From an uncultured Lachnospiraceae bacterium (lineage in GTDB: Bacteria; Bacillota; Clostridia; Lachnospirales; Lachnospiraceae): DNA of 64,000 bases. The position numbers and the translations under genes are program-made. Location: contig CALWLI010000018.1 in the NCBI GenBank assembly GCA_944381485.1, positions 43,924 through 107,923 of the forward strand, written 5' to 3'. The notes below the pieces were generated by a model. That model made no database searches and had not been told where the DNA came from. It worked only from the letters and a program-made list of their open reading frames with translations. This document shows, in pieces, positions 1 to 64,000 of this stretch (its first letter is position 1; the number at the start of each line of letters is the position of its first letter).

Positions 1-551
1 TAAGGGAGAAGCTCTGTGATATGTACAGAGAAAAGGGAGAACTCTACATGCATGAGCTACTCAGAAAAAATGATCCGGAATCTGCAGAAAAGATCCCTGT
101 AAACAATGTAAAGCGTGTCATAAGAGCTATTGAATTTTATGAGCTGCACGGCCGCCCTATCTCTGAGCACAACAGAGTGGAAAGGCTTAAGGAGAGCGTG
201 TACGACAGCAGGTTTTTCGTTCTCACAGACGACAGGTCGGTTCTCTATGAGAGGATAAATAAGAGAGTGGATGATATGGTGAAAGCAGGGCTGTTTGATG
301 AGGCTGAGGCTCTTATAAAAGAGGGGATACCGAGAAGCTCGACAGCAATGCAGGGAATCGGCTACAGGGAGGCCTATGCATACCTGTCAGGGGAGATAAC
401 AAGGGACGAGGCGATAGAACTTATAAAGAGGAATTCAAGGCATTACGCCAAGAGGCAGCTCACCTGGTTCAGAAGAGAAAAAAATGTTATAGAGATAAAT
501 ATCAGTAAATGTGGAGATATAGAAAATGAGTTTGAAAAGTATTTATGGTAA
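1..551 (+). CDS. miaA: tRNA dimethylallyltransferase, C-terminal part (5' end outside window)
   Basis: MiaA transfers a dimethylallyl group to N6 of A37 in tRNAs that read UNN codons. The reading frame is open from base 3, so the gene begins upstream of the window; about 180 residues, a little over half of a normal ~310-residue protein, are present. The visible part has the family segment PVNNVKRVIRAIEFYE and the C-terminal KRNSRHYAKRQLTWFRR block, which contacts tRNA. The P-loop end is missing only because of the window edge. The next gene starts 26 bases before this stop, so the two are probably translationally coupled. Confidence 0.95.
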   Translation, partial: REKLCDMYREKGELYMHELLRKNDPESAEKIPVNNVKRVIRAIEFYELHGRPISEHNRVERLKESVYDSRFFVLTDDRSVLYERINKRVDDMVKAGLFDEAEALIKEGIPRSSTAMQGIGYREAYAYLSGEITRDEAIELIKRNSRHYAKRQLTWFRREKNVIEINISKCGDIENEFEKYLW

Positions 552-1821
552 ATTTGTCAGCGATGAAGTTTTCTCTTACGGGGAAAGCATCATGGGGGAG
601 CTTAAGGAGAGATTTGAGCAAATAGATATGATAGCCGAGTACAACCAACAAAAGGTTTTAAAGGCTATGCAGGATGCCCATGTAGGTGAGGCAAGCCTTG
701 GCGGAACAAGCGGTTACGGCTATAACGACATCGGAAGAGATGCGGTGGAAAAGACCTATGCCAATGCCTTCTGCGCAGAGGACGCTCTTGTCAGGCCTCA
801 GATAATCTGCGGCACCCACGCCCTGACAGTAGCCCTCTCCGGCAATCTCAGGCCTGGAGAAGAACTTCTCTATATCTCAGGTATGCCTTATGACACTCTT
901 CATGAGGTAATAGGCATAAGAGAGTCAAAGGGTTCTCTGGCAGAGTTCGGTGTAAGCTTTGACTTTGTTGACCTTAAGGCTGACGGACATTTCGACTATG
1001 ATGGCATAAAAAATAAAATTAAGGATAACACAGCCCTTGTGGCCATTCAAAGGTCAAGAGGCTACTCCACGAGGCCGACTCTCTCAGTAGAGGAGATAGG
1101 AGAGGCCATAAGCTTTGTAAAGAAATTAAAGCCCTCGGTAAAGGTCATGGTGGACAATTGCTATGGCGAATTTACGGAGCTGAAGGAGCCCACAGAGTTC
1201 GGAGCTGATATGATAGTGGGTTCTCTCATAAAAAATCCCGGAGGCGGACTGGCACCTGTCGGCGGATATATAGTCGGCACAAAGGAGTGCGTTGAAAACG
1301 CTTCCTTCAGGCTTTCCGCACCGGGACTTGGAAAAGAGCTGGGGCCTACCCTGGGATTGAACAAAAACTTCTTGCAGGGCTTCTTCCTTGCTCCTACAGT
1401 CACAGCCGGAGCTGAAAAGGGAGCCATATTTGCGGCAGCTGTCTATGAGAAATTGGGCTACAGTGTAAATCCTGCCTCATCCTCTCCGAGATACGACATA
1501 ATCCAGGCAGTTACCTTCAATGACCCTGATGCTGTCGTCGCCTTCTGCAAGGGAATTCAGGCAGCGGCTCCTGTGGACTCTTATGTGGTCCCTGAGCCCT
1601 GGGATATGCCCGGGTATGACGATCCTGTTATAATGGCTGCAGGAGCATTCGTCTCAGGCTCCTCCATAGAGCTTTCTGCTGACGGCCCTATGAGAGCACC
1701 CTACACAGTATACTTCCAGGGGGGACTTACCTTCTACCATGCCAAGATCGGAATACTCATGTCCCTTCAGAAATTAGTGGATGCGGGCATTGTTACAAAG
1801 GAAAAACTTAAGCTCAGTTAA
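526..1821 (+). CDS. PLP-dependent methionine gamma-lyase-like (YnbB / aluminium resistance family) protein
   Basis: A 431-residue fold-type I pyridoxal-phosphate enzyme of the YnbB/aluminium-resistance family, related to cystathionine and methionine gamma-lyases. The likely Schiff-base lysine is in SLIKNPGGG near residue 238, with a Gly-rich phosphate-binding stretch near residues 58-66 (LGGTSGYGY). The start overlaps miaA and is preceded by GGAGAT. The miaA-ynbB neighbourhood is common in Firmicutes. The aluminium-resistance name comes from an old plasmid phenotype, and the natural substrate is not established. A C-S lyase acting on a sulfur amino acid is the reasonable guess. An intrinsic terminator follows the stop. 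Confidence 0.88.
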   Translation: MSLKSIYGKFVSDEVFSYGESIMGELKERFEQIDMIAEYNQQKVLKAMQDAHVGEASLGGTSGYGYNDIGRDAVEKTYANAFCAEDALVRPQIICGTHALTVALSGNLRPGEELLYISGMPYDTLHEVIGIRESKGSLAEFGVSFDFVDLKADGHFDYDGIKNKIKDNTALVAIQRSRGYSTRPTLSVEEIGEAISFVKKLKPSVKVMVDNCYGEFTELKEPTEFGADMIVGSLIKNPGGGLAPVGGYIVGTKECVENASFRLSAPGLGKELGPTLGLNKNFLQGFFLAPTVTAGAEKGAIFAAAVYEKLGYSVNPASSSPRYDIIQAVTFNDPDAVVAFCKGIQAAAPVDSYVVPEPWDMPGYDDPVIMAAGAFVSGSSIELSADGPMRAPYTVYFQGGLTFYHAKIGILMSLQKLVDAGIVTKEKLKLS

Positions 1822-1837
1822 ATTTTAAAATTATCTT

Positions 1838-1874
1838 AAAGCAGTGTAATAAATGTTCACACTGCTTTTTTTTT
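1838..1874 (+). terminator. Rho-independent terminator after the PLP enzyme
   Basis: The stem AAGCAGTGT pairs with ACACTGCTT across an 11-base loop and is followed by a long T run. It separates the miaA operon from radC. Confidence 0.9.
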
Positions 1875-1928
1875 ATGTTAATATTACTTATAATGCATTT
1901 ATTTCGCTTGGAGAGCGAAAGGAGTTAA

Positions 1929-2630
1929 ATGCTTAATAAAACCATAAAAGATCTGCCCAAGGCCATGAGGCCTTACGAAAAGTGTGAAGCTATGGGCTGT
2001 GAGGCCCTGACGGATGCGGAGCTCTTGGCCATAATAATAAGGACAGGAAGCAGAGGGCGAAATGCTCTTGAGCTGGCAGAAGACATACTGTCTCTCGACA
2101 AGGCTTCTGCAGGAATACTGGGTCTTATGCACTGCAGCAGAGAGGACCTTACCTCCCTCACAGGGCTTGGGAAGGTAAAGGCTACACAGCTTCTTGCAAT
2201 GGCTGAGCTCAGCAAGCGCATATGGAAGGCGGCAAGTTATGAGAGACTTGACTTCCATGATCCGGAAACTGTTGCCGCCTACTATATGGAGGAGATGAGG
2301 CACCTGGAGCGGGAGATGATAAAGCTTATCTTTCTCAACAGCAGAGACGCGCTTATCTCCGAAAAGTGCATGTCTATAGGCACTGTGAACGCCTCGCTGA
2401 CTTCTTCAAGAGAGATATTTATAGACGCTTTAAAGCACAGGGCAGTGAGTATAATCCTCCTCCACAACCATCCCGGAGGAAATGCGGCTCCAAGCCCTCA
2501 GGATATCAGCTTTACTTCAAATGTAGCGAAAGCCGGGAGCCTTGTGGGGATAAGGCTTTTGGATCATATTATTATAGGAGATAATACCTACTACAGCTTC
2601 TGCGAAAGAGGTTTGCTTGACAATGGATAA
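1929..2630 (+). CDS. radC: RadC family JAB1/MPN metalloprotein
   Basis: A 233-residue RadC protein, the usual length. The N-terminal part has a helix-hairpin-helix region (LTGLGKVKATQLL, about residues 78-90). The C-terminal JAMM domain keeps the zinc motif HNHPGG followed by SPQD, so the metalloisopeptidase-type site looks intact. RadC was named for DNA repair, but that role is not supported in E. coli and its true function is unknown. An AGGAG site lies just before the ATG. The gene overlaps mreC by 14 bases, the usual radC-mreB/C-type neighbourhood in Clostridia, although mreB itself is not in this window. Confidence 0.93.
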   Translation: MLNKTIKDLPKAMRPYEKCEAMGCEALTDAELLAIIIRTGSRGRNALELAEDILSLDKASAGILGLMHCSREDLTSLTGLGKVKATQLLAMAELSKRIWKAASYERLDFHDPETVAAYYMEEMRHLEREMIKLIFLNSRDALISEKCMSIGTVNASLTSSREIFIDALKHRAVSIILLHNHPGGNAAPSPQDISFTSNVAKAGSLVGIRLLDHIIIGDNTYYSFCERGLLDNG

Positions 2631-3483
2631 TAAAACTTCAAAATACATGCTCATAATATTGACTGTGCTGTGTACGGCACTGATAGTCATATCGTCTGTG
2701 CAGACAGGCTTTATGGATCCTTTGAGAAATACTGTAGGCTATGTTCTGGTTCCGGTACAGAGGGGCGTAAATGCTGTCGGCACAGGCATATACAATAAGC
2801 TTGAGGAGCATGCGGAATTAAAAAACGCCTACGCTGAAAACGCCGAGCTTAAAGACCGCATATCCACATTGACTGAGGAGAACAACCGCCTCAGGTCGGA
2901 GACGGAGGAACTTCAAAGGCTCAGGGAGATGTATGAGCTGGACAATGAATACATGCAGTACACCAAGGTTGCGGCGAGAGTTATTGCCAAGGACTCGGAG
3001 AACTGGTTTGAGGTGTTCAGAATTGACAAGGGCAGCAGTGACGGGATAGAGCCTGATATGAATGTCCTCAGCGGTGGAGGCCTCTGCGGTATAGTCACAG
3101 AGGTGGGGGCCAACTATGCCACAGTCCGCTCTATCATAGACGATGAGTCAAGAGTTTCCGCCATGTCCCAGCATTCATCGGACAGCTGTATAGTGGCAGG
3201 TGACCTGAAGCTCTTTGAGGACGGAAGACTTGCCCTCACAAAAATAGACAAGGATGCAAATATCTCTGATGGAGATGCCATAGTGACATCCAATATAAGT
3301 GCTAAATTTCTCCCGGGAATACTTATAGGCTATGCATCAGACATAACTATAGACTCAAGACATCTGACAAAATCAGGAAATCTTATTCCGGTGGCGGATT
3401 TTGATAATCTTCAGGAGGTCTTTGTCATAACCGAGTTAAAAACAGATATGCTCACAGATTCTGAAACTCCGGAAGCTCAGTAG
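2617..3483 (+). CDS. mreC: Rod shape-determining protein MreC
   Basis: MreC is a bitopic membrane protein of the elongasome that activates PBP2/RodA. The 288-residue product has an N-terminal membrane helix (about residues 11-28), a coiled coil rich in Glu and Leu (about 60-110), and the C-terminal beta domain with VAARVIAKDSENWFE and a Gly-rich loop. The start is either TTG at 2617, with AGAGG five bases upstream, or ATG two codons later; the spacing favours TTG. It overlaps radC and is followed directly by mreD, PBP2 and rodA, so it belongs to the cell-wall elongation operon. Confidence 0.93.
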   Translation: MTMDNKTSKYMLIILTVLCTALIVISSVQTGFMDPLRNTVGYVLVPVQRGVNAVGTGIYNKLEEHAELKNAYAENAELKDRISTLTEENNRLRSETEELQRLREMYELDNEYMQYTKVAARVIAKDSENWFEVFRIDKGSSDGIEPDMNVLSGGGLCGIVTEVGANYATVRSIIDDESRVSAMSQHSSDSCIVAGDLKLFEDGRLALTKIDKDANISDGDAIVTSNISAKFLPGILIGYASDITIDSRHLTKSGNLIPVADFDNLQEVFVITELKTDMLTDSETPEAQ

Positions 3484-3515
3484 CATGAGACTGAGAAAAT
3501 ATTAAGGAGGCTTTT

Positions 3516-4058
3516 TTGAACAGACATATAAAGCTCTTATTACAGAGAGCCCTCATAAACATTTTAATATTGCTTGGGGCCTTTACGGTACAGACCTGTG
3601 TCTTTCCCCTTTTGCCCATGTTTTCCGCTGTCCCCAATCTGCTGCTCATACTTACCTTTTCTTTCGGTTTTATATACGGCAGAAAGACAGGCATGCTCTG
3701 CGGGCTGGCTGCAGGAGTGCTGATGGATCTCTTTTACACAGGCCCCTTCGGGTTTTACTGTCTCATTTTCCTGTATATAGGATTTTTCAACGGAATATTC
3801 AACAAGTATTACTACAACGATTTTATCCAGCTTCCGCTGATACTCTGTGCGGTCAATGAGCTTATTTACAATTTTTATATATATGTCCTTCGCTTCCTTG
3901 TTCGGGGCAAGCTTGATATAGGATACTATTTCATGAACATAGTTTTGCCGGAAATGGTATTCTCACTGATATTCACATTGTTTTTATACAGAGTTTTTTT
4001 GGGTGCCAATAAACGGCTTGATGTCATAGAAGACAAAAGAGGTACTAACGTTGCTTAA
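3516..4058 (+). CDS. mreD: Rod shape-determining membrane protein MreD
   Basis: MreD is a polytopic elongasome protein that accompanies MreC. The 180-residue product has five or six hydrophobic helices and a central PNLLLILTFSFGFIYGRKTG segment typical of the family. The start is TTG: AAGGAGG lies five bases upstream and no ATG is available at that spacing. The last eight bases overlap the TTG start of the PBP2 gene, which implies coupled translation. Confidence 0.92.
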   Translation: MNRHIKLLLQRALINILILLGAFTVQTCVFPLLPMFSAVPNLLLILTFSFGFIYGRKTGMLCGLAAGVLMDLFYTGPFGFYCLIFLYIGFFNGIFNKYYYNDFIQLPLILCAVNELIYNFYIYVLRFLVRGKLDIGYYFMNIVLPEMVFSLIFTLFLYRVFLGANKRLDVIEDKRGTNVA

Positions 4059-6927
4059 AGAGATTTTGAGTATAATCAAGGAATCTGTCTTAAGGTTATT
4101 AAACGGCAGGCTGTTTGCCATAGGTCTTATTTTTACCGTAATGTTTTCCATACTGGTAGTGGATCTGTTCAAGCTTCAGATAATAAGCGGCAATGAGCTT
4201 CAGGAGGAGTATATAACCAAGACAGAGAAGATAATAAAGACTCCCGGAACCAGGGGAAACATATATGATGCGGACGGAAACCTCCTTGCCTACAACAGGC
4301 TCAGCTACAATTTGACTATAGCTGACAACGGAGCATACACTAATGATTACAATGCGAGAAACCACATGTTATATAAGCTCGCATTGATACTTGAAAAGCA
4401 TGACAAAGATATAGTTTCCCGATTTGAGGTGGATATGGACAGCAACGGTGAGCTTTATTATACCTGCTCATCAGACGCCTCAAAGTGCAGATTTTTGGCT
4501 GCTGTATACGGAATATCCACAAATGACCTTGACAAGGATGGACAGCACAGCTCAACCATAAGTGCTGAGGAAGCCTTTCAAATCAAAGTAAATGACTACA
4601 AATTCAATGAGATAAAGGATGAGAAGGGTCAGCCCGTCATCCCTGACAAGGAAACCATGCTGGATATGGTAAAGATCCTTTTCACTATGAGACAGACAGC
4701 ATTCCAAAAATACGAGACGACCACCATAGTTGAGGACATAGATGAAGAGTGTATGGCCGAGCTTTTGGAAAACCAGGCTGAGCTCAGCGGCATAGATGTG
4801 GAAGAGACCTATATAAGAAGATATAACAACGCCAAATACTTTTCTCATATCATAGGCTATACGGGAGCCGTACAGGATGACAAGGCTCTGGAGGAACTCA
4901 GAAAGTCCAACCCTGACTACGAGATAACTGATATAGTGGGAGCCACAGGCATTGAAAAGTCCATGGAGACCGCTCTTCAGGGAACGAAGGGAGAGAGGCA
5001 CATATATGTTGACAGCCTGGGGCAGGTTTTGGAGACCATATCAGATGTCCCGCCCAAGGCAGGAGATGACTTTTATCTCACCATACCTCAGAATCTCCAG
5101 ATAGGAATATATCATCTTATTGAACATCAGCTGGCAGGTATATTGTCGGAGAGGATAGTCAATATCAAGGAGGATGATATAGAGGAGACAGAATTCGCCT
5201 CACAGATAGTCATTCCCGTAGACGATGCATATTTCCAGCTTATAAATAATAATGTACTTGATTACAGCAGATTCACCTCCGAGGAGGCGGGCAGTGCGGA
5301 ATTGCAGCTTGGGGCCGCATTCACAGCTCATAAGGAGCAGGTTTTAGACGGCATACTGAGTGAACTCAAGTCTTCATCTGCAAGGCCTATGCAGGATCTT
5401 TCCAAAGAGTATATGGCCTATATGGTCTATATATATGATTATCTTGTCTCATCAGATATTATCGAGACTTCAAAGATAGATCAGACCGCAGACAGCTATC
5501 TGGGATGGAGGAACGATACCATATCTCTCAGGGATTACATATATGCAGGCATATCCGAGGGCTGGATAAACACCTCAGGCCTTGACAAGGGAAGCAGTCC
5601 ATACTCGGATGCGGATGATCTCTTTAACGAGATAGTGGATTTTGCTATGGCCTACATAAGTGGGGCTCCCTCCTTTGACAAGCAGATATATAAATACATG
5701 ATCATCGACAGGACTCAGGTCACAGGAAGGCTTCTTTGCATGGCTCTGTATGAGCAGGGAGTTCTGGATTGGGATGAGGCAGGCTACAACGGACTTGCCT
5801 CAGGGGATGAAAACTACGCATACAGCTTCTTTATGCAGCGCATAATCAATATTGATATCACCCCTGCGCAGCTTGCTCTTGACCCTTGCATGGCCTCTGT
5901 AGTTGTAACTGATGTCAATACCGGAGATGTGAAGGCTCTTGTGACCTATCCGGGCTATGACAACAACAGGATAAGTGATCCGGAATATTTCAACAAATGC
6001 CTGAATGACCTGTCCCTTCCGCTGATCAATTCAGCCACCCAGACAAACAAGGCTCCGGGCTCGACATTTAAGCCCATCGCCGCCGCAGCGGTTCTTGAGG
6101 AGCATGCCATCGGCTCAGATGATCTTGTGGACTGTACAGGTATATATGATCTTGTTCATCCTTCCATAAAGTGCTGGCTTGGGATCCCCGGACACGGACC
6201 CCTCACCGTAAGGGAGGCAATATCAAACTCCTGCAACTATTGTTTTGCTGAGTACGGACACAGGCTTGCCACAGGGGAGGACGGAAGCTATTCCACAACA
6301 GAAGGAATAGAGAAGATCGCAAAGTATGCTGCAATGTTCGGCTTGGACAGAGTTTCAGGAGTACAGATAGACGAGAGAGCTCCCCATATATCCGACGAGG
6401 ACCCTGAGCGTTCAGCTTTCGGACAAAGTACCCACTCATTCAACAATGTTCAGATAGCAAGATATGCCACAGCTCTCGCAAACAAGGGAAATCTTTACAG
6501 CCTTAATCTGATAGACAAGGAGACTGATGCGGACGGCGTCCTCAAGCAGGAATTCTCCGCAGAGCAGATAGGCACGGTTGAGTTGTCAGAGAACACTTGG
6601 AACGTCATAAGACAGGGTATGAGGGATCTGATAACCGACGGGGTAGGTAAGGACGTATTCAGAGGATTCAACACGGTAGATATCGCGGGAAAGACAGGAA
6701 CAGCCGAGGAGATCAGCACAAGGGGAAACCATGCGTGGTTTATTTCCTATGCACCTTATGAGGATCCTGAGATAGCAGTCACTGTAAATATTCCCTTCGG
6801 TTACTCTTCAGGAAATGCGGCTTCACTGGCAAAATCTGTCTACAGCTACTATTTCGGAGACATGGGACTTGCCGATATCCTGAACACCGACGCTTCATCT
6901 ATACAGACCTTCAACATCACAGACTGA
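4051..6927 (+). CDS. mrdA: Penicillin-binding protein 2 (class B transpeptidase of the elongasome)
   Basis: A class B PBP that cross-links peptidoglycan during lateral growth, in partnership with RodA. It has one N-terminal membrane helix (about residues 20-42), a PBP dimerisation region and a C-terminal transpeptidase. The active-site motifs are complete: S671-T-F-K674, S727-C-N729 and K881-T-G883. At 958 residues it is far longer than the ~600-700 usual for the family. The excess is an extra segment of about 260 residues (roughly 345-615) between the LTIPQNLQ strand and the start of the transpeptidase core. The start is TTG, with AGAGG upstream. The position between mreD and rodA supports the PBP2 role rather than a division PBP. 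Confidence 0.93.
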   Translation: MLKEILSIIKESVLRLLNGRLFAIGLIFTVMFSILVVDLFKLQIISGNELQEEYITKTEKIIKTPGTRGNIYDADGNLLAYNRLSYNLTIADNGAYTNDYNARNHMLYKLALILEKHDKDIVSRFEVDMDSNGELYYTCSSDASKCRFLAAVYGISTNDLDKDGQHSSTISAEEAFQIKVNDYKFNEIKDEKGQPVIPDKETMLDMVKILFTMRQTAFQKYETTTIVEDIDEECMAELLENQAELSGIDVEETYIRRYNNAKYFSHIIGYTGAVQDDKALEELRKSNPDYEITDIVGATGIEKSMETALQGTKGERHIYVDSLGQVLETISDVPPKAGDDFYLTIPQNLQIGIYHLIEHQLAGILSERIVNIKEDDIEETEFASQIVIPVDDAYFQLINNNVLDYSRFTSEEAGSAELQLGAAFTAHKEQVLDGILSELKSSSARPMQDLSKEYMAYMVYIYDYLVSSDIIETSKIDQTADSYLGWRNDTISLRDYIYAGISEGWINTSGLDKGSSPYSDADDLFNEIVDFAMAYISGAPSFDKQIYKYMIIDRTQVTGRLLCMALYEQGVLDWDEAGYNGLASGDENYAYSFFMQRIINIDITPAQLALDPCMASVVVTDVNTGDVKALVTYPGYDNNRISDPEYFNKCLNDLSLPLINSATQTNKAPGSTFKPIAAAAVLEEHAIGSDDLVDCTGIYDLVHPSIKCWLGIPGHGPLTVREAISNSCNYCFAEYGHRLATGEDGSYSTTEGIEKIAKYAAMFGLDRVSGVQIDERAPHISDEDPERSAFGQSTHSFNNVQIARYATALANKGNLYSLNLIDKETDADGVLKQEFSAEQIGTVELSENTWNVIRQGMRDLITDGVGKDVFRGFNTVDIAGKTGTAEEISTRGNHAWFISYAPYEDPEIAVTVNIPFGYSSGNAASLAKSVYSYYFGDMGLADILNTDASSIQTFNITD

Positions 6928-6961
6928 TCGGTTTTTTTGAGTAAACAAGAGATTATTTTTA

Positions 6962-6990
6962 GTGACAGCCTGATTAATTAAGTGTATACT
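6962..6990 (+). promoter_or_regulatory. Putative sigma-A promoter for rodA
   Basis: GTGACA and TATACT are separated by 17 bases and sit just upstream of the rodA ribosome binding site. This suggests rodA-mgsA-dacA can be transcribed separately from the mre genes. Confidence 0.55.
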
Positions 6991-7010
6991 AATATCAAGG
7001 AAACAGAGGC

Positions 7011-8132
7011 ATGAAATTTGACTACGATATAAAATACTATGACTTTTTCCTTCTCTTTTTGATGATAGGATTAAATATATGCGGTATCCTTATCGTTCGC
7101 AGCGCATCTGATATGGATGCCGCCGTAGTGAGCAGACAGATAATGGGCTCTCTCGTAGGAGTTTGTGCATGCATAGTCGTGTCCTTCATTGACTACAGAA
7201 AGCTCATAAAATATTCTGTTTTGATTTTTGCTGTAAGCATCTCCTTTCTTGTGGCCGTAAAGCTTTTGGGAATCGTCCACAAGGGGGCAGGGCGTTGGAT
7301 AAACCTCCCCTTCCTGGGGCAGGTGCAGCCCTCAGAGTTCTGTAAGGTTGGTATCATAATATTCTTTGCAGGATTCTATGAGAAGCATAAGGACAGTGTG
7401 AGCTCCCCGGGTACTTTTTTCAAAGGAGCTCTGCTCTTTGCAATACCGGCAGCTCTCATTCTGGCGCAGCCGAATCTGTCTACCACTATAATCATCACTG
7501 TAATATTCTCATTTATGGTTTTTGCCTCAGGTATAAGCCTTAAGTGGGTCTTCGGTGTGGTGGGAAGCTTTCTTCTGTGCTTCGGTGCGGTCATGTACAC
7601 CTTCAGGACCGATCTCTACGAGAAGCTGCCGCTTCTTCCTTACCAAAAGCAGAGGATACTGGGCTTTCTTTACCCGGAGCAATACTCAAACACCTTTTAT
7701 CAGCAGGAGAATTCCATGCTTGCCATAGGCTCCGGCGGTCTTTACGGAAAGGGCCTGTATAATACCGGCATAGATTCGGTAAAGGCGGGAAACTTCCTTA
7801 TAGAGGAAGATACGGACTTTATATTTGCCATAATCGGAGAAGAGCTCGGCTTTAGGGGTTGTGTTTTGATTTTGGCCGCTTTTCTTCTTATTATATTTTT
7901 AACACTTCATCACGGTGGAAAATCAAAGGATACCGCAGGTAAACTTATCTGTGTGGGCATGGCCGCATGGCTGGCCTTTCAGACCTTTACCAACATAGCG
8001 GTAGCCATGGGTATTTTCCCCACGACAGGGGTTACATTGCCGTTTTTCAGCAGAGGGGTTTCTTCGCTGCTCAGCATCTATATAGGTATGGGGATAGTGC
8101 TTAATATAGGTTTGCAGCGCAAGACAAAATAG
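7011..8132 (+). CDS. rodA: SEDS peptidoglycan glycosyltransferase RodA
   Basis: RodA polymerises lipid II into glycan strands and works with PBP2. The 373-residue product has about ten membrane helices and the SEDS family signatures GAGRWINLPFLGQVQPSE and, near the C terminus, FPTTGVTLPFFSRGVSS. Its place right after the PBP2 gene points to RodA rather than FtsW. A separate promoter lies in the 83-base gap before it. The next gene follows 14 bases downstream with a strong AAGGAGG site. Confidence 0.94.
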   Translation: MKFDYDIKYYDFFLLFLMIGLNICGILIVRSASDMDAAVVSRQIMGSLVGVCACIVVSFIDYRKLIKYSVLIFAVSISFLVAVKLLGIVHKGAGRWINLPFLGQVQPSEFCKVGIIIFFAGFYEKHKDSVSSPGTFFKGALLFAIPAALILAQPNLSTTIIITVIFSFMVFASGISLKWVFGVVGSFLLCFGAVMYTFRTDLYEKLPLLPYQKQRILGFLYPEQYSNTFYQQENSMLAIGSGGLYGKGLYNTGIDSVKAGNFLIEEDTDFIFAIIGEELGFRGCVLILAAFLLIIFLTLHHGGKSKDTAGKLICVGMAAWLAFQTFTNIAVAMGIFPTTGVTLPFFSRGVSSLLSIYIGMGIVLNIGLQRKTK

Positions 8133-8146
8133 AAGGAGGAGAATGT

Positions 8147-8539
8147 ATGAAGATAGGACTGATAGCTCATGACACCAAGAAAAAACTCATGCAGAATTTT
8201 TGTATAGCATACAGGGGTATTCTTTCAAAACATGAATTGTATGCTACGGGGACGACAGGCAGACTTATTGAGGAGGTTACTAATCTGCATGTTCACAAAT
8301 ACCTTCCGGGGCACCTGGGAGGGCAGCAGCAGATGGCAGCTCAGATCGCGGCCGATGACATGGATATGGTCATTTTTCTCAGGGATCCTGTAACACCAAA
8401 AAATCACGAGCCTGACATAAACAATGTTGCCAAGCTCTGCGACAGTTACAGCATACCTCTTGCCACCAACATTGCCACTGCTGAATTATTGATACATGCG
8501 CTTGAAAACGGAGATTTGGAATGGCGCGAAAATCGTTAG
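8147..8539 (+). CDS. mgsA: Methylglyoxal synthase-like protein with altered active site
   Basis: Methylglyoxal synthase converts dihydroxyacetone phosphate to methylglyoxal and phosphate. The 130-residue protein aligns along its whole length with the family. It keeps the start KIGLIAHD (E. coli His19/Asp20), the phosphate loop ATGTTG, and H87-EP-D90 (E. coli His98/Asp101). The position of the catalytic base Asp71, normally in GGDQQ, is Gln60 here (GGQQQ, from CAG codons). Either activity is strongly reduced, or this subfamily does something else with the same fold. AAGGAGG precedes the ATG, and the 3' end overlaps the next gene by 19 bases. Confidence 0.85.
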   Translation: MKIGLIAHDTKKKLMQNFCIAYRGILSKHELYATGTTGRLIEEVTNLHVHKYLPGHLGGQQQMAAQIAADDMDMVIFLRDPVTPKNHEPDINNVAKLCDSYSIPLATNIATAELLIHALENGDLEWRENR

Positions 8540-9507
8540 CTCGATTTCTTAACAGAACACTTTTCTTGACGACTGTTATTATTTTTTGCGGCCTGCTCAC
8601 AGCATGTGGCGGCGCAGCTGATTTCGAAAAGCCATATGATTCGTCCAAAATCAATGCGGATGAGCTGTACACTGACGGCGGTTTAAAGGCAGAGCCCTTT
8701 GCAGCCGCTCTTTGTGTACCTGACTTTGACGGTGATATGGATGCGGAGGGCGTTGATGCTGACGGATTTCTTCTTTTTTCCACAGATACGGGAGAGGTTA
8801 TAAGCGCTCACAACATATATGAGAGGATGTATCCGGCTTCAACCACCAAGATAATGACCTGCCTTCTGGCTTTAAAGTACGGCAATTTGGAGGATATGGT
8901 CACAGTACCTGAGGAAGCAGCTATCACTGAATCCGGCTCTTCAATGTCAGGCCTGGCTCCGGGTGACCGGATCAAGATGAAAGATCTTCTCTACGCCCTT
9001 ATGGTTCCTTCAGGAAATGATGCGGCGGAGGCTGTGGCTTCCCATATCTCAGGCAGCAGGGATGCTTTTGTAGAGCTTATGAACGAGGAGGCATATTCGC
9101 TGGGGGCTACCCACACTCACTTTATGAATCCTCACGGCTTGCCCGACGAGGAGCATTATACCACCCCCTACGATCTGTACTTGATAATGAATGAGGCTCT
9201 CAAGTATGAGGAGTTTAAGGAGATAGCCTCCACAGCTTCCTATACAGCTGTCTTTACTGATGCCGAGGGCAAAGATAAAACAAAGACCTGGGAGACAGGG
9301 AACGGTTTTATGTCAGGGCGCTTTTCGCTTCCTTCAGGGATGGAGATCACTGCGGCTAAGACCGGACATACCAATGCCGCGGGATTTTGCCTTGTGATGG
9401 CCGAAAACAGCGGCAGCGGAAATTATATCTCAGTGACCATGAAGGCCCATTCCTATGACTCTCTGTACAACGGAACGGCAGCTCTGGTACAAAAAATAAA
9501 CAAATAA
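8521..9507 (+). CDS. dacA: D-alanyl-D-alanine carboxypeptidase (peptidase S11), lipoprotein
   Basis: A low-molecular-weight PBP that trims the terminal D-Ala from peptidoglycan stem peptides. The motifs of family S11 are in order: S107-T-T-K110, S164-G-N166 and KTG in AAKTGHT near residue 282. The N terminus has a lipoprotein signal with lipobox LLTAC (Cys29), so it is predicted to be membrane-tethered outside the cell rather than held by the C-terminal amphipathic helix of classic DacA. At 328 residues it lacks the second, PBP5-like domain. The overlap with mgsA and the position after rodA fit a wall-growth operon. Confidence 0.88.
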   Translation: MARKSLARFLNRTLFLTTVIIFCGLLTACGGAADFEKPYDSSKINADELYTDGGLKAEPFAAALCVPDFDGDMDAEGVDADGFLLFSTDTGEVISAHNIYERMYPASTTKIMTCLLALKYGNLEDMVTVPEEAAITESGSSMSGLAPGDRIKMKDLLYALMVPSGNDAAEAVASHISGSRDAFVELMNEEAYSLGATHTHFMNPHGLPDEEHYTTPYDLYLIMNEALKYEEFKEIASTASYTAVFTDAEGKDKTKTWETGNGFMSGRFSLPSGMEITAAKTGHTNAAGFCLVMAENSGSGNYISVTMKAHSYDSLYNGTAALVQKINK

Positions 9508-9518
9508 AGACTAAAATC

Positions 9519-9547
9519 TTGCGTAAAAATTGTAAGTGTAATATAAT
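9519..9547 (+). promoter_or_regulatory. Sigma-A-type promoter for the small P-loop gene
   Basis: TTGCGT and a perfect TATAAT are 17 bases apart, upstream of a gene with a strong AAGGAGG site. Confidence 0.65.
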
Positions 9548-9590
9548 TTAAGAAACATACAACATGACTAACTTTAAGGAGGAGAATGGT

Positions 9591-10010
9591 ATGGTTCAGT
9601 TAATTGTCGGAAGTAAAGGAAAGGGCAAGACCAAGGAACTGCTTCAGAGAGCGGAGCAGGCTGTCAAGGAGGCTCAGGGAAATATAGTTTATTTGGATAA
9701 GAGCTCACAGCATATGTATGAGCTTAACAATAAAATCAGACTTATAAATGTCAGCAACTTCCCTGTAAATTCCGAGGACGGATTTATAGGATTCATAAGC
9801 GGAATAATTTCTCAGGATCACGACCTTGAATATATGTTTCTCGACAGCTTCTTAAAGATAGCAAATCTTTATGGCACTGATATTACTTCCTCTGTACATA
9901 AGCTCGCTGAGCTTTCGGATAAGTATCATGTAAATTTCATTGTAAGTGTATCAATGGATAAGGATGATCTTCCGGAATCTTTAAAGGAATATGTGGCAGT
10001 AGCTTTATAA
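9591..10010 (+). CDS. Small P-loop NTPase-like protein of unknown function
   Basis: A 139-residue soluble protein that begins MVQLIVGSKGKGKTKEL, with a Walker A motif GSKGKGKT directly at the N terminus. A later acidic strand (EYMFLDSFL) could serve as Walker B. An upstream in-frame ATG adds nine residues, but AAGGAGG falls seven bases before the chosen ATG. Its own promoter precedes it. Homologues in Clostridia are often labelled generically as ATP-binding or twitching-motility-like proteins; nothing here shows motility genes. It precedes the HlyD-like and sepF genes, so a link to envelope or division is possible but unproven. Confidence 0.7.
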   Translation: MVQLIVGSKGKGKTKELLQRAEQAVKEAQGNIVYLDKSSQHMYELNNKIRLINVSNFPVNSEDGFIGFISGIISQDHDLEYMFLDSFLKIANLYGTDITSSVHKLAELSDKYHVNFIVSVSMDKDDLPESLKEYVAVAL

Positions 10011-10048
10011 ACTTTAGTTAAACTTAATTCTGACTGCCGGTTTTACTG

Positions 10049-11446
10049 ATGACGAAAAACAAAAACAAAAAAATCATTCACATAAAAAGAAAATTTAAAC
10101 TCAATGTAGGCATGATAATTTTTTTCATTATCTTTGTCTACATTGTTTTTAGTGTGACTTCCTATCTGCGCAGAGACAAGGTAAAATTTTTCGAGGTGGA
10201 AGAGGGAAGCATAGTAAAGGAGCATACCTATACAGGTGTGATACTTAGGACAGAGCAGGTAGTAAACGCTGAGAAGAGCGGATACCTGAATTATTTCATT
10301 CCTGACAATAAAAAGGCGGCAAAGGGTGCCGCAGTCTATTCCATTGATGAGACCGGTAACCTGGAAAATTATCTCCGAGAGCATCCTGAGCTTTTGTCGG
10401 GTCTTACCGATTCCAATATTTCGGAGCTCAGGGCAAAGCTCTACAGCAGTGCCGTGAGCCTCAATGATATTGAGTTCAATCGAATTTATGACATAAACAT
10501 GTCACTCAATGCCATGGTAATGGAATTTGCAGGCTTCAACAGCCTGAGCGCCCTCTCCGGCAGCCTTGCGGATCAGGGCATAAGCTTCAACGAATACTAT
10601 GCCCCCGCTTCAGGACTCGTATCTTATTCTATAGATGGGCTTGAGGGACTTACAACCGCAGATATAAACAGTGATACCTTTGACCAGACTAAGCACGGCA
10701 GTAAGATCACAGGCTCCGGCTCTATGGTGGAGGAGGGCACAGCTGTGTATAAGCTCATCACCTCCGATATATGGTCAATAGTCTTTCCCATGAGTCAGGA
10801 GGACATAGCACTGTTTTCAGACAGAAGCAGCCTGGCGGTGAATTTTGCCGATAAAAATATAAGCACGGAAGCCTCATTCTCTGTGCTCAGGGGAGAGGAC
10901 GGAGAGAATTACGGAAGGCTTGACTTCAGCAGATATATGATTCAGTTTGCCTCCGAGAGATATGTGGATTTCGAGATCGTCACCAACAATGTGAGCGGAC
11001 TTAAGATCCCGGAGAGAGCTATCACAAGCAAGGACTTCTTCATAGTACCTGTGGAATACCTGGTGGAGAACGATGACGGCACAGTGGGATTTAATAAGGA
11101 GGTAGTATCCGAAACGGGAACTGCAGTCCAATTTATTGACACAGAGATCTATTCTCAGGATGATGAGTACTGTTATATAGATAATTCCGCTGATTCCGAG
11201 CTTAAATCAGGAGATTATATTGAAAAACCGGGGTCCTCAGAAAGATATCAGATCGGCCCTACAAAATCCATCCCCGGTGTGTACAATATAAATAAGGGAT
11301 ATACGGTTTTCAGACGTGTTGAGGAGCTTGAGAGAGATAACGGCTATTGCATAGTAAAAAAGAACACTCCCTACGGTCCCTCTGTATATGACCATATAGT
11401 GCTTGACGCAGCCATGGTCAAGGAGGGAGAGCTCATATATAAATAA
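10049..11446 (+). CDS. HlyD-like membrane-anchored adaptor protein in the sepF locus
   Basis: A 465-residue bitopic protein with a basic N terminus, one membrane helix (about residues 22-42), and an extracytoplasmic part. It begins with an EEGSIVKEHTYTGVILRTE segment, as in HlyD/membrane-fusion proteins, and has a lipoyl-like half after YAPASGLVSY (about residue 185). No outer membrane is expected in this organism and no partner transporter gene is adjacent. The gene sits directly upstream of sepF and lspA, so a role at the division site or in wall assembly is more likely than export; this is inference from position. No clear ribosome binding site precedes the ATG. Confidence 0.7.
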   Translation: MTKNKNKKIIHIKRKFKLNVGMIIFFIIFVYIVFSVTSYLRRDKVKFFEVEEGSIVKEHTYTGVILRTEQVVNAEKSGYLNYFIPDNKKAAKGAAVYSIDETGNLENYLREHPELLSGLTDSNISELRAKLYSSAVSLNDIEFNRIYDINMSLNAMVMEFAGFNSLSALSGSLADQGISFNEYYAPASGLVSYSIDGLEGLTTADINSDTFDQTKHGSKITGSGSMVEEGTAVYKLITSDIWSIVFPMSQEDIALFSDRSSLAVNFADKNISTEASFSVLRGEDGENYGRLDFSRYMIQFASERYVDFEIVTNNVSGLKIPERAITSKDFFIVPVEYLVENDDGTVGFNKEVVSETGTAVQFIDTEIYSQDDEYCYIDNSADSELKSGDYIEKPGSSERYQIGPTKSIPGVYNINKGYTVFRRVEELERDNGYCIVKKNTPYGPSVYDHIVLDAAMVKEGELIYK

Positions 11447-11528
11447 GAAATACGCACCCGGCAATCAGCTACATATCTTAAGGTTTTTTGAATTTGTTCG
11501 GAAATTAATATTTTTTTAACTAATTCGG

Positions 11529-11557
11529 TTGACAGATATAGCAAAAACATTGATAAT
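11529..11557 (+). promoter_or_regulatory. Sigma-A promoter for sepF
   Basis: TTGACA and GATAAT are separated by 17 bases, about 50 bases upstream of the sepF start. Confidence 0.75.
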
Positions 11558-11605
11558 GTATGGGAATATAAGATTTTAAAGTCAGATTGGAGACAATGGA
11601 GAGCG

Positions 11606-12133
11606 ATGAGTATATTTAGTAAGCTTATGGAAAATTTCAGCATGAATTCCGATGATGATGAGGGATACCTCGATGATGATTACGAGGATGATGATTTTGA
11701 CGATGCCTCTCAAAAGTCAGGATTCTTTTCCAAGAAATCTTCAACTTATGACAATCAGCAGACTCAGAAAAAGCCCGGTTTTCTCTCAAGGACAAATGTG
11801 ATCCCTATGAAGCATACTGACGGAGGTATGCAGGTGACTATGATAAAGCCTGCAGGGATGGATGACTCAAGAGAGATCTGCGACAATCTTTTAGATGGCA
11901 AGGCTGTAGTCCTCAACATGGAGGGAATGAACACGGAGATCGCCCAGCGCATAATTGATTTCACATCCGGAGCGACCTATTCCATGGGCGGAAACCTGCA
12001 GATGATAAGCAAGTTTATTTTCATTGCCACACCTGAAAGCGTTGAGCTTTCCGGAGATTTTCAGGATATTTTCTCCGCAGGCACTGCCTCATCAAGAACT
12101 ACTAATTTTAACGGACTGAATTTTAATGTTTAA
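11606..12133 (+). CDS. sepF: Cell division protein SepF
   Basis: SepF polymerises into rings, tethers FtsZ to the membrane and aligns its protofilaments. The 175-residue product has the expected layout: a short amphipathic N terminus (MSIFSKLMENF), an acidic low-complexity linker full of Asp, and the C-terminal SepF core (about residues 75-165) with the DGKAVVLNMEGM strand-helix. A promoter lies upstream. Its 3' end overlaps lspA by eight bases. Confidence 0.93.
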   Translation: MSIFSKLMENFSMNSDDDEGYLDDDYEDDDFDDASQKSGFFSKKSSTYDNQQTQKKPGFLSRTNVIPMKHTDGGMQVTMIKPAGMDDSREICDNLLDGKAVVLNMEGMNTEIAQRIIDFTSGATYSMGGNLQMISKFIFIATPESVELSGDFQDIFSAGTASSRTTNFNGLNFNV

Positions 12134-12626
12134 TTTAAAAAATTTGAATTTTAAAAGGCTCACTTCCATGGCATCAGCTGTCCTTCTGCTCCTTGTGGCA
12201 GACAGGCTGACAAAAAGAGCGGCTGTAGCTTATCTTGCGGGCAGAGAGCCTTTTTCTGTTGTCGGTGACATACTTCTTTTCACATATACGGAAAATCGCG
12301 GCATAGCCTTCGGAATGTTTCAGGGGAAGGCTTCTTTGTTTGTGGTCTTTGCTGTTATTGTTGCCTTGTTTTGCTTCACCACATATATGAGTCTGCCCTC
12401 GGGAAAGAGATATCTGCCTTTATCCCTCTGCCTGTTCGGCATCACTGCGGGAGCTTTGGGTAATATGGCAGACAGGTTATTATACGGCTATGTAGTTGAT
12501 TTCATTTATTTCAAGCCGATAAATTTTCCGGTATTCAATGTAGCTGATATCTATATAACCTGCAGTGCCTTCCTTCTGGTTTTTCTTTTGATATTCTATT
12601 ACAAGGATGATGAGCTGAAGATATAG
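12126..12626 (+). CDS. lspA: Lipoprotein signal peptidase (signal peptidase II)
   Basis: LspA removes signal peptides from diacylglyceryl-modified prolipoproteins in the membrane. The 166-residue protein has four membrane helices and all the family motifs: ENRGIAFG, GALGNMADR and FNVADI; the last two carry the two catalytic aspartates. Likely clients in this window include the DacA-like protein, the TAXI binding protein and the ABC binding protein. It overlaps sepF and is followed one base later by rluD. Confidence 0.95.
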   Translation: MFNLKNLNFKRLTSMASAVLLLLVADRLTKRAAVAYLAGREPFSVVGDILLFTYTENRGIAFGMFQGKASLFVVFAVIVALFCFTTYMSLPSGKRYLPLSLCLFGITAGALGNMADRLLYGYVVDFIYFKPINFPVFNVADIYITCSAFLLVFLLIFYYKDDELKI

Positions 12627-12627
12627 C

Positions 12628-13539
12628 ATGGAATTTACATATACTGATAATAATAAAAAAAGGCTCGACTCATATCTCGCTGATATTAAAAGCGATATGA
12701 GTCGTTCTCATATAAGTAAAATGATAAAGTCAGGAGACATCAGGGTAAACGGCGCCAAGGTCAAGTCAGGATATGAGCTTTGTCCGGGTGACCTCATAAC
12801 CATGGAGGAGGAAGAGCCGGTTGAGACCGAGGTTGTGCCTGAGGATATACCTCTGGATGTGGTATATGAGGATGATGATGTTATCGTCATAAATAAGCCC
12901 AAGAACATGGTCGTCCATCCTGCATGCGGCCACAGCAGCGGTACAGTTGTCAACGCCCTCTTATTTCACTGCAGGGATTCACTTTCAGGGATAAACGGTG
13001 AGCTGAGACCCGGTATCGTTCACAGGATAGACAAAGACACTACCGGCCTGATAGTGGCCTGCAAAAATGACAAAGCCCATACCTGTCTTGCACAGCAGCT
13101 TGCCCGCCACAGCATTACAAGGAGATATATCGCCCTTGTCCATGGCAATATAAAGGAAGACTCCGGAACTGTGGACATAGCCATAGGCCGCAGCGACAAA
13201 GACAGAAAAAAGATGGCTGCAGGTGCAAAAAACGGCAGACACGCTGTGACGCATTTTAAGGTGCTTGAAAGGTATGGAGCCTATACTCTTATAGAGTGCA
13301 GGCTTGAAACGGGAAGAACCCACCAAATTCGCGTCCATATGGCCTATATCAAGCATCCTCTGGTGGGAGATGAGGTCTATGGCATAAAAAAGGACAGCAG
13401 GATGGGAAACGGGCAGTATCTTCATGCAAAGGTCCTCGGGTTTATTCATCCTGTAAGCGGAGAGTATATGGAGTTTGAAGCTCCCTTGCCAAAATATTTT
13501 CTGGAAGAGCTTGACAAGCTCAGAAAGCAGAACCTATAA
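12628..13539 (+). CDS. rluD: Ribosomal large subunit pseudouridine synthase, RluD type
   Basis: A 303-residue RluA/RluD family enzyme that converts uridines to pseudouridine in 23S rRNA. It has an N-terminal S4 RNA-binding domain (about residues 10-60) followed by the catalytic domain with HRIDKDTTG, which includes the catalytic Asp, and ETGRTHQIRVH. The lspA-rluD pair is conserved in Firmicutes. Which uridines it modifies cannot be told from the sequence. Confidence 0.93.
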   Translation: MEFTYTDNNKKRLDSYLADIKSDMSRSHISKMIKSGDIRVNGAKVKSGYELCPGDLITMEEEEPVETEVVPEDIPLDVVYEDDDVIVINKPKNMVVHPACGHSSGTVVNALLFHCRDSLSGINGELRPGIVHRIDKDTTGLIVACKNDKAHTCLAQQLARHSITRRYIALVHGNIKEDSGTVDIAIGRSDKDRKKMAAGAKNGRHAVTHFKVLERYGAYTLIECRLETGRTHQIRVHMAYIKHPLVGDEVYGIKKDSRMGNGQYLHAKVLGFIHPVSGEYMEFEAPLPKYFLEELDKLRKQNL

Positions 13540-13584
13540 TAGTGACGATTTAATTTTCTGAAATTCTTTATTTCTTTATTTCGT

Positions 13585-13606
13585 CCTGTTACAGGTTCTT
13601 TTTTTC
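13585..13606 (+). terminator. Possible weak terminator after rluD
   Basis: A short CCTG-TTA-CAGG hairpin is followed by TTCTTTTTTT. The stem is only four pairs, so this is tentative. The same T run could instead follow a longer AGAACCT/AGGTTCT pairing that reaches back into the end of rluD. Confidence 0.35.
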
Positions 13607-13640
13607 CTTCCTTAAAAATAAAATATTTTAAGGAGTTATT

Positions 13641-16600
13641 ATGACCGGATTAAAAAGATCGTACCCGATGTGGGCCCGGCTTTTGCTTTTGAGCATGCTT
13701 TTCGATCCTGCGGCACCTGTCTACGGGGCTTCTCCGAATGATCTGCCCCTTTCGGGACTGCCTACAGTGACAGCGGCTACGCCATCTTATGCAGAAGCTT
13801 CCCCAAGCCCCGGAAAAACCGTGATTAAAGCCGTGCAAAAAGCTTCTGCCGCTGCAAGAAGCTCAGAGGAGGAGATAGAGCTCTCACCTACAGTTACCGA
13901 TCCGAATTATAAGTTTATCCTGAGAGATTCTCCCGACGGCTCCGAAATATGGATAGATGTGACCGACTGGTATACCTCCGCAGACATAAGCTACAATTCC
14001 ACTTCCTACAGGCACAAGGAATGCTCCTCCGCCTTTATGCTTCTCTTTAATGATCAAAAGATAAAATCCATAGGAAAGACAATTTTCAAAGGAAAATACA
14101 GTTATTACAGCAGTACCGGAAACTCTGAGGTTACCGGTCAATTTAAACGTACTGTAAATTTTAATATGGGAAGCTCCTCAACCTCAGGGAAAAAGAATAC
14201 GGCGGAGCTTTACAGCAGGGACGGAGGGAATTTTACATTGTACCATATGTACATGGTAGGATCGGGAATGTATAATGTGGCCTTTGTGGACTGCCCGGGA
14301 GACTACTGGGACGGAAACCATCAGAAAACCGTAGAACACCCGAGGACAAGTGACAGCTGTACCTTCTATGCGGGCCCTGCGGATACCTCCGAGGCGGAAA
14401 AATATACACTGAAGTGGACTGTGGATCCTATAGCTGACGATGATCTTACAAACGAAAGGCCTATGACCAGGAATTGTTTCAGAATAAAGATCGCCAAAAA
14501 GCAGCTTACAGACTCCGGCCTTCGGCTGACAGGAATAAAACCCATATCCTTTTTCGGAGACGACGGGGAAGTAATAGAGATAGAGAATAACTCTGTTGTA
14601 AAGGAGGTAATCTACACTGTAAAAGCTGTCTCCGCTTCCTCAGCGGCACCGGTGCTTTACACGAGCTCAAAGAAAGCCAAGGAGGGCACTGAAATAACTG
14701 AGACACCAAGGGCTGTGACAGGCTATAATACACCTTCAGCCCTCAAATTCAAGGCTTCGGAGGGCTATACCGCCCTGTTTAAATATACACCTGTAGAGTA
14801 CCGGATCAATTATTCGGGAATTGAAGAGATATCATCGGGAAATCCTAATCCTCAGAGCTATACTGTTGAGGATGAGATCAAGCTCCTTCCCGTAACAAGA
14901 GATGACGGTTTCAATTTTACAGGCTGGTACGACGAAAAGAATGTGAGAGTGATAAAGCTTTCCAAAGGAAGCACGGGTGAAAAAAATCTTACAGCCCATT
15001 GGAGCGCCGATATAAAAGACAATGATGACGGAAGCTATACCTTCAACAGCGGGAGATATAAGGGCAGAAGATTCACCTACGGAGCGGACGGCATAGCAGG
15101 AAGTGACGATGATCATGAGGTGGCTATAGGAGCGGACGGCGCATGGGGAACGGAAGACGACTGCTATATACTCAATACAGACGGAAGACACGCTGTTTTT
15201 AAGGGAAGGGACAACAGATTCGTCACTCCGGAATCCGATGCTGACGACTACTATGACAACTCTCGTTATTCCCCTTTTACCTACGTAAAGCCTGGAAAAA
15301 ACAAATACTTTCAGATGGACGAAAAGGCTCCTGAGAAAGCCGAAAAAGATGACGAGCTCTGGTGGTCGGGGCCTGACGGTGTCATAGGAAGCGACGACGA
15401 CATGATAATAAAAGACCACAAGATAAACACAGAGGGAAATCTCTATGTATCTGCGGGCTCCCATATCGATTATGACGACAAAAGCAGCTTAAAGCCGGGA
15501 AGGGATCTGATCTTCGGAACGGAGGACGATCTTTTGATAAAGAAGGACGTAAACGGGGATCCCTATATCGAAAATGATACAGGCACTATCTCTCGTCCGG
15601 GAAGTGACGGGGAGTTCGGAACTGAAGACGATGAAATATTCTATCCGGGAAAGGACAGGATCCCGGGGACGGAGGATGACAGCAAGGTCTACCCCGGAGA
15701 TGACGGAAAATATGGAACAGATGACGACTACTATATCGATGAGGGAGGAAACAAGGTATATCCCGGAGATGACAATGTATTCGGCTCCGAGGACGACCTT
15801 ATGCAAAAGGGAGACGAGCTTATAAGTCCCGGGCCTGACAAAGAGTTCGGCACCGAGGATGATATAAAGATTGAAAAGCCTGAAGACAAGGAAGAGCTTC
15901 CGTCTGATGATGAGGAAAATTCTCTGGGAAATGAGAGTGGAGAAAATAATACTGAAAATCCGGGGGATGGGACAGGCAATTCCGGCGAGGGCTCTCAGGG
16001 TTCAGGTCCTTCAGATTCGGATCCCGAGGACCCGGAGGATGCAGGTTCTGATTCAAAAGGAGACGCTTCTTCAGGCTCCTCCGGTTCTTCAGGTTCCCAC
16101 AGCGGAGGACATTCCGGCGCCGGCTCGTCAGGCAGCAGGCCACATACAGGAAACAATACTTATGTGGACTCCGGCCCCGGAGCTCAGTCCCCCGAGTCAG
16201 CCTCCGACACAGGGATAGTAAATGACTCGCTAAGCGACAGCTCCGAGACAGTATCGGATGGTGAATCCGGAAAGAATGTAAATACCGAAGCATCGGCTGC
16301 GGAAAGTGGAGAGAATATCCTCTCAGTTTCAGGGAGTGACATAGAAGCCGTGGATCCTGAGAACACTTCAGATATATCAGTGTCAAAAGGTTTAAAAAAT
16401 CCGGGGAGCAAGACCGGATTTTCCTCTGAGGATGTAATAGAAAAAGTGTTTGACAGGGATATCAGGGAGAAGGAAAAGAAAAAAGTATCCGAAGAAAATA
16501 AGGATGATAGTGAGAAGCTGCCCTCCATACCGAAAACAGGGGACAGCAGAGAGATAGTAGCTGTATTTTCTTTATTCCTATTTCTCTCGTCTTTTACTTG

Positions 16601-16658
16601 TGTTCTCATCTGCTTAAAATTCTTTCACAAAGAAAGAAAAAAATTAAGAAAATATTAG
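13641..16658 (+). CDS. Large cell-wall-anchored surface protein with acidic repeats
   Basis: A 1005-residue secreted protein, not assigned to a named family. In order: a signal peptide (residues 1-30, ending near VYGA); an N-terminal region of unknown fold; a single InlB/Listeria-Bacteroides-type repeat (about 390-454, containing FTGWYDEKN); nine acidic units of the form GxDxxxG[ST][ED]DD (about 470-745) that look like metal-binding loops; a Ser/Gly/Pro/Asp-rich stalk; and a C-terminal sorting signal IPKTGD (963-968), a membrane helix and a basic tail. Sortase anchoring to the wall is predicted; no sortase gene is in the window. It sits between rluD and an NlpC/P60 gene in a lineage-specific stretch. 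Confidence 0.8.
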   Translation: MTGLKRSYPMWARLLLLSMLFDPAAPVYGASPNDLPLSGLPTVTAATPSYAEASPSPGKTVIKAVQKASAAARSSEEEIELSPTVTDPNYKFILRDSPDGSEIWIDVTDWYTSADISYNSTSYRHKECSSAFMLLFNDQKIKSIGKTIFKGKYSYYSSTGNSEVTGQFKRTVNFNMGSSSTSGKKNTAELYSRDGGNFTLYHMYMVGSGMYNVAFVDCPGDYWDGNHQKTVEHPRTSDSCTFYAGPADTSEAEKYTLKWTVDPIADDDLTNERPMTRNCFRIKIAKKQLTDSGLRLTGIKPISFFGDDGEVIEIENNSVVKEVIYTVKAVSASSAAPVLYTSSKKAKEGTEITETPRAVTGYNTPSALKFKASEGYTALFKYTPVEYRINYSGIEEISSGNPNPQSYTVEDEIKLLPVTRDDGFNFTGWYDEKNVRVIKLSKGSTGEKNLTAHWSADIKDNDDGSYTFNSGRYKGRRFTYGADGIAGSDDDHEVAIGADGAWGTEDDCYILNTDGRHAVFKGRDNRFVTPESDADDYYDNSRYSPFTYVKPGKNKYFQMDEKAPEKAEKDDELWWSGPDGVIGSDDDMIIKDHKINTEGNLYVSAGSHIDYDDKSSLKPGRDLIFGTEDDLLIKKDVNGDPYIENDTGTISRPGSDGEFGTEDDEIFYPGKDRIPGTEDDSKVYPGDDGKYGTDDDYYIDEGGNKVYPGDDNVFGSEDDLMQKGDELISPGPDKEFGTEDDIKIEKPEDKEELPSDDEENSLGNESGENNTENPGDGTGNSGEGSQGSGPSDSDPEDPEDAGSDSKGDASSGSSGSSGSHSGGHSGAGSSGSRPHTGNNTYVDSGPGAQSPESASDTGIVNDSLSDSSETVSDGESGKNVNTEASAAESGENILSVSGSDIEAVDPENTSDISVSKGLKNPGSKTGFSSEDVIEKVFDRDIREKEKKKVSEENKDDSEKLPSIPKTGDSREIVAVFSLFLFLSSFTCVLICLKFFHKERKKLRKY

Positions 16659-16695
16659 CTTAAATGATTATTACATATATGTTATATTTATAAAC

Positions 16696-18792
16696 ATGCG
16701 AAAAAATATTAACAGAAAACAGATAATCATTATAAGCCTGATTGCTCTGACTCTTACAGTCACTGCAGTCGGCCTTGACGTATGCCTTGATAACGGACTT
16801 TTTGCCTCTGAAAATGAGGGTATAAAAGAGAATGCCGCCACTTCAAGTATGGCACCCAAGTCCACAGGCTATATCTATTCCGAAAAGATAGGATCAAAGC
16901 TTACAGAGATAGAGGATGAGCCCTATGTTGAAGGCCCTGATACACTTAATCTGGCCTATTACTATCCTGAGGGAGCTGACACCTCAGATGTCATGAATTC
17001 CTTTGCGGGATTGATGTACACAGATCTTGCTGTTAAGGATGCGGACTATTTTTCCGATATATATGACATGGGAGACAGGCTTCCCCTTCAGCTTGCAAGA
17101 GAGCTGGGCTATGATTCCTCAAAGGTGATGGGAAAATACAATCCGACTGTTTCATCTCAGGACCCGGACAACCCGGCAACATGGGCGGTTAACAGATTTA
17201 AAAATGTAAATGTTGCCTTTTATGACGGGGACGGCAATCGTATAAACGGATATTCCAATGTAAAGGAGATCCTCTCCATGGCTTCCGTCTACTCATATTA
17301 TCACAACATGACTGACGCCGATGCCATGAAGGCGTATGCAGAGCAGCTTTGGCAGCACTCCCACAGCTATAAGGTCAGCATAGGCAATGTGTATTATTGC
17401 AGCGGCTGCCTGAACAAATCCATACAGGATGAGGCCAGGGAGGCCATAGAGCAGGAGAGAAGGCAGCAGGAGCTTGAGGCCTCTCTTGCCCAAAATACAG
17501 CGGCTTCATCAGGGAATGCGGTCGTTATTCCCGAAAGCACTGAGGCCCCTGTAGATTTTACCATAGAAGAGTTGGATGGAGGCACTGAGGCCCCCAAGGT
17601 GCTCTATGCCCCCGCACCTACGGAAGAGTCCTCAGCTTCTTCTGTGAATGAGGACAGCTCGTCCGGGACTGATCTCACTCAACCTGCTGTAGTTGAGACC
17701 GAGACCTCGGCACCTTCCTCGGCGCCTATGGAAAGCACAACGGCTGTCGCAGCTACGCAACCCACGCCTACTATTGAACTTCAATCGGCGGCCTCGGGAG
17801 CTCAAGGATTAAGCTACAGAGGCATACCTCTCACAGGTCTTCTCGATATATCCATAGAAAATATTGAGAATGGAGCTTCGGAAACGATACCTCAGGAGAC
17901 AACAGCTGTAGAGTCCTCCGTAAACACCATAATAAGCCCCGGAGTAAATATGGGCGCTACCGACCAAAGCACTCAGACCGAGTCCGGAAGCAACCAGGCC
18001 CTTCCTTCGTCAAGTGAGGAGACTTCGTCTCAAACAGGAGAAAATCTTTCTTCTGCGGCTGAGATAGTAGGCTCATGTCCCGGCCATGTGGATCTGTATA
18101 TTACAGTTACTCTCTACGGTATAGACGACTACAACGGACTGGCAAAGGTGGATACTGTCGGCAATGATCCCGCAAATTTCAATGACAAATGGCAGGGTTG
18201 GACAGATGAGGCTCTTGAAATGGCCCGCAAGCTCAACTCGGCTGACTGGTTCAAGAGATACGGACTTACTATTTCCGCCATAAATGTGAGAAATCCCCTG
18301 AGCGAGTCGGAGATAAACGCATATATCGAAAGGATGCCTCAGGATATATCCCAACAGAGGAAGGACATAGTAAATTTCGCACTGCACTCTGTGGGAAAGG
18401 TCCCTTACTACTGGGGAGGAAAGCCCTCAGGCTCAGGTTATGAGGTAAACAGCTTCGGCATGCTGATGAGCCCTGACACAAGAGGAAGAGTCCTCAGAGG
18501 TCTTGACTGCTCAGGATGGATAAACTGGGTATATTGGTCTGTTTTAGGTAATCCTCTTCCGGGAGAGAGCACAGGAACCCTTATAGGCTGTGGAGAGAGA
18601 ATACAGCGAAGTGAATTGAGGCCCGGAGACATAATGGTAAGGATAGGGGCTGATGCCCATGTGGTGATGTTTATAGAATGGGCCGAGAACGGCAATATGG
18701 TAGTCGTACATGAGACAGGCGGAGCCATAAATAATGTCACTGTATCGGAAATGTCCGCCGACTGGCCATATTACCGAAAGCTTATACCTTAG
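16696..18792 (+). CDS. Secreted NlpC/P60-type cysteine peptidase
   Basis: A 698-residue exported protein: an N-terminal signal anchor (residues 9-28), a first folded region to about residue 255, a long Ser/Thr/Glu-rich linker (about 260-455), a second region, and a C-terminal NlpC/P60 domain (about 560-698). The catalytic triad is visible: Cys605 in LDCSGW, His655 in DAHVVMF and His672 in VVHETG. Such enzymes cut peptidoglycan stem peptides; a wall-remodelling role fits. There is no good Shine-Dalgarno site before the ATG, although an AT-rich TATATT stretch lies just upstream. It follows the surface protein gene by 37 bases. Confidence 0.85.
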   Translation: MRKNINRKQIIIISLIALTLTVTAVGLDVCLDNGLFASENEGIKENAATSSMAPKSTGYIYSEKIGSKLTEIEDEPYVEGPDTLNLAYYYPEGADTSDVMNSFAGLMYTDLAVKDADYFSDIYDMGDRLPLQLARELGYDSSKVMGKYNPTVSSQDPDNPATWAVNRFKNVNVAFYDGDGNRINGYSNVKEILSMASVYSYYHNMTDADAMKAYAEQLWQHSHSYKVSIGNVYYCSGCLNKSIQDEAREAIEQERRQQELEASLAQNTAASSGNAVVIPESTEAPVDFTIEELDGGTEAPKVLYAPAPTEESSASSVNEDSSSGTDLTQPAVVETETSAPSSAPMESTTAVAATQPTPTIELQSAASGAQGLSYRGIPLTGLLDISIENIENGASETIPQETTAVESSVNTIISPGVNMGATDQSTQTESGSNQALPSSSEETSSQTGENLSSAAEIVGSCPGHVDLYITVTLYGIDDYNGLAKVDTVGNDPANFNDKWQGWTDEALEMARKLNSADWFKRYGLTISAINVRNPLSESEINAYIERMPQDISQQRKDIVNFALHSVGKVPYYWGGKPSGSGYEVNSFGMLMSPDTRGRVLRGLDCSGWINWVYWSVLGNPLPGESTGTLIGCGERIQRSELRPGDIMVRIGADAHVVMFIEWAENGNMVVVHETGGAINNVTVSEMSADWPYYRKLIP

Positions 18793-18834
18793 GACCTGAG
18801 ATACACTCAAATAAATAAATAAAAAAGAAAGCAT

Positions 18835-19884
18835 TTAAGCATTGCGCAGCTTTACTGCGGAGCGGGCCTTTCTGAGCCTGTCCTCCTTCATGGCAGCGTA
18901 ATGCTTTTTTGTTGTGTTTACATCAGAATGCCCCAGCACATCAGCCACCAGGTAAATATCTCCGGTCTCCTGATAAAGATGAGTGCCGTAAGTACTTCTC
19001 AGCTTGTGAGGTGTAATATGCTTGAGGGGAGTTACGATGGAAGCATATTTCTTTACCATATTTTCCACACTGCGGACAGACATCCTCTTGTTTTGAAGAG
19101 AGAGGAAGAAGGCCTCCTCGCTGCCTGCCTCGGCAATAATATGTCTGCGCTCCTCAAGATAAGCCGAGAGAGCAGTGAGCACCTCGTCGCCAAAATATAC
19201 AACGGCTTCCTTTCCTCCCTTTCTGAGTATCCTCACAGAAGTATTTTCAAAGTCAATGTCTTTAATATTTATGCCGACACACTCGGATACACGCATACCT
19301 GTGCCAAGCAGGAGAGTGAGTATTGCGGCGTCACGGACCCGAGTGCGCTTATGGTAGGCCTTTTGCCTTTCGCTCAAATTTTCTCCCGAATCCACCTCGT
19401 CAAGGAGCCTTGCGACTTCATTATATTCAAGACGAATTATGTCCTTTTCTCTAATTCTGGGAAGCCTGCAGAGGGCAGCGGGATTAGTCTTAATTCGCTC
19501 TGTCCTGAAAAGGTAATTGTAGAAGGACTTGAGAGAGGAGAGCTTTCGCTTTAAGCCGCTTTCCTTATTTATGATCTCCCTGTCCTCATCCGGACGATAT
19601 TTCAGATACTCAAGATATTCCTCAATATCGGAGGTGGTTATCCTTTCAAGATCAGAGAGAGTAAAATCCTTTGGAGAATAGGACTTATACAGGGGATTTA
19701 CGTTTATCAAAAAGTTGAAAAATACAGTCAGATCATAGGCATAGGCAAGCCTGGTACGAGGCTGAGTCAAAGGTTCGATGCCGCGAAAAAAATCCTTGCA
19801 AAACTCGGGAAGCTGTTTTTGCATTTTCATAAGTTTTATATGTACAGATCTTTCCTGTTGTTCGCTGTAAGTGAGATTTGCCAT
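18835..19884 (-). CDS. Tyrosine recombinase (XerC/D/S-like)
   Basis: A 349-residue site-specific recombinase. The N-terminal core-binding domain covers about residues 20-140. The catalytic domain has Arg198 in GTGMRVSE, a basic RILRKGGK hairpin, HKLRSTYGTH (His and second Arg), LGHSDVNTTKKHYA (His and nucleophile Tyr). The active site is complete. Neither phage nor plasmid genes are near, so a chromosome dimer resolution role, or a domesticated integrase, is likelier than a live element. A good promoter with three CGAATAGT-type half-sites lies upstream. Confidence 0.85.
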   Translation of the reverse strand: MANLTYSEQQERSVHIKLMKMQKQLPEFCKDFFRGIEPLTQPRTRLAYAYDLTVFFNFLINVNPLYKSYSPKDFTLSDLERITTSDIEEYLEYLKYRPDEDREIINKESGLKRKLSSLKSFYNYLFRTERIKTNPAALCRLPRIREKDIIRLEYNEVARLLDEVDSGENLSERQKAYHKRTRVRDAAILTLLLGTGMRVSECVGINIKDIDFENTSVRILRKGGKEAVVYFGDEVLTALSAYLEERRHIIAEAGSEEAFFLSLQNKRMSVRSVENMVKKYASIVTPLKHITPHKLRSTYGTHLYQETGDIYLVADVLGHSDVNTTKKHYAAMKEDRLRKARSAVKLRNA

Positions 19885-19926
19885 GTTTTTCCTTTCCGAT
19901 ATAAAGCAGCAGCAGTTGTTTTAACT

Positions 19927-20011
19927 ATTTTATCATCAATTTCTCATATATGCAACTATTCGCGAAACCCTTGTTTAACGAATAGTAAGTAAATAAACTA
20001 TTCGTTTAAAC
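19927..20011 (-). promoter_or_regulatory. Recombinase promoter with three putative operator half-sites
   Basis: On the minus strand TTGCAT (19950-19955) and TAAAAT (19927-19932) are 17 bases apart. Immediately upstream the octamer CGAATAGT occurs three times in alternating orientation (19955-19962, 19979-19986, 19997-20004). The outer two copies are embedded in a near-perfect GTTTAA(A)CGAATAGT inverted repeat. The first copy touches the -35 box. This is a plausible binding site for a regulator or for the recombinase itself. Confidence 0.5.
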
Positions 20012-20154
20012 CAACAAATACCCGACAATATCTTTAAGATATGTCGAGTATCTGCTGATGATATATTTTATTTGAAGCATATATATTTTATTATATTAAT
20101 CAGTTTATTATATTAATTATGTTTATTCTTAAATATATATTATTATATATATAT
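20012..20154. other. AT-rich intergenic stretch with one palindrome
   Basis: No gene is visible. An inverted repeat at 20023-20046 (CGAC, bulged A, ATATCTT-T-AAGATAT, GTCG) could be a weak terminator or protein site. It is not followed by a clear T run on either strand. The rest is simple AT-rich sequence. Confidence 0.4.
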
Positions 20155-21012
20155 CTATTCCAGATTCAATCTCTTGCCCAGTACAAGATCGGTTATAAGA
20201 ACATATGCTATAAGAGGAATAATATTAAGTAGTGCAACTCCCATAAACAGGATATGAAGTGATGCTACAGGACTTCCCTTGAGAAAATAAGGAAGCGGTG
20301 AGGCTATTACAACGAGCATTCCTCCGAATATCACAAGCCAGGCGTAAAGGCTCTCGGCGATGCTTATCAGGATGTACCAGAGAACCGAAAATCCTATCTT
20401 ATGATTTCTACTCAGCTGCCCCAGAGCCATTGATGCGTAAAGTGTGTATATGCCTCCGAAGATCGATGCCAAAACAGCAAGAATAAGTTCGATTACATAA
20501 AATATAATATGGGCGATTATAGCTGGACTTGCATCACTCAATGCATCACTTACGGCGAATATGATCTCTCCGGGCAGAAGAACTGCGGATAGTATTGTAT
20601 CGGCTCCTCCCAGGATCAGTATTGCAAATATTGCCACGATAACTGATAAAATACTTATAAAAAATGATACAAGGGCTTTTGAAGCTGTTAGCTGTGAGAC
20701 CTTCACAGGCAGAGTAAACATTAAATACCCCTCATTTCTCAAAAGTCCCTTATAAAATCTCTGCACGGTGACTATAAATGTCATGATGAAGAGGCCTATC
20801 AAAACCACAACATAAAGTATTCCCAATATAGCCTGCATGAAGCCTGCAAAGTTTATGAAAAAGCCATTATTAATAAAGCTTTCTATACTGTTAAAAATTC
20901 TGCTGTTGAGAGAGATGCTGTTAATGACAGAAATTGCCAATGTTGCCACATACACAGGTAGCATAGCTCTTATCATTGCTGTCCATTCATATTTCACAAG
21001 TTTAGAGAACAT
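20155..21012 (-). CDS. ABC-2 type transporter permease
   Basis: A 285-residue membrane protein with about six helices, the partner of the ATPase encoded just upstream. I chose the ATG that starts MFSKLVKYEW, preceded by a GGGGAGG site; a longer GTG-started form would add nine residues inside the ATPase gene. Together with the GntR regulator and ATPase it forms a three-gene operon of the YtrA-YtrB type, often linked in Firmicutes to cell-envelope stress or antibiotic response. The substrate is unknown. Confidence 0.85.
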   Translation of the reverse strand: MFSKLVKYEWTAMIRAMLPVYVATLAISVINSISLNSRIFNSIESFINNGFFINFAGFMQAILGILYVVVLIGLFIMTFIVTVQRFYKGLLRNEGYLMFTLPVKVSQLTASKALVSFFISILSVIVAIFAILILGGADTILSAVLLPGEIIFAVSDALSDASPAIIAHIIFYVIELILAVLASIFGGIYTLYASMALGQLSRNHKIGFSVLWYILISIAESLYAWLVIFGGMLVVIASPLPYFLKGSPVASLHILFMGVALLNIIPLIAYVLITDLVLGKRLNLE

Positions 21013-21754
21013 TTTGTATCTGTTCCTCCCCTCTTTCACCTGTCAGATTCGGAGTCACCGAGAAAAGCTCTCTGAAAAGCTGATCTACAGATCTGCCCTC
21101 CTTCTCTCTTATCGAATCCACACTTTCTTTTAAGATCACACTGCCTTCTTTCAGAAATATCACTTCATCAAGTATCTTTTCCACGTCTGATATGAGGTGG
21201 GTAGACATGAGGACAGTGGAGTTTTCCGAATAGTTTGTGATTATGGTCCTTAAAATAAAGTCTCTTGCCGCAGGATCGACACCACCTATAGGCTCATCCA
21301 AGACATAAAGCATTGCCTCTCTGCTCATGACCATCACGAGCTGAACCTTTTCCTTTGTTCCTTTGGACATATTTTTTATTCTGTCCTTCTCCTCTATAGC
21401 GAGACCATGAAGCATTTTCAAGGCCTTTTCTCTGCTGAAATCACTGTAGAAATCCTCAAACATTTTTATGAGGTCCTTCACCCTCATCCAATCGGCAAAA
21501 TACATTCTGTCCGGCAGATAAGATACGAGAGACTTTGTGTAGGTTCCGGGCTGAGATCCGTTTATATATATTTTCCCCGCATCAGGACTCAAAAGGCCGT
21601 TTATAAGCTTTATAAGTGTGGTCTTTCCTGATCCGTTAGGTCCTAATAGGCCCACTATCCTTCCCCTGTCGAGTTCAAAGCTCACATCCTTCAGGGCGGT
21701 TTTACCCCCGAAGCTTTTAGTCAAAGATTTAATATTTAAAAGCTTTTCTTCCAT
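21002..21754 (-). CDS. ABC transporter ATP-binding protein (BcrA/YtrB-like)
   Basis: A 250-residue ATPase with Walker A GPNGSGKTT (about residues 35-43) and Walker B plus D-loop VLDEPIGGVDP (about 150-160). The signature region is degenerate (MSKGTKEKVQL in place of LSGGQ), common among exporter-type ATPases of this class. It begins in a TAATG overlap with the stop of the GntR gene and overlaps the permease at its 3' end, so the three genes are tightly coupled. Confidence 0.9.
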   Translation of the reverse strand: MEEKLLNIKSLTKSFGGKTALKDVSFELDRGRIVGLLGPNGSGKTTLIKLINGLLSPDAGKIYINGSQPGTYTKSLVSYLPDRMYFADWMRVKDLIKMFEDFYSDFSREKALKMLHGLAIEEKDRIKNMSKGTKEKVQLVMVMSREAMLYVLDEPIGGVDPAARDFILRTIITNYSENSTVLMSTHLISDVEKILDEVIFLKEGSVILKESVDSIREKEGRSVDQLFRELFSVTPNLTGERGEEQIQNVL

Positions 21755-22122
21755 TATTTCACCTCCTCAAGTGCTTGGAGAAGGACTTTTTTGATTTCAT
21801 CAGTCCCATATCCCAGTCCTCTCATGTTTTTAAAAAACTTATCAATATGATTTCTCACCTGTTCTTCTCTCACCCGGCTTATCCTCTCCGTGTCTTCAGT
21901 GACTTTCCTTCCGGCTGTTCTGTTTGTCACCACCAGGCCCATTCCTTCCAGCTCTGCGAAGGCTCTCTGCATGGTATTGGGATTTACTCCCGCCTCCGCC
22001 GCCAATTCTCTTACAGACGGCAGCCTCTCCCCGGGCTTATATTTTCCTGATGTGATGCAGGAGGCCAGCTGCTCGGTAAGCTGAGTTCTTATAGGTAAGC
22101 TTTCATCTATTTTCCATTCCAT
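21754..22122 (-). CDS. GntR family regulator, YtrA subfamily
   Basis: A 122-residue repressor-type protein. It has the short YtrA form: a winged-helix DNA-binding domain (about residues 10-75, with RLPSVRELAAEAGVNPNTM) and a small helical C-terminal part for dimerisation, with no large ligand domain. It is the first gene of the operon with the ABC transporter and probably represses its own promoter, where two palindromes are found. Confidence 0.92.
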   Translation of the reverse strand: MEWKIDESLPIRTQLTEQLASCITSGKYKPGERLPSVRELAAEAGVNPNTMQRAFAELEGMGLVVTNRTAGRKVTEDTERISRVREEQVRNHIDKFFKNMRGLGYGTDEIKKVLLQALEEVK

Positions 22123-22157
22123 ACCTGCCTTACCTTTCCCGGCTAATTTCCTAAACT

Positions 22158-22205
22158 GTATTATTGTCTTAATACAAAGATACTGTATCTCCTTTTATGA
22201 GTCAA
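22158..22205 (-). promoter_or_regulatory. GntR-ABC operon promoter with two palindromic operators
   Basis: TTGACT (22200-22205) and TATCTT (22177-22182) are 17 bases apart on the minus strand. The perfect palindrome AGATAC-T-GTATCT (22178-22190) overlaps the -10 box. A second palindrome, GTATTA-N6-TAATAC (22158-22175), lies over the start site. This placement fits autorepression by the YtrA-like protein. Confidence 0.6.
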
Positions 22206-22277
22206 TACACTTTCTGATTAAGTAAGATAAAATTAAGGACTCGCTTCGGTGGCATGCAAAATCATAGCAGTTTACTA

Positions 22278-22306
22278 TTGAATTAAATCCTGATTTGGGA
22301 TAAAAT
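22278..22306 (+). promoter_or_regulatory. Promoter for the TtcA-like gene
   Basis: TTGAAT and TAAAAT are 17 bases apart, ahead of an AAGGAG site and ATG. Confidence 0.55.
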
Positions 22307-22342
22307 GAATCGGATCTTAGAATTTAAGAAGGAGTCAATGCT

Positions 22343-23092
22343 ATGGATCTTCAAAAGCTTCTCAGCCTTACAAGAAAAGGTATAGATACATACAGTCAGA
22401 TCAGTGATGGTGATCATATTGCCGTGGGAGTTTCTGCCGGAAAGGATTCCCTGTCTCTCCTCTATGCCATGAAACATCTTCAGCGCTTCTATCCGAAAAA
22501 ATATGAGTTGAGCGCCATAACAGTTGATCTCGGTCTGGGGAATCTCAAACTTGAGCCTGTAAAAGAGCTGTGTAAGGAGCTTGACGTGCCTTATTATATA
22601 GTTGATACCAAAATAGCTGAGGTTCTTTTTGATATCAGAAAGGAGACCAATCCCTGCTCTCTGTGTGCAAAGATGAGAAAGGGAGCTCTGAATGAGAAGG
22701 CAAAGGAGATAGGTGCAAACAAGATCGCCTACGCCCATCACAGAGATGATCTCATTGAGACCATGATGATGTCTCTGATCTTTGAAGGGAGATTTCACAG
22801 CTTTTCGCCCCTCACTTATCTGGACAAGACCGAGCTTTATGTAATACGTCCTTTTATCTTTATTGAGGAAAAAAACCTCATAGCTTTTTCAAAAAAAATG
22901 AACTTGCCAGTATGTAAGAATCCCTGCCCGGTGGACGGAAACACAAAGAGGCAATATACAAAGGAGCTTTTGGCAAAGATATATGAGGATAATCCGGGGG
23001 CCGATAAGTGCCTGTTCCACGCCATTACAGACTCAGGGCTTAAAGGTTGGCCAGAGGCCATAAAAAATCCCAGGTACAGATCGAAATCATGA
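22343..23092 (+). CDS. PP-loop ATPase, TtcA-like tRNA thiolation enzyme
   Basis: A 249-residue enzyme of the TtcA/TtuA group, which adenylates a tRNA base and inserts sulfur. The PP-loop motif is SAGKDS (about residues 32-37). The central CxxC in NPCSLCAKMR and a third cysteine in KNPCPVDG match the residues that hold an iron-sulfur cluster in this family. TtcA makes 2-thiocytidine at position 32, but the precise base modified here is uncertain. It is monocistronic, with its own promoter and a strong terminator. Confidence 0.85.
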   Translation: MDLQKLLSLTRKGIDTYSQISDGDHIAVGVSAGKDSLSLLYAMKHLQRFYPKKYELSAITVDLGLGNLKLEPVKELCKELDVPYYIVDTKIAEVLFDIRKETNPCSLCAKMRKGALNEKAKEIGANKIAYAHHRDDLIETMMMSLIFEGRFHSFSPLTYLDKTELYVIRPFIFIEEKNLIAFSKKMNLPVCKNPCPVDGNTKRQYTKELLAKIYEDNPGADKCLFHAITDSGLKGWPEAIKNPRYRSKS

Positions 23093-23104
23093 TAGAGATA
23101 AAAT

Positions 23105-23143
23105 ACGGCAAGGAGAAATTTCTCCCTGCCGTTCTTTTCTTTT
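23105..23143 (+). terminator. Rho-independent terminator after the TtcA-like gene
   Basis: The long stem ACGGCA-GGAGAAA pairs with TTTCTCC-TGCCGT and is followed by TTCTTTTCTTTT. It lies between convergent genes and could also slow transcripts arriving from rsfS. Confidence 0.85.
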
Positions 23144-23188
23144 AAATAATTTCTCTATCTTATCAATTCATTATAAAGGCATATAAAT

Positions 23189-23557
23189 TTACAGTTCTTC
23201 CACATCCAATATCTTTCTGCCGTCGCTCCATATCCTCTCAATATCATAAAAAAGACGATTTTCCTTGTCAAAGATATGGATTATAACATCATTGTAATCC
23301 ATAAGTATCCATCCTGCTCCTGCCTTGCCCTCTATCTGCCTGCAGGCAAAGCCCGCTTTTGCAAGCTTTTCCTCCACGTTGTCTGCAAGGGCTGCCGTCT
23401 GGCGCAGGTTATCCGCACTGGCCACTATGAAGTAGTCGGCTAAAACGGAAAGGCCGCTGATATCTATCACAGTTATGTCTGAAGCCTTCTTCTCGTCAAG
23501 AGCTCTGTAAGCTGCCTTGACCAGATCTTTTATATCCCTATCCACTCTCTCGCTCAT
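23189..23557 (-). CDS. rsfS: Ribosome silencing factor RsfS
   Basis: RsfS binds ribosomal protein L14 and blocks subunit joining under nutrient limitation. The 122-residue product has the family core, including DISGLSVLADYFIVASADN and the C-terminal DVIIHIF segment. It is the last gene of the obgE-yhbY-nadD-yqeK-rsfS run and begins at the stop codon of yqeK. Confidence 0.94.
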   Translation of the reverse strand: MSERVDRDIKDLVKAAYRALDEKKASDITVIDISGLSVLADYFIVASADNLRQTAALADNVEEKLAKAGFACRQIEGKAGAGWILMDYNDVIIHIFDKENRLFYDIERIWSDGRKILDVEEL

Positions 23558-24159
23558 TATCTTTTCTCCTGATCTTTTGATTTTAAATCCTTGAAGTACT
23601 CGTAGGCTTCAAGCGTATCCGACGCTATATTTGAGTGCTTGCCTTTCAGATACTTCACCGTGTCCTCAAGTATTCTGAGCATACATTCGTTCAGATCTTT
23701 GAAGGCAAGTTTCCTTATCTCAGGGAGATTCTCGGCCTTAAACCTTCTCGGCTCAATATAATCCGCAATATAAACTATTTTTTCCAATTCGGACATATGA
23801 GCTCGTCCTGTGGTGTGGTAGCTTATAGCGTTTAATACATCCTCATCTGTTATACCGTACTTTTTAAGAGCCATGTATCTGCCGTACTTTGCGTGTATAA
23901 CAGCAGGTGAAGCCAGCTCTGAATCAGTCAGATAAACTCCGTTTTTCTTACATTTTTCAATAAGCACGCTCTCCGGAAAGCGCTTGGCGCAATCGTGTAG
24001 GAGCCCCGCCATCTCAGCCTTGTCTATATCCTCTCCGTATGCCATAGCGAGGGCGGCACAGGTAAATGATACTCCCAGAGTATGCTCATATCTGCCGGGA
24101 TCAAGCTTTTCCGACAGTATCTTTCGTATTCTTTGGATCTCATCAATGCCGTAGCCCAT
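23557..24159 (-). CDS. yqeK: YqeK family HD-domain hydrolase (diadenosine tetraphosphatase type)
   Basis: A 200-residue HD-domain phosphohydrolase. YqeK proteins split Ap4A symmetrically into two ADP. The metal ligands are visible as the HT of YEHTLGV, HD in GLLHDCAKR, and downstream His/Asp residues in the helices around YHTTGR and YIADYIEPRR. I chose the ATG that starts MGYGIDE, with GAGGTGAGG upstream, over a GTG four codons earlier. The nadD-yqeK-rsfS order is standard in Firmicutes. Confidence 0.9.
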   Translation of the reverse strand: MGYGIDEIQRIRKILSEKLDPGRYEHTLGVSFTCAALAMAYGEDIDKAEMAGLLHDCAKRFPESVLIEKCKKNGVYLTDSELASPAVIHAKYGRYMALKKYGITDEDVLNAISYHTTGRAHMSELEKIVYIADYIEPRRFKAENLPEIRKLAFKDLNECMLRILEDTVKYLKGKHSNIASDTLEAYEYFKDLKSKDQEKR

Positions 24160-24184
24160 TTTTACCCTCACCTCTGAAATTAAT

Positions 24185-24814
24185 TTATAATATATTACAG
24201 GTTTTGTAAAGGGAGTTCTTCTTTATAAACTCAAGGACCTTATCGGGAAGAAGGCCTGTGACGTCCCCTCCTGAGCTTAAAAGCTCCCTTATCTCAGTTG
24301 AGGATATATCGATGTTTTCACAGCTCATGGGCCTTATATCAGGCTTTAGTGCTCTGTACTTATCCTTAAGCCTTGATATCTCCTCCTCAAGGCTTACCTC
24401 ATCTGAGGCCTGTTCTCGTCCTGCACAGAGAATCACAGCATTTTTAAGGAGTATGTCAGGCCTGCGCCAAGACTCAAGCTTAAAGAGAGAGTCGGCCCCC
24501 ATTATAAAATAAAACTCATCATCCGGATACTCTTTTTTCAGCCTTAAAATAGTGTCGGAAGTGTAAGTATTTCCCTTTATTCCAAGCTCAAAGCTGCTGG
24601 CTTTCATATAGTCTATATCCTCAACGGCAAGCTCAGTCATCTTAAGCCTTAAAGAGGCATCCGTCACCTTGTGAAGAGCTGTCTTAAAATAAGGGACGTT
24701 TGCGGGCATAAGCAATACCATATCGAGGGAGAATTCCCTGTAGGCGTTTTCAGCCAGATAGATATGTCCGTTATGTATGGGATCAAAGGTCCCTCCCAGT
24801 ATTCCCTTTTTCAT
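24185..24814 (-). CDS. nadD: Nicotinate-nucleotide adenylyltransferase
   Basis: NadD joins ATP and nicotinate mononucleotide to give deamido-NAD in NAD synthesis. The 209-residue protein begins MKKGILGGTFDPIHNGH, the classic (H/T)xGH nucleotidyltransferase motif, and has the C-terminal ISSTEIREL motif (as DISSTEIREL). It is four bases downstream of yhbY and part of the ribosome/NAD gene run. Confidence 0.95.
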   Translation of the reverse strand: MKKGILGGTFDPIHNGHIYLAENAYREFSLDMVLLMPANVPYFKTALHKVTDASLRLKMTELAVEDIDYMKASSFELGIKGNTYTSDTILRLKKEYPDDEFYFIMGADSLFKLESWRRPDILLKNAVILCAGREQASDEVSLEEEISRLKDKYRALKPDIRPMSCENIDISSTEIRELLSSGGDVTGLLPDKVLEFIKKNSLYKTCNIL

Positions 24815-24818
24815 ATGT

Positions 24819-25121
24819 TTAAAGCTCTATCTTTCTCTTTTTTTCGTCCGTCTGATATTTGAAAAGAACGATCTTCTTTCCTATCACCTGAACGACCTGA
24901 GACTTTGTACGTTCTGCCAAAGCCTCAGCAATAGCATTTATATTATCATCGCAATTCTTAAGCACAGATATCTTTACAAGCTCCCTCTTCTCCAGCGCAT
25001 CTCCCACAGCCTCAGTGAGCTGAGGTGTCAGAGATCCCTTTCCTATCTGAAATATAGGGTCTATGGTCATTGCCAGACCTTTAAGCTTGCTCCTCTGCTT
25101 GCTTGTCATTTTATTACTCAT
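24819..25121 (-). CDS. yhbY: YhbY family CRM-domain RNA-binding protein
   Basis: A 100-residue CRS1-YhbY (CRM) protein that binds pre-50S ribosomal particles. The core begins TSKQRSKLKGLAMTIDPIFQIGKG and has the KISVLKNC strand. The ATG lies inside the last codons of obgE, with GGAG upstream; a TTG three codons earlier is possible but has poorer spacing. Confidence 0.92.
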   Translation of the reverse strand: MSNKMTSKQRSKLKGLAMTIDPIFQIGKGSLTPQLTEAVGDALEKRELVKISVLKNCDDNINAIAEALAERTKSQVVQVIGKKIVLFKYQTDEKKRKIEL

Positions 25122-26403
25122 AATATTCAAACTCCAATCCTGCGACTCTCACGGTATCTCCCTCTGTAAGACCCATCTCCTTGAGTCTGTCTATGATACC
25201 CTGTTCCTTCATGAAATTCTGGAAGAAATTAAAGCCCTTCTCGGATTCCAGATTGGTATATCCCAGCATCTTTTCCACTCTGGCGCCTTCAACCACATAG
25301 ACCTTTGCGCTCTCCTTATACATATTGAGAGGCAGGGCCTCGGCATTCAAGGCCTCAGGATCAAATTCTCTCTCATAAACAGTCATATCCTCAGGCATCT
25401 TTCTGAGAAGCTCCGCTATATGGAAAATAAGCTCCTTAACACCCTCGCCGGTGGCAGCGGATATGGGAAACACCTTTATTCCGGAAGGCTCAAATTCCTT
25501 CTTAAGCCTTTCCACGGGGTTCTCACAAGTGCCGTCATCAAAGTATGCATCCATCTTGTTGGCCGCTATGACCATAGGCTTCTTCAAAAGCTCGGGATTA
25601 TACTTATGTAATTCCGAATTTATCTTTTTGACATCCTCAACAGGATCTCTTCCCTCGAGGGAGGCAGCATCTGTCACATTTACTAATACCCTGCATCTCT
25701 CTATATGTCTCAGGAAATCATGTCCAAGACCTACACCCTCGGAGGCACCCTCTATAAGGCCGGGAATATCAGCCATGACAAAGCTCTCCCCGTCCTCCAA
25801 CTCAACAACTCCGGGATGAGGTGTGAGGGTGGTAAAGTGGTAGTTGGCTATCTGAGGTCTTGCGTTTGATGCCTTTGAGATGAGAGAGGACTTGCCCACA
25901 TTAGGAAATCCCACAAGGCCCACATCCGCTATTACCTTAAGTTCCAGAAAAACATCCAGCTCCTGTCCGGGCTTGCCGGGCTGTGCATATCTGGGGGCCT
26001 GCATGGTGGGTGTGGCAAAATGCATATTGCCAAGTCCTCCGCGGCCTCCCTTTAAAATTATCTCTCTGCTGTTATTCCCTGACATATCTGTAATGACTTT
26101 TCCGGAGTTCAGCTCTCTGACTATAGTGCCCTCGGGGACTTTTATCACAAGATCTTTCCCGTCCTTTCCGTGGCAGCGTTTTCCTCCGCCCTCCTCACCG
26201 TTTTCAGCCACATATTTATGTCTGTGCCTGAAGTCGGTGAGAGTGTTCATTCCCTTGTCGACTTCAAATATTATGTCTCCGCCGCGGCCGCCGTCTCCTC
26301 CGTCAGGGCCACCGTTGGGAACATATTTTTCTCTCCTGAAGGATACGTGTCCGTTTCCGCCATCCCCGGATTTTATAAAAATTTTGGCTGTATCTGCAAA
26401 CAT
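25114..26403 (-). CDS. obgE: GTPase ObgE/CgtA
   Basis: An essential GTPase of 50S subunit assembly. All three domains are present in 429 residues: the glycine-rich Obg fold (about 1-158), the G domain (G1 GFPNVGKSS, G3 DIPGLIEGA, G4 NKMD) and the C-terminal OCT domain (about 350-429) found in Gram-positive Obg. AAGGTGG precedes the ATG. A hairpin between rpmA and obgE may reduce its expression relative to the ribosomal proteins. Confidence 0.96.
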   Translation of the reverse strand: MFADTAKIFIKSGDGGNGHVSFRREKYVPNGGPDGGDGGRGGDIIFEVDKGMNTLTDFRHRHKYVAENGEEGGGKRCHGKDGKDLVIKVPEGTIVRELNSGKVITDMSGNNSREIILKGGRGGLGNMHFATPTMQAPRYAQPGKPGQELDVFLELKVIADVGLVGFPNVGKSSLISKASNARPQIANYHFTTLTPHPGVVELEDGESFVMADIPGLIEGASEGVGLGHDFLRHIERCRVLVNVTDAASLEGRDPVEDVKKINSELHKYNPELLKKPMVIAANKMDAYFDDGTCENPVERLKKEFEPSGIKVFPISAATGEGVKELIFHIAELLRKMPEDMTVYEREFDPEALNAEALPLNMYKESAKVYVVEGARVEKMLGYTNLESEKGFNFFQNFMKEQGIIDRLKEMGLTEGDTVRVAGLEFEYYE

Positions 26404-26425
26404 AGATCCACCTTTATTAACAAAG

Positions 26426-26452
26426 AGGCTGTTGCCTATTAAGCAACAGCCT
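26426..26452 (-). terminator. Hairpin terminator or attenuator between rpmA and obgE
   Basis: The 10-base arms AGGCTGTTGC and GCAACAGCCT pair perfectly around a seven-base loop. On the minus strand CTTTGTT follows. The short U tract suggests partial termination, giving less obgE mRNA than rplU-rpmA mRNA. Confidence 0.7.
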
Positions 26453-26457
26453 GATTT

Positions 26458-26724
26458 TTACTGATTAACTACTTCGGGATAAACTGAAACCTGCTTGCGG
26501 TCTCTTCCCTTTCTCTCATATCTTACGATTCCGTCAACCTTAGCAAAGAGAGTATCGTCTTTTCCCTTTCCTACGTTGTTTCCGGGATGTATATGAGTGC
26601 CACGCTGTCTGTAAAGGACATTTCCGGCAAGAACGAACTGTCCGTCAGATCTCTTCGCACCAAGCCTTTGCGACGCTGAATCTCTACCGTTCTTGGTAGA
26701 ACCCATACCTTTTTTATGAGCCAT
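26458..26724 (-). CDS. rpmA: 50S ribosomal protein L27
   Basis: L27 reaches into the peptidyl transferase centre of the 50S subunit. The 88-residue product begins [16 protein letters not shown]. Most Firmicutes carry a short N-terminal extension on L27 that the Prp protease removes; here a GAGGAGGTG site and an in-frame TAA immediately precede the ATG, so there is no such extension. No prp (ysxB) gene lies in the 39 bases between rplU and rpmA, where it normally sits. Confidence 0.97.
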
Positions 26725-26763
26725 AAATTACACCTCCTCGAATTCGGTAATCAAATTATCCGA

Positions 26764-27243
26764 TTATTTCTCCTCTGTCTTCTTGGTTGTCTTTTTAGCT
26801 GTTGTCTTCTTGGCATCAGCCGCCTTTGTTGCAGTCTTCTTTGCTGCAGGCTTCTTTGCTGTCTTAGCTTCCTTAGCGGGAGCCTCAGCCTCTGCCTCCT
26901 TGGCGGGAGCGTCATTAAGCTTTGATTCCTGACCCTTTCCGAGGATCTCATCGATCTTTACTTCTGTGAAAAGCTGTCTGTGACCGTTCTTCTTGTGGTA
27001 ACCGGTCTTTCTCTTATACTTATAAACGATTACCTTCTTTGACTTTCCTTCCTTGGTAACAGTTGCAGTAACTGCAGCTCCGTCTATGTAGGGAGCTCCT
27101 ACTGTCATCTCATCACCATTGATAACAAGGACCTTGTCAAAAGTCACCTTTGAGCCCTCCTCGGCTCCGAGCTTTTCAACTCTAATGATATCTCCTTCAG
27201 CTACCTTGTACTGCTTTCCGCCTGTTGCTATAATAGCGTACAT
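26764..27243 (-). CDS. rplU: 50S ribosomal protein L21 with Lys/Ala-rich C-terminal extension
   Basis: L21 is a 23S rRNA-binding protein. The first ~103 residues are a normal L21 ([32 protein letters not shown]). They are followed by a ~57-residue tail of Ala, Lys, Thr and Glu that resembles histone H1-like low-complexity repeats. The gene has its own promoter and an L21-type leader hairpin directly upstream. It opens the rplU-rpmA-obgE run. Confidence 0.95.
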
Positions 27244-27248
27244 TTAAG

Positions 27249-27310
27249 GTACCTCCTTAATCATTACTCGCTAACTTGGGTGGCATACGCACTTTTACCT
27301 GAGTTAAGCG
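27249..27310 (-). promoter_or_regulatory. L21 leader-like RNA structure
   Basis: In the 5' untranslated region of rplU the minus-strand RNA can fold as CGCU (bulged U) AACU, a symmetric CA/CA internal loop, GGU, a 15-base loop, then ACC, AGUU and AGCG. The hairpin ends about 14 bases before the ribosome binding site. Position and shape match the ribosomal L21 leader class used for autoregulation; the assignment is by hand folding. Confidence 0.55.
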
Positions 27311-27322
27311 GCATACCAGAGA

Positions 27323-27352
27323 ATAATAGCATCATAAATATACTTATGTCAA
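27323..27352 (-). promoter_or_regulatory. Promoter for rplU-rpmA
   Basis: TTGACA (27347-27352) and TATTAT (27323-27328) are 18 bases apart on the minus strand, just upstream of the leader hairpin. Confidence 0.7.
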
Positions 27353-27388
27353 TATTTTTGCGCTAAAATCATGATTAAAATATTATAT

Positions 27389-27925
27389 TTATATATCGGC
27401 ACGGCCTTCCACATCTTTGCCCAGGGCCTCAAGATAATGGCAGAGATACTCTCCCTTTGCCTGTATCCTGTAGCTCTTATCAAGCTCTTCATAGGTAAAG
27501 GATTTGCGCCCGCCCTTCTCCATCCTGTCCCAAAACTTTTTTATATCAGAGAAAGGCATATAGTACATTTCATCTCGGGCTGTATAAAAAAGTATAATAA
27601 AGGCAATTCCTCCCTGCCCCTCAAATTCCTCCATAAACTTGACCTGATGCTCATGAAGATTCTGCAGGGGGAAAGTATCCACAGCGCATTCCTTAGCGTC
27701 GAAGCATACCGGTATGCCTTGGACAGCACCTATATAATCAACTGTACTTTTTTTGTCAAAGTATGCCAGTGTTATCTGTCTTGAGGCGTTCATGTCCACA
27801 GGAGTTATGGGTGTAGGGATCTTTTGTATTAGCCCCAGCCTCCTCACCCTGTAGGCTTCGTTAGTTCTGTTGATAAGGTCCTCCAGAGTAGATCCCCTGA
27901 GGCCGTGTCCTTTCCAAGTGGCCAA
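27389..27925 (-). CDS. recU: Holliday junction resolvase RecU
   Basis: RecU resolves Holliday junctions during recombination and chromosome segregation in Firmicutes. The 178-residue product carries the family core: GLIQKIPTPITPV, KKSTVDYIGAVQG, CFDAKE (catalytic Asp/Glu/Lys of the PD-(D/E)xK fold) and HEHQVKFM. The start is TTG, six bases after GGAGG. In Bacillus recU is beside a PBP gene; here it lies between trpS and rplU. Confidence 0.9.
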   Translation of the reverse strand: MATWKGHGLRGSTLEDLINRTNEAYRVRRLGLIQKIPTPITPVDMNASRQITLAYFDKKSTVDYIGAVQGIPVCFDAKECAVDTFPLQNLHEHQVKFMEEFEGQGGIAFIILFYTARDEMYYMPFSDIKKFWDRMEKGGRKSFTYEELDKSYRIQAKGEYLCHYLEALGKDVEGRADI

Positions 27926-27946
27926 AAATAACCTCCACGTCCGTCT

Positions 27947-29056
27947 TTATTTTTCTGTGAGCTTGTTTGTCCAATCACTTATCAGAGCGCTGTCATCAAA
28001 GTAATTTATTCTCATGGCTGACTTAACCTCGGAAAGCACCTTTCCTGTGGTTATTCTCGCCTTCTCTGTGCCTGCCTTAAGTATGTCGTAGACTCCGGGG
28101 ATATCCGCCTCCCAGGCCTTTCTCTTGGCTCTTATGGGCTCAAACTCCTCTGTCATCACCTTCTCCAGGAACTTTTTGCACTTTACATCTCCGAGACCGC
28201 CTCTCCTATAGTGATCCTTCATCTCATCAAGATTTTTGTAGTCCGCAAGGTATCTCTCAAAATGCTCGTCCCTCGCAAAGGCATCAAGATAGGTAAACAC
28301 AGCATTTCCCTCAACACTTCCGGGATCCGTAATATTTATGTGATTGGGATCCGTATACATGGACATGATCTTTTTATGTACGTCTTCAGGTGTGTCGGAC
28401 AGATATATGCAGTTTCCGAGAGACTTGCTCATCTTCGCCTTTCCATCAGTGCCGGGAAGCCTTCTGCATATCTCGTTTTCATTGAGCATGCACTTCGCCT
28501 CCACCAGAGTCTCTCCGTATATGGAGTTGAATTTTCTGACTATCTCATTGCACTGCTCTATCATGGGAAGCTGATCATCACCTACAGGTACGCAGTTTGC
28601 CTTGAAGGCTGTTATATCCGCAGCCTGTGATATGGGGTAAGTGTAGAAACCTACAGGAATACCTACGCCTCCGTCATCAAATCCTCTCATCTTTATCTCA
28701 TTTTTTACTGTGGGGTTTCTCTCAAGTCTTGCAGTAGTTACCAGATTCATATAGTAAAAGCTGAGCTCATGGAGAGCAGGCAGCTCTGACTGTATGCATA
28801 TTGTGGTCTTTTCCGGGTCTATACCGCAGGAAAGATAGTCGAGGGCCACCTCAATAATATTCTCTCTTATTTTTTCAGGGTTATCCGCATTGTCCGTCAG
28901 AGCCTGAGCATCAGCTATAAGTATATATATATCGTCAAATTTTCCGCTGTTTTGCAGAGCGACCCTTCTCTTGAGTGAACCCACATAATGTCCTATGTGA
29001 AGCTTGCCTGTGGGCCTGTCCCCCGTAAGGATTATGTTTTTACTGTTGTTTGCCAT
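27947..29056 (-). CDS. trpS: Tryptophanyl-tRNA synthetase
   Basis: A class I aminoacyl-tRNA synthetase that charges tRNA-Trp. It has the HIGH motif (GKLHIGHYVG, about residues 17-26) and KMSKS (AKMSKSLGN, about 207). At 369 residues it is somewhat longer than the ~330 usual for bacterial TrpRS. No T-box leader is possible, because the gene starts at the end of pgeF with no gap, so it is co-transcribed with the upstream genes. Confidence 0.95.
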   Translation of the reverse strand: MANNSKNIILTGDRPTGKLHIGHYVGSLKRRVALQNSGKFDDIYILIADAQALTDNADNPEKIRENIIEVALDYLSCGIDPEKTTICIQSELPALHELSFYYMNLVTTARLERNPTVKNEIKMRGFDDGGVGIPVGFYTYPISQAADITAFKANCVPVGDDQLPMIEQCNEIVRKFNSIYGETLVEAKCMLNENEICRRLPGTDGKAKMSKSLGNCIYLSDTPEDVHKKIMSMYTDPNHINITDPGSVEGNAVFTYLDAFARDEHFERYLADYKNLDEMKDHYRRGGLGDVKCKKFLEKVMTEEFEPIRAKRKAWEADIPGVYDILKAGTEKARITTGKVLSEVKSAMRINYFDDSALISDWTNKLTEK

Positions 29057-30016
29057 TTATTCCTCCTTCATGCAGAGCATCGCGGCCATATTCCCCCGCC
29101 GGTTTCCGCATATTCTGTGTGAAAATAATAATTTATTATTGCATCTGGTGCACAGATTAGTCACATATATGTTTTCAGGTCTGACGCCGGCACTTAAAAG
29201 CACCAGGCGGTTTGCGTACCATAGATCTATATAATACTTTCTGCCGTCTGTTATGTCAGAGGCCGATACTATGCCCTGTTTCTTCAGCTCTGAAATATCC
29301 TTCTCTCTTATATCGGACTCGGAATTTTCCTTAGAGATAAAGCTTATAAGCTCTGATAAGCTCGCCTCAGGGAAAGCTTTGCAAAAGATTTGAGCTGTCT
29401 CGGCATCTGTCTCAAAGCAATCTACGCATATTCCGGGACCTATGCAGCAGATGAGCTCCTCAGGCTCAGCTCCGAACTCTTCAAAAAGCCTCTTTACAGT
29501 GACCTCACCCATGCGCTCCACAGTGCCTCTCCAGCCGCTGTGGGAAAGGCCTATACAGCTTCTCCTCTCAGAGTAAAAATATAGCGGTATGCAGTCGGCG
29601 TAAAATGTGACCAAGGTAAGCCCTTTTACATCTGTTATAAGACCGTCGACGCAGTCATAGTCCCTGTCTCTTATAATACCCTTTCCGAAGTCCTCCTCTG
29701 TCACCCTTCGCACATTTGTACTGTGGGTCTGCTTTGAGCTGACCATCCTGTTTATATCAACTCCTACTGCAGACGAGAGTCTTCGGTAATTCTCCATGAC
29801 CTTTTCTCTGTCATCTCCCCCTGTAAAGGAAAGGTTCATCTCTGCAAAAAAGCCCTCCGAAACACCACCCTTTCTTGTCGAAAAGGCATTTATCACCCCC
29901 TTTTCATCCAAGCATTTAAAGCTCAGATAGGGGACCTCGCCTGAATGCAGGTTAAAGATCTCGCTGTTGTTTTTAAATTTAAATATATCCGTATGATCTG
30001 TATTTTGCTCCATCAT
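29057..30016 (-). CDS. pgeF: Laccase-domain protein, YfiH/PgeF family
   Basis: A 319-residue member of the YfiH family. Family members are zinc enzymes with purine nucleoside phosphorylase/adenosine deaminase activity, and in E. coli PgeF edits miswritten peptidoglycan precursors. The metal-binding motifs are visible: SSKQTHSTNV, YADCIPLYF and LSHSGWRGT. The protein has about 40 extra N-terminal residues. It overlaps yraN by four bases. Confidence 0.9.
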   Translation of the reverse strand: MMEQNTDHTDIFKFKNNSEIFNLHSGEVPYLSFKCLDEKGVINAFSTRKGGVSEGFFAEMNLSFTGGDDREKVMENYRRLSSAVGVDINRMVSSKQTHSTNVRRVTEEDFGKGIIRDRDYDCVDGLITDVKGLTLVTFYADCIPLYFYSERRSCIGLSHSGWRGTVERMGEVTVKRLFEEFGAEPEELICCIGPGICVDCFETDAETAQIFCKAFPEASLSELISFISKENSESDIREKDISELKKQGIVSASDITDGRKYYIDLWYANRLVLLSAGVRPENIYVTNLCTRCNNKLLFSHRICGNRRGNMAAMLCMKEE

Positions 30017-30372
30017 AAGCTTCCCTCAGCAAAAAAGGCATCAGCTGTGTGCCTCATTTTTCTTCCCGAGAACTCAATGACATCGAATCTCAGGCTGCTG
30101 TCATATAAGTGATTGGCTGCTGCAAAGCACCTGGCCGCAGCCAGTATGCGCCGCCTCTTTGAGAGAGAGACAGCCTCTGCAGGGCTTCCGTACGCAGAGC
30201 TTGCCCTGTATTTTACCTCAACAAAAACTGTGGTCCCCGAATCCTCGGCTATAATATCTATCTCTCCGTACCTTGCGGTATAATTCATGCAGATGATTTT
30301 ATATCCTATGCTCCTGAGATAATTTGCGGCTATCTCCTCATACTTTCTGCCTACTGATCTCTTATCTCTCAT
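30013..30372 (-). CDS. yraN: YraN family (UPF0102) endonuclease-like protein
   Basis: A 119-residue protein with the UPF0102 pattern: GRKYEEIAANYLRSIGY, then GEIDIIAEDSGTTVFVEVKYR, the Asp/Glu/Lys arrangement of a PD-(D/E)xK nuclease fold. Its cellular role is not established. The yraN-rnhB-rbgA order is conserved in Firmicutes and the stop/start overlap with rnhB suggests coupling. Confidence 0.92.
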   Translation of the reverse strand: MRDKRSVGRKYEEIAANYLRSIGYKIICMNYTARYGEIDIIAEDSGTTVFVEVKYRASSAYGSPAEAVSLSKRRRILAAARCFAAANHLYDSSLRFDVIEFSGRKMRHTADAFFAEGSL

Positions 30373-31046
30373 TAATTCTCCACAAAACGGCCGATAAAGC
30401 TGCGTCTGTGAATGGGGCAGGGGCCGAATTCTTTTAGCGCATTGATATGCTGCTTTGTGCCGTAGCCTTTATGCTTGGCGAAACCGTATTCCGGGTATTC
30501 TTCGTCGTATTTCAGCATCATCCTGTCCCTTGTAACCTTTGCAAGTACAGAGGCTGCCGCAATTGAAAGGCTTCTTGCGTCGCCATGGACTATGGCTACC
30601 TGGCGTATTCCCACATCAGGAATGTTTACAGCATCGTTTAAGAGAAGATCCGGTGAGAGCTCTCTGCCCACCCTGCGGGAAAGCATCATTGAGCAGGCTG
30701 AAACCGCCTCTCTCATGGCCTTGTAAGTAGCCTGTAGTATATTTATCTCGTCAATAAGCTCAGGCCCCGCTATTCCGATTCCATAGGCCACAGCCTTATC
30801 CTGAATCTCAGGAAAGAGAGCTTCTCTTCTCTTTTCTGAGAGCTTTTTTGAGTCATTGAGGAAAAGTATCTCCGCATCTTTTTCAAGTATACACGCTCCT
30901 GCGACCACAGGGCCTGCCAGCGGGCCTCTTCCCGCCTCGTCAACACCGCAGATATAGCTGTATGCTGAATATTTATCTTCAAATTCCCGCATGAGAGCAA
31001 GTCTTTTTCTCTCAGCTTCCAGTTTTTCTTCACTCAGCTTTCTCAA
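30372..31046 (-). CDS. rnhB: Ribonuclease HII
   Basis: RNase HII removes ribonucleotides and RNA primers from DNA. The 224-residue product has the active-site DEAGRGPLAGPVVAGA (Asp-Glu-Gly motif) and the later acidic residues, including LLNDAVNIP and VTRDRMM. It overlaps rbgA by 17 bases. Confidence 0.95.
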   Translation of the reverse strand: MRKLSEEKLEAERKRLALMREFEDKYSAYSYICGVDEAGRGPLAGPVVAGACILEKDAEILFLNDSKKLSEKRREALFPEIQDKAVAYGIGIAGPELIDEINILQATYKAMREAVSACSMMLSRRVGRELSPDLLLNDAVNIPDVGIRQVAIVHGDARSLSIAAASVLAKVTRDRMMLKYDEEYPEYGFAKHKGYGTKQHINALKEFGPCPIHRRSFIGRFVEN

Positions 31047-31929
31047 GGCTTATCCTTCCCATTCTTCCCGTCTTGAAATCATCTGTAATAAGCTTTGCTG
31101 CCCTCTCAAAGTCAGCCTCGGCACCTTTCTTTATACAGCCTCTTTTCTTGGCCGTAAGCTCCATATATGCCAGAGCCCTCTTGTTAACTCCCAGGGCTGT
31201 AACCTTGGTCTCATACTCTGCAAGCTTCTCATGGATCTCAGTCTCTGAAAGGACGTAGCGCTCATCCAAAAGTCCCGGATAATTTTTTATGAGATAGTCC
31301 AAAAGTTCGATGCAGAGCTCCTCCTTGTTGAGGATCTCTTCATTTACCGCGCCTATAAGAGCAAGGTTTGTGCCTGTGCGCTCATCGTCAAACTTGGGCC
31401 AGAGAACTCCGGGCGTATCCAAAAGCTCAAACTCAGCGCTGACTTTAAGCCATTGGGTTCCCTTGGTCACTCCAGGCTTATCTCCGGTCTTTGCTGAAGC
31501 TCTCTTGCAGAGAGAATTTATGAAAGTGGACTTTCCCACATTGGGAATGCCGCATATAAGGGCGCGGACAGCTCTTTCCTTTATCCCCTTCTCCCTGTCT
31601 CTGGCGCGCTTTTCCTCAGCAAGTCTTCCTATTGCCTCCTTGACAAGACCCATGCTGCTGTTGCTTCTCGCATCGAGAGCAACAACTTCGCAGCCCTCGG
31701 CTTTAAATCTCTTTATCCAAGCTGAAGTGACGCCCTTATCCGCAAGGTCGGACTTATTGAGAAGTATCAGTCGTTTCTTTCCCTTGGTTATCCGTCTGAT
31801 ATCGGGATTTTCAGTGGAGAGCGGAGCTCTGGCGTCCAGCAGCTCTATTACAACATCCACAAGCTTTACATCCCTCTCCATTGCTCTTCGGGCCTTAGCC
31901 ATATGACCCGGATACCACTGTATTTTCAT
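31030..31929 (-). CDS. rbgA: Ribosome biogenesis GTPase RbgA (YlqF)
   Basis: RbgA drives late 50S assembly by promoting L16 incorporation. The 299-residue protein has the circularly permuted G motifs in the expected order: G4 NKSD, then G1 GIPNVGKS, then G3 DTPGVLWPK, plus the C-terminal helical domain. It begins seven bases after lepB in the standard rplS-lepB-rbgA-rnhB order. Confidence 0.95.
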   Translation of the reverse strand: MKIQWYPGHMAKARRAMERDVKLVDVVIELLDARAPLSTENPDIRRITKGKKRLILLNKSDLADKGVTSAWIKRFKAEGCEVVALDARSNSSMGLVKEAIGRLAEEKRARDREKGIKERAVRALICGIPNVGKSTFINSLCKRASAKTGDKPGVTKGTQWLKVSAEFELLDTPGVLWPKFDDERTGTNLALIGAVNEEILNKEELCIELLDYLIKNYPGLLDERYVLSETEIHEKLAEYETKVTALGVNKRALAYMELTAKKRGCIKKGAEADFERAAKLITDDFKTGRMGRISLEKAE

Positions 31930-31936
31930 ATTAAGA

Positions 31937-32488
31937 TCAATGTATCAGGCCTATCCTGCCAAAAGGCCTAAGCCTGAACCATACTTTCCCCTTTATATTT
32001 TCTCTTTTAACATTGCCTATATTGCTGAATCTGCTGTCCTCGGAGGAATCCGTGTTGTCACCTATGAGAAAATATTCATCCGAGGCAAGCACCACGGGAT
32101 TTTCAGCAATTCCGGGAAGTGAGATATCTCCGAAAATCTCTTCACTTTCCAGTCTGTAATTGTCTATGTAAATATCTCCGCCGAGGATCTGAACCGTCTC
32201 ACCCGGCAGCCCTACTATCCTCTTTACATTAAGCTGTGAGCTGTCGTCCTTCTGAAAGACCACCACATCAAATCTCTTCGGATCTCCGAAATCGTATGTA
32301 AGTCTGTTTATAAGGCACATTTCATCCGCCTCAAGTGTGGGCGCCATACTGTGTCCTGTTATTATAGTCTGATTCATAAAACCGTAAACTATAAACCAAG
32401 CAAAGGCGATAACAACTATGGTGTCCGTGATAAGGTGAATAATACTTCTCAAAAGCGGATTTTCATCATATGTATAGTATAAAGCCAT
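31937..32488 (-). CDS. lepB: Signal peptidase I
   Basis: Removes signal peptides from exported proteins. The 183-residue product has one N-terminal membrane helix (about residues 18-38), the catalytic Ser in GHSMAP, and the catalytic Lys in VKRIVGLPG, followed by GDNTDSSEDSR. It is a typical Gram-positive single-helix SipS-like enzyme and probably processes the surface proteins of this window. A terminator separates it from rplS. Confidence 0.94.
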   Translation of the reverse strand: MALYYTYDENPLLRSIIHLITDTIVVIAFAWFIVYGFMNQTIITGHSMAPTLEADEMCLINRLTYDFGDPKRFDVVVFQKDDSSQLNVKRIVGLPGETVQILGGDIYIDNYRLESEEIFGDISLPGIAENPVVLASDEYFLIGDNTDSSEDSRFSNIGNVKRENIKGKVWFRLRPFGRIGLIH

Positions 32489-32512
32489 ATCGGTTCTTTC
32501 TCAATCTCTGAA

Positions 32513-32548
32513 AATAAAAATTTAGGGTGCCTTTTAAGGGCACCCTAA
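32513..32548 (-). terminator. Rho-independent terminator after rplS
   Basis: TTAGGGTGCC and GGCACCCTAA pair perfectly around a seven-base loop; on the minus strand ATTTTTATTTT follows. It separates the abundant L19 message from lepB-rbgA. Confidence 0.85.
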
Positions 32549-32558
32549 GTCTTCCATC

Positions 32559-32906
32559 TTATTTCATAAGCTCCTTAACCTTAGCTGCCTTACCTACTCT
32601 GTCACGTAAGTAATTGAGCTTAGCTCTTCTGACCTTACCATGTCTTACGACCTCGATCTTTGCCACAAAGGGGCTGTACAAAGGCCAAGTCTTCTCAACT
32701 CCTACACCGTTTGAAACCTTACGTACTGTAAATGTCTCTCTTACAGATCCGCCCTGTCTCTTTAAAACGGTTCCCTCGAAGATCTGGATCCTCTCACGGT
32801 TTCCCTCCTTTATGAGGTTGTGAACTCTGATAACATCTCCTACATTAAAATCTGCAATCTCTCTTCCGAGCTGCTCATCTTCGATCTTTTTGATGATCTC
32901 CTGCAT
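32559..32906 (-). CDS. rplS: 50S ribosomal protein L19
   Basis: L19 lies at the 30S-50S interface. The 115-residue product begins [13 protein letters not shown] and has [19 protein letters not shown] and the C-terminal [16 protein letters not shown] longer open frame of 30 codons is excluded because AAGGAGG lies eight bases before this ATG. It has its own promoter and terminator. Confidence 0.97.
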
Positions 32907-33015
32907 GTCTGTTTCCTCCTTAAAACTATTCGACGTTCTTACCTTCCATGAGACAGAGGACCGTCTTGCTTTAATGCAACTGCTATATAGTAGCATATTT
33001 AAACAATTCTTTCAA
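32907..33015 (-). promoter_or_regulatory. rplS promoter and possible L19 leader
   Basis: TTGAAA (33010-33015) and TACTAT (32987-32992) are 17 bases apart, beginning right after the stop of the CBS-domain gene. The ~75-base leader can pair GACGG with CGTC around AGAC/GTCT, which could be an L19 autoregulatory leader. The promoter is well supported; the leader is tentative. Confidence 0.5.
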
Positions 33016-33020
33016 GGGCT

Positions 33021-34310
33021 TTATTCTATATTTTGCCGATCCGAAGAATTTTTTGTTTTTTTGTCAGGCAGTATAAGCTTTACCTTTTCGACCCTGGTCT
33101 TGTCCGCCCGGTCGATTATAAAGAGAAGATCTCCATCACTGACCTTTTCTCCTGTGTCAGGGAAATGGTTCAAAAGTCCTGTCACATATCCTCCCAGAGA
33201 GTCAAAATCCTCTGAATAAAGCTCAAGTCCCAATCTCTCGTTGATGTCATTCAGCTTCATTGCGCCGTCTATAAGGAAGGCATTTTCTGAAAGACAGACG
33301 AAATCTTCGTCCTCGTCATCATCATACTCATCCCTAATCTCTCCCACCAGCTCCTCCAGCATATCCTCGAGAGTGATCATTCCCACAGTAGAGCCGTACT
33401 CGTTGAGGACTATGATAACATTTGCCGTGGATTTCCTCATCTCCGTTATGAGCTTGGACACCTTTTTGTATTCATAAGTGTAGAGAGGTTCTCTCATAAG
33501 CTTTCTTATGGAGAATTCGTCTTTATTCTCAACCCTCATCATATCCTTCAGATTGAGAACTCCGATTATATTGTCTGTGTCATCTTCATAGACAGGTAAC
33601 CTCGAATAGAGCTCTGTTTTAAATACAGCAAGCACATCGTCATAGCTGTCTTCCACATCCACAACAGTCATATCGACTCTGGGAACCATGATATCCTTTG
33701 CAGTCTGATCGCCAAAATCAAACACATTAGTTATCATCTGCTTTTCGTCAGTTTCAATGACTCCCTCCTCATGGCTCATGTCCACCATGGTCCTGAGCTC
33801 CTCCTCAGTGATTATCTCCTTTTCCTTAGTTGGATCTATCCTGAGAAGCTTCATAACACCCTTGGAAAGTAAGCCTACTATCCAAACGACCGGGGTGAAT
33901 ATTTTCATGAGAAGGCCTATGTACTTAGCGTAGACAAGGGCTATCTTATCAGCGTGTATAGTTGCAGCTGTTTTGGGGGTTATTTCTCCAAAAAGCAAGA
34001 CCAGCAAAGTAAGTATTCCTGTTCCAAGACCTATGTAGGCGTTTCCGAAAAGCTCGGTGCAAAAAACCGTAGCCACGGCAGAGGCGGAAAGATTCACTAT
34101 ATTGTTGCCGATCAAAACTGTAGAGAGCATCTTTGACTGGTTATCCAGTATCTTAAGAACTGTCTTGGCATTATAGTTTCCCTCCTCCGCAAGGTTCTTC
34201 ATTCTGATCTTATTTGCGGATGTGAGAGCCGTCTCGGCTGAAGAAAAGAATGCCGACAAAGCAAGCAATATCAAAATTGCCGCCAATTGTAACCCCGAGG
34301 TACTGTCCAT
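33021..34310 (-). CDS. CNNM/CBS-domain membrane protein (hemolysin C / CorC type)
   Basis: A 429-residue protein with an N-terminal CNNM membrane domain of three to four helices (FFSSAETALTS, IGNNIVNLSAS), a CBS pair (about residues 200-325; PRVDMTVVDVED, NVIIVLNEYGSTVGMITLED) and a C-terminal CorC/HlyC domain. Relatives are implicated in Mg2+ or Co2+ efflux; the hemolysin name is historical. It lies between trmD and rplS, genes that are normally adjacent. A TATAAT box lies in the 80-base gap upstream, so it may be expressed separately. Confidence 0.88.
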   Translation of the reverse strand: MDSTSGLQLAAILILLALSAFFSSAETALTSANKIRMKNLAEEGNYNAKTVLKILDNQSKMLSTVLIGNNIVNLSASAVATVFCTELFGNAYIGLGTGILTLLVLLFGEITPKTAATIHADKIALVYAKYIGLLMKIFTPVVWIVGLLSKGVMKLLRIDPTKEKEIITEEELRTMVDMSHEEGVIETDEKQMITNVFDFGDQTAKDIMVPRVDMTVVDVEDSYDDVLAVFKTELYSRLPVYEDDTDNIIGVLNLKDMMRVENKDEFSIRKLMREPLYTYEYKKVSKLITEMRKSTANVIIVLNEYGSTVGMITLEDMLEELVGEIRDEYDDDEDEDFVCLSENAFLIDGAMKLNDINERLGLELYSEDFDSLGGYVTGLLNHFPDTGEKVSDGDLLFIIDRADKTRVEKVKLILPDKKTKNSSDRQNIE

Positions 34311-34390
34311 TTAAAAAAATCACACTCCTTTAAATAAATAAAATTTCAATCAATTATACTATAAAGCTTTCTTTGAATAAAGCATTATTT

Positions 34391-35143
34391 TTAATTGTCT
34401 TTCCTGTCAGACTCAAGCTCTCTCAAAAAGGCTCTCTCCTTATCGCTTAAATCAGCTTCAGGAAGGAGATCGGGTCTGACCTTAAGAGTCCTCTCTATAG
34501 AGCGCTCTCTCCTCCACTTCTCGATATTTGCATGATGTCCTGAGAGAAGGATGGAAGGCACACTCAAGCCTCTGTACTCCACAGGTCTTGTATACTGAGG
34601 GTATTCCAGAAGATTATCGTGGAAACTCTCTATGTCAGCAGACTCTTCCTTTCCGAGGACTCCCGGGACCAGTCTGGATATGCAGTCCATCATTATCATT
34701 GCAGGCAGTTCTCCCCCTGTCAGGACGTAATCGCCTATGGAGACATTTTCCGTTTCAAGAAGCTCAAGGGCTCTCTCATCCACGCCTTCGTAGTGGCCAC
34801 ACAAAAAGATGATATTTTCATCCTTTGCATATTCTGAGGCGAGCTTCTGATTAAAAACCTTCCCCTGAGGTGTCAGGTATATCACTCTGGGCTTTTTTTC
34901 AGTCTCACCTATTTTTTTCATGACAGCTTCATAGCAATCACAAATAGGCTGTGCCTGCATAACCATGCCTGCACCGCCTCCGTAGGGATAGTCATCCACA
35001 TGGCCGTGTTTTTCATTTGTATAGTCCCGTATGTTGAAGGTCTCCACACTTATGACACCGCTCTGGAGAGCGCGTCCGGTGATACTTGTCTTCATTCCCT
35101 CCATTATCATTTCAGGGAACAATGTCATTACATAAAAATTCAT
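34391..35143 (-). CDS. trmD: tRNA (guanine-N1)-methyltransferase TrmD
   Basis: TrmD methylates G37 of tRNAs with G at position 36, which prevents frameshifting. The 250-residue product is a SPOUT enzyme with the trefoil-knot motifs YPYGGGAGMVMQ and SIGDYVLTGGELP. The ATG follows directly on the rimM stop (TAGTGATG). The order rpsP-khpA-rimM-trmD is standard. Confidence 0.97.
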   Translation of the reverse strand: MNFYVMTLFPEMIMEGMKTSITGRALQSGVISVETFNIRDYTNEKHGHVDDYPYGGGAGMVMQAQPICDCYEAVMKKIGETEKKPRVIYLTPQGKVFNQKLASEYAKDENIIFLCGHYEGVDERALELLETENVSIGDYVLTGGELPAMIMMDCISRLVPGVLGKEESADIESFHDNLLEYPQYTRPVEYRGLSVPSILLSGHHANIEKWRRERSIERTLKVRPDLLPEADLSDKERAFLRELESDRKDN

Positions 35144-35145
35144 CA

Positions 35146-35658
35146 CTACAGATCCAAAAGTCCGTCTAAAAGTCTGACTGTCATCTTCTCGTTTTCAACG
35201 TCGATAGAGAGTACGCAGGACTTTATGGCAGGGATCAAGAGGTCTTTTTTACCCTCTCTCTTTACGGTATATACATCGTTAGCTCCGGTCTCAATGACAT
35301 CTCTCACCTCTCCCAGAAGCTCTCCATCCTCGGTATATACCTTCATGCCCAATATATCCGCGATATAGTACTCGCCTTCCTCAAGCTTGTCTCCGTGTTC
35401 TCTGTCCACGTAGAGCTCAGCTCCCTTGTACTTCTCTATATCATTTATATTGTCTATGCCCTTGAATTTAAGTATGACCAGATTTTTGAAATATCTGACT
35501 CTCTCAATCTCAAGCTCCAGCTCCTCCTTCTTTGACACGAGGACCAGCTTTTCAATACTCTCAAATCTTTCAGGGCTTCCTGTGGTGGGGAAAACTTTTA
35601 CCTCACCTCGTATTCCGTGGGTAGTTGTTATAACGCCCACTCTCAGCAAATCATTCAT
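35146..35658 (-). CDS. rimM: 16S rRNA processing protein RimM
   Basis: RimM binds S19 and assists 30S head assembly. The 170-residue product has the N-terminal GVITTTHGIRGEVKV segment and a C-terminal PRC-barrel (YYIADILGMKVYTEDGELLGEV). It is four bases upstream of trmD. Confidence 0.95.
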   Translation of the reverse strand: MNDLLRVGVITTTHGIRGEVKVFPTTGSPERFESIEKLVLVSKKEELELEIERVRYFKNLVILKFKGIDNINDIEKYKGAELYVDREHGDKLEEGEYYIADILGMKVYTEDGELLGEVRDVIETGANDVYTVKREGKKDLLIPAIKSCVLSIDVENEKMTVRLLDGLLDL

Positions 35659-35705
35659 ATTTCACCGCTTATTTTATTTTTGAATAAAGTAAAGTGGATA
35701 TTTCA

Positions 35706-35933
35706 TTACTGAATATCCACAATTACCTTTACTCTGTCTTTAGATGCCGCAGCGTTCATTACCGCACGTATAGCCTTAGCGATGCGTCCCGATTTGCCGA
35801 TAACCTTACCCATATCGGACCGGGCTACCGACAACTTCAGGATGACTGTATCTCCCGATATCTCCTCAGTGACAGTCACTTCCTCAGGGCTGTCCACGAG
35901 AGCTCCGGCTATGATCTCTAAAAGTTCCTTCAT
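35706..35933 (-). CDS. khpA: KH-domain RNA-binding protein KhpA (YlqC)
   Basis: A 75-residue single-KH RNA chaperone. The GxxG loop is in VIGKSGRIAKAIR. Homologues act with KhpB in RNA binding and influence cell elongation in streptococci. The ATG has GAGG eight bases upstream; a GTG three codons earlier overlaps that site and is rejected. It lies between rpsP and rimM as usual. Confidence 0.93.
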   Translation of the reverse strand: MKELLEIIAGALVDSPEEVTVTEEISGDTVILKLSVARSDMGKVIGKSGRIAKAIRAVMNAAASKDRVKVIVDIQ

Positions 35934-35956
35934 CAAAGTCACCTCGAATAGGTTGA

Positions 35957-36202
35957 TTACTTGCTGATCTCTGCGATCTTAAGAAGCTTGGCAACTGTCT
36001 CAGTAGGCTGAGCACCTGTAGCGAGCCACTTCTTGGCAGCCTCTGCGTCTATCTTGATAACGCTGGGCTCCTGATTAGGATCGTAGTATCCGATCTCTTC
36101 GATGAATCTTCCGTTTCTGGGTGAGCGTGAGTCCGCAACGATTACCCTGTAGAAAGGTCTCTTCTTCTGTCCGATACGTCTTAATCTGATTTTAACTGCC
36201 AT
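35957..36202 (-). CDS. rpsP: 30S ribosomal protein S16
   Basis: The 81-residue protein begins [19 protein letters not shown], a typical S16. A GAGGA site precedes the ATG; in-frame codons further upstream are not needed. It is the first ribosomal gene after ffh. Confidence 0.97.
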
Positions 36203-36278
36203 TGTTTTTTTCCTCCTCAAATATGCTGAATTTGATTGTAATTAATTTATATTCACGGTAAAACCGGAATTATAGTGA

Positions 36279-37661
36279 TTAAAAGGGAAATCTCCTTCCC
36301 ATGCGTCCGCCTGAAAGACCTCCCAATCCTCCAAGCATTCCGCCCATGCCGCCTTTTCCGCGCTTGCCCATAGCTCCGCTCATCTGCTTCATCATCTTCT
36401 TCATCTGCTCAAACTGCTTTACTATGCGGTTAACCTCCGAGATATCCGTTCCGGAACCCTTGGCTATGCGCTGTTTTCTTGACGGATTGAGAACAGAGGG
36501 ATTCTGTCTCTCCTCCCGAGTCATTGAAAGGATTATGGCCTCTACTCTGTCCATCTGCTTTTCATCTATGTCCACATTCTTCATAGCGGACATTCCCGGG
36601 ATCATTCCAAGTATTGTTGAAAGTCCTCCCAGTTTTTTCATCTGCCGCATCTGGTCAAGAAAATCGTCAAAGTTGAACTCCGCCTTCCTCAGGCGTCTCT
36701 CCATCTCCTTGGCCTTATCCTCGTCCACCTCCTGCTGAGCCTTTTCTATGAGAGAAAGTATGTCTCCCATGCCGAGGATCCTTCCCGCCATCCTGTCCGG
36801 GTAAAATTCCTGCAGGTCTGTAAGCTTTTCACCCATACCTGCATAATATATAGGTTTTCCCGTTACAGCTCTTATGGAGAGTGCGGCTCCGCCTCTGGTG
36901 TCTCCGTCAAGCTTTGTTATGATTATTCCGTCTATTCCAACCTTATCGGAAAACGTTTGAGCCACATTTACGGCGTCCTGACCGGTCATGGCATCCACAG
37001 TGAGCACAGTATAATCGATCTTTACTGAGGATTTAATGTTGCAGAGCTCCTCCATCATATTCTCGTCTATGTGCAGACGTCCTGCCGTATCAAATATGAT
37101 GACGTTAAAGCCGTTCTTCCCCGCGTACTCATAGGATTCACAGGCGATCTTTACAGGGTCATTGCAGCCCTCAAGAGAGAACACACTGAGTCCCAGCTTC
37201 TCTCCGTTTACCTGCAGCTGCTTTACTGCGGCGGGCCTGTAGACATCGCAGGCAACAAGAAGTACCTTCCTTCCTGCGGATTTGAATCTGGATCCGAGCT
37301 TTGCCGCGGTAGTGGTCTTACCTGCACCCTGAAGTCCGACCATCATTATTCCTGTTATCTCAGGCAGCGGAAGGAGCTTGATATTGACGGGATCCTTTCC
37401 CATCATCTCAACCAGCTCTTCGTTTACTATCTTTATGACCATCTGTGCGGGAGTCAGTGAATTCATGACCTCCTCGCCGACAGCCCTCTCCTGACAGTCT
37501 TTGATGAACTGCTTTACTACCTTGAAGTTTACATCCGCCTCCAAGAGAGCAAGCTTTACTTCTTTGAGGGCCGATTTTACATCTTCCTCGCTGAGCTTTC
37601 CCTTGCCTCTGAGATTCTTGAATATGTTTTGAAGTTTTTCCGATAAACTCTCAAATGCCAT
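36279..37661 (-). CDS. ffh: Signal recognition particle protein Ffh
   Basis: The GTPase of the signal recognition particle. The 460-residue product has the N domain, the G domain (G1 GLQGAGKTTT, DTAGR, TKLDG) and the Met-rich M domain (from about residue 325) with the RNA-binding SRKQRIAKGSG loop and a Met/Gly-rich tail. It follows ylxM by six bases. Its receptor gene, ftsY, lies about 14 kb away on the far side of the inserted island. Confidence 0.97.
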   Translation of the reverse strand: MAFESLSEKLQNIFKNLRGKGKLSEEDVKSALKEVKLALLEADVNFKVVKQFIKDCQERAVGEEVMNSLTPAQMVIKIVNEELVEMMGKDPVNIKLLPLPEITGIMMVGLQGAGKTTTAAKLGSRFKSAGRKVLLVACDVYRPAAVKQLQVNGEKLGLSVFSLEGCNDPVKIACESYEYAGKNGFNVIIFDTAGRLHIDENMMEELCNIKSSVKIDYTVLTVDAMTGQDAVNVAQTFSDKVGIDGIIITKLDGDTRGGAALSIRAVTGKPIYYAGMGEKLTDLQEFYPDRMAGRILGMGDILSLIEKAQQEVDEDKAKEMERRLRKAEFNFDDFLDQMRQMKKLGGLSTILGMIPGMSAMKNVDIDEKQMDRVEAIILSMTREERQNPSVLNPSRKQRIAKGSGTDISEVNRIVKQFEQMKKMMKQMSGAMGKRGKGGMGGMLGGLGGLSGGRMGRRFPF

Positions 37662-37667
37662 AGTGAT

Positions 37668-37931
37668 TTAATTACCTTTCGCCTCGGCCTCATCCCCCTT
37701 ATCCTTGAGGAAGTTCTCAAGAAGGTGAAGCTTTGATTCATAAGTCTCAAGCTGCTTGTCACATCTCTTTATAATGTCATGGACAGCCTGTCTGCTTATG
37801 CCCTGCTCCTCGGCTATCTCCGATAGAGACATGTCATTTGTGACCAGCTCTCCGTATACAGCTCTCTGGTGCTCCGTAAGGAGCTCTCCGTAAAAATCAT
37901 ACAGCATTCCCTGTCTGACTATTTTTTCCAT
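37668..37931 (-). CDS. ylxM: YlxM/p13 family helix-turn-helix protein
   Basis: An 87-residue SRP-associated DNA-binding-like protein with a sigma-70 region 4-type helix-turn-helix ([19 protein letters not shown]). Homologues stimulate SRP GTPases in streptococci. The ATG aligns with the usual YlxM start (MEKxxRxxxLxDFY). A strong promoter ends so close to this ATG that the transcript would have a leader of only about four bases. There is no Shine-Dalgarno site. Confidence 0.9.
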
Positions 37932-37941
37932 AACAGGTTGT

Positions 37942-37970
37942 AATATACACGAAACAGGGAGGGGTGTCAA
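37942..37970 (-). promoter_or_regulatory. Strong promoter immediately upstream of ylxM-ffh
   Basis: TTGACA (37965-37970) and TATATT (37942-37947) are 17 bases apart. The predicted start is about four bases before the ylxM ATG, giving a near-leaderless mRNA. It supplies transcription to ylxM-ffh downstream of the island. Confidence 0.75.
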
Positions 37971-38019
37971 GTAGTTTTTCTTTACACCTCTCCCCTTCAC
38001 GCTTATATAATCTCTTTAT

Positions 38020-38391
38020 TTATTCTTTCTTCAGTCGTTCCGATATCTCTTCGCACAGTATATCAAGCTTTTCAAACAATTCTCTTTTTATATCCTCGTC
38101 AAATTTTTCATAATGTATGCCACAGGATACCGTTACAACGCATCCTCTCTCTGAAGAGAGTTTTTTTGCACAGTATTCGGCCACAAGGCCGTCTCTATGT
38201 CCTGCTACATTGATTACGGATACAGTTGAACTCATCTTGTCTCTGTCACTTATTCCGGGATGCGGAACAGCCAGAGCTGTACAGCCTATATGCGGTCTGT
38301 CTCCTCCGAAAATACATACTGAGGCATCTTCTCCGGCCATTGTTAACGTCAAACTCAAATTAAGTTTATCAACCGAAAAATCAAAATCCAT
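38020..38391 (-). CDS. lpdD: LpdD-like prenylated-flavin chaperone
   Basis: A 123-residue protein with the LpdD pattern: GGDRPHIGCTALAVP followed by SSTVSVINVAGHRDG. LpdD was found with gallate decarboxylase genes in lactobacilli, and the family is now described as helping prenyl-FMN loading or function of UbiD enzymes. The ATG overlaps the end of ubiX by 11 bases (GGAATGGATTTTGA) and has GGAG upstream. Its presence points to a hydroxyarylic-acid-type decarboxylase rather than the ubiquinone or menaquinone pathway enzyme. Confidence 0.78.
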   Translation of the reverse strand: MDFDFSVDKLNLSLTLTMAGEDASVCIFGGDRPHIGCTALAVPHPGISDRDKMSSTVSVINVAGHRDGLVAEYCAKKLSSERGCVVTVSCGIHYEKFDEDIKRELFEKLDILCEEISERLKKE

Positions 38392-38956
38392 TCCTTTCTC
38401 CCGTCCAAATCCTATAGTCCTTGTCATTAATCCCTATGTATCTTAATATCTTTCCAACGATCTGTTCTTCCATATCTTCAATGCTCAGCGGCCTGTGGTA
38501 GTATGTCATTACAGGAGGTAGGATCACAGCTCCCATTTCCGCCAAAGAGAGCATGTTCCTCAAATGTATGCTGCTGAGAGGGGTCTCTCTCACAGCAAGG
38601 ATCAGAGGTCTTTTTTCTTTAAGCATCACATCAGCCGCTCTGAGAAGCAGATTTTCGGAGTATCCGCAGCTGATACCTGCAAGTGTCTTCATACTGCATG
38701 GAAGGACTACCATGGAGTCGGCATCAAAGCTTCCGCTGGCAATGTCAGCCCAAATCATATCAATAGAATAATTCACATCAGCCAAGGCTTTTATCTTGTC
38801 AATCTCAATACCGGTTTCCGTCTCTGCTGTGATCTCGGCTCCTCTTGTCATTATCAGGAAGGTTTTTATATCAGGAATATCCCTAAGTTTTTTCAGCAAG
38901 GCAACAGCAATAGGTATTCCTGATGCCCCGCTGACTCCTACTATAATTTTTTTCAT
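38381..38956 (-). CDS. ubiX: Flavin prenyltransferase UbiX
   Basis: UbiX makes prenylated FMN, the cofactor of UbiD. The 191-residue product begins MKKIIVGVSGASGIPIA and has the family motifs VLPCSMKTLAGI and RETPLSSIHLRNM. It is 11 bases downstream of ubiD and overlaps lpdD, so cofactor synthesis and chaperone are coupled to the decarboxylase. Confidence 0.96.
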   Translation of the reverse strand: MKKIIVGVSGASGIPIAVALLKKLRDIPDIKTFLIMTRGAEITAETETGIEIDKIKALADVNYSIDMIWADIASGSFDADSMVVLPCSMKTLAGISCGYSENLLLRAADVMLKEKRPLILAVRETPLSSIHLRNMLSLAEMGAVILPPVMTYYHRPLSIEDMEEQIVGKILRYIGINDKDYRIWTGERNGF

Positions 38957-38967
38957 TATAAAATCAC

Positions 38968-40452
38968 CTACTCCTCATAATCGGGAAGCCACTTTTTAGG
39001 ATCTGTCTCCATAAAAGGTGCTCTCTTGAACCTATCCTTCATATCAAAGGGTATGGTGCAGTCAAATATGGTTTTGCAGGATATTCCCCTGTCTCTTATA
39101 CTGTCTGAATACTGAGGATTAGATGAGGGATCCAGAGGATGGCACCTTACTCCCGGAATCGTTATTATGTCTTTGTCTCCTTGGAACCTTGTGTTCATGG
39201 CCCACAATACATCATTAGAGTCAAAGATGTCCACGTCATCATCCACCAGTATCACATGCTTTAACTCAGGAAATGCGGAAAAAGCCAACAGGGCTGCCTG
39301 GCGCTGACGGCCTTCATCTGTGTGGTCTTTCTTCCTGAATTGCAATACAGCCATGTATTTTCCTCCGCCAGACCTGTGAGCATATACTCCTGTAAGTCTT
39401 CCAGGCATGGCCTTCTCTATCATTCCGTAAATACTTGCCTCTGTAGGAAGCCCCGCCATATTCACATGCTCCTCCGAAGGTCCTATGCAAGTCTGCATTA
39501 TAGGATTTTTTCTGCAGGTCACAGCCTTTACCTTTATAAGTCTGCATTCACTGCTTGCCGGACCGTTATATCCCGGAAATTCAGGCATGGCATAGCCTGT
39601 ATGGCTGTTTTTATCCTCAACCACCATCACCCCGGGCTGTATCTCTCCCTCGATCACATACTCGGCATTGGCAATGGCATTTTCTTTTATTGTAAGGCAG
39701 GGTGTAAGCTCCACAGCCTTTCCCCTGAGGGCTCCCGCAATTGAAAGCTCATTGAATCCCAGAGGTGTTGTGGGAGGTTCAAAGCAGGAAAGTATTTCTA
39801 TTGCAGGATCCACTCCGATAGAGATAGAGATCGGGAGAGGTATGCCAAGCTCTGAAGCCCTGTCCGCCATTGCACCTATATGTCTTGATCCCGGCATTAA
39901 GAAGATAGAGAGTTCATCTCTGCCTTGAACGCACATTCTGTGAATGGTTATATCACTTACCCCTGTGTCCGGGTGGGTTGCATAGCACATGCCCATAGTT
40001 ATAAAAGGTCCTGCGTCTATGGGAGTGTTAGTAGGCGCGGGAACAAGCTTTCTCAGGTCAAAATCAGGATCCGCGGCTAAATGTATCACCTCCCTGCATT
40101 TGGGGCTCTCGCTGACGACAACAGGAGCTATAGGGTTATTTACGCAGTTATATATTACCTTGGGAAGATCAAGCTGACTGCACCCGAAAAAGGCTGCCAC
40201 TCGCTTGCGGCTTCCCAAAAGACCGATAAGAACACGTGCATCGGGAAATCCCTTCACATTATTGAATATCATTGCGGGTCCATTCACCCGGGTTGGACGT
40301 CGCACAGTACCTCCCGCTCCCACATATCTGTATACCCCTGCCAGCTCTGCCATGGGATCCACCGCTTCATCCGTTTCCACCAATTCATTTTTCATTTCTT
40401 TGAGAAGCTGAAGCGCTGAGCGAAGATCTGTTACCTCTTTATTTGCTGTCAT
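38968..40452 (-). CDS. ubiD: UbiD family prenyl-FMN-dependent (de)carboxylase, hydroxyarylic acid type
   Basis: A 494-residue UbiD enzyme, which reversibly decarboxylates aromatic or alpha,beta-unsaturated acids using prenylated FMN. The central segment VVEDKNSHTGYAMPEFPGYN carries the acidic active-site residues in the form typical of the LpdC/ShdC group (non-oxidative hydroxyarylic acid decarboxylases) rather than classic E. coli UbiD. ISIGVDPAIEI and GSRHIG lie upstream in the fold. I chose the ATG 11 bases after AAGGAG; an upstream extension would be coded by a terminator hairpin. Substrate not determinable from sequence. Confidence 0.92.
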   Translation of the reverse strand: MTANKEVTDLRSALQLLKEMKNELVETDEAVDPMAELAGVYRYVGAGGTVRRPTRVNGPAMIFNNVKGFPDARVLIGLLGSRKRVAAFFGCSQLDLPKVIYNCVNNPIAPVVVSESPKCREVIHLAADPDFDLRKLVPAPTNTPIDAGPFITMGMCYATHPDTGVSDITIHRMCVQGRDELSIFLMPGSRHIGAMADRASELGIPLPISISIGVDPAIEILSCFEPPTTPLGFNELSIAGALRGKAVELTPCLTIKENAIANAEYVIEGEIQPGVMVVEDKNSHTGYAMPEFPGYNGPASSECRLIKVKAVTCRKNPIMQTCIGPSEEHVNMAGLPTEASIYGMIEKAMPGRLTGVYAHRSGGGKYMAVLQFRKKDHTDEGRQRQAALLAFSAFPELKHVILVDDDVDIFDSNDVLWAMNTRFQGDKDIITIPGVRCHPLDPSSNPQYSDSIRDRGISCKTIFDCTIPFDMKDRFKRAPFMETDPKKWLPDYEE

Positions 40453-40471
40453 ATTCTGCAGTTCTCCTTTC

Positions 40472-40518
40472 AAGAAAAAACCGGCAGCCATGAAAAAACA
40501 GGAGGCTCACGGCTGCCG
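40472..40518 (-). terminator. Terminator or attenuator between FAD oxidoreductase A and ubiD
   Basis: CGGCAGCC and GGCTGCCG pair perfectly around a 21-base loop; on the minus strand GTTTTTTCTT follows. It would reduce ubiD-ubiX-lpdD transcription relative to the first two genes, unless it is controlled. Confidence 0.75.
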
Positions 40519-40530
40519 ATTTCTTATAAA

Positions 40531-41997
40531 CTATTTAACGGGGCACTCAAAAAGTATTGCGCCCTGCTTCAAAAGCATATCCTGAAGCTCGCTTACATCC
40601 TTCTCCAGCTCTCTGGGTGTTATTCCCTTCTTTATACAAAGCCCTGCGGCTGTTCCTGCAGCCTGGCCTGTAACCATGGTCTGATGCAGGTATCTCAAGT
40701 ATGCGGGCCTGTCTGTGGATACACACTTTCCTGCGGCAAGAAGATTGTCTATCTTCTTGGGTACAAGACATCTGTAGGGTATGTCATAGGATCCTCCGTC
40801 TTTGGGGAAAGCTATATCTGTCTTATAGGTGACACAGGCGTTCAAAGTATCCATTGATGAAACATGGTAAGCTCCGGCCTTAAATGAACTCTTACCTATG
40901 GTGTCTTTAAACTGCTTGCATTCCTCCACATCATCTCTTGTCAGAACATAGTCACCTACGATCCTGGGCCCTTCTCTGAGCCTAAGCTCCGTACATACCT
41001 TTGTTATGTAGGCGTGCTCAAAGCCGGGAACATAGTTCTTGAAGAATCTCCATGCTATCATATTCTGCTTGCGGCACTCTATCATACATCTTGTCAGATC
41101 CCATGCATCTGTGGGAAGCGCATGGTCAACCTGAGATGAATGCTGGAAGTGAGCCTGAATATGTCCGCCCTCCTTGGGTGTGAGGAAGAATCCCGCTCCT
41201 GAATAAGGATGCCAGTCTCCATTTTTAAAAGCCATGTCTCTCAGCTCATAAAATCCCATTATTTCGCCAAGCTCCTTAATATCATGGCACTTTGCGTACA
41301 TGTTCATTACGTCTTCCTGAGTATTTGCATCCTTGTAAGGGAATATGAGCTGACGATATGAAAACTGCTCAGGATGCTCCCTTATATATGTGAGGAGCTT
41401 GTCCCAATCGACTCCGTCAACCGTGAAGGCCAAAGTATGGGGCTGTATCTCATCTCTGCTTACACAGGCCATCTCACAGCCTGCATCCGCCGAAACATAG
41501 CCCTCTCCGGTACAGTCTATAACTATCTTTCCCTTTATGTTGTTTCTTCCGTTGGCGTTCTCAACAGTGATTCCTGTTACTGTGTCTTCCTCCTTTGTTA
41601 CGTCGACTACAAGTGTATCAAGAAGAAGATCAACTCCCTCCTCGTCCATCATCTCAAACATGAGCATTGTCCACCAATCGGGATCGATATAGGAAAAGGT
41701 GTATCCTGCCTTCTCTCTCACCTTATACCTCAAATGGGGAAGTGCATGGCCTGATTTGAAGAGTCTCTGATAAGTCTCCTCAACGATTCCACCTATATCT
41801 CTTTTTCCCTGGGGATTGAAGAGTCTTGCATAGGCGAAGCCCGGAGGGCCCGAAAGGCTCATCTGTCCGCCTATGGTACCTGTTCTCTCAACAAGGAGAG
41901 TCTTTGCTCCCGCCCTTGCGGAAGCTATGGCTGCAGCTGCACCTGAGGTGCCGGCGCCACATACTATAACATCATACAATGTATCGTAACTACCCAT
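40531..41997 (-). CDS. FAD-dependent oxidoreductase, copy A
   Basis: A 488-residue flavoprotein of the FAD_oxidored family. The N-terminal Rossmann motif VCGAGTSGAAAAIASARAGA binds FAD, followed by GGQMSLSGPPGF; the C-terminal FAD-binding segment is LLAAGKCVSTDRPAYL. The substrate is unknown; neighbouring ubiD suggests an aromatic or unsaturated acid. The ATG has GGAGG seven bases upstream; an 11-codon upstream extension overlaps the previous gene and is rejected. By hand alignment it is about 95% identical to copy B in residues 1-204 and in the last 78 residues, but much less alike near residues 205-305 and 370-397. Confidence 0.88.
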   Translation of the reverse strand: MGSYDTLYDVIVCGAGTSGAAAAIASARAGAKTLLVERTGTIGGQMSLSGPPGFAYARLFNPQGKRDIGGIVEETYQRLFKSGHALPHLRYKVREKAGYTFSYIDPDWWTMLMFEMMDEEGVDLLLDTLVVDVTKEEDTVTGITVENANGRNNIKGKIVIDCTGEGYVSADAGCEMACVSRDEIQPHTLAFTVDGVDWDKLLTYIREHPEQFSYRQLIFPYKDANTQEDVMNMYAKCHDIKELGEIMGFYELRDMAFKNGDWHPYSGAGFFLTPKEGGHIQAHFQHSSQVDHALPTDAWDLTRCMIECRKQNMIAWRFFKNYVPGFEHAYITKVCTELRLREGPRIVGDYVLTRDDVEECKQFKDTIGKSSFKAGAYHVSSMDTLNACVTYKTDIAFPKDGGSYDIPYRCLVPKKIDNLLAAGKCVSTDRPAYLRYLHQTMVTGQAAGTAAGLCIKKGITPRELEKDVSELQDMLLKQGAILFECPVK

Positions 41998-42009
41998 AAG
42001 TTTACCTCC
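40531..42009 (-). repeat. Inverted repeat arm 1 (FAD oxidoreductase gene plus RBS)
   Basis: The homologous tract runs from GGAGGTAAACTT before the ATG to the stop codon. In the last ~270 bases I count four differences from arm 2. Flanking DNA is unrelated beyond these limits. Confidence 0.85.
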
Positions 42010-42010
42010 T

Positions 42011-43723
42011 CTATTTTCTTCTGAAATCATTTATGCTCTTTGCCACTGTTCCGTCAGGAAGTGTGATCGCCTCAACACATCCCTCACTGTGGAGTGCCCA
42101 AGGAAGGATTATTCCATCATGTCCTCCCCTTCCTCCTACTGTAACCACCTCAACATCCTTTGGAGTTCTTGTTACAGGGAGCGGATGTCTGTTTGCCCAC
42201 TCTTTCGGACGTACAGGAACCAAGCCTCTTCCGTTTACCATGGCGTTGTCGTGGTAAACATAGGTATGTATATGCTCCTGAATCATTTCCTTTGTATATC
42301 CGTCCTTTTTAAGCATCATGGCATGATCCGGCGTCAAGCACATTACAAGAGGTCCCGGCATATAAGCGTTATTTGATCCCAAAGTCGAGCAACAGTCTGT
42401 CAAAGTATCCAACAGGTCATGTCCGTTAAGGCTCAGGAAGTCTATTACATCATGTATAGGCTCAGCCTTTAAAAGATAAACTGTGGTTGTCTCAGAATCA
42501 AATCTGTCCTCATTAATCATGTTCCACTGGGCAAGTGAAGGCTCCTCCGCAAAGCAGTAAGTAAACTCGGCCTGTGATGCGATACAGTCAAGATCGCATA
42601 CTCCCGGAACACTTCTAAGCACATTCATAATAACAAGATTTATAGCTCTTCCTATGGTAGCATTCTCCGGCCATCCGGGCCCCATACAGCCCTGTTTTCC
42701 TGAAATACCTATCTCCTGAGCAATAGGCCCTGAAACTATGCAAAGATTTCCACCGGGGTGTGAAGTTGTTACCGACTGGTTGAAATTATAAAGGGGGCTG
42801 TTCAGGGCCTTAAATGCTGCTACAAGTATGGGCATGGCATGAGGCTTACATCCCGCCATAACTGCGGCTATTGCAACATCCCTTACGGTTATCTCTCTTC
42901 CTGAAGGTCCGGAAGGATCCACAAGCTTCAGATCCTCAGGCCAAGGACAAAACTCAAGCATAGCCTCATATCTTCTTTTTGTAGGGGGAATTATGGGAAG
43001 GCCGTCACATATATGCTCAGCATTAAAGAAGTCCATAACCTCCTCCATGTAAGCTCCCGGCTCTGCCGCTTTATCTTCATTGAATTCAGGGGTAAAGGGC
43101 AGAAATCCGTCCTTTGCGGGAGCAATCTTATCCATCTTAAAATCTATATGGGCTAGTTTTTTCAGTTCTTCTCCATTGGAAGTAAGGGCTCCAAGTATAT
43201 AGTCCCACTTCTTATCCACTTCGGCTGCAACCTCTTCAACAGTGGAAGCCTGCATAATGTCTACCGAGCACAGGCAGAGCTCTCCGGCCCTGTATACTCC
43301 GACACCCTCTGTTATGGCTGTTCCCGGAGGTGCAGTCATATATACAGCAGGGATTCCCAGCTTTTCGAGAGCTATGGTGAGGACAGTCGTTGAAGATGAT
43401 GTTCCCATATCTCCGAATGCAACTATTGCCGCCACAGGCTCTTCCTTGGCCAGCATTTTTGCATAATCCATGAGTTTGTCGGCATTTTTTCCACGTACAG
43501 TCTCTGTATACTCCACCCACTTGCTGTCGTCACAGCCGATTTCTCTCAAATGCTCTTTAATACGATCGAAAACAGTATAATAATTGCAGAATCCCAGCTT
43601 TGTATTATTGTAAAATAAGATCTTTCCTTTTTTCAGCTCATCGAGGGTAGGCCTTTTTGCAAGCTGAAGCATAGGCCTTTCCTGATAGCCTCTGGGATCA
43701 AGCATTTTGTTAACGTTACTCAT
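42011..43723 (-). CDS. Two-domain protein: UGSC-like N-terminal domain plus uncharacterised C-terminal domain
   Basis: A 570-residue cytoplasmic protein without a known function. Residues 1-200 resemble the UGSC family of (seleno)proteins: MLDPRGY start, a KGKILFYNNTK strand, then AFGDMGTSSSTT where that family has GD-U/C-GSC. The redox Sec/Cys is Met here and the second Cys is Ser. Residues 215-570 match an uncharacterised domain recognisable by DGLPIIPPTKRRYEAML, MAGCKPHAMP and ENATIGRAINL. AAGGAGG lies eight bases before the ATG, and a promoter precedes it. It heads the operon with FAD oxidoreductase A and ubiD-ubiX-lpdD, so a role in the same pathway is likely. Confidence 0.65.
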   Translation of the reverse strand: MSNVNKMLDPRGYQERPMLQLAKRPTLDELKKGKILFYNNTKLGFCNYYTVFDRIKEHLREIGCDDSKWVEYTETVRGKNADKLMDYAKMLAKEEPVAAIVAFGDMGTSSSTTVLTIALEKLGIPAVYMTAPPGTAITEGVGVYRAGELCLCSVDIMQASTVEEVAAEVDKKWDYILGALTSNGEELKKLAHIDFKMDKIAPAKDGFLPFTPEFNEDKAAEPGAYMEEVMDFFNAEHICDGLPIIPPTKRRYEAMLEFCPWPEDLKLVDPSGPSGREITVRDVAIAAVMAGCKPHAMPILVAAFKALNSPLYNFNQSVTTSHPGGNLCIVSGPIAQEIGISGKQGCMGPGWPENATIGRAINLVIMNVLRSVPGVCDLDCIASQAEFTYCFAEEPSLAQWNMINEDRFDSETTTVYLLKAEPIHDVIDFLSLNGHDLLDTLTDCCSTLGSNNAYMPGPLVMCLTPDHAMMLKKDGYTKEMIQEHIHTYVYHDNAMVNGRGLVPVRPKEWANRHPLPVTRTPKDVEVVTVGGRGGHDGIILPWALHSEGCVEAITLPDGTVAKSINDFRRK

Positions 43724-44040
43724 GGTCGTATCCTCCTTATACTTTTTACAGCGAAACGGTTTTACAATTTGATATTATATTTGTCGATACCCGAATGCAA
43801 TTCACTATAGAAACACATTATGAATAATCGGAATAACAAAATATGTTTGCCATACGGTTTAAAAGAGTTTTTATGTAAATTTTGTAATTTTATACTGTAT
43901 TATGTAGTTTTTATTTCCTTTTGTTATTCCATTTTGTAATATGCAAACGATTAAAAAGAATTAATTATCCTAAGCTTATTTAGTATAATTTAGTCAAAGA
44001 ACAGCGATACGGTGCACATATTAAACGGGAGGTAATAGAA
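43724..44040. promoter_or_regulatory. Divergent promoter region with symmetric inverted operators
   Basis: Leftward promoter: TTGCAT (43795-43800), 17 bases, TAATAT (43772-43777). Rightward: TTAATT (43961-43966), 17 bases, TATAAT (43984-43989). GGAATAACAAAA at 43830-43841 and its exact inverted copy at 43919-43930 are each centred about 71 bases upstream of the predicted start of the promoter they face, the usual recognition-site position for LysR activators. A second inverted pair, GTTTGC(C)ATA (43845-43854) and TATGCAAAC (43940-43948), lies nearby. GGGAGG precedes the binding protein gene. No ORF is seen here. Confidence 0.6.
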
Positions 44041-45120
44041 ATGTATAAGAAGAAACGCTTTAAAGTGACAGCATTGCTTCTTGCGGGAGCTATGATGCTT
44101 TCAGCCTGCAGCAGCTCCACCTCAGGAACTGATGCACAATCCGGCGGTGAGCAGGCATCAGGTATAGATCATATAAATATTGCCACTCAGTCCGTCGGAA
44201 CATCTTATTACACTATGGGAACAGGAATAGCCAAGATCATAACCGAGAATACACCTATACAGGCTACTATCCTTCCCTACGCAGGGCCTGACGCCTGGAT
44301 GCCGGAATTCAACGACGGCACTATAGGCCTTGAAGTAATTTCATCCATGGACCTCTATTGGGCTTATACAGGAACAGTTAACTATACCCAGCCCTCGCCC
44401 GACACCAGGCTGTTACTCAGCGGTAACTGGTCCGAGCACTGTACACTTACAGTCAGAGATAATTCCGATATTTATAAAATCGAGGATCTCAGAGGAAAGA
44501 GGATAGGTTACGAGTACGGCGGAAACAAGCTCACTGTGAATCTTATCGATGCAGCTCTCGCCTCTGTGGGTATGACCATAGACGATTGTGTGGCTGTGCC
44601 CCTTGCCGATCTCTCCTCAGCTCAGAGAGCTCTTCAGGAGAACAGAGTAGACTGCATCTTCACAGGTTCCACTACGACACCTGCATCAGTGGAGTTGGAT
44701 CAGACTATAGGAATAAGGACTCTTGCTCTCGGCGATCTCACACCTGCAGATCTTGAGAACGGTGTGCCTGAGGATGTTCAGGCTGTATTGGATGAATATG
44801 TTCCCGGCGCGGAGCCCAGAGTTTGCGAGCCCAAGGGAACTTTGAAGGAGGCTACTGTCCTCACTACTTATCCCATACAGATGGGAGTCTCAGCAAAAAT
44901 CAGTGAAGATGACGTATACACAATAATGAAGGCCATATACGAAAATTATGAAATATTAGCAGATGTACATGCCTGGGGTGCTGAGTGGATACCTGAAAAT
45001 TACGTTCAAGAAAACTTCTTGGTTCCCTACCATGACGGAGCTGTAAAATTCTACAAGGAGGTAGGCCTTTGGACTGACGAGGCTGAGGCCAGACAGCAGG
45101 AGCTCCTCGCCCAACAGTAG
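44041..45120 (+). CDS. TAXI family TRAP transporter solute-binding lipoprotein
   Basis: A 359-residue extracytoplasmic binding protein. The lipobox LSAC (Cys23) predicts lipid anchoring after LspA cleavage. The mature part starts with the TAXI signature region IATQSVGTSYYTMGTGIAKII and has the two-lobe solute-binding pattern (DLRGKRIGYEYGG, LSSAQRALQENRVDC). TAXI-TRAP systems use ion gradients to import organic acids and related compounds at high affinity. The permease gene follows directly. Substrate unknown; the ubiD link suggests a carboxylate. Confidence 0.92.
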   Translation: MYKKKRFKVTALLLAGAMMLSACSSSTSGTDAQSGGEQASGIDHINIATQSVGTSYYTMGTGIAKIITENTPIQATILPYAGPDAWMPEFNDGTIGLEVISSMDLYWAYTGTVNYTQPSPDTRLLLSGNWSEHCTLTVRDNSDIYKIEDLRGKRIGYEYGGNKLTVNLIDAALASVGMTIDDCVAVPLADLSSAQRALQENRVDCIFTGSTTTPASVELDQTIGIRTLALGDLTPADLENGVPEDVQAVLDEYVPGAEPRVCEPKGTLKEATVLTTYPIQMGVSAKISEDDVYTIMKAIYENYEILADVHAWGAEWIPENYVQENFLVPYHDGAVKFYKEVGLWTDEAEARQQELLAQQ

Positions 45121-45144
45121 TTTTGACTTATGGAGGGGTATAGT

Positions 45145-47037
45145 ATGAATGAATTATTTGAAAAAATCAAAAAGATAGTGTTCCCTATATATGCCATAAT
45201 CGGAATCGTTACAATAATAGATGTGCCTGCCTACTTTAAGATCTCCCTTTATACCGAGCAGTATCTGGGTATATATATGACTATGATACTTTCGGGAACC
45301 TATCTGTGTAACCCTTGGAAAAAAGGAGCGGATTTCAATATAGTAGATCTGATACTGGCTATACTCTGTATCCCTACAGGCCTGTATCTGACCATAAATT
45401 ATCCCTGGATCGCCCTCAACATGGGTGTAATGACAGTTTGGAGGACCATATGGGGAATAATCGCCATACTCCTTATCCTGGAAGGACTGCGTCGCTCCAT
45501 GGGCTGGTCCCTTGTTATAGTGTGTACGGTTTTTCTTCTGTATGCCAAATTCGGGTCAAATCTTCCGGGAATTCTTCACTGTAGAGAATTCACCCTCGAG
45601 AAGCTTGTGAGCTATATATATGTAGATCCCAACAGCCTGCTCTACATGCTCAGCTTCGGTTGTACCATAGGTGTCGCTTTCATAGTTTTCGGACAGGTTC
45701 TCCTCAACTATGGAGGCGGTAAGGCTTTTATAAACTTTGCACTGCTCTTCTGCGGTAGATCTCAGGGAGGAAGCGCAAAGACAGCAGTTGTATCGTCAAG
45801 CCTTGTAGGTACAATAACAGGCGCTCCCATGTCAAACGTTCTTTTGACAGGAAGCGTAACCATACCTATGATGAAGGAGGCGGGATACCCTCCCGCAACA
45901 GCAGGAGCCGTTGAGGCAGTTGCCTCCTCAGGAGGACAAATCATGCCTCCTGTAATGGGTGTAGCGGCATTTATTATAGCAGAGACTCTGGGAGTTCCCT
46001 ACTCGGAGGTGGCTCTTGCAGCCCTTATCCCTGCGCTCCTCTACTATTTTGCCACATTTGTTCAGGTCCATATGGATGCAGGCAAGCTTCAGCTGAAGCT
46101 GGTTCCCAAGGACCAACTTCCCACGCCTAAGTATGCCTGGGTAAACGGTTGGTTTATAATCCCTCCAATCGCCGTGCTTCTTATACTCATGTTCAACGTG
46201 GGATTGCCTGCAGCCTTGTCAGCTATCATAGCCAGCGGTGTCGCTCTGCCTTTCGTTCTTGCCAAGAAAGAAAACAGAGAGACCTATTTTCAGCAGCTTA
46301 AGACTACCCTCTACGAGACCGGCGAGATGATGGTCGGCATAGGAATAGTTATGGCTATGGCGGGAATAGTAGTAGGATGTATAAACGCTACAGGCCTTGC
46401 CTTCAACTTAAGCCTTGCCCTTACAAGCCTTGGTGCAAATCATGTATTCCTGCTTCTTGTATGTGCGGCAGTCACATCCTTGATACTTGGAATGGGTATG
46501 CCTTCAGTGGCAGCCTACTCTCTTGTGGCTATACTGGTTGCGCCCTCACTTATACAGTTTGGAATACCTGCCATGGCAGCCCACCTGTTTGTATTCTACT
46601 TCTCGGTTATTTCAAATATAACCCCGCCTGTGGCTGTGTCCTGCTTTGCAGCAGCGCCCTTGGCGGGAGCAAATCCTACAAAGGTGGGATTTACAGCCTT
46701 CCGACTTGCCATAGCAGCCTACATAGTTCCTTTTGCCTTCTGCTTCACTCCGGAGCTGATAATGGAGGGAGAGCCTCTTGATATACTCATATGCTTCGTA
46801 TTCTGTCTGTACGCTATTTTCTCAATTTGCGTAGCTCTCTCAGGCTTCTGGCAGCTTACTGTTCCAATGGTAAAAAGGGTTCTCCTATGTGCTTTCTCTG
46901 TTGTTATACTCTGGCCTACAAGCATACTGATAAATCTTGCAGGGGCAGTCGTACTTACAGTGCTACTGCTTCCCAATATCAAGGCTTCGATTGAGTACAA
47001 CATGAACAGAAAAAAGTCTGTGAAAGCCGCTGAATGA
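45145..47037 (+). CDS. TRAP transporter fused 4TM/12TM permease
   Basis: A 630-residue membrane protein that joins the small DctQ-like and large DctM-like subunits, the form used by TAXI-TRAP systems. The conserved large-subunit segments are visible: GRSQGGSAKTAVVSSSLVG, VEAVASSGGQIMPPVMG and GMGMPSVAAYSLVA. I chose the ATG six bases after GGAGGGG; an ATG five codons earlier lies on that site. It forms one operon with the binding protein and FAD oxidoreductase B. Confidence 0.93.
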   Translation: MNELFEKIKKIVFPIYAIIGIVTIIDVPAYFKISLYTEQYLGIYMTMILSGTYLCNPWKKGADFNIVDLILAILCIPTGLYLTINYPWIALNMGVMTVWRTIWGIIAILLILEGLRRSMGWSLVIVCTVFLLYAKFGSNLPGILHCREFTLEKLVSYIYVDPNSLLYMLSFGCTIGVAFIVFGQVLLNYGGGKAFINFALLFCGRSQGGSAKTAVVSSSLVGTITGAPMSNVLLTGSVTIPMMKEAGYPPATAGAVEAVASSGGQIMPPVMGVAAFIIAETLGVPYSEVALAALIPALLYYFATFVQVHMDAGKLQLKLVPKDQLPTPKYAWVNGWFIIPPIAVLLILMFNVGLPAALSAIIASGVALPFVLAKKENRETYFQQLKTTLYETGEMMVGIGIVMAMAGIVVGCINATGLAFNLSLALTSLGANHVFLLLVCAAVTSLILGMGMPSVAAYSLVAILVAPSLIQFGIPAMAAHLFVFYFSVISNITPPVAVSCFAAAPLAGANPTKVGFTAFRLAIAAYIVPFAFCFTPELIMEGEPLDILICFVFCLYAIFSICVALSGFWQLTVPMVKRVLLCAFSVVILWPTSILINLAGAVVLTVLLLPNIKASIEYNMNRKKSVKAAE

Positions 47038-47065
47038 TTTTATTATGGACAGGCTTTAATTTATC

Positions 47066-48538
47066 GGAGGTAAACTTATGGGTAGTTACGATACATTGTA
47101 CGATGTCATAGTATGTGGTGCCGGCACCTCAGGTGCCGCCGCTGCCATAGCTTCCGCAAGGGCGGGAGCAAAGACTCTCCTTGTTGAGAGAACAGGTACC
47201 ATAGGCGGACAGATGAATCTCTCAGGCCCTCCGGGCTTCGCCTATGCAAGACTCTTCAATCCCCAGGGAAAAAGAGATGTGGGAGGCATTGTTGAAGAGA
47301 CCTATCAGAGACTCTTCAAATCAGGCCATGCTCTCCCCCACCTCAGGTATCCCTTCAGGGAAAAGGCCGGCTTTACTTTCTCTTATATAGATCCTGAATG
47401 GTGGACAATACTAATGTTTGAAATGATGGATGAGGAGGGAGTGGATCTCCTTCTTGATACACTTGTAGTCGACGTCACAAAGGAGGGAGACACAGTAACA
47501 GGAATCACTGTAGAGAACGCCAACGGAAGAAACAGCATAAAGGGAAAGATAGTTATAGACTGTACCGGAGAGGGCTATGTTTCGGCGGATGCAGGCTGTG
47601 AGATGGCCTGTGTAAGCAGAGATGAGATACAGCCTCATACTTTGGCCTTTACAGTTGACGGAGTCGATTGGGACAAGCTCCTCACATATGTGAGAGAGCA
47701 CCCTGATCAGATACAGTATAAACAGCTGATGAATCCCTATACCGACAACACACATGAAGCTGTAATGGATGTGTACAGAAAATGTCATGACATCAGAGAA
47801 CTTGGCGAGGTCATGGGCTTTTATGAGCTGAGAGACATGGCTATGAAAAATGGTGACTGGCACCCTTATTCAGGTGTAGGATTTTTCATAATACCAAGAG
47901 AAGACGGACACATTCAAGCTCACTTTCAGCACTCATCTCAGTGGGATCACTCTCTCCCCTCAGATGCATGGGATCTGACAAGATGTATGATAGAGTGCCG
48001 CAAGCAAAATCTGATAGCATGGAGATTCTTCAAGAACTATGTTCCCGGCTTTGAGCACGCCTACATAACAAAGGTATGTACAGAGCTTAGGCTCAGAGAA
48101 GGTCCCAGGATCGTAGGTGACTATGTTCTTACACAGGAGGATGTATCCGAATGCAGACAGTTTAAAGACACCATTGGTAAGAGTTCATTTAAGGCAGGCG
48201 GATATCATGTGACGAATGTCAATACTCTTAATGTCAACCAGGATGACCCCCGCATGGCTTGGCCCAAAGACGGAGGATCCTATGACATACCCTACAGATG
48301 TCTTGTACCCAAGAAGATAGACAATCTTCTTGCCGCAGGAAAGTGTGTATCCACAGACAGGCCCGCATACTTAAGATACCTGCATCAGACCATGGTTACA
48401 GGCCAGGCTGCAGGAACAGCCGCAGGGCTTTGTATAAAGAAGGGAATAACACCCAGAGAGCTGGAGAAGGATGTAAGCGAGCTTCAGGATATGCTTTTGG
48501 AGCAGGGCGCAATACTTTTTGAGTGCCCCATTAAATAA
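47066..48538 (+). repeat. Inverted repeat arm 2 (FAD oxidoreductase gene plus RBS)
   Basis: Opposite orientation to arm 1, about 5 kb away. The same GGAGGTAAACTT-ATG boundary and stop-codon boundary mark the ends. The interior is a mosaic of near-identical and diverged tracts. Confidence 0.85.
47078..48538 (+). CDS. FAD-dependent oxidoreductase, copy B
   Basis: A 486-residue paralogue of copy A with the same FAD-binding motifs. It differs mostly in two internal tracts (about residues 205-305 and 370-395; for example HSSQWDHSLP in place of HSSQVDHALP, and NQDDPRMAWP in place of CVTYKTDIAFP), as expected if the substrate-facing region has diverged while the cofactor parts are kept alike by gene conversion. 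It is the third gene of the TRAP operon, 40 bases after the permease, and ends at a terminator. Confidence 0.88.
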   Translation: MGSYDTLYDVIVCGAGTSGAAAAIASARAGAKTLLVERTGTIGGQMNLSGPPGFAYARLFNPQGKRDVGGIVEETYQRLFKSGHALPHLRYPFREKAGFTFSYIDPEWWTILMFEMMDEEGVDLLLDTLVVDVTKEGDTVTGITVENANGRNSIKGKIVIDCTGEGYVSADAGCEMACVSRDEIQPHTLAFTVDGVDWDKLLTYVREHPDQIQYKQLMNPYTDNTHEAVMDVYRKCHDIRELGEVMGFYELRDMAMKNGDWHPYSGVGFFIIPREDGHIQAHFQHSSQWDHSLPSDAWDLTRCMIECRKQNLIAWRFFKNYVPGFEHAYITKVCTELRLREGPRIVGDYVLTQEDVSECRQFKDTIGKSSFKAGGYHVTNVNTLNVNQDDPRMAWPKDGGSYDIPYRCLVPKKIDNLLAAGKCVSTDRPAYLRYLHQTMVTGQAAGTAAGLCIKKGITPRELEKDVSELQDMLLEQGAILFECPIK

Positions 48539-48567
48539 AAAGAATTATCAGAAAAGTTAAAAAGTTG

Positions 48568-48597
48568 AAGCGGGACTTTCATCCCGCTTTTGCTTTT
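48568..48597 (+). terminator. Rho-independent terminator after FAD oxidoreductase B
   Basis: AAGCGGGA and TCCCGCTT pair around a six-base loop, followed by TTGCTTTTATT. It lies between convergent genes and may serve both strands. Confidence 0.8.
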
Positions 48598-48608
48598 ATT
48601 GAATTTAT

Positions 48609-49520
48609 TTAAAGTCTGAAGCATGTTCTATCCGGAAATTTCTCTTTAAGATATTTAGCTAAAAGCATTCCCTTTTTGCTGCCCTCGTTTTTACTCAGCA
48701 GAATGCAGAGAGTCAAAACGATCTCTTCTTTTATGGGAACCGCAACAATGCTCTCATCTATAACAATGGATCTTGCCACTTTTTCCGCCACCAGTGATAC
48801 TCTCCCCTTCTCAACAATAAAAGGGCGCACAGAGTCAATAGTCATGTTAAAAAGCTGTACAGGTGCTGAGGGACAATATTTTTTTATGGCTTCAGTGTAG
48901 TATGAAGCTAATATGGGATCATTGTTTACCTGAATGAAGGTCTGATTCTTTATGGACTCCAGTGATATCAGAGAGCTCTTGGCTATTCTGTTAAGCTTTG
49001 ACATCAGAAGCAAGGGCTTATCATCTATCAGAGGTATCACTTTGAGATCCTCCAAATCATCCTTTAACGGAAACTTCAAAACCGCTATGCCTATGTCTAT
49101 GGAGCCATTCCTCAGCTGGTTTATCACATCTGCCGTACGTATCTCTCTCATGTCGATCTGATATTTGGGATTCTTTTTTTCAAAGTTAAATACGGCATTT
49201 GTTATTCCATATGCGTTGAGTCCATGCCCTCCACCCAGAGACAGCCTGTGTTCCTCGTCAAAGGCTGCCGTACGGCATATTTCATTTATACTGTTGAAAT
49301 TTTCAACTATCTCCATGGCATAGGGCAAAAGCTTTTCTCCGGCTCCTGAAAGACGCGTCTTGCCGGAGTTTCTGAGAAAAAGCTTGACCTCCAATTCCTT
49401 CTCAAGAGAGATCATGGACTTTGAAAGGGATGACTGGGATATATAAAGTTCCTCAGCAGCTGCAGTAAATCCACCGTACTGCTGGATCGCGACAAAATAT
49501 GAAAGCTGCTGCAGGGTCAT
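48609..49520 (-). CDS. LysR family transcriptional regulator 1
   Basis: A 303-residue LysR-type regulator: an N-terminal winged helix-turn-helix (about residues 1-60; FTAAAEELYISQSSLSKSM) and a two-lobed effector-binding domain. It is divergent from a second LysR gene and convergent with the TRAP-FAD operon, so it likely senses a pathway compound and controls the divergent promoter at 43.7-44.0 kb. The ligand is unknown. Confidence 0.93.
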   Translation of the reverse strand: MTLQQLSYFVAIQQYGGFTAAAEELYISQSSLSKSMISLEKELEVKLFLRNSGKTRLSGAGEKLLPYAMEIVENFNSINEICRTAAFDEEHRLSLGGGHGLNAYGITNAVFNFEKKNPKYQIDMREIRTADVINQLRNGSIDIGIAVLKFPLKDDLEDLKVIPLIDDKPLLLMSKLNRIAKSSLISLESIKNQTFIQVNNDPILASYYTEAIKKYCPSAPVQLFNMTIDSVRPFIVEKGRVSLVAEKVARSIVIDESIVAVPIKEEIVLTLCILLSKNEGSKKGMLLAKYLKEKFPDRTCFRL

Positions 49521-49618
49521 CTGAAATTCCTCCCGAAAACTTTAATTTCCGCTTTATTATATCACAATTTAATATTAAACTGAATATAACACTATTGTTA
49601 CATGGGGGGTAATGTTTT
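49521..49618. promoter_or_regulatory. Shared promoter region of the two LysR genes
   Basis: The perfect palindrome TTTAATATTAAA (49568-49579) lies midway between the two divergent starts. A TATAAT box serves the leftward gene and TATAAC could serve the rightward one. The palindrome could be a common autoregulatory site. Confidence 0.45.
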
Positions 49619-50533
49619 ATGACAATTCAAGAGCTCCGCTGCCTTACGGAAGTTGCCAAAGAAAGCAGCATAACAAAGGCCTCAAAAAGGCTTAATATAA
49701 CTCAGTCATTTGTATCAAAGCAAATAAGTATGCTTGAGAAGGAGCTTAATGTCCAGCTGTTTCACAGGAATACACATATGGTGACCCCTTCCGATGAGTG
49801 TAAATCTGTCCTTCCCTATGCCGAAAAAATATTAGAGCTGTTCGAGCAAATGGAAAATGTCAACAATGAATGTAAAAAGTCTCTCGATCAGAAGCTCCTT
49901 ACCATAAGCTCCATACCTGTTTTAAATCACTATGATATTGTCAGCAGCATTATTGATTTTGAAAAAAAGCATCCTGATATATCTTTTCAGCTTTCCGAGG
50001 GAGCTGTTTCCGATGTGCTGACCTCAGTAGAGCATCAGGATGCGGATATAGGAATTGTCCGAACAGATAATCTTAAGGATAATGTGTATGATATTTTCCC
50101 GTTTTTGTCTGACAGATTTGTCGTGCTTATGAATGAGTCCCATCCCCTATCATCATGCAGAAGCATAGATGTAGGCATGCTAAAAAATGATAAATTCTTA
50201 CTTATGAACGACCAGTATTATATAGCCTACTACAAAAAAATACTGAGTAATATAGACGCATCCGTAAATGTAACCTATACGAGGGCCCGTCTGTCCACTA
50301 TAAAGACCTTTATAAAAAACAATCTCTACGTAACTATTATTCCCAGCAGGATGGCTTTCTTTCCTAAATTTCAAGGCCTTAAGGCAGTGCCTATTGAAGA
50401 CTGTAAACCTATACATCTGGTAATGATAACAAAAAAGGGCATCGAAATGCCCTATATTTGCCGAGAGTTTATTGATTGGATCTTGAATCGCTACAAGGAT
50501 TTTTCCGCTCTTGATTCCCACCTGCAACTGTAA
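49619..50533 (+). CDS. LysR family transcriptional regulator 2
   Basis: A 304-residue LysR-type regulator with helix-turn-helix SSITKASKRLNITQSFVSKQ and a C-terminal effector domain. It is only distantly similar to LysR regulator 1, so this is not a recent duplication. A GGGGGG stretch precedes the start. Its last 65 bases overlap, tail to tail, the end of the clc gene on the other strand. It is the right border of the island. Confidence 0.92.
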   Translation: MTIQELRCLTEVAKESSITKASKRLNITQSFVSKQISMLEKELNVQLFHRNTHMVTPSDECKSVLPYAEKILELFEQMENVNNECKKSLDQKLLTISSIPVLNHYDIVSSIIDFEKKHPDISFQLSEGAVSDVLTSVEHQDADIGIVRTDNLKDNVYDIFPFLSDRFVVLMNESHPLSSCRSIDVGMLKNDKFLLMNDQYYIAYYKKILSNIDASVNVTYTRARLSTIKTFIKNNLYVTIIPSRMAFFPKFQGLKAVPIEDCKPIHLVMITKKGIEMPYICREFIDWILNRYKDFSALDSHLQL

Positions 50534-51791
50534 TGTTTATAAACTCGCTCTTGGTCTTTGAATACATTATCCTCTGAGAGCCATAAAGGCCTGTATAGCC
50601 GGAAAATGCAAATGATACTGCAATAACCACCGAGTAAAAAGGCATTGCCGCCGTGCTCATCATCTCAAGGGATATTATAAGTGTGGACACAGGGCAGTTA
50701 GTCACTCCCACAAAGAGTCCGGCCATTCCGCATGCGGCGCAAAGCTCAGGGGAAAATCCCACAAGTCTTCCGAAGGTACAGCCCAGAGCTGCACCTATGC
50801 AGAAAGTAGGTACTATCTCTCCTCCCTTAAATTTTCCTCCAAGAGCTATAGCTGTGAAAATTATCTTCAGTATAAAGGCCTCATAGGGCACATTTCCCTC
50901 AAACGACCTCTCTATTATTCCTATGCTTGTGCCTTCATAGAGGTCTGTGCCTGTTAAAAGTGTCAGGATAATGAATATAGCTGAAGCCGCAAGTATGCGC
51001 AGATAATAGTTTTCCTTAAAAATTTTATTGTAAAGCTCATTTGCCTTTCTCATTACAGCGCAGAAAAACACAGCCGTAATAGCGCAGCATATTCCCAAAA
51101 GTATTATCATTGCCATGGATCTCAGGCTCAGCTTGGGGACAGTATTAAGCATAAACATCTCAAAATCCGTTCCCAGGGCTTCAGAGATACCGTAGCCTAT
51201 GAAGGCCGAAAATACACAGGGCACCAGTGCTGAAAAATACATTATTCCAACTGATATCACTTCTATGGCAAATACTGCAGCAGCTATAGGTGTTCCGAAC
51301 ACCGCCGCAAAGAGGGCTGAGGTTCCGGCCATAACAGCCACTCTCCTGTCCTTTTCATCAAAGTGAAAGGCCTTTCCCAGTATTGAGCCTATTCCTCCTC
51401 CCATCTGCAGGGCGGCACCTTCTCTTCCCACAGAGGCTCCCACAAGATGTGAAAGTACCGTGGATACAAACATCAGTGGTATTATTGGCCTGTCAATGGC
51501 ACTGTCGCCCCTTACAGCCTCCAGAACCAGATTCGTGCCCTTGTTGCCACGCTGATTAAATATCCCATGTATAAATACGATCATAAGGCCGGCCAAAGGC
51601 ATCAAGAAAAGGAGCCACGGATTTCGGACCCTGACCTCAGTCGCCTTGACCACCGCAAGGGAAAAGCAGGCCCCCGTCACTCCTCCGAAGATGCCTGCCG
51701 CTAAAGAAAAAATACTCCATTTGATAAAATATTTGAGATTTCCTCGGCTTTCATTGAGAAAGCCTTTTATTTCATTTAGAAAGTTTTTCAT
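50469..51791 (-). CDS. ClC family anion channel/antiporter, possibly fluoride type
   Basis: A 440-residue ClC protein with ten or more membrane helices. It has the gating-glutamate motif GREGA and GKFKGGEIVPTFCIGAALG. The first selectivity segment, GSGIP in chloride-type ClC, reads KGTNLVLE, with the NL(V/I) pattern seen in fluoride/proton ClC-F antiporters; this subtype is my inference. No fluoride riboswitch is seen. It starts 14 bases after ftsY and is probably co-transcribed with it. The C-terminal tail is polar and overlaps the LysR regulator 2 gene on the opposite strand. Confidence 0.85.
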   Translation of the reverse strand: MKNFLNEIKGFLNESRGNLKYFIKWSIFSLAAGIFGGVTGACFSLAVVKATEVRVRNPWLLFLMPLAGLMIVFIHGIFNQRGNKGTNLVLEAVRGDSAIDRPIIPLMFVSTVLSHLVGASVGREGAALQMGGGIGSILGKAFHFDEKDRRVAVMAGTSALFAAVFGTPIAAAVFAIEVISVGIMYFSALVPCVFSAFIGYGISEALGTDFEMFMLNTVPKLSLRSMAMIILLGICCAITAVFFCAVMRKANELYNKIFKENYYLRILAASAIFIILTLLTGTDLYEGTSIGIIERSFEGNVPYEAFILKIIFTAIALGGKFKGGEIVPTFCIGAALGCTFGRLVGFSPELCAACGMAGLFVGVTNCPVSTLIISLEMMSTAAMPFYSVVIAVSFAFSGYTGLYGSQRIMYSKTKSEFINITVAGGNQERKNPCSDSRSNQ

Positions 51792-51805
51792 AAATTCTGT
51801 CCCGC

Positions 51806-52744
51806 TTAAAAGTCTTGATTGTTTTCTTCCTTGACATCAAACAAGGCATTGACAAATTCATCCGGGTCAAACCTCTGAAGGTCATCTATCTTTTCGCCCA
51901 CTCCGATATACTTTACAGGGATGGCAAGCTCTGATGATATGGCCACAGCTATTCCTCCCTTTGCCGTTCCGTCCATCTTTGTGAGTATTATTCCATCCAC
52001 GTCACAGGCCGCCATGAACTCCTTGGCCTGGTTCAGTGCATTTTGCCCTGTGGTGCCGTCAAGAACAAGAAGTATCTCCTTATGTGCCTCCGGCCACTCC
52101 TTGTCGGTTATCCTTCTTATCTTGGCGAGCTCATCCATCAGATTCTTCTTGTTGTGGAGCCTCCCCGCCGTGTCGCATATCAAAATATCAGCATCTCGGT
52201 TCTTGCAGGCGGCAATGGCGTCATATACCACTGATGCAGGGTCTGAACCCTCATTTTGAGCTATCATTTCTATATCATTTCTCTTTGCCCACTCACTGAG
52301 CTGATCTATGGCCGCTGCCCTGAAGGTGTCAGCTGCCGCAAGTATGACCTTCTTGCCGTCCGCCTTAAGATTTGAGGCAAGCTTTCCTATTGAGGTGGTC
52401 TTTCCTACTCCGTTTACGCCTATAACAAGCACTATGGACTTCTCATTTTCAAAATCATAGGCATGCTCATCAGGCTGCATCTGCGCCTTAATGCTCTCTA
52501 TGAGAAGCTTCCTGCACTCCGAGGGCTCTTTTATATGGCGCTCCTTGATCTTTTCCTTAAGGTCCTCAATTATCTTGTCGGTCGTCCTTATTCCCAGATC
52601 CCCCATTATAAGTATCTCTTCCAGCTCCTCGTAGAAATCATCGTCTATAGCTGAAAAGGATCCGAATATGCTGTCTATACCGTGAACTATATTGTCTCTG
52701 GTCTTTGTGAGACCCCTTGTAAGTTTCTCAAAAAAACCTGCCAT
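51806..52744 (-). CDS. ftsY: Signal recognition particle receptor FtsY
   Basis: The SRP receptor GTPase. The 312-residue product is the short Firmicute form with an NG domain: G1 GVNGVGKTTS, DTAGRLHNK, TKMDGTAKGG. In most Firmicutes ylxM and ffh follow at once; here clc and the metabolic island intervene. It follows smc by 35 bases. Confidence 0.97.
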   Translation of the reverse strand: MAGFFEKLTRGLTKTRDNIVHGIDSIFGSFSAIDDDFYEELEEILIMGDLGIRTTDKIIEDLKEKIKERHIKEPSECRKLLIESIKAQMQPDEHAYDFENEKSIVLVIGVNGVGKTTSIGKLASNLKADGKKVILAAADTFRAAAIDQLSEWAKRNDIEMIAQNEGSDPASVVYDAIAACKNRDADILICDTAGRLHNKKNLMDELAKIRRITDKEWPEAHKEILLVLDGTTGQNALNQAKEFMAACDVDGIILTKMDGTAKGGIAVAISSELAIPVKYIGVGEKIDDLQRFDPDEFVNALFDVKEENNQDF

Positions 52745-52779
52745 AATTTAACCTCTCTTTCAGTTGCATTTTTAACTTA

Positions 52780-55700
52780 TCAATTGTCGAGCTTGTCCGC
52801 CACAAGATCAACTGACACAAGGGCTGTTACACCCTTTTCCTGCATGGTAACGCCATACAGCCTGTCCGCAGCTTCCATAGTTCCTCTTCTGTGGGTGATT
52901 ATGATAAACTGGGTATTCTGAGTCAATCTGTGAAGATATCCTGCAAATCTTCCCACATTTGAATCGTCCAGCGCCGCCTCAATCTCATCCAGAAGACAAA
53001 AGGGTGATGGTTTAAGATTCTGAATGGCAAAGAGCAAGGCTATAGCCGTGAGGGCCTTCTCTCCGCCTGAAAGCTGCATCATGTTTTGAAGCTTCTTTCC
53101 GGGTGGCTGTGCAATTATTGCTATTCCCGCCGAAAGGATATCCTCATCCTCCTCCTTAACAAGCTCAAGCTCACCCTTACCGCCCCCAAAGAGTTCCTTA
53201 AACACCTTGTCAAACTCATTTCTTATGAGAGAGAATTTCTCCTCAAACTGCCTCTTCATGCCTTTTTCAAGTTCATCTATAACAGTAGTGATCTCCTTTT
53301 CCGACTCAATGAGATCATCATGCTGGGTCTTCATAAACTCATAGCGCTCACTTATCTCCCTGTAATCCTCCACAGCCTGAAGGTTGACGGGGCCAAGCGA
53401 TCTGATGGCTGATTTCAACTCTGCCACATGTTTCTTTATGGAGGCTTTTTCTCCTATGTCCTCACGGTAAAAGTCTCTCGCCTCGCTTCCTGTAAGCTCA
53501 TACTCGCTCCAAATATATTCCTTTGCGGTCTCTGTCTCCTCCTGAAGCTTTTCCTCTCTGCTCCTTAATCTCATGAGCTCTTTTTCCATACCGAGTATGT
53601 CGTTTGAGAGCTTGTCCCTGCTGTCAAAAAACTCCTTCCTTGCGGAGGTCTTTTCCTCCCTCTCAAGTTTCTTTTCAGCTATTTTTTCCCTGAGCTCCTC
53701 CATGCCTTTCCGAGCATTTTCTATGTCCGATTGAATCCTGAGAATATATTCTTTTTTCTCCTTTATGCCTTCTTTACAGTCGCTTCGTTTTATGAGGAGT
53801 TCTTCACGCTCCTCCCTGATCCTTGTAAGCTCCGACTCAAGCCTTTCTATGTTCTCGGATATAAAGCCTGTTTTCTGACTGAGCTCCGAGTATTGCAGCT
53901 GCATATCGGATATTATTCCCAAGGATATGGTATTTTTCTCAATGGAAATATCGTTGAGCTGAGCCTTCAGTCTGTCGATCTCCTCAGACTTTGCATCAAG
54001 CTCCTTTTCCTTTTTTACGATCTGCTCGTTAAGGCTGTCCACCTGCCTTAATATCTTTTCTATCTCGGCAGTCAGCTCGTCTATCTCCCTCTGTCTGCCC
54101 ATGAGGTTTGAGCTGTTTTTGTAGGCTCCTCCGCTTATGGCACCTCCCGGGTTTAAAAGCTCGCCGTCAAGGGTCACTATCTTGAGACTGTGTCTGTACT
54201 TTCTCGCTATCTTTATTGCGTTATCAATATTATCCACCACCAAAGTCCTGCTTAAAAGGTAGCTGTTAAGGCTTCTGTACTCCTCTGATACATCAGTGAG
54301 GTCTGATGCCCTGCCTATAACCCCCCTCTCCTTTAAAGCATCCTCATATTCTGAAGAGCTTCTCGACTTTATCGCGTCCAGGGGAAGGAAGGTGGCGCGG
54401 CCGAACCTGTTCTTTTTCAGGTATTCAACCAGTATTTTCGCCGTCTCCTCCGAATCCGTGACTATGTTTTGCAGAGTTCCACCTAAAGCCGTCTCTATTG
54501 CTGTCTCATATTCCTTTTCAGTCTTTATAAGATCAGCCACCACGCCTCTTATTCCATGGACCCTGTCTCTTGTTTCCATGACCTTTTTTACAGACTGGCC
54601 GTAGCCCTCATAGCGCTCGGCGATATTGCGCAGGGATTCCAGCTTTGTGCTGCTCCTGTGGTAATCCTGCTGTCTGTCATTTATTGCCCTGTTAAGTCTC
54701 TTTACCTCCTCAGATAGAGCATTATACTCACTGACAGATCTGTTGAGCCAGGAGTTTACTCTCTCTTCACGCTCCTTGATCTCAACAAGCTCATTCTGTT
54801 TTGATTTTATTCCCGAGAGCCATGCAGGCCCCATAAAATCTTCTTCGTCGTCGCTGTCCTCTTCCTCTAAGGCCATATCCCCGCCCTCATCTGAGAGATA
54901 AGGATCACTGATATCGATGATAGCGCTGATACGTTCTCTGAGTGAATCTGTCTTTTCCCGAAGCTTTAAAAGCTCATTTGAGCTCACTCCCTCGATTGAA
55001 AATTCCGCCCCGCTCTCACTCTGTCTTTTTGTCACCTGCTCCAGCTGCTCCGACAGAGCGCTCAGGTTTTTGAAATACTCTGCAGCCGTCTTCTCCTTTG
55101 CTTCCTGCTCCTTTGAAAGCGCTGTAAGTCTGTCGCTGAAATATGCAGCCGAGTTTTCCTCCGCCTTTATCTGCTCTTCGGATATGCTTATCTGTGAGCC
55201 GAGGCCGTTGATATAGCCCTCCCCTCGGGTGAGCTCATCCTTGTGTTCGTTTATATCTCTCTCAAGGGCCAGTATCTGTGCATCTGTCTTCTCGTAGCCC
55301 TCTCGCAGTTCCTCCAATGAGCCCTTTGCGTCCGCCAAGGCTGCCTCTGTTATCTCCTCTGAAGATCTCAGAGCCTTAAGCTCGGACATAAGCTCATCGT
55401 TTTCTCTCACAAAGAGATTCAAGTCATAGAGCTTTTGTTCATCTCTAAGCTTCAGGTACTCCCTTGCACTCTCGGCCTGCTTTTTAAGAGGGCCTACCTG
55501 CCTCTCCAACTCCGAGAGTATGTCACTTATCCTTATAAGATTGGCTCTCTCGCTCTCCAGCTTTTTTTCGGCTATGGCCTTTCTTCTCTTGAATTTGACT
55601 ATACCTGCCGCCTCATCAAAGAGATAGCGCCTCTCCTCGGGTTTGCCGTTGAGTATGGCATCTATCTGGCCCTGGCCTATTATGGAGTAACCCTCTTTTC

Positions 55701-56100
55701 CTATACCTGTATCATAGAAGAGCTCATTGATATCCTTTAATCTGCACTGAGTCTTGTTTATCATATACTCAGATTCACCTGAGCGATACAGCCTTCTTGA
55801 TACTGTGACCTCATTAAAATCCACCGGCAGAACTCTGTCTGAATTATCCAAGGTGATTGCCACATAGGCGTAGCTCTGGGGCTTTCTTAGCTCCGTACCC
55901 GAAAAGATCACATCCTGCATTGAGCCGCCTCTCAGCTGCTTTACCTTCTGTTCTCCCAAAACCCATCTCACAGCATCGGCTATATTCGATTTTCCGCTTC
56001 CGTTGGGCCCGACTATTCCTGTGACACCCTCGTTGAACTCAAGCAAGGCCTTGTTGGCAAAGGATTTGAATCCCTGAATTTCAATACTTTTAAGATACAT
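52780..56100 (-). CDS. smc: Chromosome segregation protein SMC
   Basis: SMC ATPase that compacts and segregates chromosomes. The N-terminal Walker A is GPNGSGKSN (about residues 32-40). The hinge lies around residues 500-650 (GIRGVVADLI to NPGGAISGGAY) between two long coiled coils. The C-terminal signature LSGGEKALTAIALLF and Walker B CLLDEIEAALDD are present. At 1106 residues it is a little shorter than the usual ~1180. A strongly acidic, non-coiled stretch (about residues 397-425, EEEDSDDEEDF) interrupts the first coiled coil. Confidence 0.95.
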   Translation of the reverse strand: MYLKSIEIQGFKSFANKALLEFNEGVTGIVGPNGSGKSNIADAVRWVLGEQKVKQLRGGSMQDVIFSGTELRKPQSYAYVAITLDNSDRVLPVDFNEVTVSRRLYRSGESEYMINKTQCRLKDINELFYDTGIGKEGYSIIGQGQIDAILNGKPEERRYLFDEAAGIVKFKRRKAIAEKKLESERANLIRISDILSELERQVGPLKKQAESAREYLKLRDEQKLYDLNLFVRENDELMSELKALRSSEEITEAALADAKGSLEELREGYEKTDAQILALERDINEHKDELTRGEGYINGLGSQISISEEQIKAEENSAAYFSDRLTALSKEQEAKEKTAAEYFKNLSALSEQLEQVTKRQSESGAEFSIEGVSSNELLKLREKTDSLRERISAIIDISDPYLSDEGGDMALEEEDSDDEEDFMGPAWLSGIKSKQNELVEIKEREERVNSWLNRSVSEYNALSEEVKRLNRAINDRQQDYHRSSTKLESLRNIAERYEGYGQSVKKVMETRDRVHGIRGVVADLIKTEKEYETAIETALGGTLQNIVTDSEETAKILVEYLKKNRFGRATFLPLDAIKSRSSSEYEDALKERGVIGRASDLTDVSEEYRSLNSYLLSRTLVVDNIDNAIKIARKYRHSLKIVTLDGELLNPGGAISGGAYKNSSNLMGRQREIDELTAEIEKILRQVDSLNEQIVKKEKELDAKSEEIDRLKAQLNDISIEKNTISLGIISDMQLQYSELSQKTGFISENIERLESELTRIREEREELLIKRSDCKEGIKEKKEYILRIQSDIENARKGMEELREKIAEKKLEREEKTSARKEFFDSRDKLSNDILGMEKELMRLRSREEKLQEETETAKEYIWSEYELTGSEARDFYREDIGEKASIKKHVAELKSAIRSLGPVNLQAVEDYREISERYEFMKTQHDDLIESEKEITTVIDELEKGMKRQFEEKFSLIRNEFDKVFKELFGGGKGELELVKEEDEDILSAGIAIIAQPPGKKLQNMMQLSGGEKALTAIALLFAIQNLKPSPFCLLDEIEAALDDSNVGRFAGYLHRLTQNTQFIIITHRRGTMEAADRLYGVTMQEKGVTALVSVDLVADKLDN

Positions 56101-56104
56101 CTTA

Positions 56105-56797
56105 CTAACAGCTTTCCGCCTTTAATTTTTTCAGTGCTCCCAGAGCAGCCTGCTGCTCCGCATTCTTTTTTGAATGGCCTGTGCCCTCGGCTATGGCCTT
56201 GTCATTTATAAAAACTCTGCTTTTAAATATCTTGTTGTGCTGAGGCCCGGCAAAGTCCTCGGTCTCGTATCGGAGTTTCATATTGTCCTTCTGCTGTATA
56301 TACTGCTGCAAAGCAGTCTTTCCGTCTTTCAAAAGCACCAGCTCATCTATATCAGAAACTATGTGCTCGTGAATGAAGCGCCTTGCGCTTTCCAGGCCTC
56401 CGTCCAGATATATGGCCCCTATAAGAGCCTCAAAGGCGTCAGACAGTATGGAGGGCTTTTCTCTGCCTCCGCACATATCCTCACCTTTTCCCAAATAAAG
56501 GTAATCCCCCAGGGAAATGTCCCTTGCGCAGACATTCAGCGCTGCTTCAAAAACCAGCGAAGAGCGTTTTTTTGTAAGCTCTCCCTCCGGCTCATGGGGA
56601 TATTTTTTGTACAGAAAATCCGAGATGACCAGCTCCAAAACAGCATCACCCAAAAACTCAAGTCTCTCGTTGCTGGCCTCCTTCTTCCACTGCATCTCCC
56701 CCTGATAGGAGGAATGTATCATTGCATGTCTTAAAAGATTAAGGTCTTTAAATCTGTAGTCTATGTCCTTCTCCAGCGCTGTCAAATTATTGTTCAT
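56105..56797 (-). CDS. rnc: Ribonuclease III
   Basis: Cleaves double-stranded RNA, including rRNA precursors. The 230-residue protein has the signature ERLEFLGDAVLELVIS (about residues 43-58) with catalytic Asp/Glu, a second acidic site (DAFEALIGAIYLDGG), and a C-terminal dsRNA-binding domain (GTGHSKKNAEQQAA). It overlaps plsX by 11 bases, leaving no room for the acpP gene often found here. Confidence 0.96.
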   Translation of the reverse strand: MNNNLTALEKDIDYRFKDLNLLRHAMIHSSYQGEMQWKKEASNERLEFLGDAVLELVISDFLYKKYPHEPEGELTKKRSSLVFEAALNVCARDISLGDYLYLGKGEDMCGGREKPSILSDAFEALIGAIYLDGGLESARRFIHEHIVSDIDELVLLKDGKTALQQYIQQKDNMKLRYETEDFAGPQHNKIFKSRVFINDKAIAEGTGHSKKNAEQQAALGALKKLKAESC

Positions 56798-57836
56798 CTT
56801 TTTGCTCCTGCCTTACATCGGTGTCAAGGCAGAGCTTGTCCGCCTCAAGCATTTCACTTATCTTGTCATTTATCCCAAGCTTTACAAAGCTTTCACACTG
56901 CAATATGGCTGTGGATATCTCAGAAGCCGTTGAATTGCCATGGCATTTCACCACTAATCCCCGGCAACCCAAAAGAGGCGCTCCTCCGTACTCAGAGGCG
57001 TCAAAGGCCTTTAATGCCTCCTTCAGTGCGGGCTTTATAAGAAGTGCTCCGATCTTTGAGCGAGTGTCCTTCATAAGCCCTGATTTAACTATATGTAAAA
57101 AGGTCGAGCCCAGTCCTTCATAGAACTTAAGAATCACGTTTCCGGTAAAGGCGTCGCAGACTATAACATCGGCGGAGTCACCCTTTGGTATCTCTCTGGC
57201 CTCTATGTAGCCTCCGAAATTAAGATTTTTAAGCTTTTTAATGAGAGGAAGGGTCTCCTTTAACAGGGCATTGCCCTTCTCCTCCTCAAGTCCAATGTTT
57301 ACAAGCTTAACAACAGGATCCTTTACCTTGCAGACATGTTCCATGTATACAGATCCCATCCTTGCAAACTGGAGGAGCCACTCGGGCCTTGCGTCCACAT
57401 TTGCTCCCGCGTCAATAAGAAGGCTCACACCTTTTTCTGTGGGTATAAGCGTGGCTAAGGGTGGCCTGTCCACACCCTTTATCCTTCCGACTATAAGCTG
57501 TCCGCCGGCAAGTATAGCTCCCGAGGAGCCGGCAGATACAAAGGCGTCCGCCTGCCCCTCTTTTATGAGCTTCATTCCCTTAACTATAGAGGAATCCTTC
57601 TTTTTCTTAATAGCCATTACCGGGGACTCGTCGAGGCTTATGACCTCCTTTGCATCCAATATGGATATCCTGTCCTTGTCACATTCCCCATAGGCCTCTT
57701 CACTTTCTATGACCTCCTTGGGGCCTGCTAATATTATGCTTACCTCAGAGCTTTCTTTGAGAGCCTTAGCCGCTCCCTTTATAACTTCTTTAGGGCTGTT
57801 GTCGCCGCCCATGGCATCCAATACAACTTTGATCAT
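56787..57836 (-). CDS. plsX: Phosphate acyltransferase PlsX
   Basis: PlsX makes acyl-phosphate from acyl-ACP for phospholipid synthesis. The 349-residue product begins MIKVVLDAMGGDNSPKEVIK and has SAGSSGAILAGG, both typical. An 18-codon upstream extension (MRFHRQK...) is not part of the family and is rejected, although the ribosome binding site before the chosen ATG is weak (AGGA). A promoter lies about 60 bases upstream. Confidence 0.94.
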   Translation of the reverse strand: MIKVVLDAMGGDNSPKEVIKGAAKALKESSEVSIILAGPKEVIESEEAYGECDKDRISILDAKEVISLDESPVMAIKKKKDSSIVKGMKLIKEGQADAFVSAGSSGAILAGGQLIVGRIKGVDRPPLATLIPTEKGVSLLIDAGANVDARPEWLLQFARMGSVYMEHVCKVKDPVVKLVNIGLEEEKGNALLKETLPLIKKLKNLNFGGYIEAREIPKGDSADVIVCDAFTGNVILKFYEGLGSTFLHIVKSGLMKDTRSKIGALLIKPALKEALKAFDASEYGGAPLLGCRGLVVKCHGNSTASEISTAILQCESFVKLGINDKISEMLEADKLCLDTDVRQEQKDEQ

Positions 57837-57895
57837 GATCCTGTCCTGTTTCTTTTTTTTAAATATTAACTTTTGTCTATGAAACCTCAACCTAT

Positions 57896-57924
57896 AATAT
57901 AATAGAGTCAGCCCTATAAATCAA
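57896..57924 (-). promoter_or_regulatory. Promoter for plsX-rnc-smc-ftsY
   Basis: TTGATT (57919-57924) and TATATT (57896-57901) are 17 bases apart on the minus strand. It allows expression without read-through from rpmF, which is normally upstream. Confidence 0.6.
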
Positions 57925-58038
57925 GTTTTACTTCCCGGGTCAAAGTCGATTTTCTCCCTCAGAGCTTTTATTTTCATTTTCTGAAATTTAATATTAAGTA
58001 TTGATTTTTAGCTTCATAATGTGTAAATTATAATATAT

Positions 58039-58109
58039 GCAGATATGGTGCATCGGTAACACGTTAGCTTCCCAAGCTGAAGAGGCGGGTTCGACTCCCG
58101 TTATCTGCT
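58039..58109 (+). tRNA. tRNA-Gly (CCC anticodon)
   Basis: The acceptor stem GCAGATA pairs with TATCTGC. The anticodon arm TTAGC-TTCCCAA-GCTGA gives anticodon CCC, and the T arm has GGGTTCGACTCCC. CCA is not encoded. A TATAAT box lies five bases upstream, and a strong terminator follows. It is a single-gene unit on the opposite strand from the flanking operons. Confidence 0.95.
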
Positions 58110-58118
58110 TTTTCACAG

Positions 58119-58151
58119 AAATAAGCGGGAATTATTTCCCGCTTATTTTTG
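58119..58151 (+). terminator. Terminator after tRNA-Gly
   Basis: AATAAGCGGGAA and TTCCCGCTTATT pair perfectly around a four-base loop, followed by TTTG. Confidence 0.85.
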
Positions 58152-58196
58152 TTTGTGCATCCCGTAGCCGGGATCTGATTCTTTTTTTACGAGAGA

Positions 58197-58433
58197 TCAA
58201 AACATTATCTCGCTCATCTCTTCAAATTCAATATTTTTTGCCTTGAGAAACTCGGAAAGCTCCTCTCCTGTCCCCGGCTCAGAGCACCAGGCAAGGCCGC
58301 AGCCCGCCGAAAGCTGTCTGGGCACAGGTATCATCCTTCCCTGAATATTCTCTGCCATACATGCCTTTTCGCAGGCAATGGCATCAGCTGTAGTGTGAAA
58401 TGTCGTGATAAGCCTTAACTTTTTTTCTCTCAT
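58197..58433 (-). CDS. DUF3343 protein (putative Se/S carrier-like)
   Basis: A 78-residue protein of the DUF3343 family, recognised by PVPRQLSAGCGLAWC with two cysteines in the CGxxxC arrangement. These small proteins often occur beside TusA-like and YedE genes and are thought to handle activated sulfur or selenium. An AAGGTG site precedes the ATG. It is the last gene of the yedE operon. Confidence 0.85.
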   Translation of the reverse strand: MREKKLRLITTFHTTADAIACEKACMAENIQGRMIPVPRQLSAGCGLAWCSEPGTGEELSEFLKAKNIEFEEMSEIMF

Positions 58434-58457
58434 TGATGTACACCTTATACCTTAAAT

Positions 58458-58667
58458 TTACTTTTTGATTATGACCTCAAATTCCGAGCCCAAAGCATGG
58501 ACCTCTGAAGTCTTACCCTGAGATGCGGCATATTTTTCCACATTCTTATAGCAGTGAGGCTCTGATACCAGAACTCTGATGTCCTCATCGCCATGGGATT
58601 TAAGAGCCTCTGCAGTCATCATCACAGGCTCCGGGCATGAAAGCCCTCTTGCGTCAACTTCATACAT
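58458..58667 (-). CDS. TusA/SirA-like sulfurtransferase-type protein
   Basis: A 69-residue TusA-fold protein with the CPxP motif (LSCPEPVMM, Cys11) that carries persulfide or perselenide in this family. It matches the N-terminal TusA-like half of YedF. It is 24 bases upstream of the DUF3343 gene, a pairing typical of selenium metabolism loci. Confidence 0.9.
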   Translation of the reverse strand: MYEVDARGLSCPEPVMMTAEALKSHGDEDIRVLVSEPHCYKNVEKYAASQGKTSEVHALGSEFEVIIKK

Positions 58668-58694
58668 AATAATTTACCTCTTCAAAAATTTCAA

Positions 58695-59819
58695 CTATTT
58701 CCATCCCTCAAGGGAATTAACATTGTCAACATTTACAAGAGTGAGGGGAAGATATACATTTGACTCAAAGCTCTCGCCCTCGTTGAGCATCACGGCCATC
58801 TGAAGGGCAGCCTCGGTATAGCGTGCACTGGAGTAGGACATTGAACCTGTCATCGTGCCCTCTGTTATAGCGGCCTTGGCATCGTCCGTGAAGTCAACAC
58901 CGTATATAAGCACGCCCTCTACACCCTCAGCTCCGAGAGCCTCCACAGCTGCAAGAGCCATTACGTCATTGCAGCAGAATATGCCCTTAAGCTCAGGATA
59001 CTCTGTTATGAGAGCCTTTGTGGCGTCATAGGCCAAGCTTGCATCCCAGTCGCAGTTCTGAACAGCTACAAGCTGATATTTGTCATCAGAGTTTATAGTG
59101 TCGGTAAAGCCCTTTGTGCGTCCTTCACTCTGTCCTGCCCCTGCAAGTCCTGCCAGAACAGCAACCTGTCCTCCGTCAGGAAGTCTCTCCATCATATCCT
59201 CTGCGACAGTCTGTCCCTGCTCCGCAAAGTCAACTGTGATGGTGGCGTCAAGATAGCCTCCCGCCTCCTTCAGAGCTTCTGTATCCACTCCGGGGCCCAG
59301 GTTTATGACCTTTACTCCATTTTCGTTGCACTTGATGATGCCGGGGATAAGGTTTGTTCCGTCTATGGGTGATACTATGATGACATCATAATCCATATCC
59401 GCCATAGTCATAAGTACATCCAGCTGAGATGCGGTATCTCCCTCTGTTGTTCCGGTCTGCACATCTATAGGCACACCCAGCTTTTCTCCTGCAGCCTCAT
59501 AGCAGTCCTTCATATTTACCCAGAAGGGGTTTGTGAGGGAAATGACTACTGCCCCGACTTTTATCTCTCCGAAGTCCTCAGGCATTTTTCCTATTTGATC
59601 CTCCATTGCAGAATCAAAGTCTGCATAAAGCTGCTTTACAGTATCGGAAACAGCCTCCGCCGCCTCCTCTGCAGCCTCAGCGGTCTCAGTCTCCGCCTCT
59701 GTATCAGCCTCTGTCTGCACTGCTTCGGTCTGAGCCTTGGTCTCCTCTGAAGGCGCCGAGCAGGCCACAAGTCCAAGCGTCATAGTCGCGGCCAAAATCA
59801 CAGCCAAAAATTTCTTCAT
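58695..59819 (-). CDS. Ribose-type ABC transporter substrate-binding lipoprotein
   Basis: A 374-residue periplasmic-binding-protein family 1 (RbsB-like) protein. The lipobox GLVAC (Cys20) is followed by an acidic Glu/Thr/Ala linker (about residues 25-60). The sugar-binding-protein core has VIIVSPIDGTNLIPGI, and the hinge region has FCCNDVMALAAVEAL. The class binds sugars, autoinducer-2, nucleosides and similar compounds. It sits between the permease gene and tusA in the yedE operon, which raises the possibility of a seleno- or thio-compound ligand. Confidence 0.9.
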   Translation of the reverse strand: MKKFLAVILAATMTLGLVACSAPSEETKAQTEAVQTEADTEAETETAEAAEEAAEAVSDTVKQLYADFDSAMEDQIGKMPEDFGEIKVGAVVISLTNPFWVNMKDCYEAAGEKLGVPIDVQTGTTEGDTASQLDVLMTMADMDYDVIIVSPIDGTNLIPGIIKCNENGVKVINLGPGVDTEALKEAGGYLDATITVDFAEQGQTVAEDMMERLPDGGQVAVLAGLAGAGQSEGRTKGFTDTINSDDKYQLVAVQNCDWDASLAYDATKALITEYPELKGIFCCNDVMALAAVEALGAEGVEGVLIYGVDFTDDAKAAITEGTMTGSMSYSSARYTEAALQMAVMLNEGESFESNVYLPLTLVNVDNVNSLEGWK

Positions 59820-59861
59820 AAAACTTTCCTCCTTATATTTTTTATCATAAAGCGGGTCTCA

Positions 59862-60809
59862 TCATCCTATGCGGGCTTTTCTCTCCCTGAATTCCGCAAT
59901 TACAACAGCCATAAGGAGCATTGCACCCGTTATAAACTGCTGATAGTATGATGATACACTCATTATCGTAAGTCCGTTCCTTATCAGCCCCATAAGAAAC
60001 ACAGCTATCACTGTGCCGAAGAGGTTTCCCTTGCCTCCGTGAAGGGCCGTTCCTCCCATTATGACGGCGCATATTGCGTCCATCTCCATATTAAGACCTG
60101 CGTTTGCCTCAGCGCTGTTAAGTCTCGCAGTCACTATGATCCCTGATACTGAGGCAAGTGCCCCCATCATAGCGAAAACCGATATGCGATAAAACCATGT
60201 CTTTACCCCACACCGTTTAAGAGCCTCAGCATTTCCTCCCAGGGAGGACACATAGCTTCCCCATTTCATAAAGAAGAACAGGGGTACCATCAATGCCGTA
60301 ATAACAAAGGCAGCGGTAACGCCTGATTCCATGCCGAAAATATCTCCGCAGCCTATGGCTCTGAAGCTTTCCGGAAGCTTTGTTATGGGGATTCCCTGTG
60401 TGACTATGAGGGAAAGACCTCTGTACATGTAGGAGCTTGCAAGAGTAATGATAAGCGCGTTGATGCGCGTCAGGTATATAAGGCTCCCGTTAACAGCTCC
60501 CATCAATGTCCCTGTAAGTATGCCGATGAGGATGCAAAGTTCAACCGGAAGCTCCGCCTTCAGGGCTTTAGCCATACAGACAGCACTGAAGGACATTATG
60601 GAGCCCACGGAGAGGTCTATAGCTCCGGAGGCTATTACACACATCATCCCTACCGCCAATATCATGCGGTATGAATTTGCCTCAAGGATATTGACTACAT
60701 TTTTCCATGAATAAAATGAAACTGTCTCTATGGAAAGAAATACGGAAACAGCAAGGCAAAAGCACAGCAGTAAAGCCGGCGCTGAAATCTCTCGACGTAA
60801 GTAATTCAA
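59862..60809 (-). CDS. Ribose-type ABC transporter permease
   Basis: A 315-residue RbsC-like permease with eight or more helices and the family motifs GAIDLSVGSIMSF and AVIMGGTALHGGKGN. The start is set at TTG (NYLRREISAPALLL), six bases after GGGAGG. Longer frames reach into the ATPase gene. It pairs with the single-domain ATPase upstream and the binding protein downstream. Confidence 0.9.
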   Translation of the reverse strand: MNYLRREISAPALLLCFCLAVSVFLSIETVSFYSWKNVVNILEANSYRMILAVGMMCVIASGAIDLSVGSIMSFSAVCMAKALKAELPVELCILIGILTGTLMGAVNGSLIYLTRINALIITLASSYMYRGLSLIVTQGIPITKLPESFRAIGCGDIFGMESGVTAAFVITALMVPLFFFMKWGSYVSSLGGNAEALKRCGVKTWFYRISVFAMMGALASVSGIIVTARLNSAEANAGLNMEMDAICAVIMGGTALHGGKGNLFGTVIAVFLMGLIRNGLTIMSVSSYYQQFITGAMLLMAVVIAEFRERKARIG

Positions 60810-60831
60810 TATTATCCTCCCTGCTTTCGGT

Positions 60832-61575
60832 CTAGTTAAGCCTCTCATCCTCGCGCCGCAGTATGAGCTCCCTGAGTTCTTCAGGGGAAGTCTCGGACGC
60901 GGCCACACTTGCCAATATCTCTCCCGCTCTCATCACATAAATGTGATCTGCGATCTCAAAAACCTGATTCAAATTGTGACTTATTATCAGCTGAGCCATA
61001 CTCTTCTCCTTGAGAAGCTTCAGCATATTCACAGTCCTTCTGCTCTCCTGTATTCCCATGGCGGCAGTCGGCTCATCCAAAAGAAGAAGCTTTCCGGGCC
61101 GCCTCAGAGCTCTTGCTATGGCCACTCCCTGCCTCTGTCCCCCTGAAAGGTTTCTCACAGGCTCGGAAAGGTCCGGAATGCTCACTCTTATCTCCTCAAG
61201 AAGGCGCGCTGCCTCCTCTCTCATGGCTTTCCTGTCGAGAAATATGCCTCTCATCATCTCATCTCCGAGAAAGATATTTTCGACGCTGTCTTTACAGTTA
61301 TCAAGAGAAAGATCCTGATACACAGTACGTATGCCTGCAGCTATTGCGTCGGATACCGTGAGGAAGCTGTGCTTTTTATCCCCTATCCTTATCTCCCCAC
61401 TGTCAGGCCTTAAAGAACCCGAAAGTATCTTTATAAATGTGGATTTGCCGGAGCCGTTATCTCCGACTATTGCAGTGATCCTGTCGGATTCCACATCTAT
61501 TGAAACATCTCTTAAGGCCTTTATATGCTGAAAACTCTTATATATATGCTCTGCTGAAATAAGCTTTTCCGCCAT
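60832..61575 (-). CDS. ABC transporter ATP-binding protein, single-domain sugar type
   Basis: A 247-residue ATPase with Walker A GDNGSGKST (about residues 37-45), signature LSGGQRQ, and Walker B LLLLDEPTAAMG. Most ribose-type importers use a double-length ATPase of ~500 residues; this is a single domain as in FrcA-type systems. It starts three bases after the yedE stop, so it is in one transcript with yedE. Confidence 0.92.
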   Translation of the reverse strand: MAEKLISAEHIYKSFQHIKALRDVSIDVESDRITAIVGDNGSGKSTFIKILSGSLRPDSGEIRIGDKKHSFLTVSDAIAAGIRTVYQDLSLDNCKDSVENIFLGDEMMRGIFLDRKAMREEAARLLEEIRVSIPDLSEPVRNLSGGQRQGVAIARALRRPGKLLLLDEPTAAMGIQESRRTVNMLKLLKEKSMAQLIISHNLNQVFEIADHIYVMRAGEILASVAASETSPEELRELILRREDERLN

Positions 61576-61578
61576 TAT

Positions 61579-62652
61579 TTATTTCCCTTTTTTAGGCATA
61601 AATCCGATAATAAATGTAATTATGATGCATACGATAAGTGCGATCTTTCCTGCAGCTGCAGGTCCACCTACAGCTTCCGCCGATGCTGCCGATGAGGCAA
61701 GTCCGAAATTGTGGCAGAATGCGGCACCCACAAAAAGTCCAAGGAAGGTGACAGCTGCATCGGATGAGCCCTGTCCTGCAAGTATTATCTGTCTTAAAGG
61801 GCATCCTCCTGCCAGCACACCTGCAAAGCCCACAGCATATAAGCCGAGGAAGTTCCATATGTGCTGAGCGTGAGCTACAGGCTGTCCTGCAAAGCCTACA
61901 GTAAACTTGCCGAGAGCTATATTTCCCACAAGCATAACCACAAAAAATCCTGCAAGTATAGCGAAAAGATCAAGGTTCCCCATAAGGATCACGTCCCTTA
62001 TTCCACCTATGGTACACATTCTTATTCTCTGCGCAACTATTCCGAATATGATGCCGGCTGCCAGTGCAAGAATAACAGGAGCGTGCATTGAACCGGGACC
62101 TGACTCACTGAAAGCAAAAAGTGCCGGAACAAGCACTGAAAGTGCAAAGAGGAATACCCATGCTATGGGAAGCACCGCACCTGAAAGGGCTCCGGTCTCA
62201 TGAGAGCGGCCAAGAGAAAAGCCCCTCTTCAGTGCCAGAGTACCTGTAAATATTCCTGCCACAAATCCCAAAGCTCCCACGTAGGCATTGAGATCCCCCG
62301 CAGCCATCCTTATGATCATCCTGAGAGGGCATCCGAGGAATACAAGAGCTCCTACCATCATGATAAAGCCTAAGATAAAGCGTATCATAGGTGAAGATCC
62401 TGCTGTCGAGCGATATTCTTTTGTGACAAGGGAAATAATAAATGCTCCCAAAAGAAGTCCTGCTATCTCAGGCCTCATATACTGAACGATAGCCGCCTGG
62501 TGGAGCTTCATGGCTCCTGCTGAGTCACGTATAAAGCAGGCAATACAAAACGCCATATTGCCGGGGTTGCCTGTTGCCGCAAGAATGACGGCAAGTACAC
62601 CAAGTATTGCTCCCGAAATAAGGAGCGTAGTCTTATTTTTTGCCAAATCCAT
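61579..62652 (-). CDS. yedE: YedE family putative selenium transporter
   Basis: A 357-residue membrane protein with about nine to ten helices. It has the YedE/YeeE-type cysteine motifs in two halves: GCPLRMIIRM and GGCPLRQIIL, plus CTIGGIRD. YeeE relatives import thiosulfate; YedE proteins co-occur with selenium metabolism genes and are proposed selenium transporters. It is the first gene of the operon, with a strong promoter. Confidence 0.88.
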   Translation of the reverse strand: MDLAKNKTTLLISGAILGVLAVILAATGNPGNMAFCIACFIRDSAGAMKLHQAAIVQYMRPEIAGLLLGAFIISLVTKEYRSTAGSSPMIRFILGFIMMVGALVFLGCPLRMIIRMAAGDLNAYVGALGFVAGIFTGTLALKRGFSLGRSHETGALSGAVLPIAWVFLFALSVLVPALFAFSESGPGSMHAPVILALAAGIIFGIVAQRIRMCTIGGIRDVILMGNLDLFAILAGFFVVMLVGNIALGKFTVGFAGQPVAHAQHIWNFLGLYAVGFAGVLAGGCPLRQIILAGQGSSDAAVTFLGLFVGAAFCHNFGLASSAASAEAVGGPAAAGKIALIVCIIITFIIGFMPKKGK

Positions 62653-63009
62653 CTCTCATATCCCCTTTTCTTTGATTATAGTTTACCCGGGTTTTCAACA
62701 ATTTGTAATTTATCACCCATAAATCCCAGTGTCAAGCCGACTAAAATTGTATAATTTGCATTAAAAATCCCTTTTTTATGCAACATTTTTAAAAACTGTA
62801 ACTTTTTGTAAACACTTTTGCACAGAGAGCATAAAAAGACCTGTTTTGTAATGATTTTGACTCTTTTTGAGGTTTTACCCCCGGGTTTTTTATCGCATTT
62901 TCGTCAAGTAAAAATCAGACTATATTTATTAAATAATGAAGTCTTATTTGACTTTACTCCCTCCCTGTCATATATTAGTCATATATTTAAACAGAGAGGG
63001 GATAAAAGT
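62653..63009. promoter_or_regulatory. Intergenic region with divergent promoters
   Basis: Leftward (yedE): TTGACA (62730-62735), 17 bases, TAAATT (62707-62712). Rightward (DUF4234 gene): TTGACT (62948-62953), 17 bases, TATATT (62971-62976). The middle is AT-rich with T runs and no gene. ACCCGGGTTTT near 62682 and ACCCCCGGGTTTTTT near 62877 look alike, but no structure was resolved. Confidence 0.65.
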
Positions 63010-63378
63010 ATGATAAGCAGAAAAAATATAGGGCTTTGCATTCTGTTCAGCATAATCACCTGTGGCATTTACAGCCTTTACTGGCTCTACTGCCTGGCTG
63101 ACGACTTAAATAAAGTGGATCCTGAGACAAATCAGACCTCGCCCGGAATGGTGCTTCTTTTCTCAATAATCACCTGTGGTATATACACACTCTATTGGTT
63201 TTATCGGGCGGGGGAAAAGATAAACAGACTTCATATGAGAAACAATGATCCCTCAGGAGATCTTCACATTCTCTACCTTGTTCTTGGAATATTCGGTCTG
63301 GGAATAGTCAGCTATGCATTGATACAGTCTGAGTTTAATAAGATAGCTGACAGAGACACTTTGGGCAATGTACAGTAA
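63010..63378 (+). CDS. DUF4234 membrane protein with internal duplication
   Basis: A 122-residue membrane protein of unknown function. The segment LFSIITCGIYxLYWxY occurs twice (about residues 10-26 and 49-65), each spanning one membrane helix; a third helix follows. The ATG has GAGAGGGG upstream and a clear promoter. It overlaps the DUF2752 gene by 11 bases, so the two are probably made together. Confidence 0.8.
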   Translation: MISRKNIGLCILFSIITCGIYSLYWLYCLADDLNKVDPETNQTSPGMVLLFSIITCGIYTLYWFYRAGEKINRLHMRNNDPSGDLHILYLVLGIFGLGIVSYALIQSEFNKIADRDTLGNVQ

Positions 63379-63787
63379 TAAGAATGATGATTTAAAATTA
63401 AAGAAAAAGAGAACAAGGCAGCTTATTTTGACAGGCTGCCTGTTTTTATTGTCAGGTCTTTTGTATCTTATTTTTATAAATGTAACAGGCCTTGCTGTCC
63501 CCTGCCCCTTTCATGCTCTCACAGGGCTTAAATGCCCGGGATGTGGGATCACGACCATGATACTGGCAATCTCTAAGGGAGATCTCGCCTCAGCCTTTAA
63601 GGCTAATTCGGTTCTGTTTGTACTGTCTCCTGCGATCTTATATCTCATAGTCAAGGGCATAATGGTTTATATCGGCTCCGGCAGCTCGGCAGCTGAAAAG
63701 ACAGGCCTAAGCAGAACAGATGATACGCTGTGCCGCCTTCTCATCGCAATATTTATCATATGGGGGATACTGAGAAACATCTTATGA
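63368..63787 (+). CDS. DUF2752 membrane protein
   Basis: A 139-residue protein with the DUF2752 motif CPFHALTGLKCPGCGITTM after the first membrane helix. It has three predicted helices, and the Cys-rich loop could bind a metal or form disulfides. Function unknown. DUF4234-DUF2752 pairs are common in Firmicute genomes. Confidence 0.85.
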   Translation: MYSNKNDDLKLKKKRTRQLILTGCLFLLSGLLYLIFINVTGLAVPCPFHALTGLKCPGCGITTMILAISKGDLASAFKANSVLFVLSPAILYLIVKGIMVYIGSGSSAAEKTGLSRTDDTLCRLLIAIFIIWGILRNIL

Positions 63788-63803
63788 AAAATAAAAAGCA
63801 CGA

Positions 63804-63831
63804 AAAAAACCGCCCTCTCGGCGGTTTTTTT
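63804..63831. terminator. Bidirectional terminator between the DUF2752 gene and rpmF
   Basis: AAAAAACCGCC and GGCGGTTTTTT pair around a five-base loop, with T runs on both strands. It serves both convergent genes. Confidence 0.9.
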
Positions 63832-63855
63832 AATCCTCATAAAGGCGGGACCTGA

Positions 63856-64000
63856 TTAGTCCTCAACCTTGATTATCTCTCTCTTGTTGTAGCTTCCGCA
63901 GCTCTTGCACACCATGTGAGGCATAACAAGTGCGCCGCACTTACTGCACTTTACAAGATTGGGTGCGCTCATCTTCCAGTTAGCTCTGCGGCTGTCTCTT
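63856..64000 (-). CDS. rpmF: 50S ribosomal protein L32, C-terminal part (5' end outside window)
   Basis: The visible 48 codons read RDSRRANWKMSAPNL, then a zinc-ribbon pair CSKC and CKSC, and end KREIIKVED. This is the C-terminal part of L32 of the four-cysteine type. The start lies beyond the window. In most Clostridia plsX follows rpmF directly; here about 6 kb separate them. Confidence 0.95.
   Translation of the reverse strand, partial: RDSRRANWKMSAPNLVKCSKCGALVMPHMVCKSCGSYNKREIIKVED

Follow-up and report, generated by a model that had tools for sequence, protein, structure and literature searches.

We report a gene block in an uncultured Lachnospiraceae bacterium whose conserved unit is a protein of 570 amino acids (aa) together with a FAD oxidoreductase of the family PF12831. 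Their near-constant pairing was observed across related loci. The block lies on a horizontally acquired island (37989..50521) of the window, i.e. of the whole stretch of 64,000 nucleotides analysed here. Judged by its sequence, the 570-aa protein is a selenium-free relative of the UGSC/"Unknown_1" fusion selenoproteins. The gene block probably imports and degrades an organic acid. As a tentative model we propose that a FAD dehydrogenase and a lyase-like 570-aa enzyme act on this acid, followed by a UbiD decarboxylase on an aromatic product; substrate and chemistry of this model are inferred.

The island genes are arranged in two operons which, as the first-pass annotation had described, diverge from an intergenic region of 317 bp (43724..44040). 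Promoter-like sites are not in excess in this region (3, as compared to a shuffle mean of 2.2). The minus-strand operon starts with the gene of the 570-aa protein (42011..43723), which consists of a UGSC-type N domain and a C domain and weakly passes the Pfam gathering score of PF24696 (28.9 bits vs 25). It is followed on the same strand by FAD1 (PF12831; ORF 40531..42030; 301.6 bits vs a cut-off of 27), a UbiD decarboxylase of the AroY (protocatechuate decarboxylase) type (38968..40491; PF01977, PF20695 and PF20696 above cut-offs), a UbiX flavin prenyltransferase as the partner enzyme for prFMN (38381..38956; NF004685, 244.2 bits vs 188) and an LpdD-type accessory protein (38020..38427; PF21758 PAC_bac, 104.6 bits vs 27). 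FAD1 likely starts at the 12th codon (41997) rather than at 42030, a start that matches that of FAD2; the overlap with the 570-aa gene then vanishes. The plus-strand operon encodes a TAXI-family TRAP solute-binding protein (44041..45120; TIGR02122, 139.9 bits vs 84.35), a fused TRAP permease (45130..47037; TIGR02123, 537.2 bits vs 320.65) and FAD2, a second PF12831 oxidoreductase (47078..48538; 304.3 bits vs 27). Two genes for LysR-type regulators, both with PF00126 and PF03466, point away from each other (48609..49520, minus strand; 49619..50533, plus strand), and the end of the second overlaps the 3' end of a clc-type gene. The island is probably under LysR control. All ten genes previously listed were present as ORFs and matched the families named for them.

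Alignment (blastn) of the window with the nearest congener (G005) ends at 37988 and restarts at 50522; the island occupies the place of a 37-bp spacer that separates ylxM from the clc-type gene in that congener (locus L121). In the congeners G002, G006 and G019 ylxM adjoins clc and none of the island genes occurs in the compared stretch. The 12.5-kilobase stretch is one insertion with no counterpart in the four congeners examined, which bears out the earlier proposal of a coherent, transferable unit. Among 99 genomes searched, only the window's own carries the 570-aa gene. This genome yields a single UbiD match, a single UGSC match and only two strong PF12831 matches, FAD1 and FAD2 (E ~1e-90; next match 4.7e-13). 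Because the FAD pair, UbiD and the UGSC-type protein are unique in the genome and arrived in a single insertion, the gene set goes beyond chance. A pathway with this gene set is not described in those parts of the literature that our search covered, in line with the first-pass annotation.

Conservation of the gene set as a whole, together with co-occurrence of the 570-aa protein with both FAD and UbiD genes, had been set as a test. Co-occurrence holds for the FAD gene only: the constant part is the 570-aa protein plus FAD oxidoreductase, and UbiD is present in just 6 of 43 related loci. In these loci, obtained by a scan that favours close relatives, the 570-aa gene is accompanied by a PF12831 FAD gene in 36 cases and directly adjoins it in 31. 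The remaining seven lie at contig ends: the contig stops at the 570-aa gene in six and 3.2 kb beyond it in one. L028, where the FAD-type gene located upstream is a distant one (25%), was counted as lacking the partner. A FAD gene also adjoins the 570-aa homologue on a plasmid of Sporomusa termitida (60% identical), and none is annotated in 25.6 kb around a Vibrio relative (46% identical), for which the gene table can be incomplete. FAD1 and FAD2 are 88.5% identical; for neither was a near-cut-off NCBIfam match found among the 25 matches listed. Between loci, the median identity is about 79% for the 570-aa protein and about 57% for its FAD partners, and in 445 of 465 pairs (window and 30 loci; pairs not independent) the identity of the 570-aa protein exceeds that of the best-matched FADs. 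The two identities show almost no correlation (rho 0.10, same non-independent pairs). Higher conservation of the 570-aa protein and near-zero correlation together argue for a constant enzyme with a variable FAD partner. Going by record titles, carriers of the 570-aa protein are found in Lachnospiraceae, Oscillospiraceae, Family XIII, Treponema, Chloroflexi (several as MAGs) and Sporomusa, and some genomes, e.g. that of Lactonifactor longoviformis, contain two or more such loci.

The 570-aa protein had been annotated as a UGSC-like two-domain protein. The two-domain layout and a weak match to PF24696, the only Pfam match at E<=0.01, stand; the UGSC motif itself is missing. Its score for the NCBIfam UGSC equivalog NF041046 (24.0 bits) lies below the cut-off of 125, and a U/C-x-x-C redox motif was not found in the protein, which has DMGTS instead. 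Relatives carry Asp-Sec-Gly-Ser-Cys with an in-frame UGA, the window's clade Asp-Met-Gly-Thr-Ser; since Sec and Cys are replaced by Met and Ser, the clade lacks the motif that names the family. Of the 43 related gene copies 41 show DMGTS, and two are fragments in which this stretch is missing; the Sporomusa and Vibrio relatives have DMGTS as well. When N-domain profiles of Met-type and non-Met rows were compared (98% probability), the Sec position fell over the Met of the window protein. The C domain, which belongs to no Pfam family, is common to UGSC-fusion selenoproteins, and residues invariant in both types include G241, P243, P247, T248, M289, G291, P294 and P298. The C domain of the 570-aa protein also has an invariant Cys. 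A UGSC/Unknown_1 fusion selenoprotein is described in the accessible part of the 2008 paper on the GOS selenoproteome (PMC2398784), and we infer that its Unknown_1 corresponds to our C domain. The Sec/Cys dyad was presumably lost in the 570-aa clade. Folding of 13 of the 16 UGA genes for a bSECIS element gave a small stem-loop after the UGA in several, with energy z-scores down to -1.82 and four of them positive, and thus gave no independent proof of Sec. The case for Sec in the relatives is made by the in-frame UGA, which falls at a single aligned position, and by selB. Searches of PDB sequences with the 570-aa protein and then with a 20-row profile each returned one chance-level match, so that the C domain is without a sequence relative in PDB. 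Most of the distant C-domain matches, although free-standing at first sight, are the selenoprotein part downstream of the UGA. The protein is widespread and strongly conserved, and, as noted before, those portions of the literature that came up in our search assign no function to it.

The UbiD of the island matches AroY with 646 bits, and 288 of 488 aligned residues (59%) are identical to those of AroY 5o3m in a pairwise alignment. The catalytic residues of AroY, Glu-289 and Lys-363 according to the part of PMC6644310 available to us, correspond to E304 and K378 if a chain offset of 20 is assumed, and their equivalents are kept in all seven UbiDs of the present system. Scores for the menaquinone-type family TIGR03701 (141.1 bits vs a cut-off of 495.9) and for the VdcC equivalog NF041204 (444.9 bits vs 650) stay below the cut-offs. 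The AroY match and the low menaquinone-type score agree with the first-pass assignment to the hydroxyarylic rather than the menaquinone type. On sequence grounds, the enzyme is of the AroY type and a putative catechol-acid decarboxylase.

In the model that we tentatively favour, the TAXI-TRAP system would import a hydroxylated, cyclic or aryl-bearing carboxylate. FAD1, FAD2 or both would dehydrogenate it, substrate specificity and variation residing in the FAD enzymes. As the constant component, the 570-aa protein would carry out a non-redox follow-up on the activated product, either an elimination or a C-O or C-C lysis. A non-redox role is suggested because the protein is devoid of the selenol/thiol centre of its relatives; the term lyase-like is a guess from gene neighbours and the missing redox dyad, and the protein may instead take part in electron transfer. 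In the window's genome the product would be, or turn into, an aromatic acid of the catechol type (e.g. protocatechuate), to be decarboxylated to the phenol by UbiD.

Whether UbiD takes part in the same route as the core pair bears on an alternative that we consider somewhat doubtful, namely that two modules share the island: UbiD-UbiX-LpdD would independently decarboxylate plant phenolic acids, and TAXI-TRAP, the FAD enzymes and the 570-aa protein would break down an unrelated acid. Loci L006 and L032, the closest relatives that have TAXI-TRAP and twin FADs, combine these with the 570-aa gene in the absence of UbiD; their FADs are 87-89% identical, and AroY-type UbiD was not found in their genomes at E<=1e-60; UbiD therefore need not share the route. 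Moreover, AroY-type UbiD occurs in further carriers outside the compared loci: 8 of 26 genomes searched encode it, two of which (via L009 and Lactonifactor) had been known as UbiD carriers before, and six had not. The six UbiD-bearing loci other than that of the window, five of which have an LpdD-type gene, contain no TAXI gene. Against separate modules, 570-aa gene, FAD, UbiX and UbiD form one same-strand run in L007, L009, L016 and L036. In addition, all UbiD-linked FADs group in a single 12-row clade with support 100/100, and none of the 48 rows outside is UbiD-linked, in a tree that includes L089_007 and L095_035 as long outgroup rows. These two candidate FAD partners were read by eye as thioredoxin reductases and left out of the PF12831 counts; L084_029 of a non-Met locus was kept as PF12831-like after the same reading.

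Thiol-redox genes flank 11 of 22 non-Met loci as compared to 1 of 48 Met-type sequences, query proteins having been taken from some of the same non-Met loci. This difference counts for the model of FAD dehydrogenation and lyase-like follow-up; the half of the non-Met loci without a thiol-redox gene is a point against it. In the Sec-type loci L084 and L089, genes for GrdA, Trx, GrdC and GrdB are present, with GrdE in L089. Such neighbours would fit a 570-aa protein that retains the protein-B-like C-X cleavage of its selenoprotein relatives, a reductive step with FAD instead of thioredoxin, and whose product enters Grd. Consistent with this, the Met-type Sporobacter locus L026 has matches to GrdA, GrdB, GrdC, GrdE and TrxB on the other strand, with their end 9.9 kb beyond the 570-aa gene, and the window's genome contains selB and three full-length GrdB matches. 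We nevertheless regard it as unlikely, given that Grd genes flank only 1 of 48 Met-type sequences and that the 570-aa protein has neither the nucleophilic Sec/Cys of its relatives nor a match to the Pfam family GRDB (PF07355). Comparison of the UGSC domain with the GrdB profile gave 46% probability. A profile search meant to widen the Sec/Grd link gave matches in 1 of 5 genomes of the G377 order and in 4 of 25 of the G481 order; none of the six loci added from it matched Grd, Trx or Dsb.

Other neighbours of the 570-aa gene include enzymes of hydroxy acids and alcohols, which counts for the dehydrogenase-lyase model: aconitase X (6 Met-type loci), AFOR (3 of 48 Met-type flanks), dihydroxy-acid dehydratase (2 of 48), and Fe-ADH and ALDH genes. 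A corrinoid O-demethylase reading of URO-D neighbours was rejected, as no corrinoid protein occurred among the representatives scanned. Hydroxy-acid dehydratases near the core in other loci, the AroY-type UbiD and the origin of some carriers from plant-fed animals (horse faeces and sheep omasum by record title, termite gut) would suit a quinate- or shikimate-type alicyclic acid that is aromatised by FAD oxidation and dehydration to protocatechuate and then converted to catechol. This is quite unlikely, however: none of the ten operon proteins matches a dehydroquinate or dehydroshikimate dehydratase, and the choice of such a substrate is conjecture on general grounds. A carboxylating UbiD in an assimilatory or biosynthetic island is highly improbable in view of the dedicated importer, the LysR regulators, mostly catabolic-type neighbours and the absence of a biosynthetic gene among the ten, even though AroY enzymes are explored in reversible (de)carboxylation according to the part of PMC6644310 at hand.

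Returning to the dehydrogenase-lyase model, the 570-aa protein and its partners may constitute a new two-component enzyme class, in which a former selenoprotein is the constant half and diversifying FAD dehydrogenases adapt one shared step to varied acids; we put this forward with less than even confidence. If true, many anaerobes would open different plant-derived or hydroxylated acids in this way, with AroY-type decarboxylation where the product is aromatic. The substrate of one operon would give leads for many others. The exchange of the Sec motif for Met and Ser, along with other redox neighbours, would represent a selenoprotein family changing its chemistry, beyond a mere Sec-to-Cys swap.

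Concerning known systems, both the TAXI solute-binding protein and the fused permease pass the curated cut-offs of TAXI-TRAP transporters; this type is a rare partner of the 570-aa gene (2 of 43 related loci, L006 and L032), and transporter kinds differ from locus to locus. FAD1 and FAD2 match PF12831 oxidoreductases over the full length, and at E<=1e-5 their only kin in PDB is 3oz2, in its N-terminal part (E 1.1e-7). The AroY 3,4-dihydroxybenzoate decarboxylase (5o3m, 5o3n, 5ny5) has the catalytic Glu and Lys and a UbiX and an LpdD-type gene alongside, as here, whereas the operon of the window carries FAD enzymes and the 570-aa protein in addition. The UGSC/Unknown_1 fusion selenoprotein (PF24696, NF041046) shares with the 570-aa protein the arrangement of two domains of which the first is UGSC. 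It has Sec and Cys where the 570-aa protein has Met and Ser; the latter differs also by its FAD oxidoreductase partner.

The interval 38020..50533, proposed in a first-pass annotation as an undescribed catabolic system, is almost exactly a single insertion, an acquired island of about 12.5 kb, since the DNA of the nearest congener (ffh 91% identical) aligns to the window as far as 37988 and then from 50522 onwards, with 37 bp in place of the stretch between, and ylxM adjoins a clc-type gene in three further congeners too. Among 99 genomes searched, including 24 others of the genus, only the window's own encodes the 570-residue UGSC-like protein (42011-43723, minus strand). All ten open reading frames of that annotation were recovered in place with matching families, in the order LpdD-type, UbiX, UbiD, PF12831, UGSC, TAXI, fused TRAP, PF12831, LysR and LysR; a gap of 317 bp separates the two divergent operons. 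No integrase or transposase was found among the ten proteins by family profile matches.

The genome has no strong PF12831 matches other than the two FAD oxidoreductases FAD1 (40531-42030, minus strand) and FAD2 (47078-48538, plus strand). The proteins are 88.5% identical, and the genes form inverted repeats flanking the 570-residue protein gene and the TAXI-TRAP genes. Over residues about 161-480, FAD1, on the side of the 570-residue protein, is nearer to the TRAP-side FAD of the related locus L006, and FAD2 to its 570-residue-side FAD; the tree places FAD2 together with the 570-residue-side FADs of L006 and a further locus, L032 (100/99). The first 160 residues of the twins are most alike within the window's genome. 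This suggests that the middle was inverted by recombination between the twins and that their 5' parts were converted, which would explain the crossed likeness. Such an inversion would be one event seen by comparison and not evidence of phase switching.

Scanning contigs with the 570-residue protein, which favours close relatives, gave 46 encoding stretches representing 43 distinct loci, 70-87% identical. The annotation had named co-occurrence of the protein with the FAD and UbiD genes as a check. The FAD part stood, with a same-family gene in 36 of the 43 loci, adjacent in 31; in the seven loci lacking it the contig ends at the 570-residue protein gene (six) or 3.2 kb past it (one). The UbiD part did not, as UbiD lies in only 6/43 loci within the flanks covered, where TRAP genes occur in 14 (TAXI type in 2) and ribose-type ABC genes in 15. 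A relative on a Vibrio plasmid runs counter to the pairing rule, no FAD gene being annotated in its vicinity. In Blautia sp. An249 (L009:11727-13222) the FAD gene is split over two overlapping frames, by frameshift or assembly error.

Between the window and 30 loci (465 non-independent pairs, best-matching FADs), median identity was 0.79 for the 570-residue protein versus 0.57 for the FADs; the former was more conserved in 445 pairs, and the rank correlation of the two identities was 0.10. This suggests a common chemical step served by FAD enzymes that may be substrate-specific. Genes within about 10 kb, whose operon membership is unproven, encode Fe-ADH, ALDH and URO-D-family proteins and, in a few flanks, AFOR or dihydroxy-acid dehydratase, and point to hydroxylated acids and alcohols. 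Pointing the same way, aconitase X lies near the gene of the Met type (motif DMGTS) in L026, L034, L040 and L101 and on plasmids pSPTER of Sporomusa termitida (L115) and pVEu of Vibrio europaeus (L116), where this gene also adjoins one annotated as enolase.

The 570-residue protein combines a UGSC-type N domain with a C domain without Pfam family, and mean column identity is 83% in a 30-row alignment (window plus 29 of the 43 loci). Among 398 genomes of the phylum, a profile from this alignment matched in 22, one of them that of the window. Most weaker matches proved to be genes whose motif contains an in-frame TGA. Among the 17 read-through frames listed, 16 show it there (13 U-G-S/T-C; the others UGGC, UTAC and UIGC), and these genes are two-domain fusions except at L091, where the domains are on neighbouring genes. 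Three genomes carry a 660-residue form whose N terminus is signal-like and whose motif reads CGLC (L092, L094, L098), each gene near a DsbD-type membrane gene. Ten of the 11 UGA-carrying genomes have a selB match over the cut-off, and G287, the remaining one, has a C-terminal fragment only; none of the three CGLC genomes has such a match, and two of the five with the Met form alone do, the window's own being one of the two. In the alignment D-U-G-S-C stands opposite D-M-G-T-S, which is present in 41/43 gene copies, the remaining two being fragments without the motif region, and also in the relatives from S. termitida (60%) and V. europaeus (46%). We infer that selenocysteine was lost in the window clade rather than gained elsewhere. 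A UGSC/Unknown_1 fusion was already reported in 2008 (PMC2398784), and Unknown_1 would correspond to the present C domain. A passage of a 2026 review calls nearly all such selenoproteins, including UGSC, functionally largely uncharacterised (PMC13188914), and the passage of a 2022 review naming UGSC gives no function (PMC9312934). Plasmids of Arthrobacter and of Halalkalicoccus encode each domain by a gene of its own, the two genes being neighbours, with trxB and trxA beside them in Arthrobacter; in Variovorax trxB lies near the C-domain gene. One stretch, L088, holds five UGSC/C-domain genes, three with UGSC and in-frame TGA, and selB within about 1 kb.

Among the non-Met loci, 22 in all (a first set of 16 and a second of 6), 11 have a thiol-redox set in their flanks, the queries having been drawn from some of these loci, which match by construction: Grd and Trx (L084, L089), TrxB (L095), and MauE/DoxX or DsbD (L085, L086, L087, L092, L094, L097, L098, L103). 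None of the set (Grd, Trx and Dsb types) was found in the flanks of the second set of six loci. In the Met clade the FAD partner is general and the thiol-redox set occurs in 1/48 sequences (47 loci and the window), that of Sporobacter termitidis (L026), whose Grd genes run on the other strand and end 9.9 kb past the 570-residue protein gene. The contrast between the non-Met loci and the Met clade thus holds also with the count widened from 16 to 22. At L084:1860-18515, which also has a PF12831-like gene, and L089:1124-10088, selenoprotein-type UGSC fusion genes lie within glycine-reductase clusters with TRAP-type genes near, possibly new Grd-type substrate systems. The window's genome has selB, three full-length GrdB matches (G000:C18:18298-19332, G000:C25:18472-19512, G000:C7:10497-11543) and one fragment, one GrdB lying some 25 kb to the window's left; it can therefore probably make selenoproteins and use glycine reductase.

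Among solved relatives, the UbiD is nearest to AroY (646 bits, 288/488 aligned residues identical; next type 220) and scores under the VdcC equivalog cut-off. A menaquinone-type UbiD, which the annotation had set against its own reading, is ruled out by a score far below that type. E304 and K378 of the window's UbiD correspond, with the chain offset taken as 20, to Glu-289 and Lys-363, the acid-base residues named for AroY (PMC6644310), and are kept in 7/7 UbiDs. When 60 FAD-type rows, near-copies included, were placed in a tree, all eight UbiD-linked rows (window twins included) fell in one 12-row clade (support 100/100), its other four rows being the twins of L006 and L032; none of the 48 rows outside, two probably thioredoxin reductases, is UbiD-linked. 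The UbiD label changes three times versus a shuffled mean of 7.6, with 0/500 shuffles as low, a figure that near-copies help. AroY-type UbiD occurs in 8/26 genomes searched, two of them already known carriers, and was not found in those of L006 and L032 at E<=1e-60. Because the UbiD-linked FADs form one clade and the search found no such UbiD in these two genomes, it is an extension specific to one FAD clade, outside the core pair of 570-residue protein and FAD oxidoreductase.

The main rival reading is that UbiD and the FAD/570-residue unit have separate functions and share one island. The connected route, which we hold only tentatively, would begin with import by TAXI-TRAP, as family knowledge indicates, continue, by inference, with dehydrogenation by the FAD enzyme and a non-redox step, either lysis or elimination, carried out by the 570-residue protein, and end, again by family knowledge, in the AroY-type removal of a carboxyl group from a product that is an aromatic acid. 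Neither the gene set nor the core pair was found described in searches of the open-access PMC literature, within which the earlier statement that no described pathway has this gene set holds. We rate the island as one of a known catabolic kind, built on an uncharacterised enzyme pair.
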